A DNA stretch of 64,000 nt from Hyperoplus lanceolatus (taxonomy: Eukaryota > Chordata > Actinopteri > Uranoscopiformes > Ammodytidae). Below, piece after piece: positions 1 through 64,000 of this stretch. The DNA lies in NCBI GenBank assembly GCA_026929865.2, contig CM049404.1, positions 3,102,001 to 3,166,000 on the forward strand. Reading direction: 5' to 3'. Within the stretch, counting starts at the first letter, position 1. Each line of letters starts with the position of its first letter. The notes beneath the pieces were generated by a model. The model did no database searches, was not told the origin of the DNA, and worked only from the letters and a program-made list of their open reading frames with translations. The position numbers and the translations under genes were made by a program.

Positions 1-634
1 ATTTCATACAAATCTTAATAAGTAGTGTTTGCAATCTCATTTTAAACTGATTTGAAAGAGATGCATACAATCTACAGAATATGCTATTTTTTCATTGTTC
101 TGAATGTTGTGTATAACTCTCTTAATGGTCTTTCTGTTGATAAATTATTATATGTATACATAGTACAAATGCTTTGCCATCTATTATGTATTAAATAATG
201 TCGCTCATAAGTAGTTAGTACTACCCATATATTTTACCATAAGCTGTCTTTAACAAGAAATGCCTTATTTAAACAATCTGATGTCCATCTGTGAAAGTCA
301 TTTTAAGTAAGTTTAAGTTCACATAAGATTGCTTATTCACCTAATGTCGTCTTCTTTAGTTCAAGAAAAATTAACTAAGTTCTGGTTGTAATTGTTCATT
401 TTACCATGCATAACCCAAATTGTCCTTTGAATTTGAATACACTGTATAACCAGTAGAATTCCCACATAGTCATGTGTTGACAATGACCTAATATCATATC
501 TTATTTCTCTCCAAATGCAATATCACTAATATGCATGAATTAATTCATACATTATATGTGTGAATTTGATAATGTTATCAACGGAAATTAAATATATCTA
601 AGATTAACCCTGTATGTTTCACTATCATTTGCAG
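1..634. other. Unassigned AT-rich sequence upstream of exon
   Basis: No coding frame, terminal repeat or tandem repeat was recognised. The segment ends in a pyrimidine-containing tract and a cag acceptor at 632-634, so it most likely belongs to the intron before the zinc-ribbon exon. Confidence 0.4.
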
Positions 635-830
635 AATGACAAAGCCTAAACAGAAGTCATGCCCCTCATGCCAGGCCCCAAATGCCCTTGGGAGGAAGAC
701 ATGTGTGAAGTGTCTCCTCTCCCTTCCCCTGAAGAAGAAGCTGCCTCACAATACCAAGATGGGCAGCTGGGCATCATCCACTAAGGCCAATAGAAATGGT
801 GCCAGGGCTGTAAATTCTGCCCAGCTGTCT
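635..830 (+). CDS. Zinc-ribbon protein gene, first coding exon
   Basis: The exon has a consensus acceptor (tttgcag ending at 634) and donor (gtgagt from 831). The ATG is at 636, leaving 65 codons in phase 0. The N-terminus is lysine-rich, then carries CPSCQ and CVKC, two CxxC pairs separated by a GRKTC segment. That is a small zinc ribbon resembling the N-terminal finger of UPF0547/C16orf87-type proteins, followed by the basic stretch LPLKKKL. The ATG is one base inside the exon, so an upstream non-coding exon is likely. Phase 0 matches the exon at 1692. The function is unknown; a nucleic-acid-binding role is only an inference from the finger and its basic tail. The gene could be a host gene or a domesticated element gene. 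Confidence 0.55.
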
Positions 831-1691
831 GTGAGTTTAAATTACTGTAATTCAACAAAGATTTTGGCCTCTGAGTCAATTACATAATATTTGTATTTGT
901 CAATTTGTCTTCCTTTTAGGCAAAGTGAAACCACCATAAATGCCGTAACAAACCATGACTTTCATCATTGATCAATATTCCTGATACACTGATCACCTGA
1001 TACCGGATCACTTAATGACATAATAGGATGCCTCTTTAAAAAACATGAGAACAACTCATTTAAAATTATCCATAATTTGTTCTAATTAAACCAAAAATTA
1101 AACAGCTGCCTTTTACAAAGTGGACAAATACCCCCACCTTTGTTCATGACTATGCCGCCACATGCAGCTTCACATATTTTTTGGTGTCCTGATCATCTGC
1201 TCAGGAAGGCATATTCGGGTTATCTTTCATCACTCTGCCTATGTGTGCGCACAAATGTGTGTATGTGGCGGGCCTGCAGGGCTGCCGGGCCGCTTACAGA
1301 CACACACACACACACTTACTGAGCGGGTCAGACAGAGTATGCAAACCATTTTTTCTCATCTCTTAATAGAATGTGTTTTCTGTGATTTGAAATTAATGAC
1401 TGCATCTCCAGAACACATTTCAATCATTTTCAAAACTTATTTAAAAAAAATAAAAAATTCCTAAACAGTTATGATTTTCTAACCGGTGACACGTGCACAC
1501 CCCTAATTTTGACAGACAGCACAAAGTTAAGCTACTAATAAGCAAAGAGTAAGTTAACATGATTTGCCAATTAAGTGAAGTAAAAGATCTTGAGCTGATT
1601 ATCCTCGTCTGTAAATGCCAATACTTGTGTTATGCTAATTTGTTAAGCAAAGGTGTAAATGCATACATTGTCTTCACTGTATTTCCTGCAG
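831..1691 (+). other. Probable intron of the zinc-ribbon gene
   Basis: The segment is bounded by gtgagt at 831 and ttcctgcag ending at 1691. It holds a short CA run near 1301-1315 and no coding frame that I can support. Frame continuity across it is phase 0 to phase 0. Confidence 0.45.
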
Positions 1692-1860
1692 GTCTTAAAA
1701 TTAAATGCCCTTGGTCGGACTCCCCTGCTCTTCCTCAGAGATCCTGGCCGGAAAGGAGCACTGGTAGGGGACATGATCCACTTCATCCCCACTGATGACC
1801 CCATAGTGAAGAGTATTCTGGACAAAATGAGCATATGCTACGAGCTCCTCATTAAAAGTC
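1692..1860 (+). CDS. Zinc-ribbon protein gene, second coding exon
   Basis: After the acceptor at 1690-1691 the frame stays open in the phase expected from the exon ending at 830. It reads VLKLNALGRTPLLFL, then a charged segment and a C-terminal helix-like stretch near SILDKMSICYELL. To my recollection, fish proteins with this kind of zinc ribbon have a downstream block beginning with a similar alpha-Leu-Gly motif, so I pair the two exons. The 3' boundary is uncertain. The frame runs on to 1925, but from about 1891 the bases are the terminal repeat of a Tc1-like element, so the natural coding end lies before that or the copy has been truncated by the element. The product was not identified. 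Confidence 0.45.
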
Positions 1861-1890
1861 AGATCATCCTTGTTAAAGATACATATATTA

Positions 1891-1945
1891 TACAGTTGAG
1901 GACAACATTATTAGCCCCCCTATGAAAATTTAATTTTTTTATTAG
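1891..1945 (+). mobile_element. Tc1/mariner terminal fragment
   Basis: The stretch starting TACAGTTGAGGACAAC followed by ATTATTAGCCCCCC matches the remembered end of a common fish Tc1-type element. Only this end is present. It abuts the zinc-ribbon exon and supplies the last codons of that open frame. Confidence 0.5.
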
Positions 1946-3290
1946 GAAGTTAGCTGCAGGCCTGCAGGGTACCAGTCAAAAGCAGTGGCTTCCGAGCCAC
2001 TGGAAAAGCACTCAGGAAACAGCGGCAGTCTGTCTCATCAATGTTCATTCACTCGGTGCATGGACATATAAAGAGATGGATTGAAACAAGGCGCTCATTC
2101 ATTCCTATGAAAGCTGCTCATTGGCGCAGGGAAGCCACAAGGAAAAATTAATGTGGAAATACCATGCGGCCCGGAAGCATGACGTAGCGGCATTATGGAC
2201 CTATCAAGAAAGAGGGCGGCAAGCGTAGCCATGACGTAGCGGACTGGTTGTGGATGTAGAATCATCCTCGTTCTGTAGCATCCGTAGCATCTAGCATTGT
2301 AAGCTAAAGGTTTAAGCAAGCACAGTTGTATTGCTTACCGACCATGGTCGTATAAGTCACTAACCCCCCGATGATTTGCTACATGTGATCGCTGTATGTG
2401 ATCTTTAAACACTCCGTTTTTGTAAAGTAATACAGTGTTGAACAAGTTCTAAACGGAGATTCCTCCAGCCATCTAAACCAAACTAGTGGGCTAGCTCTGT
2501 TTTGATAGCATGTGTTACATCTTTATAGGTCCTACAAATCCCTCGGCGACTCTAAAAACTATCAACGTCCTTCATTTTAAGTAAAGGGAAAACCTCAGAC
2601 ACAAGAAGTTAATAGAGCCGTGCACTGAGCATGGACCTATAAAGAAAGAACTGAGCCCTCTCGGAGACCGGGCCGAAAACCGAAACATTTGTTTCACTAC
2701 GACTCTGTTCAGCTGCCCACCCTTCCTCCTCCCTCGAAAACCAACTGAAAGCCGTTACAAGCCGGCTAATAAGTATGAGCCTATAATTGATATTCAGAAT
2801 GTTTTGGCGGAGACACAATCTTGTTCGCCGCTTGTATTGTGTGGATGGGGAAATCTGCCTACGGACCGCATGAAAATAAGCTCCACCCCACAGCCCCATT
2901 CATAGCATGCAGTACCAATGGATTGGCCACATGTCCATGCTGGCTGCTCGGAAAAGGCACAGTCCTGGGGGCCTGACTCGGTGGAGTTCCATGCTAACGG
3001 TCTTCTTGTGGATATACTTTGCCGACGGGCTTCCGGCTATTATCAAAAGAAAACCGAGTACTTTGTACGGTAAATATTACACTTAAAATACTTTTTAACA
3101 AGTTAAACTCCGAAAATAAAGGGCAGGAGAATCACAGCTTGACCACACTATGGCTGTATCTCGATAAACACATCGGTTCGGTCTATTTGCACTACTGTTC
3201 ATTTGCAATGAAGGAAAGTGTTTTATTCAATGCGTTTTTATTTCTGTATATTTTAATAAATAAAATGAATGTCCTTTTATGAACAAGATC
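1946..3290. other. Unassigned sequence, probably composite repeats
   Basis: The base composition is mixed and no convincing coding frame is present. Two short similar blocks (tggacctatcaagaaag near 2197 and tggacctataaagaaag near 2632) suggest repeat content. No termini were found. Confidence 0.3.
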
Positions 3291-3383
3291 TGGTCTTCAT
3301 ATCTTTTTTTCCAAATATGGGTTTTTAAAAAACGGGGGGTCGTCTTAAAATCAGGGTCGTCTTATATTCGGATCAATACGGTA
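3291..3383 (+). mobile_element. Right end of a TA-flanked DNA transposon
   Basis: The stretch contains tandem gtcgtctta motifs (ggggggtcgtcttaaaa, then gggtcgtcttatattc) and finishes at caatacgg followed by TA. This end structure, with repeated AAGACGACC units, is familiar from TA-target cut-and-paste elements. The left end was not found. Confidence 0.35.
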
Positions 3384-3477
3384 GTCATTGTTTACAACAA
3401 CATAAACACATTACCTCATCGTGATCCATACTAACTGCCGTCTCTTGTTCATTCGCTTTCTGTGAGGACACGGCATC

Positions 3478-3575
3478 TTTCAGCTCCGTGACACTGCACC
3501 AACTCATTGCAATCAGGTGTGTGTGGCCCTGACTAGTGTTAGTTGATGCAGTGTCACTAACCACTCTCACGGAGC
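3478..3575. repeat. Imperfect inverted repeat
   Basis: The left arm holds gtgacactgcaccaact and the right arm agttgatgcagtgtcac, both followed outward by matching ctccg and cggag motifs. The arms pair with one mismatch across the core and flank a short spacer. It lies at the start of the MITE fragment ending at 3757. Confidence 0.5.
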
Positions 3576-3757
3576 CGAAAAGAGTCCGGTGCCCTCACAT
3601 TTTCAACACACGGACATGCACTATTATGCTTCCTGATCATTTGACACTCACACGCCCGGCACGCGCTAGAAAACAGCTTTACGACAGCTGGCGTCGTAAA
3701 AATACTACCGCTTTTGTCCAAAGGGGCTGCCAGCGGACAAAGTTACTCGTAGTGGCT
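3569..3757 (+). mobile_element. TTAA MITE fragment, relative of 49517-49772
   Basis: From ggagccgaaaag to the end at gtagtggct, followed by TTAA (3758-3761), this matches the reverse complement of 49517-49772 over most of its length. Shared blocks include gctttacgacagctgg and cttttgtccaaagggg. The left end is replaced by unrelated sequence. Confidence 0.6.
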
Positions 3758-3858
3758 TTAAGCACAGAACACATTGAGAGAGACGGGAACACAGACACCG
3801 ACAAAACAACAGACATCCAGTTCATTTAAAGAATAAGACAGTTACGATTGTTCGGATC

Positions 3859-3990
3859 ATAGAAAGTATATTAAACTGGATGTAGCATCCGGGCTGACCT
3901 CAGTTATTCACACAGCATCCAATAATCCTGGTTTATGCTCATCGCCATCTTGTGAGATTTTTACTCCTCCTCACTGTGTTCGGAAAGCCA
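3859..3990 (-). mobile_element. hAT MITE fragment, antisense
   Basis: It starts CATAGAAAGTATATTAAAC and runs through ggatgtagcatccgggctg, the reverse complement of the right third of the 7195-7706 element. It grades into a segment resembling the complement of 7790-7815, which the pogo-like element interrupts at 3991. Confidence 0.6.
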
Positions 3991-4463
3991 TAGGGGAGAA
4001 CGGGGTAATTTGTCACATGGGTTGGATGTCACATTCGTTATATCTCGCCACCAGAGCGCGCTAGCTCTGAAATGTTGATATATAAAAGGTCCAGAATTGG
4101 GATCAGAGGTCACATAAATAGACTTCCTTGGAGTTAGACTGCTGCATTTCAGGTGAGAGGATGTTTTGTGTTTTTCATGTCAAATTCAAAATATTTTGCT
4201 TCTCAGTATTTTTCTTCTAGGCTTTTACACAATGGGTTTATAACAAAACACTTGTTACCCTCAGAAAGTGTGAAGGGTAAACTATAGTTTAGATTGTGGT
4301 TAGCAAGCTAATTAGTTGTCAGATGGTTGTTGGCCTTGATGCTAGCAAGAAATTCAAGTTGGGGTTGGTCGTCAAATTTTTTGGGGGGTTGGTTGTCACA
4401 TGTTATCTCAAGGCTGCAGCCAGAAAAGGAACCCAATAACGAAAGAAATTGTCAAGCTGTATC

Positions 4464-4601
4464 CTCACTGACACCCCAGAGAAGGAAAGAATAGAGCAGG
4501 AAAAGGCAGCTAGCAAGCAAAAGAAAAAAGGGCAACAAAATCAAAACAACCCAGTGCATCCCAAACTAGACCAGCTGCCAAGGCTACAGAACGTCATGTA
4601 G
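4464..4601 (+). pseudogene. Pogo-type transposase C-terminal remnant
   Basis: There are 45 codons and a TAG stop. The remnant begins LTDTPEKERIEQEK and is followed by Lys/Gln-rich sequence. The C-terminal TDTP motif with a basic, charged tail is what I recall from pogo/jerky-like transposases. No start or catalytic residues are present. It lies between the left terminal repeat of the 3993-6549 element and the nested TTAA element. Confidence 0.5.
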
Positions 4602-4842
4602 GCATATTTGTCAACTTGACAATGCAATTAAACATTCAAATTTGGTTCTGCCTCCTTGCCTTCTTTTTAAGATTTTTCCCATTAAGATAACATTGTGACA
4701 AACAACCCCATAGTGTGTGACAACCGACCCCTTGATGGGGTTGGTTGTCACAATGTGTCAGAGTGTCTTTGATGGTAAATTACTTCTTCATTACAATAAG
4801 TTGGAAAAAAAGAGAGACACACATTTCTAGCCAACACCTTAA

Positions 4843-6449
4843 AGAGCAACTTGCAGGTTAGAGACCCCAGTTAAACAGCATATAGGGAAAAAATTCAACT
4901 ACTCGATTTAAAAAAAAATATTTAAAAATATACATCACAGTGGCTTCTGGAGCTATTTTTGTGCGAGAATTGTTCATCCGCATCTAAAAAAAAAAGGTAC
5001 AAGGCTGTGACGTCACGGGAGGGACTGCAGTCCATTCGAACAATAGAAATGAATGCGTTTTAGTGATATTTTGGACACTTGTAAAAATATATTCATGTGG
5101 ATATGACGGGACACACACTTATAATTGTGATCCGTATATGTCTAAGAGAACAGGACAAGTCAAGGATCAGAAAATAAAACTAAATAATAACAGAAATATG
5201 GACGGGAGTGATGGCATGTTTACAGGCTGACTGTGACTTACTACTGAGCGTTAGCTAAGGATATGCTGTGTCAGACTACCACACGCCTACACTGTGATCA
5301 CGTTGTAAATGGTTGCTATTGTTTCAGCAGTAAGTGAACTAGTGTTGTGTAGGTTATCTAACACTGACAGGAGTAGCCTATTGATACCTGTTATGAAACT
5401 ATAGTCTCGGACTGATTGTAACTCCACATGCTGCTGCTCTAACGTTACCGCACGGGAGAGAGAGCGGGCGCCGGGCGGGCGAGCGAGCGAGAGAAAGAGA
5501 GCGAGTGATTTATCAGAGTTGTTCTACAATAGGAATAAAAGCATTGAGGATCAAATTAAAGTAAATACAACATACAGTGAATTGATTATGACTATGGGTT
5601 ATGACTTGTTAGCTAGTGGTTATGCTGCCAGCAATACATTATAACCACACGTTGCTTCTCTCACCATTGAAATTAGTATGCCGACTAACTTTGGAAGTTT
5701 AAAAACATTAGCAAACAAGACTTACAGATCATAGTTTCTGTGGGATGAATTTCTGACGGCTCCGTGTCCGGTCGGCCCTAGCTAGGTCCTAGGTCTGTGT
5801 CCCACCGTGTGTCCGTGACCGTCAGTCCAGCTGCGGCTCGGGACAGAGATTGTGAAGCAGCTCAGCTGATTATTAAACCACGCAGGTCAGGTGTTGTATG
5901 GGTATCCCCTCCTCAACTTCACCGTGTCGCATAATAAGCCTCCTGTCCTGTCTAAAATGATCACCGTGTGTTTCGTGAGGGAGGGAGGCGGCTGCGGCAG
6001 CGATGTAGTCCCGTCTCTTCACATCTAAACACACCCGGTGACTACAGCTAGCTAGCGCGGCTTACAGTATACTGTTACAGACACCGTGGACTACTTTTCC
6101 TAAAAGGCTGGAGTACACAATACTTCTCCATTATTTTAAAAATGCAATGTAAAACTACTAGAACAAAAAGGCACACACTAAATGACAACAGTTCAATTCA
6201 CTACTACCTACTACTGTGCATTGGTTGAGGCTGTTAAATTCGGTCAGGTTCTCACGACTCCCTCCCGTGACGTATTCGAATGCTGTGAACTTTTTAGCAG
6301 CGTAGCTCAAAAACGCCACTTTTCTCTCAGAATTTACATATTTGTGTTTTGAAAAACGTATAAAATCCTTCATAGTCTTTTTGAATGGGCATGTCCAGAG
6401 TAGGTTATGAATCAATCTCGTTTTTTTTTTAAAACCTGCAAGTTGCTCT
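4843..6449. mobile_element. TTAA-flanked DNA transposon nested in the pogo element
   Basis: The 17-bp terminal repeats AGAGCAACTTGCAGGTT (4843-4859) and its complement (6433-6449) are flanked by TTAA (4839-4842, 6450-6453). A subterminal pair, tgacgtcacgggaggga near 5017 and tccctcccgtgacgt near 6259, extends the inverted symmetry. No transposase frame was found, so it is non-autonomous. A TTAA target and an AG start fit the Kolobok superfamily; piggyBac is the alternative. Confidence 0.8.
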
Positions 6450-6551
6450 TTAAGCTTCAATTTAATGTAGGAATGGCTATTGACAGATGTTTTGGTGATG
6501 AGCAATTCTCACTAGAGTAAAACGTGTGCCTACTTACCCCGTTCTCCCCTA

Positions 6552-7194
6552 CTAGCGTCCTACATCCTACATACTCACCATCTATATACTGCATACTGTC
6601 TACTCAAAGATCGATTGTGTATGCGAGGTGTGTCGAAACGTTTTCAGTTGAAGTATACTCAAGCAATGAAGAATGTAGTCTTCTTCTTATAAGATTCAGG
6701 CAGTTTAGACGCTGTTTAGCGTATAACCGCCCTCTACAGGTTAGATATTGAACTCAATTTTTACAGTCCTGTGTTCATCATCTGTGTTTTGGACCTCTTG
6801 TTTTATAATTATGTTTTGAGGCGGAGGATCCCTCCGACGCTCTCTGTCCGGCTCATCAGACAGCACTCAGCTGTCTGTGAGTTGAGCTGGACGAGCCGCG
6901 ATGTGTGGAACAGCGATCTGTTCTGATCTCTCTCCACTATCAGACTCACAACACTCATTTCACTTAGTAACTCTAATGTTGTTAGGTATTTATCTTCATC
7001 TCTTATCTATTGTAAGAGTTTATGAATGACTGCACGTACAGTTTGTGGACCCCAAACAATGTCGTTGCCTAGCAACTTGCTCGAAAATATTTCATTTTCC
7101 TGGGCGGGTGGAATTGACCCAGTGCATTGTGGGGCAGTTGAGTAGGAAAAGTATACAATCGATTCATACCCAAAATCTTCCCGGAAGTTAGTAC
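6552..7194. other. Old repeat sequence surrounding MITE insertions
   Basis: The left part continues the pre-insertion site of the pogo element. The right part (about 7115-7194) together with 7715-7810 forms an older element whose reverse-complement copy lies at 31877-32041. No gene is recognised. Confidence 0.45.
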
Positions 7195-7706
7195 CAAGCC
7201 CCAGCCTCAGCGATTTTTACCGGCATCCAATAAGGAAGTGACCTACAACTGTAGTAACCAGAAAGTGCCACTGGGGGTGGCGCCAAGACGAGCAGTTTTT
7301 CTTTGACTCATTTGTTAGACAGGCCGTTTTCAAAGTCTTATTAAACCTATTTACAGCCTGGGCCACAACCATGTTAGTCTGTATGTTAAGGTCATATCTC
7401 CATGGCAACACTGAGGGGGGTGAATTTTTTTGGCCCACGCTAGTTTTTATTCTTTTGGAGGTTAAAATGTATTGGCGCGATCTCTTGAGTGACAGCTCTC
7501 CACCCGATGTCCCTCACTTTGCCTCGGAGGTATACGTCGGCTATCTCCCTCCCCCCAACGTGACGTCGATTCCCCTTTTCGGCAAGAGGAGTGAGGCAGA
7601 GTAAAAATCTCACAAGATGGCGACACACACAAACCAGGATTATTGGATGCCGTGTGAATAACTGAGGTCAGCCCGGATGCTACATCCATATTATTTACTA
7701 TCTATG
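7195..7706 (+). mobile_element. hAT-type MITE, complete 512-bp copy
   Basis: The element starts CAAGCCCCAGCCTCAGCG and ends tactatctatg. It is flanked by the perfect 8-bp duplication GTTAGTAC (7187-7194, 7707-7714). A related empty site at 31965-31985 has this octamer once, as GTAAGTAC in complement, confirming the insertion. An 8-bp target with CA...TG ends fits hAT. There is no coding capacity. Confidence 0.8.
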
Positions 7707-7825
7707 GTTAGTACAAATCCGGGAATTTCTCGCATACCCAAACTCGCATACCCAACCGTCACATACTCAAATTGAAGTCAAAATTAGTATGAGTAGGACG
7801 TTAGTCTGGCTGTCCGAACACAGCC

Positions 7826-7994
7826 ACAGACTAGAATGTTTTTTTGGACCAGGCTGTAAATACGTGAAAACGGCCTGTTTAACAAGTGAGTCAAAGAAAA
7901 ATTGCTCCGTCGTGGTACCACGCCCAGTGGCCACCGGAAGGTACTGCAATGTGTGTCACTTCCTTATTGGTAAAAATCGCTGAGGTTGGGGCTT
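7826..7994 (-). mobile_element. hAT MITE fragment, antisense
   Basis: The reverse complement matches the left third of 7195-7706: attggtaaaaatcgctgagg and then ttggggcttg at the outer end. Internal blocks such as ttgactcacttgttaaac are also shared. The other end is missing. Confidence 0.6.
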
Positions 7995-8941
7995 GGTTCG
8001 GATATGAACGATAACCTTTCGTGCTTTTTTTGTTGTGTAAATACCACATACATAATCATAGTATCAAGCCCGATCGCCCGTCACTTTTTATTAACACAAG
8101 ACCTCCTTGGTACTGGTAGACATTTTGGTTTAAAGAACATGAAACACATTTATACCGTAAAAATGTAGACTGTTGTATGATGCTGTGTATTTTAGAGGTA
8201 ATTGTTAAACAAACAAAAAAATCACGCCCATACCATTTCTGTATCTGTATTCGGATTTGAAGCCAGAAGTGGCCGGGACTTGTCTGATTTTTAATTTTAT
8301 TTTTTCAATTATTGTCCCTTCATTGCATCAAATTGATTTAATATTGGCATATAATTAATTATGAGATACATTTCTACCTCATACTGTACTTTTCATCCGT
8401 TTCTCTCTCTCTCTCATTATAACTGTCTGAGACCCACTAGCCCTTTGACTGGGGGATATAATGAACATTCAGAATCTGAAACAGAACAGTATTACATCAC
8501 AATAATTACATTTGTCCATTTTATTTTATCATCTCTTTCTCCCTTTTTATTTTTAACTAAACTAAGTTTTATGATCTATTGCTCTTAGATATAATCAATC
8601 TATTTTGCCCAATTTATTTCCCTCTACTCTCTCACTCACTCTGTCTCTGGGGCCCACACAATTTGCCCAGTACAAGCCCATGCCCACTAGGTACCCATGT
8701 AGCCCATTTGTAACCCATGTGGGGCCCACATGGACATGTAGGCTGGGTCTACTTTGGACCAGGAAACAGTGTTTAATGCTCTACAAGTGATCAACGCACA
8801 AAGATGATACTTTTTTCAGCAAATCTTATTTATGAACAGATTGTATTAACAAAACAGGCGAAGCGTCACATATCAAATATTTAAAGATCGATTGTGTCTA
8901 TTTAATGGCATTATACAGCAGCTGCCTGCTAGTAGAGAGAC
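7995..8941. other. Unassigned sequence with CCCA-rich motif block
   Basis: No gene was recognised. From about 8648 to 8745 the sequence is rich in recurring gcccac, cccatg and tgggccc-like motifs, including gtggggcccacatgg, which is partly self-complementary. It may be a degenerate satellite fragment. Confidence 0.25.
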
Positions 8942-9153
8942 GTGGTCCATGTTCAGAGGTTTGAAATGAATGAAAGGCAGGAAGGGCTGACGGTGACTCG
9001 GGGTGAAGAAAATTCCAGCGGAGTGGAGAGAGGTCAGCTGACAGGTGCCAACCCACAGCTTTCAGAAGTAGACCCAGAGATCGAACATAGATTTACTGAT
9101 GTAAAAATGGAAAAGACGGCCCATTTTCCCACAATGCCTTGCCAGTTTGAACC
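8942..9153 (+). CDS. Candidate exon of unknown gene
   Basis: An open frame with first ATG at 8966 reads MNERQEGLTVTRGEE and ends at QFEP. A strong donor, gtaagt, starts at 9154, right after QFE plus two bases. The sequence is charged and has no recognised domain. No partner exon was found nearby: a hAT element begins at 9279. It may be a real but orphaned exon or chance, and the call is weak. Confidence 0.2.
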
Positions 9154-9278
9154 GTAAGTCAGGGGACAATTCATTTCATACAGGAGATGTATTCTCTGCC
9201 AACTGATCTTGATGTCCCTGCATTGTTTTATGATAAAATAGTTGACAGTGAGCAGTCTGCAGGTGCATCTAAAAAATG

Positions 9279-10454
9279 CAGTGTTTTCCCCAGCGCTTTA
9301 TAGCTAAGGCGGCCGCCAAAGCAACGGCAGCCCCCCGCCTTGACTACCAACCACCCCAAAAAAAGTATTAATGTACTAGCAAGTGCGATGTGTGCTTGTG
9401 CATGGTCATAACAGCGCGAAAGGCCGCGATTTGCGGTAAAAAGCATGTCTCCAAGTGTTTCTCTATCAGCTGCTCTGTGTCTGCGGCTTTGCGCGCGACC
9501 ACCATACCGCACGCGACTACGGCATGCACGCAGGAGAGTTAAACGAGCAGAAGCAAACCGACATTTAACTGGTGGCGATAATAAACGCAGTGCGGTTCTA
9601 TGGGAATATTTAGCTGAACAGAAAGAAGTACTTTGAAAAAGCTAGAATAGTTTAGACTCCACATCACCGTGGCAACACAACCAATCTATCAGCTCAGACA
9701 GGGCAGAGAAAAGTCTGATGAATACATGAGAGTGATGGCCCAGCCAAGTCTCAGTAAGTTTACAGAAGTGCCAAACTGTTACTGTCTTTGAAATGCATTT
9801 AGTAATTTTAAGGGGAAAACACATTGTATTTATTATTTCAGCTATTGAGTTATTTTTCAAACAGCATGCTAGTGTAGGACAAGAAGATTTATTTTCTGAA
9901 TGTTCAATGCTGCTTTATTTTTATGTTTTAAATTGGGAAATACATGTTCCAAAACGACCAATAACCTCTGTATTTAAAAAGAAATCAAGCAAGTAGGCTA
10001 ATAATAACCATTAATGAATTTTAGGCTATCGCATCACAGTAGGCCACAATAATTATTGTCCACAATAATCGCACAACAGCCCCCCATCCAAAAAGGAACT
10101 TTAAAAAGTTGAATGTGCACTTTGATGTGCATACACATGTTAAGAGTATGAGGTCCATTATTTGTATTTAGTGTGTCTGTATAGTATTGCACCAAAACAG
10201 TAGAAGTTTTCTTTAATTGTGCTTTGTACTGTCTGCATGTTTGCACATCATTTGTACCTGGACATAGCAACAAAATTGCACAACTGCAAGGTCAGTGTCT
10301 GTTGTATTTTTGTATTAAAATTAACAGTTGTTTATTTCTTTACTGTGCATTGGCATCTTTGAGCAAAATACCCCCAAAATTTTCGGAGCGGCGCACCTCC
10401 CATGACCAGGGGCAGTGACCACCTTGACTAAGCCATTTTCTGGGGAAAACACTG
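9279..10454. mobile_element. hAT element, non-autonomous, 1.18 kb
   Basis: The 15-bp perfect terminal repeats CAGTGTTTTCCCCAG (9279-9293) and its complement (10440-10454) are typical of hAT ends. Subterminal similarity continues, with aaggcggccgcc on the left against the complement of gaccaccttgac on the right. The flanking octamers (aaaaaatg, aaatgtaa) do not match well, so the target duplication has decayed. No transposase was found. Confidence 0.75.
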
Positions 10455-10658
10455 AAATGTAATATCATGGAAAAAGTTAAACTTTCATAGATACATTACA
10501 CAAAAGTGTAATATGTCAGGCCTTTTTTTGGATGATTGATTAATCATGGAATAAAAAGTCCAGTATCAAAATACTAGAATATTATGTCGACCTTCTGAAA
10601 AGTATGTTTATTCTAGATTAATTTCACTTCATGTGTAATGAATCTAGAATATATTTAA

Positions 10659-10870
10659 AGGCCTACTTCACCGGTTGGAATATGAAGGTGTATTGAACTC
10701 GGAGATCCTATGAAGTATAAATGTGCAATTTTTTTTTAAATCGGATCATCCTAGCCTGAGAAAAGGCAGAAAGAGTGTTTTATGGTCTCACTGTCTAACC
10801 CTACATTTCTCTTTCTGTGATGTCACAGAAAGAGAAATGTAGGGTTAGACTGATAAGACAGTTATAAGTA
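10659..10870. mobile_element. Fragment with fold-back arm, possible TTAA element end
   Basis: It opens TTTAAAGGCCTACTTCACC, compatible with a TTAA target followed by an AG start like the other TTAA elements here. It then leads into the long palindrome at 10793-10850. No opposite terminus was found. Confidence 0.35.
10793..10850. repeat. Perfect palindrome, 28-bp arms, 2-bp centre
   Basis: The arm 10793-10820 (starting GTCTAACCCTACATTTC) is exactly complementary to 10823-10850, around the centre TG at 10821-10822. Confidence 0.95.
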
Positions 10871-11116
10871 CAAAGTGAATTTATTTGACCCACATATGCA
10901 ACGTCATCTGCCATCGATAATCAATTGTATAAATATAGCCTGCAATATGAACAGACTATCACATAAATTATTATTTTATATCAAAAAAATATTTTTAATT
11001 TATATCATTGCATTAATCTAATTATAATTAAGCTAATTATAAATGGTTCAGGTTAAATAAATAGAAAATAAGAACTATTCAACTAAATGACAATGCAGTC
11101 TTTTATGTGGTACCTT

Positions 11117-12745
11117 TGATTTGATTTGATTCAATTTATTTCAGACATATCAAAAAAAAAGAAAAATGAAAAGCATGAAAATACAATAAGAAAAATATGT
11201 TCAAATGATTTCACAAAAGAAATTAAAATAAACAAAATAAACAAATGACATATTGAATTGATATGCCTGAAAAGGAGTAGGAAGAAGTATAAACTTATTT
11301 GATCCTACCCCTTTTCCACAGCAATAATTTATATTTATTATATTAGCTTCCTGTGTTCTTTATAATCCTTTTTACAAATCTATACAATTGGTTGTACTAT
11401 ATTTGATACAATCCATACAAATATACCATTTGATACTATAATTATTATTATTTTTTTTTTTTTATTTATATAATCCATATATCTATGTATATTATATACA
11501 CACATCTATACAAAAATATATCTATTATATGCATTTATACAATCCATATATCTATATATTTATATTTGTACAATTCACATATCTATATCTAGGCTATATA
11601 TATACATGTATCCACATATCTATACAATCAATATATCTATATACAAATATTCATTCAATATGATGCATCATAATTACACTTTAAATATATATATACAATA
11701 TATACAATCTAAAAAAAACATATATTTTTTATTATAACTATTTTTTATTTTTTAATATACTTTCCTTCTTAAATCTCTCCCTCATCCCTGTACCTTTTAA
11801 AAATCATTGCTTTGAATTTTCTTTTGAACTGAATCATGTTTGGACATTGCTTTAGCTCGGTGCTCATACCATTCCACAGTTTCACACCACCAATTGAGAT
11901 GCAATGACATTTTAAAGTCATGCGTGCAGCCAGTGTCTTAAAGTTTAACTGATCCCTCAAATTATAACCACCGTCTCTGTCAAAAAAAGTTTTTGAATGT
12001 TACCTGGTAGCAGTTTGTTTCTAGCTTTGAACATGATTTGTTTAACTTGATATTCAACCAGGTCCTTGAACTTTATGATGCGGGAATGTAAAAAGAGGAG
12101 GTTGGTGTGATCATAATATCCAGCTTTATTGATTATTCTTACGGCTCCCGTTTTTGAAGTGTGACTAGTGGTTGCAGTGAGCTTTTGTAAGTGGTCCCCC
12201 AGACCTCCACACAGTAATTTAAATAAGGTAAGATCATTGAACAGTAGAGAATATGCAATGATTTGTGATCCAATATATGCTTTGCTTTACCCAGGACTGA
12301 GATGCTTCGTGACAGTTTAGATTTAACATGTTTTATGTGAGGTTTCCAGCATAGCTTGTGGTCTATTGTCACACCCAGGAATTTATTTACATACACTCTT
12401 TCAATAATAACACCATCTATCTTAACATTTACATCACTATTTAAATTACAATTTCCAAACAACATGATTTTTGTTTTGCTTAAATTCAATGATAATTTAT
12501 TATTGTCAAACCACCTTTTTAATTTGCTCATTTCAGATGTAATTGACTCCAGAAGCTGCTGCAAGTCCTTTCCCGTACAAAAAATATTTGTGTCATCTGC
12601 AAATAACACAAATTGTAAAATATTCGATGTTTTACATATGTCATTTATGTAGAGAATAAAAAGAATTGGCCCTAACACTGACCCCTGGGGGACCCCACAA
12701 GCAATGTCCAAACAAGCTGACACGTATTCACCCATCTTCACCTTA
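11117..12745 (-). mobile_element. LINE, 5'-truncated (reverse transcriptase and 3' UTR)
   Basis: The minus strand reads the C-terminal half of a non-LTR reverse transcriptase. GVPQGSVLGPILFILYINDI and then FADDTNIF, the catalytic YADD-type motif, are clear. A thumb region follows with SLNLSKTKIMLFG and LGVTIDHKLCWKPHI. A frame shift near 12145 and another near 11985 divide the frame; the last part ends at 11769. About 650 bp of 3' UTR follow, ending in AAATC repeats at 11117-11135. The insertion is truncated at about 12745. The family is L2/CR1/Jockey group, related to but distinct from the LINE at 44400-45480. Confidence 0.85.
12139..12741 (-). pseudogene. Reverse transcriptase domain of LINE
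   Basis: The frame has 200 codons. It starts inside the palm domain with GVPQGS, and the catalytic site is FADDT at about residue 48 from the open-frame start. Downstream motifs SKTKIMLFG and WKPHIKHVKSKLSRSISVL are conserved in this LINE group. The frame is lost at QKREP, where one extra base shifts reading; the next frame continues with VRIINKAGYYDHTN. The upstream endonuclease and N-terminal reverse transcriptase are absent, consistent with 5' truncation during integration. Confidence 0.85.
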
Positions 12746-12799
12746 AAACAGGCTAATGAAAATAAAGCAATACACAGAAGATCATGGAATAACTGTTAA

Positions 12800-13065
12800 A
12801 CACCTTGATTTCAGATCGGACCAGGCTAAACGTAAAGGATAAATCTCCATGGTAACTTATGTCCCTCCGCTTTTATGCAACCGGATCATGGCTAACGCAA
12901 GCCAGGATAACCGAAATATCCTAGGTTAATCCCTTATTTTAGTTTTATGCAACAGGCCCCAGGACTTCATAGTCTCAGACTAACTAAGCCAAATGTAAGC
13001 CATATCCATGAAAGTGACTTAAACGTCCCGGTTTAATCTAGGCCCTGTCTGTGAAACCAGCCCAT
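12800..13065. mobile_element. Two abutting MITE-like fragments
   Basis: The left part carries ttatgcaaccggatcatgg and ends ttatgcaacaggcccc. The right part runs from aggacttcatagtctcag to ctgtgaaaccagccc. Both resemble ends of fish inverted-repeat elements with GGGCCTG or GGGCTGG termini. The class is not settled. Confidence 0.3.
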
Positions 13066-13119
13066 AATATTCAGATATCTGGGTAAAAAGGCCGGGGTTT
13101 TGGGATTCAAGCAACAACA

Positions 13120-13205
13120 ACAAAATTTGATGTATGAGGATTATATTGCAGATTCTGTGTGTGTGCATTTTTGCCTCGAAGGTGTTGAGAGGATGCTTTA
13201 TTTTA
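13120..13205 (+). repeat. Dispersed repeat, copy 1 (partner 15056-15130)
   Basis: It shares tttgatgtatga near its start and gcatttttgcctcgaaggtg with 15056-15130 in the same orientation. The repeat class is unknown. Confidence 0.5.
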
Positions 13206-13261
13206 AATCTGACATTACATAATAAACACTTATGCAATCAAATCAATTTTGTTGCTTTAGG

Positions 13262-13950
13262 GCTTATGTCTCAGCAAGATTTAGAAAAACTTGTCCATGC
13301 ATTTATCTTTAGTAGACTTGACTACTGTAACAGTGTCCTTGCTGGCCTTCCAAAAAAATCTATCAGACAGCTTCAGCTAATTCAGAACGCTGCTGCCCGA
13401 GTCCTCACTAGGACCAAAAAAGTAGATCACATTACCCCAGTTCTGAGGTCTTTACACTGGCTTCCAGTCACTCAAAGAATTGATTTCAAAATACTGATGT
13501 TGGTTTATAAAGCACTAAATGGTCTAGGGCCAAAATACATTACTGATATGCTGATACGTTATGAACCGTCCAGAGCCCTTAGGTCGTCTGGGACGGGTCT
13601 ACTTACAGTCCTTAGAGTTAGGACTAAACAAGGAGAAGCAGCTTTTAGTTATTAAGCACCAAATCTCTGGAACAAACTCCCAGAGAACTTGAGGTCTGCT
13701 GCAACTCTGTTCTTTTAAATCGAGTCTGAAGACTTTTTTGTTTCCATTTTAACCTGCAATTTTCATTTTATTTGCTTCTTTTATCTGCTTTTAAATGTTT
13801 TTAAATCGAGTTTTCATTTTTTTTACTTGCTTCTTTCATTCGCTTTTAAATGTTTTATAATGTGTTTTATGTATTCTTATCTTGCCTCTGTAAAGCACTT
13901 TGAGTGGCCTTGTGTCTGAATTGTGCTATATAAATAAACTTGCCTTGCCT
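13262..13950 (+). mobile_element. LINE, L2-like, 3' fragment
   Basis: The translated C-terminal reverse-transcriptase region includes [49 protein letters not shown] and [12 protein letters not shown]. All are typical of an abundant fish L2/Maui-like family. A stop after GEAAFSY (13653-13655) interrupts the frame, which continues as APNLWNKLPENLRS. The 3' UTR shows the familiar taaagcactttgagtgg and gctatataaataaac, ending in CTTGC repeats at about 13933-13948. The 5' end is truncated. Confidence 0.85.
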
Positions 13951-14116
13951 TATCTTTGACATATCCAAGACTCTAAACACTACCAAATCTATTTATAATA
14001 TGGAAAATCAATATTTTTTTTTTGTCTTTTTGTAATCGAATAATTATAGTTCAAATAATGAAACTGGGATTTAAAGGGTTAAAATAGTGAAAAAGATTGA
14101 ATGTTTGGTTGTTTAA

Positions 14117-15007
14117 AGCGACTCTTACCTTTGTTGCATTTTTACACTTTTTTTGGATTAGGTTAAAATGGTATTAATAAGGTAATTACACTCTAAAATA
14201 TAAGACAGACCCACCAGGAGTAAAAACAAACAATGATTTCAATCTCATAATATTATGAAAAATATATATAAAATTCAACCAATCAAATCGTTCGGACCGA
14301 ACGATTTGATTGGCCGACAGACCTGTCTGTTTGCGGTCTGCTTCTGTATTGCGCATTCTCAACTAGAGGGTTTGTTTTGATTCCACGGCAGACAGTAGCG
14401 AGTAGCGACCATTGTAGAAAAGGCCCCAACGTTCATAAGTTACAGTGTTGTTAGTTCTTACAGTGTGTTAAAATGTGTTTTGTTCAGTGTGGATAGCAGT
14501 CAGTTAGGGCCGTGACGTCAGTCGGCCAGAGAGCCTGTTTAGTTTCCGTTCTCTTCTCCCTCGGTCAGATGTGTGAGTGTTGCCGCAGTAAGCGATCATT
14601 CCACATGGAAACGTGTTTATCTGAGTTTAAATGTGAATCACCCGTGTGTGAGTATGTACATGCAGTCCCGATCGCTGTTATAATATAGTTTGCATGCGAT
14701 TCGCGGGTCGCAACAGCTGTTGTAACGTCTCCTCACGAGCGGGGTTTAAACCTTTGTTCTTTTCCCGCGATCTATATGCGACTGTGCCTGTGAAAGAAGG
14801 AAAATAAAGAGCGGATAAAACCCTACTCCTCCTCTCCTAGTCTCATGCTTATAGTCTGACGCCTTTGGCCATAAGTGGTATTCTGGCCGACAACTCTGAA
14901 GTGAAACCAGCGATACAAGCATGGAATGAGGGTGTGGGGGCATTGGAGGGAGGCGGGATGGTATGATAGTGCTGTAATTCTCAATTGCAGGATCGGTAAG
15001 AGTCCCT
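14117..15007. mobile_element. TTAA-flanked DNA element, 891 bp
   Basis: Terminal repeats AGCGACTCTTACC (14117-14129) and the complement of AGGGACTCTTACC (14995-15007) match 12 of 13. TTAA flanks both (14113-14116, 15008-15011). The interior includes a CCAAT palindrome, a CRE-like tgacgtca near 14514 and an AATAAA near 14802, but no transposase. It is probably a non-autonomous Kolobok-type element. Confidence 0.75.
14279..14313. repeat. Palindrome with paired CCAAT boxes
   Basis: CCAATCAAATCGTTCGG (14279-14295), one base, then its exact complement (14297-14313). CCAAT boxes face each other at both ends. It lies within the 14117-15007 element. Confidence 0.9.
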
Positions 15008-15055
15008 TTAAGTGATGTATAATATATAATGAAAAAAAGCAGAACAAAATATGTA

Positions 15056-15130
15056 TTTGATGTATGATGATTTAAAAGCACTTTTTGTGAGTGTGTACAT
15101 TTTTGCCTCGAAGGTGTCGAAAGGGTAGTA
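15056..15130 (+). repeat. Dispersed repeat, copy 2 (partner 13120-13205)
   Basis: It shares tttgatgtatga and acatttttgcctcgaaggtg with 13120-13205. Confidence 0.5.
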
Positions 15131-15277
15131 AATGCACTGACAGAGTATAAAAGTCATGTAAAGGTGTGCCCATACCAACGCGCGTAATGCGCCTAACCTG
15201 CCGCTTGATCATTTTGGGTCAGAAATGGTTTAACGCGCTTAGTCTCCCTCGCGATAATTTATTTCCCCTAATCAACC

Positions 15278-15798
15278 TAGCCTGGTCCAACCAGACCATC
15301 GTACTTCATTTCATTTGTACAGAAGGTCTGGAAGTGCTTAAATTGGCAAACGTTAACTCACTTGGAGGCGGGTGTCTGTTGAAGTTTAAAACTATTGGAT
15401 CTGCTCAGTGCCACTCTGGATCTGCCAACCAATCGCATAACGTTTGGTCGTGAGCCGGCTTCTGACGGTGCGTTCAGGGAACTCGGAAATTTCCGACTTC
15501 ACTACATATTGTAGTCTATGGATCTACCGGTACCTGGCAACGGTAACTTGTTTGAGCCTAACGTTTAGTTATTTGGATGAGAAAGGTTGTAGGCGTCCAT
15601 ACTTTCCCGAGCAGATGCACTGGAACACAGACAGGTCGGAACTCGGAACTACCAAGTCGGAAATCTCCTTCTTCCGAGTATAAAGGAAGGCAGCATTTAA
15701 CTGAAACTGGAGCGCGACTTCGACGTTATCGTTCTCAGCCACTCGCTCTGTTCGCTGATTGGACGACTGTAGATTCTCCGGCAAAAGCTGGGAAATGC
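15278..15798 (+). mobile_element. TAGCCTGG MITE, long form, right end missing
   Basis: It starts TAGCCTGGTCCAACCAGACC and follows the family sequence seen at 52879-53485 to gctgggaaatg, where another copy in opposite orientation begins. It includes the extra roughly 260-bp insert that starts gacggtgcgttc. No target duplication is visible. Confidence 0.8.
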
Positions 15799-16415
15799 TA
15801 GCCTGGCTCCGCCTGCCTACCTACTTCCGCCCAAATTTCATTTTCCCTTCAGTAGTCAGTCTGGGGATGGGGCGTATTAGTGAGATTTTTCCGAACAGAT
15901 TTCTGAGTATCCAATCAGCGAACAGAGGAAGTGGCTGAGAACGACGGGTCGAAGTCGAGCTCCAGTTTCAGTTGAATGCTGCGTTCCCTTACGCTCGGAA
16001 CTCGGACATTTCCGACTTGGTAGTTCCGAGTTCCGACCTGTCTGTGTTCCAGTGCATCTGCTCGCGAAAGTATGGACGCCTAAAACCTTTCTCGTCCAAA
16101 TAACTAAATGTTAGGCTCTAACAAGTTACTGTTGCCAGGTACCGGTAGATTCATAGACTACAATATGTAGTGAAGTCGGAAATTTCCAAGTTCCCTGTCC
16201 AACTGGAACGCACCGTCAAAAGCCGGCTCATGACACACGTGACGACCAAACGTGATGCGATTGGTTGGCTAATCCAGAGTGGCACTGGGCAGATCCAATA
16301 GTTTTAAACTTCGACAGACACCCGCCTCCAAGTGAGTGAACGTTTGCCAATTACAGCACTTCCAGACCTTCTGTACAAATGAAATGAAGTACGATGGTCT
16401 GGTTGGACCAGGCTA
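15799..16415 (-). mobile_element. TAGCCTGG MITE, long form, inverted copy
   Basis: It begins TAGCCTGGCTCCGCC and ends ttggaccaggcta. It is the reverse complement of the copy just upstream, so the pair forms an inverted structure of about 1.1 kb. Flanks (aaatgc, cgtagg) show no duplication. Confidence 0.8.
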
Positions 16416-16594
16416 CGTAGGAAGCAGGTAAACAAAGAAACATATTAAACAGTACATTTGGCTGCTATCATTGATGGCTAATTTTACACAGTTAAAGGTT
16501 ATTATCAGTAAGTTACTTTGTAGATGTTGGCTATAGAGTAGGGTAACATTCCTTAGTGTATTGTGTAAAGATAACCACAAACTAATTCCATGCA

Positions 16595-16930
16595 GGGCCG
16601 GTGGTAGCCAGGGGCCAGGGTGGGCCGTGCCCACCCAAATGCGGGCTGTGCCCACCCAATCCAAAAATATATATATATATTATATATATATATATATTTT
16701 TTTTAGGTGGAAGTCCAGACCCACTATCGGACGGACCTGTTCATTCGCTGTCTAAGAAAATATCAAATAAAATTCAGACAATTAATTAATACTAAAGAAT
16801 ATACCATTACCATGCATTGCTTCTAATTGTATTATTGGGTGGGCAGGACAGCCTGCCTCCAAGTTACCCACCCACTTATAGTGGTCACTGGTCAGCAGCG
16901 CCGGCCCAAGGCATAAGCGAAATGAGCCTT
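16595..16930 (+). mobile_element. hAT fragment, inverted relative of 31275-31542
   Basis: It starts CAGGGCCGGTGGTAGCCAGG and runs to cagcgccggcccaaggc, closely matching the reverse complement of the right end of the 30222-31542 element. A TA microsatellite (16667-16698) has expanded inside it. The opposite terminus is missing. Confidence 0.65.
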
Positions 16931-17604
16931 CGCCCGGAGCACCCCCGCTTCCAACGTCCCTGTATCTCAGTTTGTCTGAATATAATACAAAAAAAAGCTT
17001 TCTGAGACTAAGCCCTGTTAAAAATTCCTCATTGCGCTGGGTCCAGAATCCATGAAGTCCAGAATACCACCCATGAGGAAGTTCCTATGATACTTGGCAG
17101 CCTACTGTTAATGCTAGTCTGATTGTAAGTGCTTCTCTGGCAAGCGGCGGATGACAGACCAATGTTACCAATGAAGAGCAAATGTGGCATTAGGAATTGG
17201 GCTTCAGCTCAGGCTATTTTCCCCCGGTCTAACCCCCCCGCCTGCTTTGCTGCTCAGCGTCCCTGCAGGAGCTCATTTCACCTTTCCCTCTCACACGCAG
17301 CTGAGCTATCCTCACACTTTGATCTGCATCTGTCTCAGCAGGATGAAGAGATGCTCCAGAGAGCCGACAGAGGAGAACAAACAGGGCTAGACGAACCGGT
17401 CATAGCCCTTATAGCACTCTCTAGCACCTCAGTCCTGCTCTGTCACTCTTCCACTTCCCCTGTCATCCTGTTATCTCCCTTGACCTCTCATCTACCCCCT
17501 CCCTCTCGTTGTCTCTCCTCTGCCTGCGCTCCTGCTCTCTCTATCACTCATTAGCAGTATTGGAAGGAGCATGGTGCTTGAGGGGTCATCTGCTACTAAA
17601 CATA
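16931..17604. other. Unassigned sequence
   Basis: A pyrimidine-rich segment with open frames but no recognisable domain, splice structure or termini. Confidence 0.3.
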
Positions 17605-17808
17605 GCTAAACCCCGATTTGGAAAAGCATCTCGGTGAGAAAAATCTACAAAGAATATAAGATGATTAGGCGGTAAAGCTGAGAAAATGGCCTTAGGTTTA
17701 ACTGAGCAAACTTAGATGTAAGCTAGGATAATGTTATATGGTTAAGTTATAATGAAATAGAGGCAGGACCAAGCCCCAACCTCAGCGATTTTTACCGGCG
17801 TCCAATAA
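17605..17808 (+). repeat. Direct repeat, left copy (partner 18671-18875)
   Basis: Nearly identical to 18671-18875, differing by a one-base indel near gatttg. It ends with the first 39 bp of the CAAGCCCC hAT MITE (from 17770), preceded by the same octamer GGCAGGAC that serves as target duplication of the complete copy at 18837. Confidence 0.9.
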
Positions 17809-17894
17809 AGCTGGGAACACACCGCATTGGCCGCGTGAACGCAGGAGGCTCGCCGCTTGGTCATATTGGGCCATGTTCACCGCAGTCGCCGCCA

Positions 17895-17932
17895 CGGCCA
17901 ACCGCCGCCTCATCGTTGGCGGCGGTTGGCCG
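17895..17932. repeat. GC hairpin, 15-bp perfect arms
   Basis: CGGCCAACCGCCGCC (17895-17909), an 8-base loop, then the exact complement (17918-17932). Confidence 0.9.
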
Positions 17933-18562
17933 CGTGACCGCAAGAGGCTCGCCGCTTGATCATATTGGGCCATATATTCCTGACGCCGACGCCGAGATCA
18001 GACCCGTCACACTTACGGTGCAACAACAACAATAACATGGTCCAGCTGTGCCAAAAAATACAGATGTAGGTTCACTGTGTAACCAGCGGCAGTCTTGTCA
18101 CAAATATCATTAAAACAGCATGAACACGCACCCCGATCGCAAATACACATTAACAGCAATTCAGCAACATACTAAACACATTAACACCAGCAGTGTGTGC
18201 TCAGCGGCACAAATAAAGGCAGACATCAGCCTACCTGAAAGTGAAAGTGTGCCGGCTGACGGAGGACAACACCGGTGCTTCGCTGTACTAGCCTATATGG
18301 AATTCCACACGGACACCGCCGTCAAGTTTGGGTTCATATTATCCTCAGGAGCAGCACACAGCTGGGTGAGTTTCACTATGCTAACCGGCGCTACCTTGGC
18401 TAAAGTACAACAAACAGCTAAACAGATGCAAAATACACATATTTGCAGAATGTATTGGAAGCCCAATGTCCTCACTCCACACGCCCACCTCGTCTTGCAG
18501 ACCACCGCCACCGGGCAATCTCAACGCTGATTGGCTGTGGAGGCGCGCGCCCGGCGGGCGCT

Positions 18563-18595
18563 GCAGAAAAGATGAAAATTTTCATCTTTTTCTGC
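18563..18595. repeat. Palindrome centred on AAAATTTT
   Basis: The core GATGAAAATTTTCATC (18571-18586) is a perfect palindrome. The arms extend outward as GCAGAAAA and TTTTTCTGC with a one-base bulge. Confidence 0.85.
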
Positions 18596-18670
18596 GGCGC
18601 CGTGTTCTCGCGCACAAGCCTTCGATTCACGCTCCTTCGATGACACAATTTCTATGCGCCGCTAATGGCC

Positions 18671-18875
18671 GCTAAACCCCGATTTGCGAAAAGCATCTCG
18701 GTGAGAAAAATCTACAAAGAATATAAGATGATTAGGCGGTAAAGCTGAGAAAATGGCCTTAGGTTTAACTGAGCAAACTTAGATGTAAGCTAGGATAATG
18801 TTATATGGTTAAGTTATAATGAAATAGAGGCAGGACCAAGCCCCAACCTCAGCGATTTTTACCGGCGTCCAATAA
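18671..18875 (+). repeat. Direct repeat, right copy
   Basis: Partner of 17605-17808, 1066 bp downstream. Unlike the left copy, it continues into the complete hAT MITE at 18837-19205. Confidence 0.9.
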
Positions 18876-19205
18876 GGAAGTGACCTACAACTGTAGTAAC
18901 CAGAAAGTGCCACTGGGGGTGGCGCCAAGACGAGCAGTTTTTCTTTGACTAACTTGTTAGATAGGCCGTTTTCAAAGTCTTATTAAACCTATTTACAGCC
19001 AGGGCCACAAAACCATTTTAGTCTGTATGTTTAGGTCATATCTCCATGACAACACTGAGGGGGGTGAATTTTTTTGGCCCACGCTAGTTTTTATTCTTTT
19101 GGAGGTTAAAATGTATTGGCGCGATCTCTTGAGTGACAGCTCTCCGCCCGCTGTGAATAACTAAGGTCAGCCCGGATGCTACATCCATATTATTTACTAT
19201 CTATG
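18837..19205 (+). mobile_element. hAT-type MITE, complete shorter copy, 369 bp
   Basis: Same family as 7195-7706, starting CAAGCCCCAACCTCAGCG and ending tactatctatg. The flanking octamer GGCAGGAC is a perfect 8-bp duplication (18829-18836, 19206-19213). It lacks the segment between gctctccgcccg and tgtgaataac that the longer copy has. Confidence 0.85.
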
Positions 19206-19429
19206 GGCAGGACCTGCAATTATTGTTATCCACCATACTTCTTCTTCTTCCGCCACATTTTCTAGCTGCTATTCAGCCCGCACCGTTACATGCAGAAATG
19301 CAAACATTTCACAGAACCTGCGTCTCCACTCCAGGGGGTCTGCTATAATTTTTTCTAAGGAATCTACCACAAGGTGTTTGCTGTTATTAATCCCTGAATG
19401 AAAAAAGTTTGAGAGGCTAAATTAATTAA

Positions 19430-19795
19430 GGACCACCAGGACTCTCCCGCTGGCCGTCCCTAACTGAGTGATCGGTGGAGAAAGGCTTTAGTTAGGGAGC
19501 TGGCCAAACCCGATGGTCACTGACAGAGCTCCAGGGTTCCTCTGTGGAGAGAGGAGAACCTTCCAGAAGGACGACCATAGCTGCAGCACTCCACCCATCA
19601 GGCCTGTATGGTAGAGTGGCCAGACGGCCCACAGCACTCTTTTTGTCAAAAGGCCCCTGAAAGACTCTCAGACCATGAGAAACAAAATGTTCTGGTCTGA
19701 TGAGACAAAGATCGAAGTCTTTGGCGTGAATGGCAAGCGTTATGTTGGGAGGAAACCAAGCACCGCTCAGTCTAAAGGGAGATAGCAATTCTTGG
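19430..19795 (+). pseudogene. Tc1 transposase fragment
   Basis: The degenerate coding sequence corresponds to the second helix-turn-helix and the start of the DDE domain of a fish Tc1 transposase. Recognisable parts are NPMVT, a stretch like TFQKDDHSCSTPP around 19550-19590, and the uninterrupted segment KRPLKDSQTMRNKMFWSDET followed by KIEVFG. WSDET supplies the first catalytic Asp, near 19700. Several stops and frame breaks precede it and the element ends abruptly near 19795, so the second D and the D/E are absent. Terminal repeats were not found. Confidence 0.75.
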
Positions 19796-20518
19796 GCAGC
19801 GTCCTTTTTATTATTTCAAAAGGCTTAAGGCAAGACTGATGAAACCTCTGCAGTGAGTGCATCAGCAGTGTTGAAAAGGGCTACCAGAGGAGAGCCACAC
19901 CAGCACTCTGTCTTTTGCTTTCTTGAAGTAGGGCAGAATTAAATGATGTGGCTTATCCTGCACCTTGCTGAAATTCCCATGCCGCATTACTTACAACATC
20001 TTAAATCCAAAAAGATAAGTAAACTCACACTTTCCAAAGAAATTCCCTAATATTTTTTGGAAACTACTTTTTTACACAACGGTTGCTCAATAGGTCACAT
20101 ATGATACAAAGTGCCCTTTTAATGGCGTTTCTGCGTCACTGTGTCCCCAGTGTGTCTAGAAAACCTCAGGGTACAGGAACAGACCACCTGCTCTCATCTT
20201 CTCGTTCTCCATATAAGAGAACATTTATTTTTTTAAAGCAATCTAGCCAGATTATTCCTTGCTTGATATCTGACGTCCTACAAGGTTTGTTGAACTTCCC
20301 TGCTATGGCTGTGCACTGAATCAAATACAATTTTTCTCTCGAACCATTACCGAAACAACACAATTTGAGATGACAATTCAGTTTTGCATTATTGTTCAAA
20401 GCCCAAACTCACTCTGACATTTCTTTGTTCCCCTATCAGCACAACCACTAAAATCCTGCCAAAATAATGAGCACCTCTGCTAAAAGCTTTCTCTCCTCTT
20501 TTCTTCTGACATCTACTT
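19796..20518. other. Unassigned sequence
   Basis: No supportable gene or element was recognised. Confidence 0.3.
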
Positions 20519-21300
20519 AGGGTAGGGTTGGGCAGTATGACTGTATTATACCATAGACAGGTAAACATTTGTCTAACGGGAGAGATTTGGCCATACCGTT
20601 TATTCCACAAAGAAAGAAGGTTACTACCTTCAGGAGAAGCAGCCTCACCTGTTAGCTCTAGCTGTTTAGCTCCCATGTGCCGTCACTGCACAGAAAACAA
20701 ACTCAGTCACAGTGGTGGAGTACCATGTAGGCTAACGTTACAGGTGACTGGCCACACACTCATCCTGCAAGCCATCCTTTCAGCACCACGGACAGCGGCC
20801 GAAGCTCCATATCAAAACACAAATATAGCCGACACTAACAAAGCTACACAAATCTCACTTCATAACAAAGAGAAGCTGTACTCACTCATTCGAAGCTCTT
20901 TCTTGGCACAGACAAGCACCACACAATATAGTCTAATAGGCTATAACATATTATTTAACTCACCAAATCCTTACCGCTCAGACAACAAATACAGTAGTCC
21001 ACAGTTTCATTATAGTAGGCTAGGCTTGAGCTTCACAACTGAAATTGAAGTTTTTAGCTAACCTGTGCAGCTATGCAGATCAACTGCAGCTCGGATTGTT
21101 TTTATTATTTCTCCCGGTCACTTCATTAACGTTTGCGTGGCAACTTGTTGCTAGGCAGAATTTGACCCTACCTTACCGACCCGCCCCGAGCTATTTCACT
21201 CACAAAAACTATACAGCTGCTGGACAGCTCCTTTTTTTCCTTTTTTCCATGCCCCAGCGTCGATATTTACGCCACTGGTTTCCTGCCACTCAACCTCCCA
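20519..21300. mobile_element. Probable non-autonomous DNA element
   Basis: The opening gggtagggttgggcagtatg, followed by actgtattatacc, has the look of a transposon end common in fish. The interior is low in coding potential. A matching right terminus could not be fixed; gaccctaccttacc near 21168 is a weak candidate. Confidence 0.25.
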
Positions 21301-23236
21301 GCTGCTAAACATACAGCCAGGCACGGAGCTGCTCTGCTGCCGTGCCACAAACATGTTAAGTATTATTCTAGCTTATTATTACACCTACTTTTTCCATTTA
21401 TTAACAATTGTGAACATCTCCCTATGACACAGGCATTGAACTGTTCATTATCAAGACAGATCAAGCTCACATCACAGATCAAAGTAAGTAATAGAAGTAA
21501 TAAAAAGAGAAATTATTTATCATACACAGGACAAAGACAACCAACTGATGACAGCTTCCAAAAGCTGCCAGTAGGAGACAATCGGACCATGGAGCTGGTT
21601 CCACACCTTATACAACAAAACATTGTGCCAGACTTCCTGCCATGGACACCTCTCCTTGACCAGAAATGAGAAATCTCCCCTGGGTAATTTTTTCATGCCA
21701 TTACCCTCTTTGCCCCATTTCATCTCTTTGTCTCCACACAGTCAATAAAGCATGGAAAATGTCCAAGATGTAAACTGGCCATTGTGTTTCGAAAACCTTG
21801 AATCTCTCTCCCAGCTCCCTTTTCTTTTTAGTGGATAGGCATTTAGAAATGCACCCTGTTGTTGGAGATGGCTTCAACTGCACCAGCGACGGTCAATAAG
21901 GCACCGAGGCTCTGTATGTGTCACACTGATTATCAGACATGTGTTGCTACGTGACAGCTGGCCAGCCTAACAGACTCGTACAATGCAAGCTACACAAATA
22001 CAATGCAAGCTACACAAATAGAGACGGAGAGGAGAATTGCAACTTAGCAGACAGGTGTGGCTGTCAAAACTGGATAAAGACAGTCTGACGGACACAATGC
22101 AAGCTAGGTACTAAACTCAACATATGACAGGTAGACAATTGTTCCTGGTAATAAACAAAGTGTAGACAGGAGGTAGGCAGACACAAAGAAGGGATCAACA
22201 TAATGAACAAATGACTGGTAGTTAGGCAGACTGCAGGGAACAGACGTATGGAAAATGACATTGTTTGGAAGTTGCCTTGGAGGGTGGAGGGAGATAATAG
22301 GACGGGTTAGCCAGGCATAATGACAGAAGAAAAAGAGTTCGCTGTGTGAAGAAAGAGGAAAGTTTGTATGGAAATGTATCACTGTCCCACCACAAAATTA
22401 AATATATTAAGGGATATGTTAACTTAAGAAAATGAATAAATATCTAAGCAGAAAGAAGTACTAGTCTATTTTCCCCCACCACTAAATATTATAATCGGAA
22501 TACAAGTCTTGCTTTTTGAATAGACCAATTATACAACGAGAAGAAAAAGTGCATTTTGTTTTCCTGCCTTTCTGATTTTTAAAAGTGTGTGAGATTATCA
22601 GTCACCTCTGCAGAAGTACAACATGGCAGGTGGGAAACTAAGATAGATTGTATGGCTAATGGTTCTAATGGTAGTGTTGTTACATGGTATACTTACAGTA
22701 ATGTCTCTTGCTATAGATATCGTAAAGGGGACTGGTTATCTTTCAGGGTGACCAAGCATATTGTTTGTGAAACTGGTTGAATAGATGCAAGCACACAGCC
22801 TATTCCAACAGCAGTGCAATTAATTATTCATCGTGCAGCACAATTCACTGATTATGTTTTACACAGAAAGTCCATTACGCTAGGTTGTCTCGCGTGTAAA
22901 GCCATTTCAATGTATACTGGGTCTACAAATACAGAAATAGCTTTTTCTTTCTCTTTCTCTTCTTTATTGAAGGCCAGGAGCATGAGGTGACTGCATCCTT
23001 GGTAGACTTTATGTTGCAGTGTTTTGGAATTAGAAAATATACAACATTCTAGTGAAAAGGAAAAATTCTGATCAGGTTATTTTACATCCTAACAAGGTTA
23101 GATGTGTAATGGATTAAAGTGGCAGGGTAAATAAGCAGAAAGCTTTTTCATTTTTGTAACGTCTTATTACAGCAGGGAAAATGGCTCTTTGTGTTGCCTT
23201 GAAAAAAAAACCTTGCAAAGCATTCTAGCTTCTGCT
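21301..23236. other. Unassigned sequence with a short tandem duplication
   Basis: Nothing recognised, except that tacaatgcaagctacacaaa occurs twice in tandem at about 21979-22019. Confidence 0.35.
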
Positions 23237-23325
23237 ACTAAAGGTCCCATATTATGCAAAATGCACTTTTTCAATGTTTTTTTAACATAAATATGGGTTC
23301 ACAGCAGACCCGGCATCAGAGCAAA
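23237..23325 (+). mobile_element. MITE terminal fragment
   Basis: The stretch aaaggtcccatattatgc, followed by aaaatgcactttttc, matches the end of a very common fish inverted-repeat element. Only one end is seen. Confidence 0.4.
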
Positions 23326-25587
23326 TCGCTACAGGGGGCATGTACATTTTGTGGGAGGGCCTGCATGAATATTATGACAGGTGCACAAAAAACTCAATTG
23401 CAACAGTCCACTGCAGCGCAAAAACATCAGCATGGCCAACACAGCATTGCCTTAAGACGCACGCAGCTCGCAAATAGTACACATTAACACATGAACAGCC
23501 AAATACAAAACACATTTGCATTGTGTGCATGGTGGCACACAATGGATGACACCATAGCGGATGCCAACAGTGATGCGTAAAAATGCATGCCGCACCACGC
23601 AGATACATGCAAATAAATATAAAATAATCTGGCCGGAATTGTATCCAGTTTCACCTGGTTGGGTTTATTAATTTCAAGATCGCCAGGGGCTAAAGCTCTT
23701 TGAGCATGTGTAGCCCAATAGACTAGCAGTAGCCTACAGCCGCATCCCCGTGATGGAGGCGAGGAGGAGGCTGCTGCTGCTCCTAGCCTAGTACCCCTGA
23801 CTGCAGCTTGCAGATCAAGGAGGGGCTCAATGTGGGTGGAGCTAAACGTTTGACTCTGCCCAACTTTAAATACATCTATGTGATGCCTGTGAGTAATCCT
23901 TCGGACATGGCACGAACCTCCAGCCTTGTTTATTAGCCTACTTGTGAGGCTACTATTTTTAAAAGATTACTATGCCTAACTTCAAAATTTCTCTCTGGCA
24001 GCCGTGCTCTCTGTCTTCAGTGCTGAAATAAAACTTGCTTCATAAATGTACAGGCAAAGGAAACAGGTGTATTAGTTAGGCTACTGTTTTATAGAGAAAA
24101 CTACCTTCATGCCTGTAGTAGCGTTATAATGACCTTTCTCTTTTTCTGCCAGCGAATCCTCAAACACATCTCCCAAAGTCTAATGACCTAGTTCACCATC
24201 TGCCTTGTTTACTGCTGCCATTATCTTCTTCCATAAATCTGATTATTATGTTTTTTACAAACACTGCAAACATTTCTATAATTTTTCTTGTTCAAAAGTC
24301 TGAGTGATTAAGTGTTCTTTGTCTCCACAGGCATTTTCGAAACTGGCGCCGCACAAGATGTGAAAAAAGAATGTTACAATAAAATGTGCACATCGCTAAG
24401 TCAGTAGCTGCGCCTGGTGGAAGTTTTAGATGCAACAGCTGTAAATATCTATCACTAGGCCTGATGTAGCTAGGTCCCTACTTATGTCCAGCTGGTGCAA
24501 CCGGCCCCCCTGGGCTGTAAGTCATAGATAAAACTGTAAAGACAAAAAAATAAGCCTTTCATAGGGTGGATGGCTGGAAAAGAGGTGATGCAGCAATGGG
24601 AAGTGTGAGGTAAATAATGGGCTATTCGAAACACTAAACCACATAAACATTTGTCTTGTAAAACCCTGAAATAAAAGCCTGACTTGAAACATGTGCATAA
24701 TGTGAGAGCTTTAACATACAGCTGGCTGGACTAATGAAGTGAGCCGTAGCCTCTGAAAGGCACGGGCCAGCCGGGGAAGTGAGAGTGCAGACAGAGAGAG
24801 TTGCAGAGTTCAGAAAAGCCTGTCGGTTCTCTTTCTCTGCAGCCTTCGCTTCAACAAACTGACACCACAACATCCATGCATTTTTCATGATCCGGGTTGG
24901 CTGACAAGCTCTCTCTTTCTCTCTCACTTCCTAGCCTCTCACGTTTTGCAGTAACACACACACACACACACACAGACTTCAGCATGCACCATCACACATT
25001 CTCTCACTCTGAACCAAGCTATCTGCCGAAACAAAAGCCATCAGTCTCACCAATTCACTCCCTAATTCAGAAAAGCTTTTCCCTTCTGAGGGCAGAAAAT
25101 ACACTAGACACTAAAAATGCAGAAAATGAGCGTGATTGAATCTAAAAGAGAAGGTCCTAAAAGAAGATTAAATTCTTATCGTCTTTTACACTAACGTTTC
25201 TGCCAGGAGAGTCATTTTGTAAATGTAATCGGATTACGGTTCGTCACAATCCAAAGGAATCAGACTAGAGAAAGTTGTCACTAACACTTTCTTGAATAGT
25301 CTAAATTCTGATATTTTGTTGTGAGGTTATGTTGGATAAAATTAAACATGCTGGAAGGGGAAAGGAGCTCATAATGATTTTTTTTTTTTGGACAAACTTA
25401 ATAAAATCACAGTTCTTAAATGAAAATAAATTATCCCTACAAGAATTTTTCTGTGGGGAAGTGATTGTGAAACAAAACACAAGTCCGACCTCATTACTGA
25501 GAGGTGGATACGCTGGATTAGTGAATGCAGCAGCATGCAGGTAATCAGTCACAGAAAGTGAACTAGCCTACTGTAGTAGATTTGTAC
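23326..25587. other. Unassigned sequence
   Basis: There is a short CA microsatellite at 24954-24975. No supportable coding gene or element boundary was found. Confidence 0.35.
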
Positions 25588-25595
25588 AAGCATTC

Positions 25596-25777
25596 TTTTT
25601 TTTAAGATTTTTTTTGGCATTTTTATGCTTTATTGATAGTGTAGAGACAGAGTTTAAATGGGGCAGAGAGGGGAGTGACATGCAGAGAACGACCGCGGGT
25701 TGGAATCGAACCCGGGTCCGCTGCTGGCCGAGGCCCATGGGGGGGGGAGCCTTACCAACTGAGCTAAAGGCGCCCCC
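25596..25777 (-). mobile_element. tRNA-derived SINE
   Basis: On the minus strand the element starts gggggcgcctttagctcagt (box A region), has box B gggttcgattcc, and ends in an A-rich tail (T-run at 25596-25613). The flanking octamer AAGCATTC is duplicated exactly (25588-25595, 25778-25785). It is the same family as 53861-54050. Confidence 0.9.
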
Positions 25778-25785
25778 AAGCATTC

Positions 25786-27428
25786 TTAAGTAGAAAACCA
25801 CTTCACTACATTTGAAAACCCATCCAAAAAGGCAGACGCTAGCTTGTTATTGTAGTCATCCACACCTTTGGGTTATAGCAACAACACTGAGGACAAACTC
25901 TGTCCGCTCAATCTGTCAACAATTGTCCAGGAGCATATTAGGTCTAATAATTCAGACCCAGGATATTAAGTTTGTTATGTAGACAGTGTTTATGGTCTGC
26001 CTCTCAATGCACTGCTGCACCCATATTACCACAGACATTCTAGTTTACTGTTAATGATCAGCCTGTTGAGTCTGGTTTGATTTATGTGCATACTGCTAAT
26101 ATTTGGTTGCCCTCTCCACTGAAAGATGGTAGGAACACTTCGCTTCCCAGGCCAGCAGTATAATTACTGCTGGGGACTTAATGTATAACTTAATTTGTCA
26201 TGAAGTTTTTGTGGGAAGAAACCTTCTAATCAAATTGTGAGACCAGCGAAGATTCACCTGTTATATTTACCCATTTTTCTTTTTGACATATCTGTGGACA
26301 CAGTGTCTAAGCTTTAAGCCTCTGGGTGACAGACAGACATCTAAAGCAAGACCTTGCTAAGACGTGCATTGTCAACTTATGTTGCACTGATTGGAGCACA
26401 TCATGCCCCTCTTAAGCCAACACATAATGATACAACTCATCTATTCCACTTTTGTCAAGAGGCAGTTGGTTGTGTACAGTCTCACCAGTGTCAGAGTTCT
26501 TTCCTTTGAACATATTCAACATTTGGGAGCTTTTTCGTACGCTTGTGATGGTAAATGTAGTCAGGAAACACAGAATGGTGGCTTGTAACATATTAAAAAC
26601 ATGTTCTCTGCACATCTTCCAACACACTTCCAGGGGAGAAAAGGGGACTTGGGCACACTGATTGATTGGCAGTGTTTAATTGTGCAAACAGGCTGAGATT
26701 TCAACACCACTGTTGAGGACAAAGCCGGGTGGAAATGTTAGTCAGTGCTTAATTTAAAGCTGTAATTACAAAATACATTTGCAGTAACAATGACAATTGG
26801 AACAATTAACTCCTAACTCCAGTGTGGGAAAAATAAATTAACTTGTTAATTTGTTTTTGTTCATTATAAATATAACGTAATAATTATAATTAAAGTTCAA
26901 AGGGAAAGGTAAACAAGGATCCATTCTTTAACTGTTTTCTTCTCCAAGAGAGAAATTCATTTTAATGTGAAATCCTTTCAATGAGGAGAGACTTAAGGAA
27001 TCAGATGTTGGATCATGGGGATTCCTTTCATTGGAGAGAAAGGAATGTTAAAATTTGAAAAGGACAAAATGTTTTTGTTTTGTATATATTTTTTTCTCTA
27101 GAAGACAGTGAATAACATACATAAATTAACTGATTTCAACTGATCACACAAACTATAGGCACACAACCTCTAGGCATAGTCGTGCCATGGGGGCATAGCA
27201 CCTCATGGCCATCATATGTCTGTCCTGTGTTGTTGTGGTTTTCTTACAATCTTGAAGGAGTTCCCAGAGGTGCTGAGCACTTGTTGGCTGCTTAACCTTC
27301 ACTCCAACTTATCCAAAACCAGAGCATTTGTCTGGAGTGTATAACCAGTCTGCCTAGGTTTTTTCACTCAGTGAAGAAAGTAGTGATGGGAGCAGAGATA
27401 TGAATGTCACTGCAATGGCTCATATTTC
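25786..27428. other. Unassigned AT-rich sequence
   Basis: No gene, element terminus or tandem array was recognised. Confidence 0.35.
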
Positions 27429-27860
27429 CAAGTAAAATATTGGGAGCCTGCCTATTATCCCACAGCCCTATATTCCAACATTTCTAAGATTGTTAGAATA
27501 TTGCAGAATAGGGCATTATGTTCCCACAGGAGCGTGTCTTATCTTCCCACAGCCCAATGGTCCCACATTTCAAGTACTCTAACTATATAATAGAGAAAAG
27601 TATGTCTGTGTGTGTCGGTATCACTACTAAGCTAACCTCTTCCTGTCCCCTTACCCTAACCACCCAGCCGAAGCCTGACCCTAATCGCCATTTTCAGGAA
27701 CATAGAGCTGTGGGACCACCAAGCTGTGGGAACATAGGGCCTACTTTTGAGGGAAGGAAAATGCTAGACATGTGGGAACATAGGGCCTACATTTCTAAAT
27801 TTTCAGCGAACAAACAAAAATCCTTAGAAATATCGGAACATAGGGCGGACCACAAAAGAT
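27429..27860. mobile_element. MITE with repeated GTGGGAACATAGGGC motif
   Basis: The left part has tatcccacagccctatattc and ttcccacagcccaatgg. The right part has gtgggaacatagggcctac twice and ggaacatagggcggacc. The halves are in inverted relation, as expected for a fold-back MITE. A fragment of the same family occurs near 41362-41395. Confidence 0.5.
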
Positions 27861-28078
27861 TGGTATATGTCATTGCACTTGCACATCTTTCTTTATGGTT
27901 TCCATGTTTTAGAAATCAGACAAACTGTGCGTGTGTGTGGTCGCTGATGAAGACAATTATTTTCAGTACCCTTCAGCACCCATCAGTATTGCATTTCAGT
28001 GAAGACATTGGCAGTGTGAAATACATCAGTGCTAACACACCACAGAACAAGATAAAAATGCCTCGAAGCAAGATGTGT

Positions 28079-28102
28079 CACACACACACACACACACACA
28101 CT
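28079..28102. repeat. CA microsatellite
   Basis: An uninterrupted CA run. Confidence 0.9.
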
Positions 28103-28434
28103 ATCAAACTGAACTTGAGGCATGCTGCAAAGTTAGCAACAGCTCTACTCATTCTATAGCTGTGAGTATCTTTGGGATTATCAAGGTTACTGTTTCTGCT
28201 ATTATTATGGGTTTCTTGTATTATTGTCAATGGAAAGTCTGAGACATGCTGATATTAAGCCAACTCAGAGGCTCCTTCTGGGTTCATGGAGGTTTGCCAT
28301 GTTTTTCAAGGATGTTTTTCAGAGACATGCTGCCTTAATGTTTAATATTTGGACTGTACAAAATGGTACTGAATCCTTCAACCTATTGGATAATTATAAG
28401 CGAAAACTATTATTCACATCACACTGGTATAAGA

Positions 28435-28808
28435 TAGCCTGGCTCCGCCCGCCCGCCTACTTCCGGCCAAATTTTATTTTCCCTTCAGTAGTCAGTCTGG
28501 GTGTACAGCCCATTTCCCAGTTTTGCCGGAGATTCGACAGCCGGTCCAATCAGCGAACACAGCGAGTGGCTGAGAACGATGACGTCGAAGTCGCGCTCCA
28601 GTTTCAGTTGCCAGAAGCCGGCTCATGACACACATGACGACCAAACGTTATGCGATTGGTTGGCTAATCCAGAGTGGCACTGGGCAGATCCAATAGTTTT
28701 AAACTTTAACAGACACCCGCCTCCATGAGTGAACGTTTGCCAATTACAGCACTGCCAGACCTTCTGTACAAATGAAATGAAGTATGATGGTCTGGTAGCA
28801 CCAGGCTA
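28435..28808 (-). mobile_element. TAGCCTGG MITE, short form, complete
   Basis: It runs from TAGCCTGGCTCCGCCCG to tagcaccaggcta and is flanked by the perfect 9-bp duplication GGTATAAGA (28426-28434, 28809-28817). It lacks the roughly 260-bp insert of the long form. A 9-bp target suggests a Mutator- or Merlin-like origin. Confidence 0.85.
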
Positions 28809-28819
28809 GGTATAAGATG

Positions 28820-29160
28820 CAAGCTTACATAAATGGTCTACTCTTGAACAGTATATGAAAATGATTTAGGAAATGTTCTGTACCATACTACCATGTTACT
28901 CTTTGTACACTTCGGTGCCACCCGAAAGTCCTTCTCCCACGCTCGCTGCTTTGCCTCTGACACGGCAGAGGCTGCAGCCCTACAACTGCCTCGTTGCAGA
29001 TATAACTAAATTAATTCAGAATTTTACCCTTTAACTTTGCCGGCCCAAATTATGTATGTGGTATAAGTGGGTTGGCTATTTTAAGACTTCCAGCCCCATA
29101 GCCTGCTGGCATGTTAATATTATACTGTTATATTATACTACAAAGTCACAGTAAAGGGCT
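28820..29160. other. Unassigned sequence
   Basis: Nothing recognised. Confidence 0.3.
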
Positions 29161-29167
29161 CTGATAC

Positions 29168-29310
29168 ACCAGGGGCCTTTTTCAGGAAGCAGGGTTAACA
29201 AACTCTGTTCAAACCTGCACTCTGAGTTGACCAACTCTGAGATGAGCAACTCAGATCAACCAGCTGATCAGCGTTGGGTCAGTCAACTCTGAGCGTGTTC
29301 ACTCTGGTAG
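29168..29310 (+). mobile_element. Harbinger-like MITE fragment
   Basis: It starts ggggcctttttcaggaagcag and continues with several inverted aactctgag and ctcagagtt-type motifs. It is related to 42428-42540. Only one terminus is visible. Confidence 0.4.
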
Positions 29311-30213
29311 GAGCATGTGCGTAAAAGCCATCGTCAATGGATGGAACATGATTCACCATGGAAACAGGAGGAAACAAATGCTTGATCCTCCCACTGGATT
29401 GAGAAATATTAATGAATGAACAATGTGGTACAGAGAAGAATTAATGGGGATATTATATCAAAACTCTGATCTAATCACCTCTGCCATTCAGAGGAATATT
29501 GCTTCTATTTATGAGAAGCAATATTCAGTAAAAAAGTTACAAATATCAGCAAAAGCAGGAGCTGGCATTGCACAGAATTGCTGACAGCGAAGCCCATTAA
29601 GCTATATTCGCTCTATATAAAATGGCAAGCAGTCCTTCAATTACGTGTAGTAAACAGACTGTCGCTCCTTTTAAATGGGGAGTGAAAGACGCCAGGCAAG
29701 TGAGGCAACAATTTTCATTGACGAAGAGCCTGATTGACTTATAAACAAACCCTGGGGTCCCCTTACTCAACTCTCCTTAACACAATTCTGAACAAACATT
29801 TTCCACTGTCTCCAAGTAGCATCCTCAAGAGTCACATTAAACTTGTTCCACATACGCAAACACACACACACACCTTCCAGCCTACTTCCAAGCCCCAGTC
29901 GGTTTCAGCTGCTTCACTCAGCTCACGTCCTGTTCTCCACTGATCAGAGGTCAGCCTGAAGTGTCTCCATTAGTCACGTCTCATTTCTCCCTGGCTCCCT
30001 GACTCTGATCCAGGGTCAGGCATTGCCCAGCAGCCATGTCCCCTCCCCTAGCGCTGGCTGTTCTGGCTGACCCTACCTCTTATCTCTGTCAAGTAACACA
30101 GTCACTGACGCTGGTCCTCTCTCGCTTCTCTTTTCCAGCACACAGGTGTCCTCACAACAAACACATGCAGGGAAAGAAGCATACAAATTCCTTTTTAAGT
30201 AATGCACACTAGA
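29311..30213. other. Unassigned sequence
   Basis: A short CA run lies near 29861-29874. No gene was recognised. Confidence 0.3.
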
Positions 30214-30221
30214 CGCGGGGG

Positions 30222-31542
30222 CAGGCCCGGTTCTAGACAGTTAGAATAGGGTGGGCCTGTAGAAATTTTAGGTGGGCACACTGGGCAGAGAGACCGAAGA
30301 TGCGCCCGAGCATAATTTTTTTGCCCTTGTAAGATCTCTGCGTCTGCTTTTTGGCACATTTACTATGAATTGTGTAGAACACAATATGCAAATAAACTTT
30401 GAGTGTTGCTGTGTGGGAGATTTGATTCTTGCATGTTTTTTTTCCAAAATGTTTATGAATAACATATAATATACATTATATACAACATAATGTATCTCTT
30501 TTTTTAATCGCAGTATTAACTGTAGGCAGCCTGAGCTGATTGAAGAGAAAGCTTTGGGACTGGGCAACCAGCCGAGGTCGCAACCCTGCTAGGGGGATCC
30601 GGGGGTATGCCCCCCCCTCGGAGATTTGTTTTTACCTTTTTAAAGTGAAATGCATGAACCTGGTGCACTTTCAGAGTAGACTTTCAAATTAAGAGGCTAA
30701 ATCTGAGGAAGTTTGTGTGAACAAATAATTTGGAGAGACTGGGTCGGATGAATTAGAAGCTATTGAATTAGAAGCTATTGAAGAAAGACACATGGAAATA
30801 TAAATTTGAAATAAAATATTATGCAGGGTCCTCTGGGTTGGGCTTGGTGCTCTTTTTCTTTTACGGTACATATTTTTCTGTAATATAATGAATTAATTTA
30901 AATGCAGTGAGAGGAACGAAGCAGAAGAACTCTGTTGTCCAGTTATCTTTTTTTCCACAGATGAGGCTGAAATAGGCTATAGACTATACACAGTGCATGG
31001 GCAACTGAGGGCAGCCCCATTTTCAAATATTTTTAAATAAACTCAATACACACTGTGCATGCCATGGACTTGAACGTGACGTGATTAGTTAACCTCGGAT
31101 TACCTCCCAGATGAACTGATTCAATTATTAAGCTATTAACTATCTACCAAAACATTGTATTCCTTTTATTGTATGATAATTTACATTTACATAATATGAT
31201 GTTGATATCAAACACACAAACTTAAAAAAAAAAAAATAAAAAAAAAATTGGGGGGGGCCCCTGGCAGTCGGGACCCTAAGCAACCGCTCATTCGCTTATG
31301 CCTCGGGCCGGCTCTGCTGACCAGTGACCACTATAAGTGGGTGGGTAACTTGGAGGCAGGCTGTCCTGCCCAGTGCCCACCCAATAATACAATTAGAAGC
31401 AATGCATGGTAATGGTATATTCTTTAGTATTAATTAATTGTCTGAATTTTATTTGACATTTTCTTGGACAGCGAATGAACAGGTCCGTCCGATAGTGGGC
31501 CTGGACACAGCCCACCCTGGCCCCTGGCTAGCACCGGCCCTG
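30222..31542. mobile_element. hAT element, 1.32 kb, perfect 8-bp duplication
   Basis: It starts CAGGCCCGGTTCTAGAC and ends gctagcaccggccctg. It is flanked by the exact octamer CGCGGGGG (30214-30221, 31543-31550). The interior contains the gggggatccgggggtatg motif common near hAT ends, and a block (30265-30560) shared in direct orientation with 37985-38545. No transposase frame was found. The right end is related to 16595-16930. Confidence 0.8.
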
Positions 31543-31876
31543 CGCGGGGGCACACTAGAAAACGACAAAGAAAATACAATGTAAATAGATATGTCCACAT
31601 ACTGTACATGTATGATAATATATGACAAATAATACATAGTGATACACAATACATTAATTGTATTTATATTACATCCACAGCGTAAAGATATTGTTATTGC
31701 TAAACATAACGTGGCACACAAAACCAACACTCCTTTCGTATCCATTTAATAAACATCTTAAAAATATGTTCATCTATAAAATACGACTTGATGTAAATGA
31801 AAGATGAGCCAAAAGATTGATTACATACATACCAACGATGCTCTCTTAGATGATGCCAGATATAAACATGGGCTAA

Positions 31877-32041
31877 CTAACGTCCTGCTCATACCAATTT
31901 TGACGTCAATTTGAGTATGTTGTGGTTGTGTATGCGTGTTTGAGTAGGCGAGAAATGCCTGGATGAGTACTTACTTCCGGGAAGATTTTGTGTATGGATC
32001 GATAGGTTACTCTTCCTACTCAACTGCCCCACAATGCATTG
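31877..32041 (-). mobile_element. MITE copy, empty-site relative of 7115-7810
   Basis: It is the reverse complement of 7115-7194 joined to 7715-7805, with shared caatgcattg, ttccgggaagattttg and tttgagtaggcgagaaatg-type blocks. It lacks the inserted hAT MITE. Confidence 0.65.
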
Positions 32042-32175
32042 CATCTTTTCAAACGACACAGGTTTTAAAAAAAATCTTTATTGCTTGTGTATTTTTCAGT
32101 ATAAACCAGTACCGTAAGTGGACTGTATGCACTATATACATTTTAAGTATGTACAGTTGAACCGAGCGTCCCTTC

Positions 32176-32400
32176 TTAAGGTGCGAACACACTGCACACC
32201 GCCACGCTGCGAGTTTACATAGAAAGTCAATGTATTTCGCGCGCACAAATGCACACGTATTTGCAGCCAGAATGATAAAAATATGATAACTTCTACATAT
32301 TTGGTCTAAAAAACTCAAAATCAAGGACGCACACCTTCGTGCCGTGCACAAGCAATATCCGGAAGCTCAGCTCCGGCCGATTGGACTAAAACTCAGAAAG
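32176..32400 (+). mobile_element. Probable MITE fragment
   Basis: It begins ttaaggtgcgaacacactgc and includes tttacatagaaagtcaatg, which are motifs of common fish inverted-repeat elements. No second terminus was found. Confidence 0.3.
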
Positions 32401-32411
32401 ATATGCGAGCC

Positions 32412-32437
32412 ACAGACAGACAGACAGACATTTTCTT

Positions 32438-32512
<75 letters not shown>
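32412..32512. repeat. CAGA and GATA microsatellite
   Basis: A short CAGA run (32412-32430) is followed by an uninterrupted GATA array (32438-32512, about 18 units). Confidence 0.95.
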
Positions 32513-33703
<1,191 letters not shown>

Positions 33704-34059
33704 AGGAACCTACCCAGACCCCTCCTTCATCCATCTGTCTCTCACTCCATCTCTGTTCTGAACTGGCTGACCTGTCTTGAGTGAGGAAAACGAGTTGTAA
33801 TAGTTTTGCTTAGTTTAGTTGCAGACTGGAGAAGATTAGCTCACATCCTAATTCATATCACAACCTGTCAGGCTTACACACTCAATGTATTATTTTACTG
33901 CAACCACGGTTGTCATTCTAAGCATTTACATGATGTAGATCCTGAACCCGTTAGTCGACACTTACACCAGGTTCCACTTGAATGGAACCCAACAAAATTG
34001 CTCCCCTTGATTGGCATTTTGAAAGGCTATTCTATCCAATCTTGCCTCCCTCCCCATGA
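33704..34059. other. Unassigned sequence
   Basis: Nothing recognised. Confidence 0.3.
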
Positions 34060-34370
34060 TAAGTTAAGTTACTTTATTAGTCAATGGTTACATTGAAATT
34101 TGTCTTTTCGCATATCCCCTCTCAAGTTACCACACTTCGGAGGGAGTCATAGCGCAGGGTCAGCCATAGTAAAGTGCCCATGGAGCAGTTTTGGGTTAAG
34201 TGTCTTGCTCAATGACACAATGGTAGAGATGGTGGGCACCGTAGACGTAATACCAGCTACTACTAGTGTTACAACTAACACCCTCCTGCCTGGTGCCGGG
34301 GATCCAACCAGAGGCCTCATGGTTACTGGTCGGCCACCTTTCCTCTAGGCCATCCTACCACTGATATGCC
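34060..34370. repeat. Dispersed fish repeat, class not assigned
   Basis: The block ggttaagtgtcttgctcaat followed by ccggggatccaaccagagg and tcggccacctttcctctagg is a widespread fish repeat, resembling a LINE or SINE 3' region. No clear tail or target duplication was found. Confidence 0.4.
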
Positions 34371-35258
34371 TGGGAGTGTCTGATGCAATATAATCTCCTC
34401 ATGACACTTAGTCCAATTTAAAGGGTGTGGCTAGTACGTAACTGATTTGAGACGACCTTATTAACATTTCTTACTTTTTTTTCACAACTTGAAAGATGTG
34501 TCCTTCACTCGAGTGAGTTTAAAAAATAAATAACAGTACAAGCCTGCTCTAGAGTACGCTGTAGTCTAGTGTCTAGCCTATGGGACCAAAACAAAAGCTC
34601 AATCTATAAAACACATCTGAAGCCAACGCAGTGTTTTGAGTTTCCTGGTTTCAATCAATAGCCCAACCTTGGTTCATTTTAATCATTCATAGTCTAATCT
34701 TGAATGTAATAGTGCTTTCAGGGCGTGATAAGCCGCGCAACTGCTCTATAAATTATGGCACGGCATTACCCATAGGCCGCAGTATGACAGGGAAATCGAT
34801 GCAGAAGGGGCCCTGTTTCAAATGCAAAAGCATATTTACAAAAGGGATATTTACCTGTATCACTTGAGATTAATGTTACATGATTTATGAAATAGAATTC
34901 CAATGATATTTAAGAGACCATCTGTTATAATTAGGCCGGTGGTATTGACTACCGACATCAGGCTGCTATCATCCGCTCCCTGTGTGTGTTGCCTTTTCCA
35001 CTTTATTTTTCTCTTTCTTCATTCAGTGGGCCTCTGCAGCCCCTCCACAGTGTAGGCTCTACAGCAGCATGATGTGGAGATCAGTACAAGTGAGACAGAG
35101 GCAAACCAATGGGAAACTGCAACCTTGGAATAATCCTGTAACTATTCCCCAATCAGCCAACCTCTGCTGTAATGTATAGTGCATGTCGAGGGAAAATATG
35201 GAAGACTTCCTATTTATTATGGAACAAAGCTGGCTACTATTGTGGATGTGGTACAGTA

Positions 35259-35261
<3 letters not shown>
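34371..35261. other. Unassigned sequence
   Basis: An acceptor-like tract (tctttcttcattcag, ending at 35026) precedes an open frame, but no domain or partner exon supports a gene. Confidence 0.3.

Positions 35262-35292
<31 letters not shown>
35262..35292. repeat. TG microsatellite
   Basis: A short uninterrupted TG run next to the hAT MITE. Confidence 0.9.
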
Positions 35293-35297
35293 GTTTT

Positions 35298-35442
35298 CAG
35301 TGTTGGGAATAACGCTGTTTAAAATAACGGCGTTAGGTAACTTCTATTATAAAGTAATTCAGTTACTAACTCAGTTACTTTTTGGAACAAGTAGTGAGTA
35401 AATATAACTAATTACTTTTTTAAAGTAACGTTCCCAACACTG
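35298..35442. mobile_element. hAT MITE, 145 bp
   Basis: It starts CAGTGTTGGGAATAACG and ends taacgttcccaacactg: terminal repeats of about 16 bp with one mismatch. The flanks gttgtttt and gttgttat differ at one position of eight, giving an aged hAT target duplication. Confidence 0.85.
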
Positions 35443-36224
35443 GTTGTTATAATTACAAAATATTAGTCAGAAACATTATAAGATGGTTATAGAATTACTT
35501 AAATGAAGGAATAAAATAAACACCAAGTTACTAATCAACAATTGACCTTACAAAATCCAAATGATTTATTTATTAAAATGTTAAAAACAAATCCAATACT
35601 GATTTTACAACAAGTATTTTACGTTGTTAATTGGTTAATACATTTAAAATTATTATGATGATGTTGATCAATTAATGATTAATATCAATATTTTATAAAG
35701 ATGTTCTCTTTGTTTTCCAATCTTATTTTTCAGAAAGACTGTAAACTTCACTCCCAGCCTTTAAGTTGCAATGTAATATAACATTTGTGACAATGCATCG
35801 TGCATAGGTCTAATTCAGCACATTCCAATTGGTTTTGTACTTTTTGTTTCATTGAAAAATGGCGTAATAACTTTAAATGTTGCTTTTGTTACTGACTGAG
35901 AGAGATTTCCAACATAAAAGTATTTTACCAAGACTCAGGCGGACATAAAGCATCATTGTAAATTCTCATTATATTGCTGAATGTTTAACAATCTGTTGTA
36001 AATCCCTGATTTACTGGGATGAACATACAATTTTTTTTTTAGATGAAAAAAGACACATCTGGAAGATTCTGAAAGGTACGATAGTACATCAACCAGTGAA
36101 GAAGAGTATTCCTGATACCACCTCAGAATGCTACCATTAATCTTAAACAAACAACAGGCAAGTCTCTTGTTTATTTACTGAGTGACTGTAGTCCCATGTT
36201 ATGTGATATACAAGACCCAATGTG
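35443..36224. other. Unassigned AT-rich sequence
   Basis: No gene or element terminus recognised. Confidence 0.35.
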
Positions 36225-36233
36225 GACATCAAC

Positions 36234-36722
36234 TAGCCTGGTTCTACAGTACCAGACCATTGCACTTCATTTCATTTGTACAGAAGGTCTGGAATCGCTC
36301 AATTGACAAACGTTCACTCACTTGGAGGCGGGTGTCTGTTGAGGTTTAAAATGATTGGATCTGCCATAACCAATCGCATAGCGTTTGGTCGTGACGTATG
36401 TCTTGCGCCGGGACTGGCTGGAAACCAACAAAACTCAGGAAAGCTTGTTCTTGCTCCGGTTTTAATTTATCGATATTCGGCAGCGTTGCCACAACAGACT
36501 GAAGAGCTTCTCTCGTATCCTCATTCTTTGTCTTCCTGTGACTACAACTGAAACTGGCGCACAACCTCAACGTCATCGTTCTCAGATACTCCCTCTGTTC
36601 GCTGATTGGATCAGCAGAAATCTGTTCAAACAGGAATGCATGAATATACCGCAGCCCCGGACTGACTACTGAAGGGAAAATGAAATTTGAGCGGAAGTAG
36701 GTAGGCGGGCGGTGCCAGGCTA
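36234..36722 (+). mobile_element. TAGCCTGG MITE, third form, complete
   Basis: It runs from TAGCCTGGTTCTACAG to ggcggtgccaggcta, flanked by the perfect 9-bp duplication GACATCAAC (36225-36233, 36723-36731). The middle (about 36405-36545) holds a segment not seen in the other copies. Confidence 0.85.
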
Positions 36723-37261
36723 GACATCAACAGCAGTGCATGTGAAAGAGGAAGAACCCCGCTCAAGTCAGGAACCCAATGACGATGTGGCTGTTGGTTC
36801 AATCCAAAAGAACGGTGGCAAGAGAGTCTACAATAAGAGACACCATTGTGTGTATTGCAGCAAGCCATATGACAACATGGCAAGGCATCTTGAAAGTGCG
36901 CACAATAATGTGTGGCAAAAGCTCTTAGTTTTCCTAAGGAGTCAAAGGAAAGAAAAAGACAATTAGATTACATTCGTAACAAAGGCAACTATGCTCATAA
37001 TGCCACTGTAATGGAGACGGGGAAGGGGCCAATTGTCCCGTGTAAATGGCCAACATAACAAGCACAGGAAGTAGATTTCATGTACTGCCAAGGACTGTTT
37101 TCCAGAAAATACTCTGTGGCGACACATGCGGATTTGCACACAAACCCCCAAACTTGGACAAAAAAACACGTTCAGGCTGTATGTACATACAATGGGCCTG
37201 TGCCGTTACATATGAGCAAGCTACCGTGGAAGGTTTTCAGTGTAATGAATCCAGATTTGAC

Positions 37262-37425
37262 CTTATGCACAATAGTGAGTCCCCCCCCCCACACACACAC
37301 AAACACTCCACCCCTGCACCCTCACCCAGGGACAAGGTGTGGATAATCAGCTCATGTGTTATGGTGCTGCTAGATTAGTGTATGAACATATGCATGAGTG
37401 CACTGCACCAGAGACATAGTAAAAC
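37262..37425 (+). repeat. Dispersed segment, inverted copy at 61016-61205
   Basis: It contains ccttatgcacaatagtg, a C/CA-rich tract, then gggacaaggtgtggataatc and tatgaacatatgcatg. It matches the reverse complement of 61016-61205 with few changes and one 7-base indel outside the simple repeat. Confidence 0.8.
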
Positions 37426-37984
37426 ATAACAAGGTCATTATGGAGGTTGGGCAGCAAACAAATGCGTGAACTGGGACGACTGTCAATGCCAGGAAAGTTA
37501 CGCAGTTAAAAAACTGGAGGATTTCATTAACCCTAAAAATGACCTTCAGCTGATCAAAGCTGTCAAAATGACCTGTGGCTATGACAGTGAAACCAACACA
37601 TGTGCCATTCCATCACTGGCAACCAAACTGGGAAATGCTTTAGTAAAAAAGTCAGCAATCTCTTGAAACTCTGGGACTAATATCCAGTACTCGAGTTGTA
37701 AAAAACAAATCAGGGGGGATGGTGGATTGGGTTTAACATTTAGGGACAGATCATTTGTGCTGATGACAGCACATATGGTGGGAGACCAACGGTTTACCCC
37801 TTTGATTATTGTTTAAGCACAGATAGAGATAATTATTATATTATATCTAGTGATTGAAATGGGGGGGAGTGCCAGCACTAACTTATTCACATATTAGCTG
37901 GCAAATCAGTAAACCATTGTAACATTTCTGAATCTTTAGAGCGAATATGCAGAGATTCAACAGCTGCTCCATTCAGGTGTTGGG

Positions 37985-38882
37985 CTGATAGAAATAGCCT
38001 AACAGGTGGGCAGAGATACCTAAGATGTGAGCGTGCGTAGCCCATAGCAAGATCTCTGCGCTTGCTTTTCGGGCACAGTTACTGTAATGTAAGGATAGGG
38101 GGTTTACCATTATGGCACTGCTTCCACATCAGTATAACAACCATCTGCGACCAAAAAGCAGAGGTGTTTAATTTTCTAATTTTCTTAGAAAATAATAAAT
38201 AATGACGATGACAGTCTCTCAATTAAAAATCAACTTGTGCTGTCAGAAACACTGATATTAAAGAATGTTCCAGACACAATAAGTATAATTGAACGGGGGA
38301 AAAATCTAATTTATGTGAAAGAAATAAAAAAAATAAAACTTGTAGCACACACTATGCGTTTTTGATTGTTCTCTGTGGGAAATGTCATTCTTGTTGTTTT
38401 GTTTCCAAATGTTTCATGAATAAAAACAAAAACGTTTTTATAAACATCACCGTTTAGTTTCTTTTTTCAAATCGCCCCTTGCATCATCCTGAAAACATAT
38501 TTACAGTAGCCAGCCTGAGCCGATAGAAGAGAAAGCTTTGGGGGAGCGCTTGCTTAAGGACAGTGACCACCCGATGTGCCAGCAGCAGCATCGTGAGAGG
38601 CGGAAGCAGCACTAGGCTTGTTTACAGGCTTAAATAAGCGATACGCTAAGTCGGTTTGGATAAAGTAGAATGCGAATGAGTTTTTGCGCACAACATTTAC
38701 TATCCGAAAGAACAAGTTAATGAGTGAAAAAAGTCGCAAAGTAGCCTGCTAACTGCCTTTGCAAAGGAGAGACTGCGCTCTGTGGACATGATTGACTGTT
38801 GACCACAGAAAAGCAGATGATGGGTGATTTTGGAGGCGGGATTTTGCCATGCCCACCAAATCAGAAGCTAGGAATGGTCCTG
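37985..38882. mobile_element. hAT-related insert in the recombinase fossil
   Basis: It shares agatctctgcg, gcctgagc and gaagagaaagctttggg-type blocks in direct orientation with 30265-30560. The right end ctaggaatggtcctg resembles the complement of the CAGGGCCGGTGCTAG-type terminus. The left boundary is uncertain. Confidence 0.5.
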
Positions 38883-39705
38883 GTATATTATATTACCCAC
38901 TCTAATTCCATTCACAGAGGATGTTCAAAAACTGCACCAGTTTCTCAATAAAAAGAGGAGTACAGCAGCTGAAACTTCTACAAAGACCTGGACAGATCTG
39001 GCCAAGGTACGTTTAATGCAGACCATCCTGTTCAACAGACGCAGGGAAGGAGAGGTGCCAAGCATGCCCCTGCATTCATCTAAGACTAGGGACAGAACTG
39101 ATCCCATCAGGATTATGACTGGGCCTTGTCTGATGTTGAAAAAAAGCTCTGCAGACATTTCACACAAATTGTCACTAAAAGGAAAACAAGGTAGACCGGT
39201 GCCAATGCTGCGCTGGAGCTTCTTGTTGAGCAGAGAATTGCTTGCGCGGTCCCTAAGGACAATATGTATATGTTTCGCAAAACCCGAACACCTTTTTTAA
39301 GGTGTGACTTTTGTTTCTGCCATTCTTAACCTTTTCACCCTTTATGTATTATAATTTAGACTGATTTTAATCATCTCTTGTATTAATTTCTTAATGCAGG
39401 TTTGTCTGTAATTGGGTGGAATATGGGTGGGGTATGTCCTGGTAAAAAAGGAGGAAAAATGTATATTCAATTGTACAGTAATTGTTTTGCAATTATGTCA
39501 TTCAATAGAAAAAACTTTGAAAGAATGAATATCCCTCTAAAATCCCTGAATATAATATAGAATCATCATAACAAACCAGCTCAAGGCTAATCAACTGTCA
39601 TACTCATAAAGTGAAGCAGCGCCCTTCTAATTGGGCCTTAATTGCAGAATGATTAGGCGTATTTCAAAATGTGTTATTCTGCTATTAAGCTTTTACTTCT
39701 CTGGT

Positions 39706-40310
39706 ATACAGTCTCGTGTGAAAGTTTGTGAACCCCTTGAACCTTTTGGAATTTAATTTATTTTTACCATTATTAATTCATTTTTTTCAGTATTTTTTGT
39801 ATGAAATAACAGATGTTTGTTTATCAATTCAACATTTTTCTTTTCCAGAAATCAATTGTTAAAACACATAAAACAAATGATTTGCCAACTGTTGTATGTG
39901 CAAAAGTTTGTGAACCCTGAGCTGCATTGCTTAAATCGAGCAAGGTAAACACAATCAGATGGGCCAAATTGATTGATGAAATAGACCAATGTAGTGAGAG
40001 ATCTTTAGGGAAGAAATTGGGCGGCACTAGATAAAACAAAGATAAAACCAGGTCAGTTTAGGCTCACCAAACTGAACCCATACAGGTCAGACATGCTAAA
40101 AGGGAAAGAAATCTCAGAGGATCTCAAGAATAGAGTTTTGATGTTGCACATTTGTCTGGGGACAGCTATAAATTCATATAAAAAAATTTGAGCTCCATCG
40201 GTCCACCGTGAGGCAAATCATCTACAAATGGAGAGCTTTAAGAGTGACTTAACATCTGTCTAGAAGTAGACTTCCTTCAACAATATCCTCAAGCGCCACA
40301 AGAAAAGTGA
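39706..40310 (+). mobile_element. Tc1 element, 5' part
   Basis: The terminal repeat tatacagtctcgtgtgaaag with the subterminal gtttgtgaaccccttgaacc is a known fish Tc1 type. A second gtttgtgaaccctgagctgc follows. The degenerate N-terminal helix-turn-helix of the transposase is readable around 40100-40140 as KGKEISEDLKNRVL. The element is cut near 40310 before the DDE domain. Confidence 0.75.
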
Positions 40311-40389
40311 TTTTTCAGGTAAAAGCCAACCCAAACAATACATCTGGTTTGGCTTTATGTATTGTATGTATTCATAGATATGTTGTTTT

Positions 40390-40468
40390 TACTTTTTCGG
40401 ATTAAAAAACAAGGCGTGTCAGTAAACTACATGTCTGGCCCTTTGTGAACATGAGTTTGACACCCCTG
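40390..40468 (+). mobile_element. hAT right-end fragment (family of 57854-60679)
   Basis: The end atgagtttgacacccctg matches the right end of the complete hAT at 60662-60679, with the tctggccctttg motif also shared. Confidence 0.7.
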
Positions 40469-41340
40469 CACTAATCTAACAAAGCTGAAGATACATCTGT
40501 GCAAAGCCATTATGAAACATAGTCTGACTACAGAGAACTGAGAGACAGATAAGGAACCATCCCACAAACATCACAAGTTCCGCATTCCAATTCGGCATGC
40601 ATTGATAGTTAGAGTATAAATGGATGAGTGTGCACTGTACTTTAGCAAGCCCGATCTCAGCATCAAAGAGATTGGTCTGAAAATGAATGAACCCTAATGT
40701 GGTTTATAACCACATATGGTTATGATCGTGTCCTGTTAAGAATTCAACAGTTGCTTTAACACAGCTACCAGGTTATGTAGAAACTGAATAGGTCAAATTG
40801 TAAATTAAACAAATGCATTCTTACAGCTATGATGACACAATTTGTATTTCCTTTGTAGCATATAAAAAAAGACAAATATGATGTGTTGTGGAAACAATCT
40901 AGGACATTGCAAAGTATTTCACTCCCTGACATGAGGCAGTGAGCAATTTCAATTATGTTTGTCCCTTATCATTTATCACTATATATTTTTTTTCTGTTCT
41001 GTTCCATTCCGTTTGGCTCTTCCATAATCACATCAAGTCAAGGTTGATCTGAATTCACTGCCTTCAGAGCAGCTATCATTTCAGGCAGATTGAAATTATG
41101 GTGTGGCTATTGAGAGAGGCCAAGGCTAGGGAAACGTCTGCAATCAAACTGTCAACACTCCCATCTCTGACTACTCAGGGAAGTGCACTAGCTATTGTTA
41201 TTAAAGTTAATAATAAGGATGTAGCAAGGATAGCCTAAGCATACCAGAGTTCTATCGATAAACAATGTGTACATACACTCTTGTCGTCTCTCCGGTGAAT
41301 TTGTATGTTGGATTTTCAAATAGAAAGTGCTTTTCTCTAT
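40469..41340. other. Unassigned sequence
   Basis: No gene or element recognised. Confidence 0.35.
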
Positions 41341-41624
41341 TATATAGTTTGATTATTTTAAATGTGGGACCATCAGGCTGTGGGAACATAGGCACACTTC
41401 CCTGACCGTAGCAATGTAGCTTGCACCCTCCATGTTAAGTGTTGAGCTTCTTGTTAGATTGGAACATTCTGGAGGTTTATGTAGCACACAGAAAGGTAAA
41501 TAGGTCAAATCATTAGAGAGATATTTCACCGGTGAAGGTTTATTTAAACGAGAATGGGGTATAATTTTGCTTTCGAAACGTCAACAATTAATGTCCTCAG
41601 TTCCCAAACACTAAAGGCTGCTAA

Positions 41625-41956
41625 GTACTCCGTGAGAAGAAAGAACATACAGTAGTTCTCTGTGTCAGAGATGCGAGAAGAAAATGGAAAATGACGTCAT
41701 TTTCTTCTCGCAGTACTTGTTTAGCTGTTCTTGCAGCTTGTTCTCGACACATCGTCCGGAGAAGTATTGTGTGTGTGATTGATCAGTCTGAAGTCAATGA
41801 GGAAAATCAGCTGGCGCTACTATGGTAACAGAACGTGATGTGTGCCGCGGTGAGGTATTCAGCACTTTCTCGTGAAGTATGTAATGTCCAGACCAGAAAT
41901 AACTTGTTCTTGCAGCTCTGTCAGCGAGAAGTTTGTTCTTTCTTCTCGCGGAGTAC
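41625..41956. mobile_element. Inverted-repeat element with internal CRE hairpin, 332 bp
   Basis: The terminal repeats GTACTCCGTGAGAAGAAAG (starting 41625) and the complement ending at 41956 match 21 of 22. Inside, TGCGAGAAGAAAATG (41672-41686) pairs exactly with 41698-41712 around a loop overlapping TGACGTCA. TAA lies just outside the left end and one base off on the right, so a PIF/Harbinger target is possible but unproven. Confidence 0.7.
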
Positions 41957-41994
41957 GTAACAGGCTTTACACAGTGTTGTTAAAACATAGGGTG

Positions 41995-42217
41995 ATGTAA
42001 AACAGTGGTAAACATGCCCCTGTCCCAACTTTTTTGAAACGTGTTGCATTTTAAATGTGTGTATATTTACAAAAAACAAGTTAACCAGTTTAAACAAATG
42101 CATACGATATATTTATACTATTATTTATTGATTTTTTTTAAAGGATTAGGAAATTATCACATTCTGTTTTATTCACATTTCATATAACGTCCCAACTTTT
42201 TCGGAATTGGGGTTGTA
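41995..42217 (+). mobile_element. Tc1 element, 3' end fragment
   Basis: It contains tgtcccaacttttttgaaac at the left and finishes cggaattggggttgta, the complement of a well-known Tc1 terminal repeat (TACAACCCCAATTCC). No transposase is left. Confidence 0.7.
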
Positions 42218-42427
42218 GATATTGGCCGTAAAGGAGTAATTTACGGACGCAAATAGACAAAGTTCAGTATAATAGGCACTTTAATGTATATGTTAAACCT
42301 TTGTTTTATACAAGTATGGAATAATACATGTTATGGAAGCAAAATAGCCCAAAAAATGTATTGGCTACAATGTTTTTTGAAAGGAATCAAACCTGAGCCT
42401 GCTCCCTCTATGGCAGAGAAAGAGCAC

Positions 42428-42545
42428 GGGCCTATTTCAGGAAGCAGGTTCAGTGGAACTCAGAGTTGCTCATCTCAGAGTTGGTCAACTCAGAATGCAG
42501 GGTTGAACTCAGAGTTGGTCAACTCTGGTTCCTGGGTGTTTGTAA
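42428..42545 (+). mobile_element. Harbinger-like MITE fragment
   Basis: It starts cgggcctatttcaggaagcag and has repeated ctcagagttggtcaactc motifs, as at 29168-29310. Confidence 0.45.
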
Positions 42546-42633
42546 TAATTAATTATCTAGCTCACTATGTATCAGCGGGCCATTCCAAACTAGCAACCAG
42601 GACAAACAATTTGCAGTAGACTTTAATACTCTT

Positions 42634-42636
<3 letters not shown>

Positions 42637-42676
<40 letters not shown>
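42637..42676. repeat. TG microsatellite
   Basis: An uninterrupted TG run of about 40 bp. Confidence 0.95.
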
Positions 42677-42677
<1 letters not shown>

Positions 42678-43002
42678 AGGGTGGCTGGTGCTTGTTTAGA
42701 CTTTGTTATTGTTTCTTATGTAAAGCTGCTGAGCCAGAGAAAGAATGGTGCCCTGGCGTATACACCATAACAATGAGGTGATGGATGAGCGTGGCTTCTG
42801 TAATTACATGCGGACCAACAGGTAACGGAGCGCACAGACAGAGAGCAGCGGCCTGCCTGAGGATGATAGCGCAGATCTGCTTTGCTGTTTTGTTTCCTTT
42901 TGTTCTGCTACAAGGCTGGCAAAGGCACTGATACTGAGGTCACAACACACACATTCTTGCACTGCTATCTTTGGGAGGACCCTCATGGACATTATGCATT
43001 CC

Positions 43003-43130
43003 CTAACCCTTAGACCCTAACCGCAACCATCAAAACTGTTTGCTAAACCCCAACCCTGACAATAAACCCTACCCTAAACCTTAAAACCAAGTCTTAACCC
43101 TGAAACAGGCCTCACAAAAAGTGAGGACCA
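43003..43130. repeat. Degenerate CCCTAA-rich block
   Basis: Recurring ccctaac, accctaaac and cttaaccc motifs follow tcatggacattatgcattcc and precede gtgaggacc. This matches a common dispersed fish repeat rather than a true telomeric array. Confidence 0.45.
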
Positions 43131-44399
43131 GGCAAATCTTCCTCACCTTTCAAAAATGCACTAACTCCGATGGTTAAAAGCTAAAACTGGAGCAAACAAA
43201 GATGCTTGTACAAATACATGTACACTCGCAGACACATCCACTCACTTGTGTGTCGATGCTAAAGTATATAGCATGTTATGTGCTTGTACTCAAACCTGCC
43301 CTCGTAGCTTATTTTTAATCAGGCTTCAGCGATATTGTTTCTGATAAAACACTGCTGCCCATAAACTCAGTGAAATGGCTGAGAGAACCACTTGTAGGTT
43401 TTCCCACTTCAGTGCATTAAGGAATTATTGTCGTAGACGACAGCCAGCCGAGATAGACAGATTGAGGTCGCTACACTAGAGAGAGGCAGATGAGAGAGGG
43501 AAAGATGAAATGCTATTGGGGCGGAGGGGCTCCCTGCTGTTTCAATACAAGTGTTGAACTAACTGGAAGTCGAGAGAGGAAAAGTAAGACAAACTGCTGT
43601 AAAATGCTGCAGACAAGGAGTGGTGGTTTGAAAGACACGACTAAGTGAATGTGTTCTGTTGTTCTGGGGTGACACGGGAGAGGAAGTTTCCGCAAGTTCA
43701 AATCTGGTACGCTAAGATCCAGGAAGATCTGGGACAAACAAAAAAATCTCAAAGTTTTATCACTGCTAATGTTTTCTTCCGAGCAGGCTTGTGCTAACAA
43801 TGTTTTTAAGGACATCCTATAGAAAACTGGTTACATAGATAAAAAGACTAACTAAAAGTGGCAGTGCTCTGTCTCTGTGTGCTTTTAACTGGGTTTTTAT
43901 ACCTTCGGGACCATTTATTTTAAACCTGCTTCACTTCGCTCTCATTGCCTTGCTGCATGGATTAATTTGGGAAATCTGCGTGGGTTATTACTCTGCTTTG
44001 CCTTGCTGGTGTTCTCCACCTGCAGCCAGCGCTCACCTGCTCCTCCTGCCTGTCTACCTGCTATCACTCCTAGCCTGGGTCAGGTATCTCTCTCCACACT
44101 CTCCCCTCCTGCTCCTTGCCACCGCCAACGCACGCACACACACACACACACACATGATCAGAACATGTAAAATAGCCTACGCCGACACTGTATGCAGCGC
44201 CACTCTATGCTCTCACCTCAAATGATTTATTTATTTATTGTTCTTTCGGACAATTCCACACAATACACAATTTTCTCTTGCAAATATTCATACATCATAC
44301 TTTGTGTTGTCCGAAGGGAGACGGAAGAAGCCAAAGGCTTATCAGTTCCCGCCCCCATTTTCATCAAATTCGGATTCAGATACACAGTTACTGTTACAG
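43131..44399. other. Unassigned sequence
   Basis: A CA run lies at 44133-44153. No supportable gene was found. Confidence 0.3.
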
Positions 44400-45480
44400 A
44401 AAATAAAAATAAAACAAAAAACATTTTATATATATATATATATATATACATACATATACCCATAATTTTTTTTTTCTTTAAGAATCTGCAGTCCAATACA
44501 CAGTCAATTTTAATCTAATTGCTTCAGCTTTTAAGATCAGTTCAGCACAGTTCAGTTTTTCTGTGACAATGCCAAGTGTATAAATTGTGAAGTGGCCTTG
44601 TATTTGGCCTGTTCCATTTCTTAACTGCTAGTCTAAACACTTCTGCAAAAGTATTCAAAAACAGGTCTGTCTGCTGGCCTGTATTATTCTTTACAATATT
44701 GTTATGAAAGTGACATTGACATTGTGCTCAGGTTATTAGTCTGTGATTTTCAATAATTTTTCAAACATAATTTGCTTTGAAATTGCGCAAACTGCAACTC
44801 CCTGTGACAACTTCATCAAGTCCATTCCACAGCTTAATACCCTTTACAGAAATCGAAAAGGATTTAAGTGTGGTTCGTATATTTTTCTCATTGAATTTAT
44901 CTTTTCTTCTTAAATCATGCAAAACTTCTCTGTCTTCAAACATTACTTGTAAACTGTTAGGAAGGCTTTTTTTTGAAGCCTTGTAAATAATTTTTACTGT
45001 GTGGTAATTTACCACATCACGTAATTTGAGAATTATACCTTCAATAAAAAAGTTATTAGTGTGTGCCCTGTAATTGGCTTGGTAAATAATTCGTATTGCT
45101 TTCTTTTGAAGAATCTCCAACGGGTGCAATGTACCTTTGTAAGTGTTTCCCCATATTTCAGCACAGTAATGCAGATGTGGGGAAACTAAACTCCAGTATA
45201 ATACAAGTAAGGCCTTTTGATTGAAACAATGTTGTGGTTTCCAAAGTCTAGAAATACTCCTGGCTATTTTGCCCCTGAGATGGCTAACTTGTGGTTTCCA
45301 GCTTAATTTATCGTCAATTATTACCCCTAGGTCTTTTTGTTGCTTGACCCTTTGAATTTCAATCCCATTTACCTTGATTTTTACAGCGACATCTGATGCT
45401 CTCCTGCCAAACATCATGAATTTAGTTTTTTCTAAATTTAGTGATAACTTATTTCGGTTGTCATTTGACCTGGCGATCTA
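44400..45480 (-). mobile_element. LINE, 5'-truncated, with reverse-transcriptase C-terminus
   Basis: The minus strand reads a 218-codon uninterrupted frame (45417 down to 44761) with VKQQKDLGVIIDDKLSWKPQ, ISRLWKPQHCFNQKALLVLY and HYCAEIWGNTYKGTLHPLEI. This is the thumb and C-terminal region of the same LINE group as 11117-12745. About 300 bp of 3' UTR follow, ending in a TA-rich tail near 44430-44455. The integration is truncated upstream of the catalytic motif at about 45480. Confidence 0.85.
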
Positions 45481-45539
45481 CACACACTGGCTCTTAATAA
45501 AGCGTTCTATAAAATCACAGGTTGCAACAGTATTTCACT

Positions 45540-45994
45540 GTGTGCTTCTTTCTTTTCATCAGTGTATGACGTTTATGAAAAGGGGATTTGAAGAGGCTCT
45601 ACATCAAAGTTACTCAAGGCGAAGAAGATCAAGGTGCTCCAGGACTGGCCAGCCCAGTCACCAGACATGAACATCATTGAGCATGTCTGGGGTAGAATGA
45701 AAGAGGAAGCATGGAAGACCAAACCAAAGAGTCTTGATGAACTCTGGGAGGCCTGTAAGACTGCTTTCTTTGCTATTCCTGATGACTTCATCAATAAATT
45801 GTATGAATCATTGTCAAACCGCATGGATGCAGTCCTTCAAGCTCATGGAAGTCATACAAGACTTCACTGATGTTATGCAACACATTTTTGTATTTGAAGT
45901 AAATTATTTGTTAAATTTTCACATTACTCTCTGCAGGCGACAACTTTTGTCCTGCCAACATCTGACCTTCCTGTGTTCATTAAATGATCAATTT
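45540..45994 (+). mobile_element. Tc1 element, 3' half
   Basis: From about 45624 to 45870 the frame reads KIKVLQDWPAQSPDMNIIEH then VWGRMKEEAWKTKPKSL, the C-terminal DDE region of a Tc1 transposase (SPDMN-IEH-W motif with the third acidic residue). The segment upstream is shifted out of frame. Downstream, acaacttttgtcctgccaac and ttcattaaatgatcaa are typical 3' sequences of this Tc1 type. It abuts an L2 fragment at about 45995. Confidence 0.8.
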
Positions 45995-46625
45995 GACCTC
46001 CGACACACCTCGACGGGCTCCCCTCAGGGCTGTGTGCTCTCACCTTTGCTCTTCATCCTCTATACAGATGACTGCAGATCCACACAGCCTCAGTGTCACC
46101 TGGTGAAGTACGCAGACGACACAGTTCTCCTGTCCCTGTTCTCAGGTCCTTCACAGCAGCATGGATCAGCTCTCCAGGAGTTTGTGGAGTGGTGCGACAG
46201 CTCATGCCTTGAGATGAACGTGAGTAAGACCAAAGAGATGGTGGTGACCTTTTCTAAGATGCAGAGAGAGCTGGCCGCATCATCCATCATCTCAATCCAT
46301 GGGAAGCCGGTGGAGCTGGTGGAGGAGTGTTAATAACTGGGCACCATCTTCGACAGCCAGTTGAAATTCTCCTCCAACACTGAAGAGATCCTTAGAAAGA
46401 GTCACCAGCGGAAGTATCTCCTAAGGAAACTAAATTCATTTGGAGTCAGCAAAAAGATACTGCTAACTTTCTATTACTCCTTCATTGAAAGTATCTGTAC
46501 ATTTTCCATAACTTGCTGGTTCCACTCCATCACCCTCCAAAACAGAAACCGTCTAGAGAGTACGGCCAGAGTCTGCTCTAAGATAATTGGACTTCGAACA
46601 AGAACCAAGAACCAATGGATTAATT
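45995..46625 (+). mobile_element. LINE, L2-like reverse-transcriptase fragment
   Basis: It is translated as TGSPQGCVLSPLLFILYTDD, KYADDTVLLSLFSGPSQQHG and SCLEMNVSKTKEMVVTF, with the YADD catalytic motif near 46110. Two adjacent TAA codons at 46331-46336 interrupt the frame, which resumes LGTIFDSQLKFSSNTEEILR and NRNRLESTARVCSKIIG. Both ends are truncated: a Tc1 fragment lies on the left and another LINE on the right. Confidence 0.85.
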
Positions 46626-47158
46626 AAAACTCAGGTTATAAGCTGTTTTTTCTACAAAATGGATAAGCAACAAGACTTTTGTCCGGGACTGTATTGTATC
46701 GAAAAGTGACCAAATCCAGCATATACTAATGGAATCAAATTTAGATTTTCTCTGTCTATCTGAAACTTGGCTACATGAAAACTCACCAACTGCAGCACTA
46801 AACATACCAGGCTACCAAATGTATAGAAGAGATTGGGTGAAATCAGAGGGAGGCGGGGTTATGGTCTATCTGAAGGATTGTATCCAATGTAATGAATTAC
46901 TGCTGTCAAACTGTGATTTGTAATGTATTGGCTTGAATATCACTCTACCAACACAAATGTCTTGTATTCTTATTGTAATGTATCGCCCACCCTCCTCACA
47001 TAATGAGTTTTATGAAAAATTACAAAACATGCTCAAGGAATGTAATTTTAAGAAAGAGGTGATAATAATGGGAGATTTTAATGTAAATTTGGAAGATAGA
47101 TCAATTAGAAAGAACCTCAAACAATGGGCTAGCTCTCTCACAGCTGATTAAAGTGGAC

Positions 47159-48232
47159 ATGAAACAGTCTTATGCCTTCGAGCCAGTGAGGAGGGGAAGG
47201 AGCTTGCTGGTTTCAGAGCAGGAGGACGAGCCATCGGTTGCTCCAGGTGCGGAGAGGGTGGGGAACAATACCTGGTGCACATGCGGACGCTGCACTGAAA
47301 TGGCGATGGCTACAGAGTCGCTCTGTTGTCAGGAGGCTAACTTGGACCACTTGCTTCAGGGAGAGAGCTGTGTTTCATTGGGAAGGTCATTCCAGATGCT
47401 CTGCTGTGAGAGGGACATCTTGGAAGTAGCGATGCTCTCACTACGTGAAGTCCGTGCGAAGACCTTGGTGCGGCCCATCGACAGCAGGTATGCTAACTTT
47501 AGCGAGTGTTAGCTGTCTTGGCATGTAAAACGGGACGGACAACATTAATATTGAAATGTCGGTATGAAATAAACAGTTGAATTTCGCTAAGTTACTCTTA
47601 TTTAAGCACTATACATCCATCAGTTTTGTCCCGTTAAAAGTAACGTTAGTTCATAAATTGTGAAGCTAGTAGCCCTTGGCAAGCCGGTGATACTGCCGGT
47701 TTGCTAGCTAGCAGTAGTAGCGTATTTTCCGCACTATAAGCCGCACTGGACTATAAACTGCAGGTGTTATTACCATAGCCTATGAAAGAGTTAGTGCACA
47801 GAGCGGATTGTCACGATACCGGGGCTAATCAAACAATGTATAAATTACTAGTTGAATCTGTAGTTCGAACCAGACATTGTTGATGCTAAATGACAAAGTA
47901 ATGGACTGGAAAGAGACATTTATTTATTTATTGCAATAATAATATTCTAGTGTTATATGCTTAATTACCAAAAGCGGCTGCTAGTTAAGCTACCTTGTTT
48001 ATATAGTGTGTATTTTGACGTGTGTTAGATGTGGAAAAAATGATGCATGGCTACTTTTCTCAGTCTTTTCAGATTGACTGCATACAGGCAGTTTACCCTG
48101 TGGGCCAGAGGACACCTTGGCAGAAGGAACAGGATGCCTATTCCAGCCTGTGTGGTCAATTCGATCAGGACTGCCTTTCCATCTCCGGTGTACCATGGCT
48201 TTGAGTATTTCTACGATGAATTTGACATTTAA
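47159..48232 (+). CDS. P2X7 cytoplasmic-domain-like protein in Kolobok element
   Basis: There are two exons, 47159-47487 and 48073-48232, 162 codons plus stop. The donor is cag/gtatgc and the acceptor ttttcag/att; the phase fits (2 then 1). An alternative acceptor at 48063 is also in frame and adds three residues. The first ATG lies inside the left terminal repeat and leads to YAFEP. The cysteine core WCTCGRC, LCCQEA and CVSLGRSFQMLCC, then TAYRQFTLWARGHLG and IPACVVNSIR, follows the order of the zinc-binding intracellular ballast domain of P2X7 receptors and related stand-alone proteins. No membrane segment is present, so this is not a receptor. The role in the element is unknown; a zinc-dependent cofactor for transposition or a host-interaction protein is conjecture. 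The frame is intact, unlike the neighbouring transposase. Confidence 0.75.
47716..47790 (+). mobile_element. Terminal fragment of a TATAAGCCGC-type element
   Basis: The stretch cgtattttccgcactataag followed by ccgcactggactataaac is a familiar transposon end with repeated actataa units. It lies in the intron of the ballast-like gene, and only one end is present. Confidence 0.4.
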
Positions 48233-48578
48233 TCCGCCAGTGAGTATGTGATGTCACTGCATTTGTTTGCATTTATGCTAGGAGGTTTTACCAAAAGTGC
48301 AGGTAGTAGGGCTGTATAAATCTCATAACAAAATTACTAAGAACTATGAACTTGAATTAAGACTGCAGGAAATATGTTGCAAAAATCTAATAATAATAAA
48401 TCAATAACACATTTAGAATATTAATCATCATAATAAAAATTAATCAAATTATTTCGATTAATCGCGAATTAACTATGACATTAATGCGACAGCACTATAA
48501 TATATACATGACAGAAGTGTTCATTCTTTATACTTATTTATTTACATATTTAATATTCCTATCTTTTTTATTTATTTA

Positions 48579-49464
48579 TTATATACAGTGAGGGGCAAAT
48601 CTGCTTAGATGTTTTGCCACTGAATTATCTTTTGCAGGCTTTTGAACACCCATGTGCTGTGCCAGGGTGACTGTTGTGGGTTTTTTTAACTCTTGTTGTG
48701 CTGCACGAATGGTGACGGACTGGCACCTGCGGATCGCGCCAGACACAAAGTCCTTTCTGAAGGTGTAGTCTTTTGCTACCTTTCTGGGTGTTACCACATA
48801 TTGTTGTGCACCTTTAGAGTATTGCTGTTTGTACTGCAGCTGCCCCTTCTGTGTAACTGCTGTCTTCCTGTTGACGTTGTTGTTGTGGTCCATTGCAGCC
48901 ACGCGAAGACGTGCCTCGAAGCTCTGTTGGAGGAACTTCTTCCTTTTGGTCGCGTACTTTGTATACAGGGAGTGAATGCTCTCCAGATTCCCTGTATGAA
49001 TTCCTAGTGTGGTTTGTTCTAATTTCTTCAGAAGCAGCTTATCAAGAACAATTTTCTGGAGGTGTTGGAAGGCAGCAGAGCTTGGCTCGAGCCATGGCCG
49101 CATGCTCTCCTCTTCAGGGCTGTATGGAGCATGCTCACACCGTGACATCGTCTCACCACATGTCCAGTGGTGCACATTAGTGATGTGGTGAAGAATGGAG
49201 GTCCATTTCTCCTTGAGCCTGGCCATGCTTCCTCCACAGCTGCTGACGCAGTACCAGAGATGGTTGGTAATCATTTTCATCCATTCATAGAGCTCCTCAT
49301 TGTGAATCTTACCTAATCGTTTTTTCACAGATTTCACAATGTGCCAGAGGTCATACTCGTGTTTAATTGTATTGTATTGTGTCCGCAAGACCTTCTGCAC
49401 AGAGGGGTGGCAGTCAATGGCAATCACAGCTATTTGCACAACGTAATCTGCGAGCTTCATCAGT
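48579..49464 (-). pseudogene. Kolobok-type transposase, catalytic exon
   Basis: The minus strand is open for 293 codons from ATG 49460; a splice acceptor ttgtag/actg places the exon start at 49464. Motifs follow the Kolobok/THAP transposase pattern that I recall: [15 protein letters not shown] (first catalytic Asp, with Cys where Arg is usual), [16 protein letters not shown] (second Asp), a WYCVSSCGG segment, CEHAPYS, then [18 protein letters not shown] (probable Glu) and [11 protein letters not shown]. The C-terminal 30 or so codons look unlike the family and may be readthrough. The exon itself is not interrupted. It is transcribed toward the ballast-like gene. The upstream THAP exon lies about 2.5 kb away and the exons between were not found, so the gene as a whole is probably dead. 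Confidence 0.8.
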
Positions 49465-49516
49465 CTACAAATATATACAAAAATTGACGGTTCCTTGGGA
49501 CTTCTGTGAATCTTAA

Positions 49517-49772
49517 AGTGGCGACGAGGAACGTTGGCGGCTTGCTGCCCCTTTGGACAAAAGCAGTAGTATTTCTACGACACCAGCTGTCGTAAAGCTG
49601 TTTTCTAGCACGAGCAGGCCGGTGCGAGTGTCATAAGATTAGGACGCAATATAGTACATGTCCGTTCTTTATTATGTCTATGGTTGAAAGTGTGAGGGCA
49701 GGGAATCTTTTCGGCTCTGTGAGGAAAAATTAGGTTGTTTTTAAAGATATTTAAAAGTTCCTCGTAGCCGCT
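49517..49772. mobile_element. TTAA MITE inside the Kolobok element, 256 bp
   Basis: AGTGGCGACGAGGAAC (49517-49532) and the complement of AGCGGCTACGAGGAAC (49757-49772) match 14 of 16, with TTAA on both sides (49513-49516, 49773-49776). A relative lies at 3569-3757. Confidence 0.85.
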
Positions 49773-49776
49773 TTAA

Positions 49777-50168
49777 TCTTCAGTTCTTTCCATAGATTTT
49801 AAATGGGATTTAAGTCAGGTGATTGCAGCAGCTTTATTTTTTTCTTTGAAAACCTATTGGCTGTGTGTTTGGGATCATTGTCTTGCTGAAATGTCCACCC
49901 TTGTTTTATCTTCATCATTTCACTTGTTTTGTCTTTTTCCATGCCTTAATGCACCTCCCTTTCTTCATGTGTTCAATACTTTTTCTCTGTCATTTCACAT
50001 TATCACACATAACTTTATTTAACATATTTTTTGGGGGTTTCTTTTTATGTATGGATTACTTGGGTTGTTACCATTATCTGGTGAAAATGTCATGTCAATA
50101 GCACCTTTGGCAAAATATATGTAGTGAGGAAAATAGTAACATGTTGAATACTTATTTCACCCGCTGTA
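49777..50168 (-). mobile_element. Tc1/mariner-like fragment
   Basis: Antisense transposase-type wording (tgggatttaagtcaggtg, gtttgggatcattgtcttgc) resembles the region around the Tc1 DDE domain. The end gttgaatacttatttcaccc is a typical Tc1 terminus. It is degenerate and has no open frame. Confidence 0.5.
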
Positions 50169-51055
50169 CTAATTGGATGATAGGCAACCAAACAAGCTGG
50201 CTGGAGGCTGGTTCAATCATGTCTGGTTTAGGTGGATGTCCAGACAGACTAGTCCCATCCATTTTTGGAAAACTCCAGTAGAGTGATTGTGGACATGCGG
50301 CTCGGACTAAGTCGGTGTTCATTTGAATGTTTCACATGAAACTGTCATTTACTTTGGTTGTGTAGTGGATCTACAGTTGGCTTAAAACACTAAACTAACG
50401 CCCTCCTGTAGTTTAGTTTATTGGAAAATATACTGCAGATTATACTTGTCCTCAACAGAAATTGTATTGCATGTAAGCATGCAGTTTAAATAGATAGAGG
50501 TTACTATTGAAGATGGCTCTGAATTAGTCAACCACTTCCTCTGTAAGAAATTACAGAATATGCCCATCATTTTGGTTCTTTTTCTTTGGCTAGACAATTG
50601 TCAAACAAGATGTTAGAGGACACCAGATTACAGGACATTACAGCTACTCATTAAACATTTTCTTGGGGAGGACCCACGGACCCTGGGGTACAGAATGCCT
50701 CATAGGCCAATATGATTATTAGACTATAATTATAAAAGAGATAATGGTCATGTAAATTCCAGCATAACAACGCAGGTCTACATAAGGTAGTCGGCTGTTG
50801 CTGTTTTTTTTTCTACTGCGAATGTTGCCTCATTTTCACCATAAATGTGTATGCATCTTTTTAATTTCCCTACAGTATTTCTTAATTTTAATAATATGTA
50901 TATAATATGTTTTGAGGCTGTATAAAAAATATTTGTTTATGAAACCAAAAGCAAAAGTGTGCATTAGGTTTACAGGGGGGGCCAACTTCACCAAATTATT
51001 TTGTGACATGTTATAATCTTTGACAGTGATTGTAATGTCTTGTTTTTCTTTCCAG
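50169..51055. other. Unassigned interior of the Kolobok element
   Basis: This should hold the transposase exons between the THAP and catalytic parts, but I found no convincing coding segment on the minus strand. Confidence 0.3.
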
Positions 51056-51172
51056 GACAAGCTAAAATGAATTCCTTCCTCCTTCCCCCACGGCTGTCAT
51101 ATCTGCAGTCTCCAGACACAACAAGTGGTTAGCCATTGAAATGGACTACAACGTATTTTGGGATAATAAAGT
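51056..51172 (+). other. Candidate 3'-terminal exon on plus strand
   Basis: A strong acceptor tract (tgtttttctttccag, ending 51055) is followed by gacaagctaaaatga and an AATAAA signal at 51165-51170, then an A-run. A donor-like ccagtgagtatg lies just after the ballast-like stop codon (GT at 48240), so this could be its 3' UTR exon, which would place the transposase exon inside an intron on the opposite strand. Inference only. Confidence 0.3.
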
Positions 51173-51719
51173 AAAAAAAAAAACATGAGTAAAACCTTCT
51201 GACATGCGTTTGTTTTCTTTGTGTGGCATCAATCTGACGTACATTGATTCAAGAACTGTACTTTTTTCAGTGTGTTACACCAAGGTGAAATATGTGCAAG
51301 TAATCCATTAGATTTACACTATACCTTATTTAAGTAAGTTTGTAGATTTACCCAGCAGCATCCAATGATGTGATTTTTAAAATGAGTTCTGCATTAAAAC
51401 TTTTGCTTTTGGTGATTCAAGTTTTAATGCTAATACTTGTACTGTAAGATTTTGATTTCATGGTTGTAATTGTAACACTGTTATCCCTGTGATATTGTAA
51501 CTTTTAATATCGAGTCAGGTGGTCTTGCCTTGTTGAAATGAAAACCTGGAGCAACGCTGGCCCTTTTTTGGGATTATTGGAAACCACTTGCATAAGCTTT
51601 AAGTACTTTTTCCGCAAATGTTTTAGTCCAGTGCATGAATCAATGTCAGATCTTAGTTTGCCTGCTTGTGATAGAGATGGCAGTGTACATGTAAATGTTT
51701 GAGGTGTGGTGCACTTTAT

Positions 51720-52211
51720 TCAAACAAGTGGGTGGAGTCCAAAGTGATGTGGCCAATCAGCATCTCCCAGTAATGCAGGTACTACTATTGACCTATTAGA
51801 AGAGGTAACTACCTCTCTCTGCTCTGCCAGATGGGAACACCGTTGAGCCCTGTCCTTACGGCGCACAGCCATTTCTCTGCTAGTAGACTGGATCGGGCGA
51901 TCTGTACACCCAACCTTGTACGACTTGAAGTTGAACACAGACGGAGTCGCCTCGGTCTTTAGCCTGTTCGTCCAGCGAGCCACCAGTATACCTGCCTCAA
52001 ACATCCTCTCCTCCACTTAGTCCTAGTCAACAAAGTGTTCTCTACAAACTCTAGCATTACGGCTAACGGGAGGATTTTCTCTCTTCAGTGCCGCTAGCCA
52101 ACCGCGGAAAATCACTTGCCTCTTGAAAGGCAAAGAGTGAAAATGGACTGTTTTTCCTAGATTTTTTACCCTGTAAAAGTCATTACTGCATCCAGGGGCA
52201 ATACAGAAGTG
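51720..52211 (-). pseudogene. Kolobok-type transposase, THAP-domain exon
   Basis: Reading the minus strand from about 52205: CIAPGCSND gives the first cysteine pair (C-x4-C). HSLPFKRQVIFRGWLAALKR carries the conserved tryptophan region. RVCREHF gives the C-x2-H pair, and LKTEATPSVFNF corresponds to the closing AVPTIF box. That is a complete THAP zinc-binding domain, the DNA-binding module of Kolobok and P-type transposases. Two stops (TAG at 52023-52025, TAA at 52017-52019) lie between CREHFVD and the EERMFEAG segment, and no clear ATG precedes the first cysteine. The frame then stays open to 51720. Transcription would start near the right terminal repeat. Confidence 0.8.
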
Positions 52212-52878
52212 CCCCCCCCCTGCTTCTCTCTTTTGATTGCGGTTGCTGATTATCCATTGAGTCGGAGATTTTTTTTTTCAGTGCTATGTGGTTCTCTGTG
52301 TAAGTTAATGTAGGATTGTCAACCGTTCTTAACCAACCAACCACATGACGTCATGTCTTAAGCTAGCACAAGATGACGCTACACACGTTTGAAAAGGACT
52401 TTTTATTTTTCAAATTACTTTAATACAGTTGCACAGACAGTCTTAAAAGTTATAATGATGTTTACAGTGAGTATCCCTCTTGTGATTAGGCCTACTAAAT
52501 CAACTGTTTCATTTCCACTTTAAAGGTCCAACAAGAATAACCCAATCCACCAGAACTCAGATTGATTTAGTGTTCATTAACAGACTGGAGAGAACCTCAA
52601 AAATGTACAACAAGATTACTGGGCTATCAGACCACAATCTAACTCTAGTGGTCAGAAAGTTAACAAAAAAGAAATTAGAATCCCCATGAAAAACACTATT
52701 CATAGTTTTAACTGGAATTAACCTGAGTGAGGGCAGTCAAATATTCTCAAGTAAAATTCATAGTATAACTGCAGAATTTTCCTGTAGCATTAGGAGTAGG
52801 AATAGAGAGAACAGTCTTCCCTGGATAAATGCAGACATTATGATACTAATGAAAGAACGTGATCTTGCATTACAAATG

Positions 52879-53485
52879 TAGCCTGGTGCTACCAGACCAT
52901 CGTACTTCATTTCATTTGTACAGAAGGTCTGGAACTGCTCTATTTGGAAAATGTTCACTCACTTGAAGGCGGGTGTCTGTTGAAGTTTAAAACTATTGGA
53001 TCTGCCCAGTGCCACTCTGGATCTGCCAACCAATCGCATAACGTTAGGTTGTGACGTATGTCATGAGCCGGTTTCTGACGGTGCGTTCTTGTTGTACTGG
53101 GAACTCGGAAATTTCAGACTTCACTACATATTGTAGTCTATGGATCTACTGGTACCTGGCAACGGTAACTTGTTAGAGCCTAACGTTTAGTCATTTGGAC
53201 GAGAAAGGTTGTAGGCGTCCATACTTTCCCGAGCAGATGCACTGGAACACAGACGGGTCGGAACTACCAAGTCGGACATTTCCGAGTTCCGAGTATAAAG
53301 GAACGCAGCATTCAACTGAAACTGGAGCGTGACTTCGACATCATTGTTCTCAGCGACTCACTCTGTTCGCTGATTGGACACTCAGAAATCTGATTCGAGT
53401 AGGATCCCACTAATACACCCCAGACTGACTACTGAAGGGAAAATTAAATTTGGGCGGAAGTAGGTAGGCGGGCAGAGCCAGGCTA
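52879..53485 (+). mobile_element. TAGCCTGG MITE, long form, complete, in LINE
   Basis: It runs from TAGCCTGGTGCTACCAGACC to cagagccaggcta, flanked by TTACAAATG and TTAAAAATG (52870-52878, 53486-53494), 8 of 9 matching. It contains the roughly 260-bp insert that begins gacggtgcgttc. Confidence 0.88.
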
Positions 53486-53860
53486 TTAAAAATGGCCATC
53501 AGAACAACATTTTATCATGACAAATATCACTTTGCCATGTTAAGAAATAAAGTTATAACAGGTCTGAGGAAAGCAAGGACTGATTTCTTTATTGCTATAA
53601 CGGGGTAATCCGAAAATAATATGGACTCAGTTAAAAAAACTCATGGGACAACATCACAGCACAGGAAGGTCAATTGAACATGACTTGAATGGAAAGCTGA
53701 CCAAGGACCCAGCTGAAGTAGCAGTAGCTCTTAATCAATACTTGGTTGATTCTGTAGCAACTATTGCAAAGGGCTTCTCGACTGATCATGTTAATGTGTC
53801 CTCAGTAAACACAATGGAGCCAGCCTTCAGTATTAACACTGTCTCAGAAATGAAAATCAA

Positions 53861-54050
53861 GGGGGCGGCCTTAGCTCAGTTGGTAGGGCGTCCCCCCCAT
53901 GGGCCTCAGCCAGCAGCGGACCCGGGTTCGATTCCAGCCCGCGGTCGTTCTCTGCATGTCACTCCCCTCTCTGCCCCATTTCAACTCTGTCTAGTCTACA
54001 CTATCAATAAAGCATAAAAATGCCAAAAAAATAAATATATATATTTTTTT
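53861..54050 (+). mobile_element. tRNA-derived SINE in LINE
   Basis: Box A region ttagctcagttggtagg from 53871, box B ggttcgattcc at 53925-53935, a body with gttctctgcatgtcactccc, and an A/T-rich tail. Flanks share AAATCA. It is the same family as the minus-strand copy at 25596-25777. Confidence 0.9.
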
Positions 54051-54783
54051 AAATCACAGGTATTATTAGATCTCTCAAACCCTCAAAAGCAAAAGATTTA
54101 TTTGGTGTGGACTCAACGATGCTTAAAGATATTGGTTCATCATTAGCCAATCCCATCACTAAAATTGTCAATCTTTCAATATCCCAAGGGCAGTTTCCAC
54201 ACCAATTTTCAAATCTGGTGATCATCATTCTGCTAGAGACCTAAACACATATCGATCATTTAGTTCTAATCTGAAACAGTGGCTCATTGTTAATATGTCC
54301 TGCCAGCACTAAACTTTACCCGCCTGCTCTTGCCTCCTTGTGTCAACGTGTCTGTGAATCTGTCCTGCGTCTTGCAACACTTACTTTGCTTGCTTGGTTG
54401 TATGCTTTTGTGTAGCTCGTTCTGTCTCTCCTGTGCTGCTTCATGTACTATTGTCATGTCGAACTTTTTGTTTGTTTGTTGTGCATGTACTGTCTGCTTT
54501 GGAGGGCTCCTGCGTCGATGTCTAACACATCTGATGTTGCTATAAGTCCTAGTCTACCTTTTTATTTTGTGTTTGTCTGATGTTGACTCCTGTTTGTCCT
54601 GCATGTTTTATGTATTGTAATGATTGAGCTACTGAACACTTGGTATGTGGTTATAATCAATGTTGTATCTGTTGCTTTTATATGTTCTTTTTTTAACTCT
54701 TTCTGTTATTTGTTATTTGCTTGTTATTTGCTTTTTTGGGAGCCTATTGTTACATCTGGCCAGGGACTGCAGATGGAAACTAG

Positions 54784-55142
54784 TGTAGTGCCGAATCGTT
54801 TCCCCATGGCGACAGACAGAGGCATCAGACTGGACTTTTTAATCAGTTGTTTCAGGTTTATTTCAGAAGTTTCCAGAGGACATTACAGAGGATTTCATGG
54901 AGCATGGTAGTGTGAGCATGGGGGGCTTCCCCCAAAGCTGCTAGTACACGCTTACACACAGTCTTATATCAGTGTGGGGGGGATATCAGGTGTATTAATA
55001 TCTGCAAATAGACATGTCGTTTCATCACAAGTCCCAATAACAAGTCCTTACATAGGCGTTTTCGTCTCTTACCAGTGACCCCAACCTTTAGATATACACG
55101 CTCAGCAACTCTGGTGAATACAGGCCATTTAAATCCACTACA
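54784..55142 (-). mobile_element. Solo LTR, fossil
   Basis: A 359-bp block with TGTAGTG...CACTACA ends and the 4-bp duplication CTAG (54780-54783, 55143-55146), inserted in the LINE 3' UTR. On the minus strand a TATA-like gatataaga and an AATAAA occur in the order expected for an LTR. No internal region is present; the family was not assigned. It is younger than the LINE. Confidence 0.6.
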
Positions 55143-55230
55143 CTAGCCTTCTGGCTAAATATGGCATATTTACAGAGATGCTTATTAATATGCACTGTCC
55201 CTGTCAAATAAATAAAAATAAAATAAACTT

Positions 55231-55674
55231 CTTAAAAAAAAACTTTTAAGAAACAGGTTTGAAATGGGAAGAGCAATTTCTGGGCCCCAAGGTTCAGGAA
55301 ATAATCCATTTCCTTCATCAGTGATGTTACAGGATTCACAGCTGGAGCAGATCTCTGTCATAATCAGAACAGCATGGAAGTCTCGTGGTTGAATGTTTAA
55401 TATAACACACTAATCCCAAAATGCATTGTAGCAAGAAATATTCATTCAAATGTCTGTGAAGTGTGCTGCTAACAGCACCAATGGAACATATAGTGACAAC
55501 TGGCCCAACTGATAAAGGTCAAAACCCATGCAGCTCATGATGATCCCTGGACTTCATCAAGGACTTTAGTCCATAAGTAGGATCGTCAATACAGTCATGA
55601 TATTGAATTGTTTCATGTATGTTTCCCATGAGCCTCTTTAGTGCTGTGATCTGCTGAATTTCAGTTACCTTGTT
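55231..55674. other. Unassigned sequence
   Basis: Nothing recognised. Confidence 0.3.
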
Positions 55675-56916
55675 CAGGGTTGCCGCGGATCTTGAAAAGC
55701 ATTAAAAGTCATTAAATTTAAGTTTCAATATTCAAGGCCTTAAATGTCTTAAAAAGTCTGGAATTATTGGGTGGGCGGCATTAAATTTAATCGGGGGCAG
55801 AATTAATGAGCTCGCCTTATTTGTTTCATTCTAGTTTTCTAGTTTAATGGTTAGATTTCTATGTTTTTATTTTATCGGTGTTTTATAGCCTATACTTCAA
55901 AGATATCCGGCAAGTCCGACACATACGCTAGAGGCAGTACGGCCGTGTGAGGCTGAGTACCGCATTTAAAACGTAGAAGAAGAATGTGTGTTCCCTGCTT
56001 TCGAATTTGAAGTCGGCCGCGGTAGAGCAAAAAAGGAGAGAACGTCCCAGCGAAATGCATGCCCAGCTATTATAAATTCGGTGAGAGGTGGAGGGAGGAC
56101 GACTGGCTGGCTTTTTTCACCCCGCGACCACACACTGCCGCTGCTTGTAAGTGCGAAACCACCCGTCCGCTGATATAGGTAGGCTACTGTCGCAAATCAC
56201 ACAACACGTTGATTGTGTTTAGTAAACAATGTTTATGTATCTATATTTATAAATAGCTGCTCATCAGACGTTCATTCAGCTCATTCAGGTCGCGTTGACT
56301 TGGCGTGAGCTCATGGAGTGAGACGCGGGTCTCTATCTCACTGCTTGTCTCTCTTTCTGTCACTTTCTTTCTCTCCACACTGCACTCCCTTTCTGACAGC
56401 TAGATAAAAACTATTGCCGATCCTCCCATCAATCGCAGATAGTAGCATACGTTTCCTTTGCCAATCGGTACAACTCGCCTGCAACAATACTGTATGAAGA
56501 ACAAATAACTTTGCGCAAATTACCGCAGGTCTCGTGAGCATGGATGTAAATCTACAGTTGGCCAACATACGATTTTGAAATTGCAAAAACCTCCCTTGAC
56601 CTGTGGAACCAATTTTTAAATAGTTTCTGCCATAAGTTCTGAAAAATAAAGTCAATGGACAAAGTTTGTTATTTATTGAATAAGGAATTAAAATATGAAG
56701 AACATTCGGATTATTCTTCCCCCAAAATATCCCATTTTTAATTTAGCTTAATTAAAATATTGTATGCTGCACCTAACACATATTTTCTAAATTGATTAAA
56801 CTCTTCTTGTTACTCGATTAATCAGTAGGCTAAATGTAAACCAATTGATACAGTTCTGTAATTGGTTGAAAAGGTGGTAATGATTGGTTTTCAGGTTGCC
56901 TTTACAGTGATCTCTT

Positions 56917-57790
56917 ACACTGTGTGCAAATTTTTTAGGCAAGTTGTATTTTTGAGGATTAATTGTATTATTGAACAACTACAGTGCTCTCGGTCAATCC
57001 AAAATGTTAAAGAACCTAAACCTGAATGTTTACGAAAGTAAAGGTGAGATTTTGTCTTTCTTACAAGAATATATATATGTTTTGATATTATTAGGCAACT
57101 ATTAATATTCAGAATTATTCTGCAACTAAATAAAAAAACAAAAATGTTCCCATCTCACTTGTTTATTTTCATCTGTTACAGTGAGAATAATAAAACAACT
57201 CAACATTTACAAATAAAAATGTCCGACATATAAAAAAATAAATCAGTGACCAATATAGCAATAAATCAGTGACCAATATAGCCACCCTTCTTTTCAATAA
57301 CTGTCACAAGTCTTCCGTTCATGGAGTCTGTCAGTTTCTTGATCAGTTGACGATCAACTTTTTGTGCAGCAGCAACCACAGCCTCCCAGACACTGTTCTG
57401 AGAGGTGTACTGATTTCCTTCACTGTAAATATCCCGTTTAAGCACCCAGGTTCACAGGTTCTCAATAGGGTTTAGGTCAGGTGAGGAAGGGGGTTATGTC
57501 ATTATTTTTTCATCCTTAAGGCCTTTACTGGCTAGCCATGCAATTGAGTACTTCGATGCATGTGATGGAGCATTTTCCTGCATACAAATCATGGTCTTCT
57601 TGAAAGATGCAGACCTTTTACTGTACCACTGAAGAAAGTATCTTCTAGAAACTGGCAGTAGGTTTGGGAGTGGATTTTGAGGCCATCTTCAACCCGAAAA
57701 GGTCCAACTAGCTCATCTTTAAAGATACTAATAGTTCCCTCAAAAGATCAGCTAGTTGGACCTTTTTGTTTTTTATTTTCTGTAATTAGA
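56917..57790 (-). mobile_element. Tc1/mariner fragment with snapback end
   Basis: The end cactgtgtgcaaattttttag and long antisense transposase segments (gtctgtcagtttcttgatc, ggtttaggtcaggtgaggaa, ttgaaagatgcagacc) identify a well-known fish Tc1-type family. At the right the copy folds back on itself: 57697-57720 is complementary to 57743-57766 with one mismatch. Confidence 0.7.
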
Positions 57791-57853
57791 CAGCAGTTGT
57801 TAGCTAAAGTGCATTGAATATTTGGTAGTCAGATTTAATGCAACCCTTTACGG

Positions 57854-60679
57854 CACATGTGTCAATCTCAAGGCCCTCGGATAGGTATTTTAAAAAAAGG
57901 TTGTCTTCTTATTATAGGTCTATGTTGCTTAAATTGTGCATTGACAATAAACTACATTTCCCACAATGCATGGCGATTATGTTACCCGAGAATTGACGGC
58001 ATCCCGCCACTAGATCGCAGTGTCAACATCAGTGTTTAATTCGTGAGATTGAGCAGAAATATCCACAAATGATCCCAAAATGTCCAGGAAGCGAAAGATT
58101 GATGCAGATGGAAGGTTGTTTCATGAAAGATGGGAAGGCGAATATATGTTTTTGCTACAAGGAGAAAAACCGGTATGTCTTTTGTGTTACGAGGCGGTGT
58201 CGGTCATCAAAGAGTACAATCTACGTCGGCATTATGAAACCAAACACGGAGCCAAGTATGCTACAGTTAGCCTTCAAGAAAAACAAAAAATTGTTAAAGA
58301 GTTAAAAGGCAACCTGCGATCGCAACAGCATGTGTTCACAAAAGCCACAACCAAAAACGATGCAGCAGTGAAAGCTAGCTTTATTGTAGCTGAAGAAATC
58401 GCCCGCACTTCAAAGTCTTTTTCAGAGGGTGCCTTTGTGAAGCAGTGCATGCTGAAGGTGTGTGAGCAGGTGTGCCCCGACCAGATACAGGCTTTTAAAA
58501 ATGTCAGTTTGTCAAGAAACACCATCGCGTACCGAGTCAAGGAGCTAGCAGAAAACATGTCAGCACAGCTGGCTGAAGAGTCACGCAGTTACACAGCTTT
58601 TTCATTAGCTGTTGATGAAAGCACAGACAACAGGGACACGGCACAGCTATCCATTTTTATTAGAGGAGTGAAGTCGGACCTCTCTGTCACCTAGGAGCTC
58701 TTGGATGTAGCTGCCATGCATGGGACCACAACGGGACGGGATATTTATGAAGCGGTGGAGAAGTCCGTGAGTAAAACTGGATTGCCCTGGGAAAAATTGG
58801 TGGGATTAACTACAGATGGTGCACCTGCAATGTATGGAGGAAAAACGGGGTTGGTTGGATTAATGAAGGAGAAAATGCAAAAAAGTAACTGTCACACGCC
58901 TCTGATAAGTTATCATTGCATTATCCACCAAGAAGCTTTGTGTGGAAAGGTGCTGGGGATGGATAATATAATGACCACAGTCACGAAAACGGTGAACTTC
59001 ATTCGGGCGCGTGGCCTGAATCACCGGCAGTTCCAGCTGTTCTTGCAGGAGATGGGCTCGGAGCACGGAGACGTCCCGTACCATACAGAAGTGCGGTGGC
59101 TGAGTAGGAGCAACGTCCTCAAACGATTTTATGAGCTGAGGGAAGACATTGCTGTTTTCATGCAGAGTAAAGGAAAACCCTTGTCTGAACTGTCAGATCC
59201 AAACTGGCTGTGTGATTTTGCTATGCTATGTGACATAAGTGAGCATCTCGCCCAACTGAATCAGAAGCTGCAGGGACGCAACCATGTCATCACGCAGATG
59301 TCCGACATGATCACATGTTTCCAGCGTAAACTTGACCTATGGAAGTGCCAAGTGGAACAGGACAATCTTGCCCACTTTTCTGTTTGTCAGAACATCTCTG
59401 CCTCAGTTCCCGGTGTTTTTTCATGTGCCAGATTGGCTACCAAACTGAGCCGGTTAATGAATGAATTTGATCGACGCTTCTCTGACTTCAAAGCACAGCA
59501 GTCGGGCTTTGCCATCTTTGCCAGTCCTTTCACCACCGATGTCAGCAGTGTGCCCCATCACCTTCAGCTGGAGTTAATCGAGCTTCAAAGCGACAGTGGC
59601 CTGAGAGCAAAGTTCCAGGATGCTGCAATCGAGGACTTTTACCGTCTACTGCCCCCTGGTGAGATGCCACAGCTTCGACTTCATGCTGCCCGTGTTCTGT
59701 CCATGTTTGGGAGCACCTACATGTGCGAACAGATGTTTTCAATAATGAATCTAAATAAAACCAAGCACAGATCACGCATCACTGATGACAACCTCCGCAC
59801 TGTTTTACGGATTGCCACAGCACAACAGCTAAAACCAGACATCGACACACTGGTCAAAGGAAAACGGTGTCAGACATCTGGCCAGAACACAGATAGGTAA
59901 GCATTTTTAAAACCGAATTAAAATATATGGTAATAAAATGTATTTACATCAAGAATAATAATAGTTAAACTGAGTGCAATTTAATGATTGTGCTTGCATT
60001 TTTGTTTGTGTTTGTTGTTTTCAGAACATGATCAATGGATGAGGATGGTGGAGAGGGGATCCACTTGGTGTGTTCAAGGACAGGCATCATTTCCAACTCA
60101 TAGTTGTGAACCCTTATTTTGTTATTTCAGTTTATTACATATACTACTTTATGTGTAGCAATGTGTTTGGTGTACAGGTGTATGTGTTTATGATAAGACA
60201 GACAAATGTTTACTCCTGCAAGGCTGTGTGCAGCCATTTATTTTTGTAAAATGCTACATCTGTCACACATGTTCTTACAGCTCACTATTGTTGGTTGTAT
60301 GTTATTCTGACCCTCCTGACTGTGTCAAAAAAAAAGTTAAACAAAGTAAATGTCATAACTTGTGTTTTGATAATATTTTTCTTTATTTACTTGAATAGTT
60401 TGATCGTTGATCAATGGAGTAATGTGGGTTTCTTAACCTGACAAATTCAAAGGATTATTGTTATAGTAACTTATTTTTTTCTCATTTATGCAAATGCATA
60501 TGTTATATTTGTAACGTCTATAAGTAATAAATGCAGAAAGTCATTTAACAATATGTTATGGAGTAGTTACATTTATTATACATTATATTTGCTTACATTT
60601 ATACTTTTTTACATCTGGCCCTTTGAGGGCAACCATTATGCTGATGTGGCCCTCGGTGAAAATGAGTTTGACACCCCTG
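57854..60679 (+). mobile_element. hAT transposon, 2.83 kb, near-complete
   Basis: The left end CACATGTGTCAATCTCAAGG and the right end atgagtttgacacccctg pair as hAT terminal repeats (consensus CAGGGGTGTCAAACTCA). The flanking octamer CTTTACGG is duplicated perfectly (57846-57853, 60680-60687). It carries a single transposase frame (58080-59900). A right-end relic of the same family is at 40390-40468. Confidence 0.92.
58080..59900 (+). pseudogene. hAT transposase (Charlie8/GTF2IRD2-like), one internal stop
   Basis: The frame is 606 codons with a single TAG at 58692-58694 (codon 205); reading is otherwise continuous. The N-terminus has a C2H2/BED-like finger with C33, C36, H51 and H56 (CLLCYEAVSVIKEYNLRRH). 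The catalytic Asp is D179 in SLAVDESTDNRD, followed by [12 protein letters not shown] (second Asp region), a [10 protein letters not shown] CxxH motif and EVRWLSR (Glu region). The C-terminal dimerisation segment is [20 protein letters not shown]. The length and motif order match hAT transposases of the Charlie8 type, from which vertebrate GTF2IRD2 was domesticated. With perfect target duplications and one stop, this copy is recent. Confidence 0.9.
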
Positions 60680-60809
60680 CTTTACGGAGTATAGTGTAGT
60701 TTGTCGATTTCTGTTACCGCGGTATTGGTATTATTTTTTTCATTTTAGAGGTCTTAAAAATGTCTTAAATGTCTTTAAATTTGAACTTTAAAAATGTGCA
60801 GATACCATG

Positions 60810-61015
60810 TTGTTGTTTCTAATGGCCGCCAATGTAACTGCAGGCGCTTCTGGACCAGAGTTTCTTTCAAAACTGAACATTCAAATGAATGCACTGGCCC
60901 TCTCACATGACCTTCCATCCTCTCTTTCCCCTCTACACCTCAGCTTCCTCTGACCCCCAAGGTGTCTGAAGTTCAACTCACTGTCATTTCTCCATGTGTG
61001 ACTGTGTGATCCTAA
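60810..61015. other. Unassigned sequence
   Basis: Nothing recognised. Confidence 0.3.
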
Positions 61016-61146
61016 GCAACAAGGTTGTCCACTGCTCTGGTGCAGTGCACTCCATCATCATGCATATGTTCATACACTAATCTAACAGCACCATAACAAA
61101 TGAGCTGATTATCCACACCTTGTCCCTGGGTGAGAGTGCAGGGGTG

Positions 61147-61183
<37 letters not shown>

Positions 61184-61205
61184 GGCACTATTGTGCATAA
61201 GCCAG
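61016..61205 (-). repeat. Dispersed segment, inverted copy of 37262-37425
   Basis: Reverse complement of 37262-37425 on both sides of a TG microsatellite (61149-61181): gattatccacaccttgtccc on one side and cactattgtgcataag on the other. Confidence 0.8.
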
Positions 61206-62849
61206 AGACAGAATAGGCTGTGGGAACATGTGGGGGTAAGGACACTCCATACATCATACTGTAGCAGGTATACACACTTACTCCAGAAGCCAGTTCACCC
61301 CTACAATACCACTGACTGGAGGGCAGCATGTGCCTCGACAAGCACGCGCACATACACACACACATAATTACAAATACACACACCAGTAGATGATAGCCCC
61401 TCGAGCTCGACCTACATTGTGCGTCCTCCTGCCTCAAATCTGACTATTCATCACCACATGGCACCAGTCCCCTACTGGGAGGGTGGTGGGGGTGTTTAGT
61501 GAAGGAGAGAGAGTAAGATGGTGGGTGGGGGGAGAGTGTGGTATGCTACATAGTGTAGGATGGGGCGTCCTTTACACCTCTAGAACAATGGGACCTTCAA
61601 CATCAGTGATGCTAAGTAAAACTCCTATTGAAAGGAAGCAGGGGCAAACAGAGTGATTTACTGGATTTTCCCCCTTGAACCACCATGAGGTTGACATTTG
61701 TATGATGCTAGTGTAAGCATTTAGCTTTTAGGTCAAAACACCAAATTATAGCCTCACAGATTCTAGCATGGATGTTGACTCTTAGACTTATTACATTTTC
61801 TTCAACAGAATTTTATATTATTGAGCATAAGTGGGTTGGAGAGGACCGAGATCACCATCCCCCCCTGCTTGCTTTCTTTATGCTATGAAAGGAGTTAACT
61901 TCATGACATACTGTTGAGCAAGTTTATTTGGTACATACTGTTACGAATATAAATGTGGTTTTAAGAGACTGGTTCCTGTTTCACTTTGGCTCATGATTCT
62001 GTTGTCCTAATTATCCTAAATATTCCTCATGATAAGTTTGGACATTTCAGACAGCCAGCGTAGCGGTTTGCTCCTTTGTAGAGAACTCTTGACACATTTC
62101 CTGTTTTAATTGTTTGATTTCAAAAGTTTTCCCTGAGTTGGGCTGATCATACAGACGGAGGAAGTTGTGTTTTCTCTTGGATACCTTCTATGCTTTATTC
62201 ACTATCACCCGAAGCTGTTCGTATAATAACAACTTTACTGTGAAAGTCACTGAAGCCATGAACATGACTCAGCAACAAAGTTTTGTTATGTGTAGGAAAA
62301 GTTTGCATGTACATTTTAATTTATTTCCAATTTTATTCATGGTTTCATGGACCTGACATATGTGCTTATATAACAAGGCAAGGGAGAATTAATTGGTCAC
62401 AGTGTGCAATTGGTCTGTCTACTCAGCCACCGTTGAAAATAAAATAAAAACCTGCGATCCTAGCCTGCACTGACAGCCTTTCATGTAAGTGGTAGAGAAC
62501 AAACTACAAAACTCAAAACTTTTAAACAGAAAGTTGTATGTATCTTAGACCGAGTATTCCTTTTCCTTGTGACATTTGCCCCCGTCAGTGGGATAAAAAA
62601 AATCAAGCAGTACTCCTTTTCTTTAAGATATTCTCTGTAGGACACTGACAATCTGAACCAATCATTTTAGCTTTTATTTGTTGGGCACTGTGATTGCACT
62701 GGTCTTGACTGATTTGCACTGATTGAAGAGTTTGAAGGGGATGGGGCCAGATAAGCATTCTCCAAAGAAAAGGTCTGAATTTTTTGGTTTTGGAAAAATT
62801 GAAGAAGTTCGAATTGATTCCAGTCCCAGCACAAGTAGTGTGTTTATTG
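61206..62849. other. Unassigned sequence
   Basis: No supportable gene or element terminus recognised. Confidence 0.35.
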
Positions 62850-63129
62850 CATAGGATTAAAACATTTAATGGAAAAAAATTGAATGAATCCAGTTCTAAC
62901 AGTCTCTTAACCAGAAATGTGAACATTTTCAAAGAGAATGCTGAGCTTGTTCAGCTCCACCTTTTTGTGCGAGCAGACATTCTCTGTTATGAACATGAAC
63001 AAGAACCGCTGGAGGTCCAGACTAACTTACAGCAACTTGAGTGAGATTTTACACATCTCAACCACTGCTGTCAAACCAGACCTGGCCCTTATCCTGCAAT
63101 CCAGATCTCAGTATCACCCCTCTCATTAG
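62850..63129 (+). pseudogene. hAT transposase C-terminal fragment
   Basis: The last part (62948-63129) reads FLCEQTFSVMNMNKNRWRSR then LTYSNLSEILHISTTAVKPD, ending QYHPSH and a stop. This is the C-terminal dimerisation segment of a hAT transposase, similar in plan to but clearly different from the 58080-59900 protein. The upstream part is frame-shifted and degenerate. No terminal repeats were found. Confidence 0.75.
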
Positions 63130-63325
63130 TATCACTAAGCTGTCTGTTTCTCTGTCATGTATAAAAGTTAAATTGAGGTTTCTGAGTGGATAAAATGTAA
63201 GCTTCATGGACAAATATACTTCATAACTCCACAGGATTCATTACCTGCTATTTTTGTCATTCAACATAATGTGAAAGAAACACTGAATTAATTTGTAGAA
63301 ACCTATTGGCTTACACTGTCTTTTT

Positions 63326-63701
63326 AAAGAAATACAATAGTCTATTGTTATTTGACTGTACAGTTCATGTCACTTTATGGTCAAAAAGTAGTCATTTGAA
63401 ATTCATATCTTCTCAAATTAACATGGGCAGATAGGCAATTTCTCACGGCTTGCTACTTGTGTGGTGTGATCTGCAAATTGTTAAGAGACCTATTGTATGT
63501 TTATTTTTTTGCATGTGCATTTTTTATGGTCAAATTGTTGTTAGTTTCCTTTTGTTCTGAGTTAATGAAATTGAAGAAATACACTATTTTTATTTGACTG
63601 CAATTTTTGGAATACAATTCATGTGAATTTGGTATGGTCAAAAAGTAGTCATACTGCATAATGAAATTCATACTGCTTGTTCCTTGTGTGGTGTGATCCG
63701 C
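63326..63701 (+). repeat. Tandem duplication, about 250-bp spacing
   Basis: 63326-63472 and 63572-63701 share gaaataca, tatttgactg, atggtcaaaaagtagtcat, gaaattcata and cttgtgtggtgtgatc in the same order, with indels. It may be the 3' region of the neighbouring hAT fragment. Confidence 0.6.
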
Positions 63702-64000
63702 TAGCCTGGTGCCACCAGACCATCGTACTTCATTTCATTTGTACAGAAGGTCTGGCAGTGCTTTAATTGGCAAACGTTCACTCATGGAGGCGGGTGTCGG
63801 TTAAAGTTTAAAACTATTGGATCTGCCCAGTGCCACTCTGGATTAGCCAACCAATCGCATAACGTTTGGTCGTCACGTGTGTCATGAGCCGGCTTCTGGC
63901 AACTGAAACTGGAGCGCGACTTCGACGTCATCGTTCTCAGCCACTCGCTCTGTTCGCTGATTGGACCGGCTGTCGAATCTCCAGCAAAACTGGGAAATGG
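63702..64000 (+). mobile_element. TAGCCTGG MITE, short form, cut by window edge
   Basis: It starts TAGCCTGGTGCCACCAGACC and follows the short form seen at 28435-28808, including the uninterrupted ccggcttctggcaactg junction. The right end lies beyond the window. Confidence 0.85.

Follow-up and report, generated by a model that had tools for sequence, protein, structure and literature searches.

The element at positions 47152-52519 of the window (the 64,000-nt stretch of Hyperoplus lanceolatus DNA analysed here, CM049404.1) is a decayed, non-autonomous transposon copy, and the ballast gene that it carries is KolX, the second gene of Kol0-group Kolobok transposons. The whole reading, according to which this decayed Kol0-group copy comes from a family combining a convergent THAP plus DDE transposase with KolX, the latter in a putative accessory role, is given a probability of about 0.93. 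In the available portions of Kojima & Bao 2022 (PMC9587614), the Kol0 group, with Kolobok-1_XT as its type, is described as encoding two proteins, a DDE transposase and KolX, and as duplicating TTAA; KolX is equated there with the P2X7 ballast, and P2X7 is reported to be a fusion with KolX, so that the origin of the P2X7 tail from KolX is taken from that source and not from the present data. Since the link between KolX and P2X7 was published in 2022, the window copy adds one more case of an arrangement that had already been described, and the original prediction, namely that the ballast domain is the second gene of a DNA transposon, is supported and already published; judged by the same portions of PMC9587614, the gain over its conclusions is small. 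What the host assembly (806.7 Mb, the genome searched) provides is an independent confirmation, in one genome, that the domain of the P2X7 tail belongs as a regular gene to a transposon group under selection and is not a stray capture.

The element, its insertion site and its damage

The element had been predicted to lie within one pair of TIRs and TTAA duplications and to restore the host LINE frame on excision, and both claims were borne out. An inverted-repeat comparison in the window gave TIRs of 17 bp with 1 mismatch, and the inverted arms (TTAA plus TIR, 21 nt) are 95% complementary (Table 1). Once the two flanks are joined, the LINE frame reads through; the endonuclease model PF14529 aligns to the left flank over profile positions 3-42 and to the joined flanks over 62-115, both below the curated cut-off. 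The TTAA duplication is found at both ends of the window copy and of the related copies L008 and L009, and at the right end only of L010. The ends read AG...CT, in agreement with the 5'-RR...YY-3' termini that, together with C/DxxH between the second D and E, figure as Kolobok rules in the available text of PMC9587614, and unlike piggyBac. The likeness to Kolobok Kol0 thus comprises the transposase and KolX genes, the relation to the P2X7 ballast, the TTAA duplication and the termini, the ballast-type second gene being recognised from its sequence matches (PF20478 and P2X7 chains in the PDB). On published descriptions of these features, the window element is provisionally placed in Kol0 as a new family of a known kind.

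Table 1. Features of the element and its insertion site (positions in the window)
Feature	Position	Strand	Remarks
Left TTAA target-site duplication	47148..47151		Sequence reading
Left TIR, 17 bp, 1 mismatch to right TIR	47152..47168	+	Inverted-repeat search; identical in L008, L009, L010
KolX exon 1 as read here	47159..47487	+	ATG from TIR; cysteines of WCTCGRC, LCC, GESC
Junction of 291-bp internal deletion	47169..47170		Window element 18/19 against L009 element 18 and 310; 2-bp microhomology
KolX intron, GT...AG	47488..48072	+	Identical splice-site words in L008, L009, L010
KolX exon 2 (AYRQF ... IPACVVNSIRTAFP)	48073..48229	+	Stop 48230-48232
Transposase remnant	48585..49463	-	Keeps residues 329-621 out of the 622 codons in the L009 exon
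Junction of ~1.59-kb internal deletion	49460..49463		L009 element 2559-4148; 4-bp microhomology TCAG
Nested MITE-like insert, TTAA-flanked, inverted ends	49513..49776		Common to L009, 98.9%
THAP-domain ORF	52023..52277	-	PF05485 E 5e-10; stop right after HFVD
Right TIR	52503..52519	-	Inverted-repeat search
Right TTAA target-site duplication	52520..52523		Sequence reading

The window copy departs from Kol0 in its two internal deletions and in the stops of its THAP frame. The shorter deletion took the left-end leader and KolX codons 1-18, which leaves the TIR joined to codon 19. As for the predicted minus-strand THAP+DDE transposase, the THAP domain stood, but an intact transposase did not, what is left being a remnant with stops: the THAP frame is broken at 52017-52025, whereas the ORF stays open further in L009. 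The L009 transposase contains, by eye, GDCRYDSPGH, TDCHP, DLWH and LES, with C/DxxH present between the second D and E, and we take its three acidic residues (DDD/E) to be assigned accordingly; the window remnant has lost GDCRYDSPGH and retains only the last three motifs, and with them the second D. In Pfam, no model exceeded its cut-off for the L009-type transposase, the best being MULE (E 0.058).

KolX and its kinship with the P2X7 ballast

The spliced plus-strand product in the window has 162 aa. In a Pfam search it matches PF20478 (P2RX7_C) with 62 bits (cut-off 23.5; E 9e-17), which is its sole match above cut-off, with no P2X channel domain, and four PDB sequences, every one of them P2X7, match it at E<=1, the best with E 1.1e-5. 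A two-exon gene related to the P2X7 intracellular zinc domain, as originally proposed, is therefore confirmed. Its native beginning within the left TIR is not: L008, L009 and L010 have 291 further bases at their left ends and a native start at element position 254, which rules out a native start in the TIR and makes the one seen in the window a deletion artefact. The proposed cysteine core held for WCTCGRC and LCC and failed for the later CC (FQMLCC), which lies opposite no P2X7 cysteine; in the alignment with P2X7, GESC and IPAC supply the other zinc cysteines.

Like the P2X7 ballast (PF20478; PDB 6u9v and others), KolX has seven zinc cysteines, AYR and IR..FP. All seven cysteines of L009 KolX recur in both P2X7 rows of the alignment, which also has four KolX rows; L036 is the sole KolX row with one of them missing. 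The positions of rat P2X7 R546 and R578 are kept in L009 KolX (R578 is P in L037), but L, V and S stand at those of H547, R574 and K583, so that the set of GDP contacts is incomplete in KolX. In the accessible text of Rump et al. (PMC7016195), ZCD proteins beyond deuterostomes are described with R546 and R578 alone, R574/K583 being lost outside mammals. Nanor and the stand-alone ZCD proteins (PTHR36981), likened here by description, are likewise short and consist of the zinc-cysteine domain only, although, unlike KolX, they are not tied to transposons in that text; Nanor is considered a likely domesticated KolX in the corresponding portion of Kojima & Bao (PMC9587614).

What might KolX do?

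The family encodes two convergent genes, and its transposase would cut and paste the element at TTAA, while KolX, a zinc-cysteine ballast protein of ~177 aa, may aid the transposase by binding DNA, RNA or the transposase itself. A small zinc-fold cofactor of transposition is most likely what KolX, putatively, is. An alternative that we regard as possible, with odds well below even, is that KolX serves selfish regulation outside the transposition complex, limiting or timing transposition or shielding the element from host silencing. Its being a separate convergent transcription unit suits this, and the conserved zinc core and the R546- and R578-like arginines could, to judge from the residues, permit ligand binding; in addition, L008 and L010 each have in their left-end leader a palindromic TGACGTCA, presumably a CRE motif, for which reason KolX may be regulated separately from the transposase. 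A cofactor nonetheless fits a convergent second gene equally well. The stronger form of the cofactor reading, slightly more doubtful still, would make KolX an obligate RNA- or DNA-binding partner of THAP-type Kolobok transposases, with the ballast fold as an ancestral zinc/phosphate-binding core and RG-rich N-terminal arms in some lineages. In families B and C, an RG-rich stretch precedes the core of KolX, which would be compatible with nucleic-acid binding; if KolX were an obligate cofactor, the nucleotide-binding tail of P2X7 would have been inherited from a transposition factor.

Related copies and other KolX families

Seven strong right-end matches were found in the host genome, of which six keep KolX and the seventh is left-truncated. 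No full-length copy with the same TIRs and without KolX appeared among these seven, in a search that scored only the best candidates and could miss rarer forms; C4:12443094, considered as such a copy, was rejected, as it begins at L009 element position 2255 and has no left TIR in 3.5 kb upstream. Nor was a separate target duplication seen around the KolX exons, which lie inside a single TIR pair, and in L008, L009 and L010 both genes stand between one TIR pair. Within the reach of these searches, the claim of a second gene of a DNA transposon has thus survived both refutations set for it.

Transposons pick up host exons, and P2X7 is the best-known bearer of the domain: could the ballast exons then have been captured from P2X7 or a nanor-like host gene and travel as a chance passenger? 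This we consider very improbable. The host genome holds 66 ballast-domain matches, 30 of them retrieved, and at 13 of the 17 loci examined outside the window's family (L032-L048) KolX and a match to a Kolobok-type transposase stand in convergent orientation, which rules out a capture confined to the window copy and advises caution, since ballast-domain matches can be transposon genes. Seven of the 13 match the L009 transposase directly and six only a fragment of that of L037, and several are near-identical copies; the examined flank of the other four lacks a transposase match, with a convergent THAP ORF at one of them (L040). A single capture is unlikely also because KolX of other families is only 29-33% identical to that of the window's family in alignment, too spread. 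Moreover, the intron of window-family (family A) KolX lies inside the ballast domain, just before AYRQF, whereas the human P2X7 ballast is encoded by a single exon according to the available text of PMC7016195. Among viral contigs, 100 stretches fitting a pattern encoded no relative, and a tree of the KolX and P2X7 core (10 rows, midpoint root for drawing only, with a long-branch warning) is mute on direction.

Purifying selection, which also argues against a passenger, was found between families (dN/dS 0.20 over 176 codons, Fisher p 1.35e-14, for the single divergent pair with a finite estimate), but not within families B, D and E, where none of the pairs computed differs from neutral at p<0.05 (a computation that excludes sets F/G and H and the pairs L041-L047, L042-L045, L042-L047 and L045-L047); the gene of the window copy may therefore make nothing. 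That it was instead domesticated by the host, restarting from the TIR ATG under LINE transcription, is likewise very improbable: the 291-bp deletion does leave an in-frame ATG and an open gene of 162 codons, but an in-frame join has odds of 1/3 by chance, the left-end leader is lost, and dN/dS against L010 is 1.44, from 1 synonymous and 5 nonsynonymous changes.

KolX and its match to the P2X7 ballast domain

The plus-strand gene of the window element, originally predicted to match the intracellular zinc domain (ballast) of P2X7, is KolX, the second gene of Kol0-group Kolobok transposons. The predicted match holds, since the product reaches 62 bits against PF20478 P2RX7_C (E 9e-17, cut-off 23.5) and P2X7 chains account for all four matches at E<=1 in a PDB sequence search (best E 1.1e-5). 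When four KolX proteins from the host genome are aligned with two PDB P2X7 tails, C57, C60, C71, C72, C86 and C151 are invariant (numbering of L009, a fuller relative of the window copy) and C55 is absent in one row only, that of locus L036. The later CC (FQMLCC), also assigned to the P2X7-like cysteine core, has no P2X7 cysteine opposite it in the PDB alignment. Among the GDP contacts of rat P2X7 listed by Rump et al. (PMC7016195), namely R546, H547, R574, R578 and K583, the L009 KolX retains the R546 and R578 positions, whereas H547, R574 and K583 are replaced by L, V and S; the R578 position is P in the KolX of locus L037.

According to Kojima & Bao 2022 (PMC9587614), the Kol0 group codes for a transposase and KolX, the P2X7 ballast is matched by KolX, P2X7 originated when a P2X4-like gene fused with KolX, Nanor is likely a domesticated KolX, and some piggyBac families have a KolX-like C-terminus. 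The central idea of the original prediction had thus already been published. In the literature searched, KolX is named only in that paper, and P2X7 and Kolobok are mentioned together only there and in one review. The direction from KolX to P2X7 is taken from Kojima & Bao, the tree made here being silent on it.

Structure and decay of the window copy

The element is flanked by TTAA on both sides and ends in AGTGGACATGAAACAGT and ACTGTTTCATTTCCACT, with one mismatch between them. Splicing the flanks via a single TTAA regenerates an open frame, reading SQLIKGPTRITQSTRTQIDLVFIN, and PF14529 (endonuclease-reverse transcriptase) is matched, under its curated cut-off, by the left flank (profile 3-42, E 1e-5) and by the joined flanks (profile 62-115, E 0.0032). 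Together, these data bear out that the element interrupts a LINE whose frame is restored on excision. The transposon contains a MITE-like insert that has inverted ends, is bordered by TTAA at either end and is shared with L009 (98.9%); a second copy of it (78%) is found near the left end of the window.

Coordinates of the features discussed
Feature	Sequence	Position	Strand	Remark
Kolobok element	window	47152-52519		
KolX exons	window	47159-47487, 48073-48229	+	product of 162 residues
MITE-like insert	window	49513-49776		
Second copy of the insert	window	3566-3762		
49-bp motif duplicate	window	51087-51136	minus	
Left-end leader	L008 element	18-253		absent in window copy
KolX region with RG-rich stretch	L049	3941-4348	minus	
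KolX region with RG-rich stretch	L037	1468-2319	minus	

Three relatives share both terminal inverted repeats (TIRs): L008 (5508 bp), L009 (7297 bp) and L010 (6390 bp). Their left ends are 291 bp longer and their KolX begins MSEDEAERFFEAIPVNPMAYAFEP, while the window copy has its TIR fused to KolX codon 19; the proposed start inside the left TIR must therefore be discarded, its ATG being a deletion by-product. A second deletion (~1.59 kb, with TCAG microhomology) cost the transposase exon its 5' portion. Of the predicted minus-strand THAP+DDE transposase, a THAP frame and DDE residues 329-621 of 622 are present, but the former is broken by stops (it is open further in L009, THAP E 3.6e-13) and the motif GDCRYDSPGH is gone. 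Well away from the DDE exon stands a 49-bp duplicate of the transposase's first catalytic motif (PLVVSGDCRYDSRG); L008, L009 and L010 contain this duplicate as well.

L008 and L009, which agree at 99.9% over 3296 bp, occupy different flanks, and TTAA borders both ends of each copy; recent movement of the family is therefore probable. To the right of L009, where the element ends at locus position 1605, lies a TTAA-containing tandem repeat, TTAAAGGTCTCTCTCC..., and the TTAA duplication of this copy may accordingly lie within a minisatellite. The L008 leader carries palindromic TGACGTCA and a GCCGCCATATTG block, which we take to be possible CRE and YY1 sites.

Retention of KolX and selection

A DNA search of the host genome with the window copy's KolX exon 1 region gave seven places. 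Searching with the right end, where only the best candidates are scored, gave 13 matches at 12 places, seven of them strong, and KolX exons accompany six of these seven (the window, C21, C12 twice, C10 at its start, and C17, counted as one copy although the exon lies ~11 kb from the right end and the intervening stretch is known only in part). The seventh, on C4, corresponds to L009 only from element position 2255 onwards, and the 3.5 kb upstream contain no left TIR, which makes it a left-truncated copy rather than an alternative full-length form; no full-length copy devoid of the ballast gene was found among the strong matches. At the five weak loci (L059-L063), only element ends matched within 3 kb, L062 being MITE-like (105 bp of left end and 39 bp of right end). 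An insert of ~1.5 kb splits the KolX codons of the C17 copy (L017), and the divergent C20 copy (L013, 68% at the DNA level) carries a stop in KolX.

Within the window copy's family, pairwise dN/dS values, taken without significance test, are 0.58 for the window versus L009 (3 synonymous, 6 nonsynonymous), 1.44 versus L010 (1 and 5), 0.50 for L010 versus L008 or L009, whose KolX are identical, and 0.26 to 0.34 for L011 pairs (103 codons, exon 1). Purifying selection is found between divergent members: L032-L037 gives 0.20 (176 codons, p 1.35e-14), while dS is saturated in L033-L036 and L034-L036, both with dN ~0.16 (p 3e-37 and 2e-38), and likewise in L039-L047, with dN 0.15 (39 codons, p 7e-18). 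It is not seen within families B, D and E, where the 12 pairs computed range from 0.19 to 1.49 and none has p<0.05. Such values mark a gene that is maintained as long as its lineage is mobile and drifts once a copy is dead.

Transposase pairing and KolX diversity

A protein search of the host genome for KolX gave 66 matches among 123 scored candidates, and loci were fetched for 30, the remaining 36 being weaker. A Kolobok-type transposase match lies in the ~1.5-kb flank at 13 of the 17 loci L032-L048, convergent with KolX in all 13; it is a direct match to the L009 transposase in L036, L037, L039, L041, L042, L046 and L047, and a match only to a fragment of L037's transposase in L032, L033, L034, L035, L038 and L048. 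Since several are near-identical copies of one another, they represent about six families. The other four are L040, L043, L044 and L045, of which L040 has a THAP ORF (E 2.8e-14) convergent with its KolX exon.

Element structure, insertion, KolX homology, transposase pairing and selection are shown by these data. As for the mechanism, the THAP-DDE protein would cut and paste the element at TTAA, with KolX as a putative small zinc-fold cofactor of transposition; the main rival to this cofactor reading is that KolX acts as a regulator.

An RG-rich stretch lies upstream of the ballast in KolX of families B and C, a hint of nucleic-acid binding. Such RGG-box-like stretches precede or are fused to KolX in L049, whose ORF gave nothing above cut-off against Pfam, and in L037. 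L044, L046 and exon-2-only protein matches represent further divergent KolX families, among which the piggyBac-borne KolX-like genes reported in Kojima & Bao (PMC9587614) may be found; some of these families recur on several chromosomes with the same 50-56% identity.
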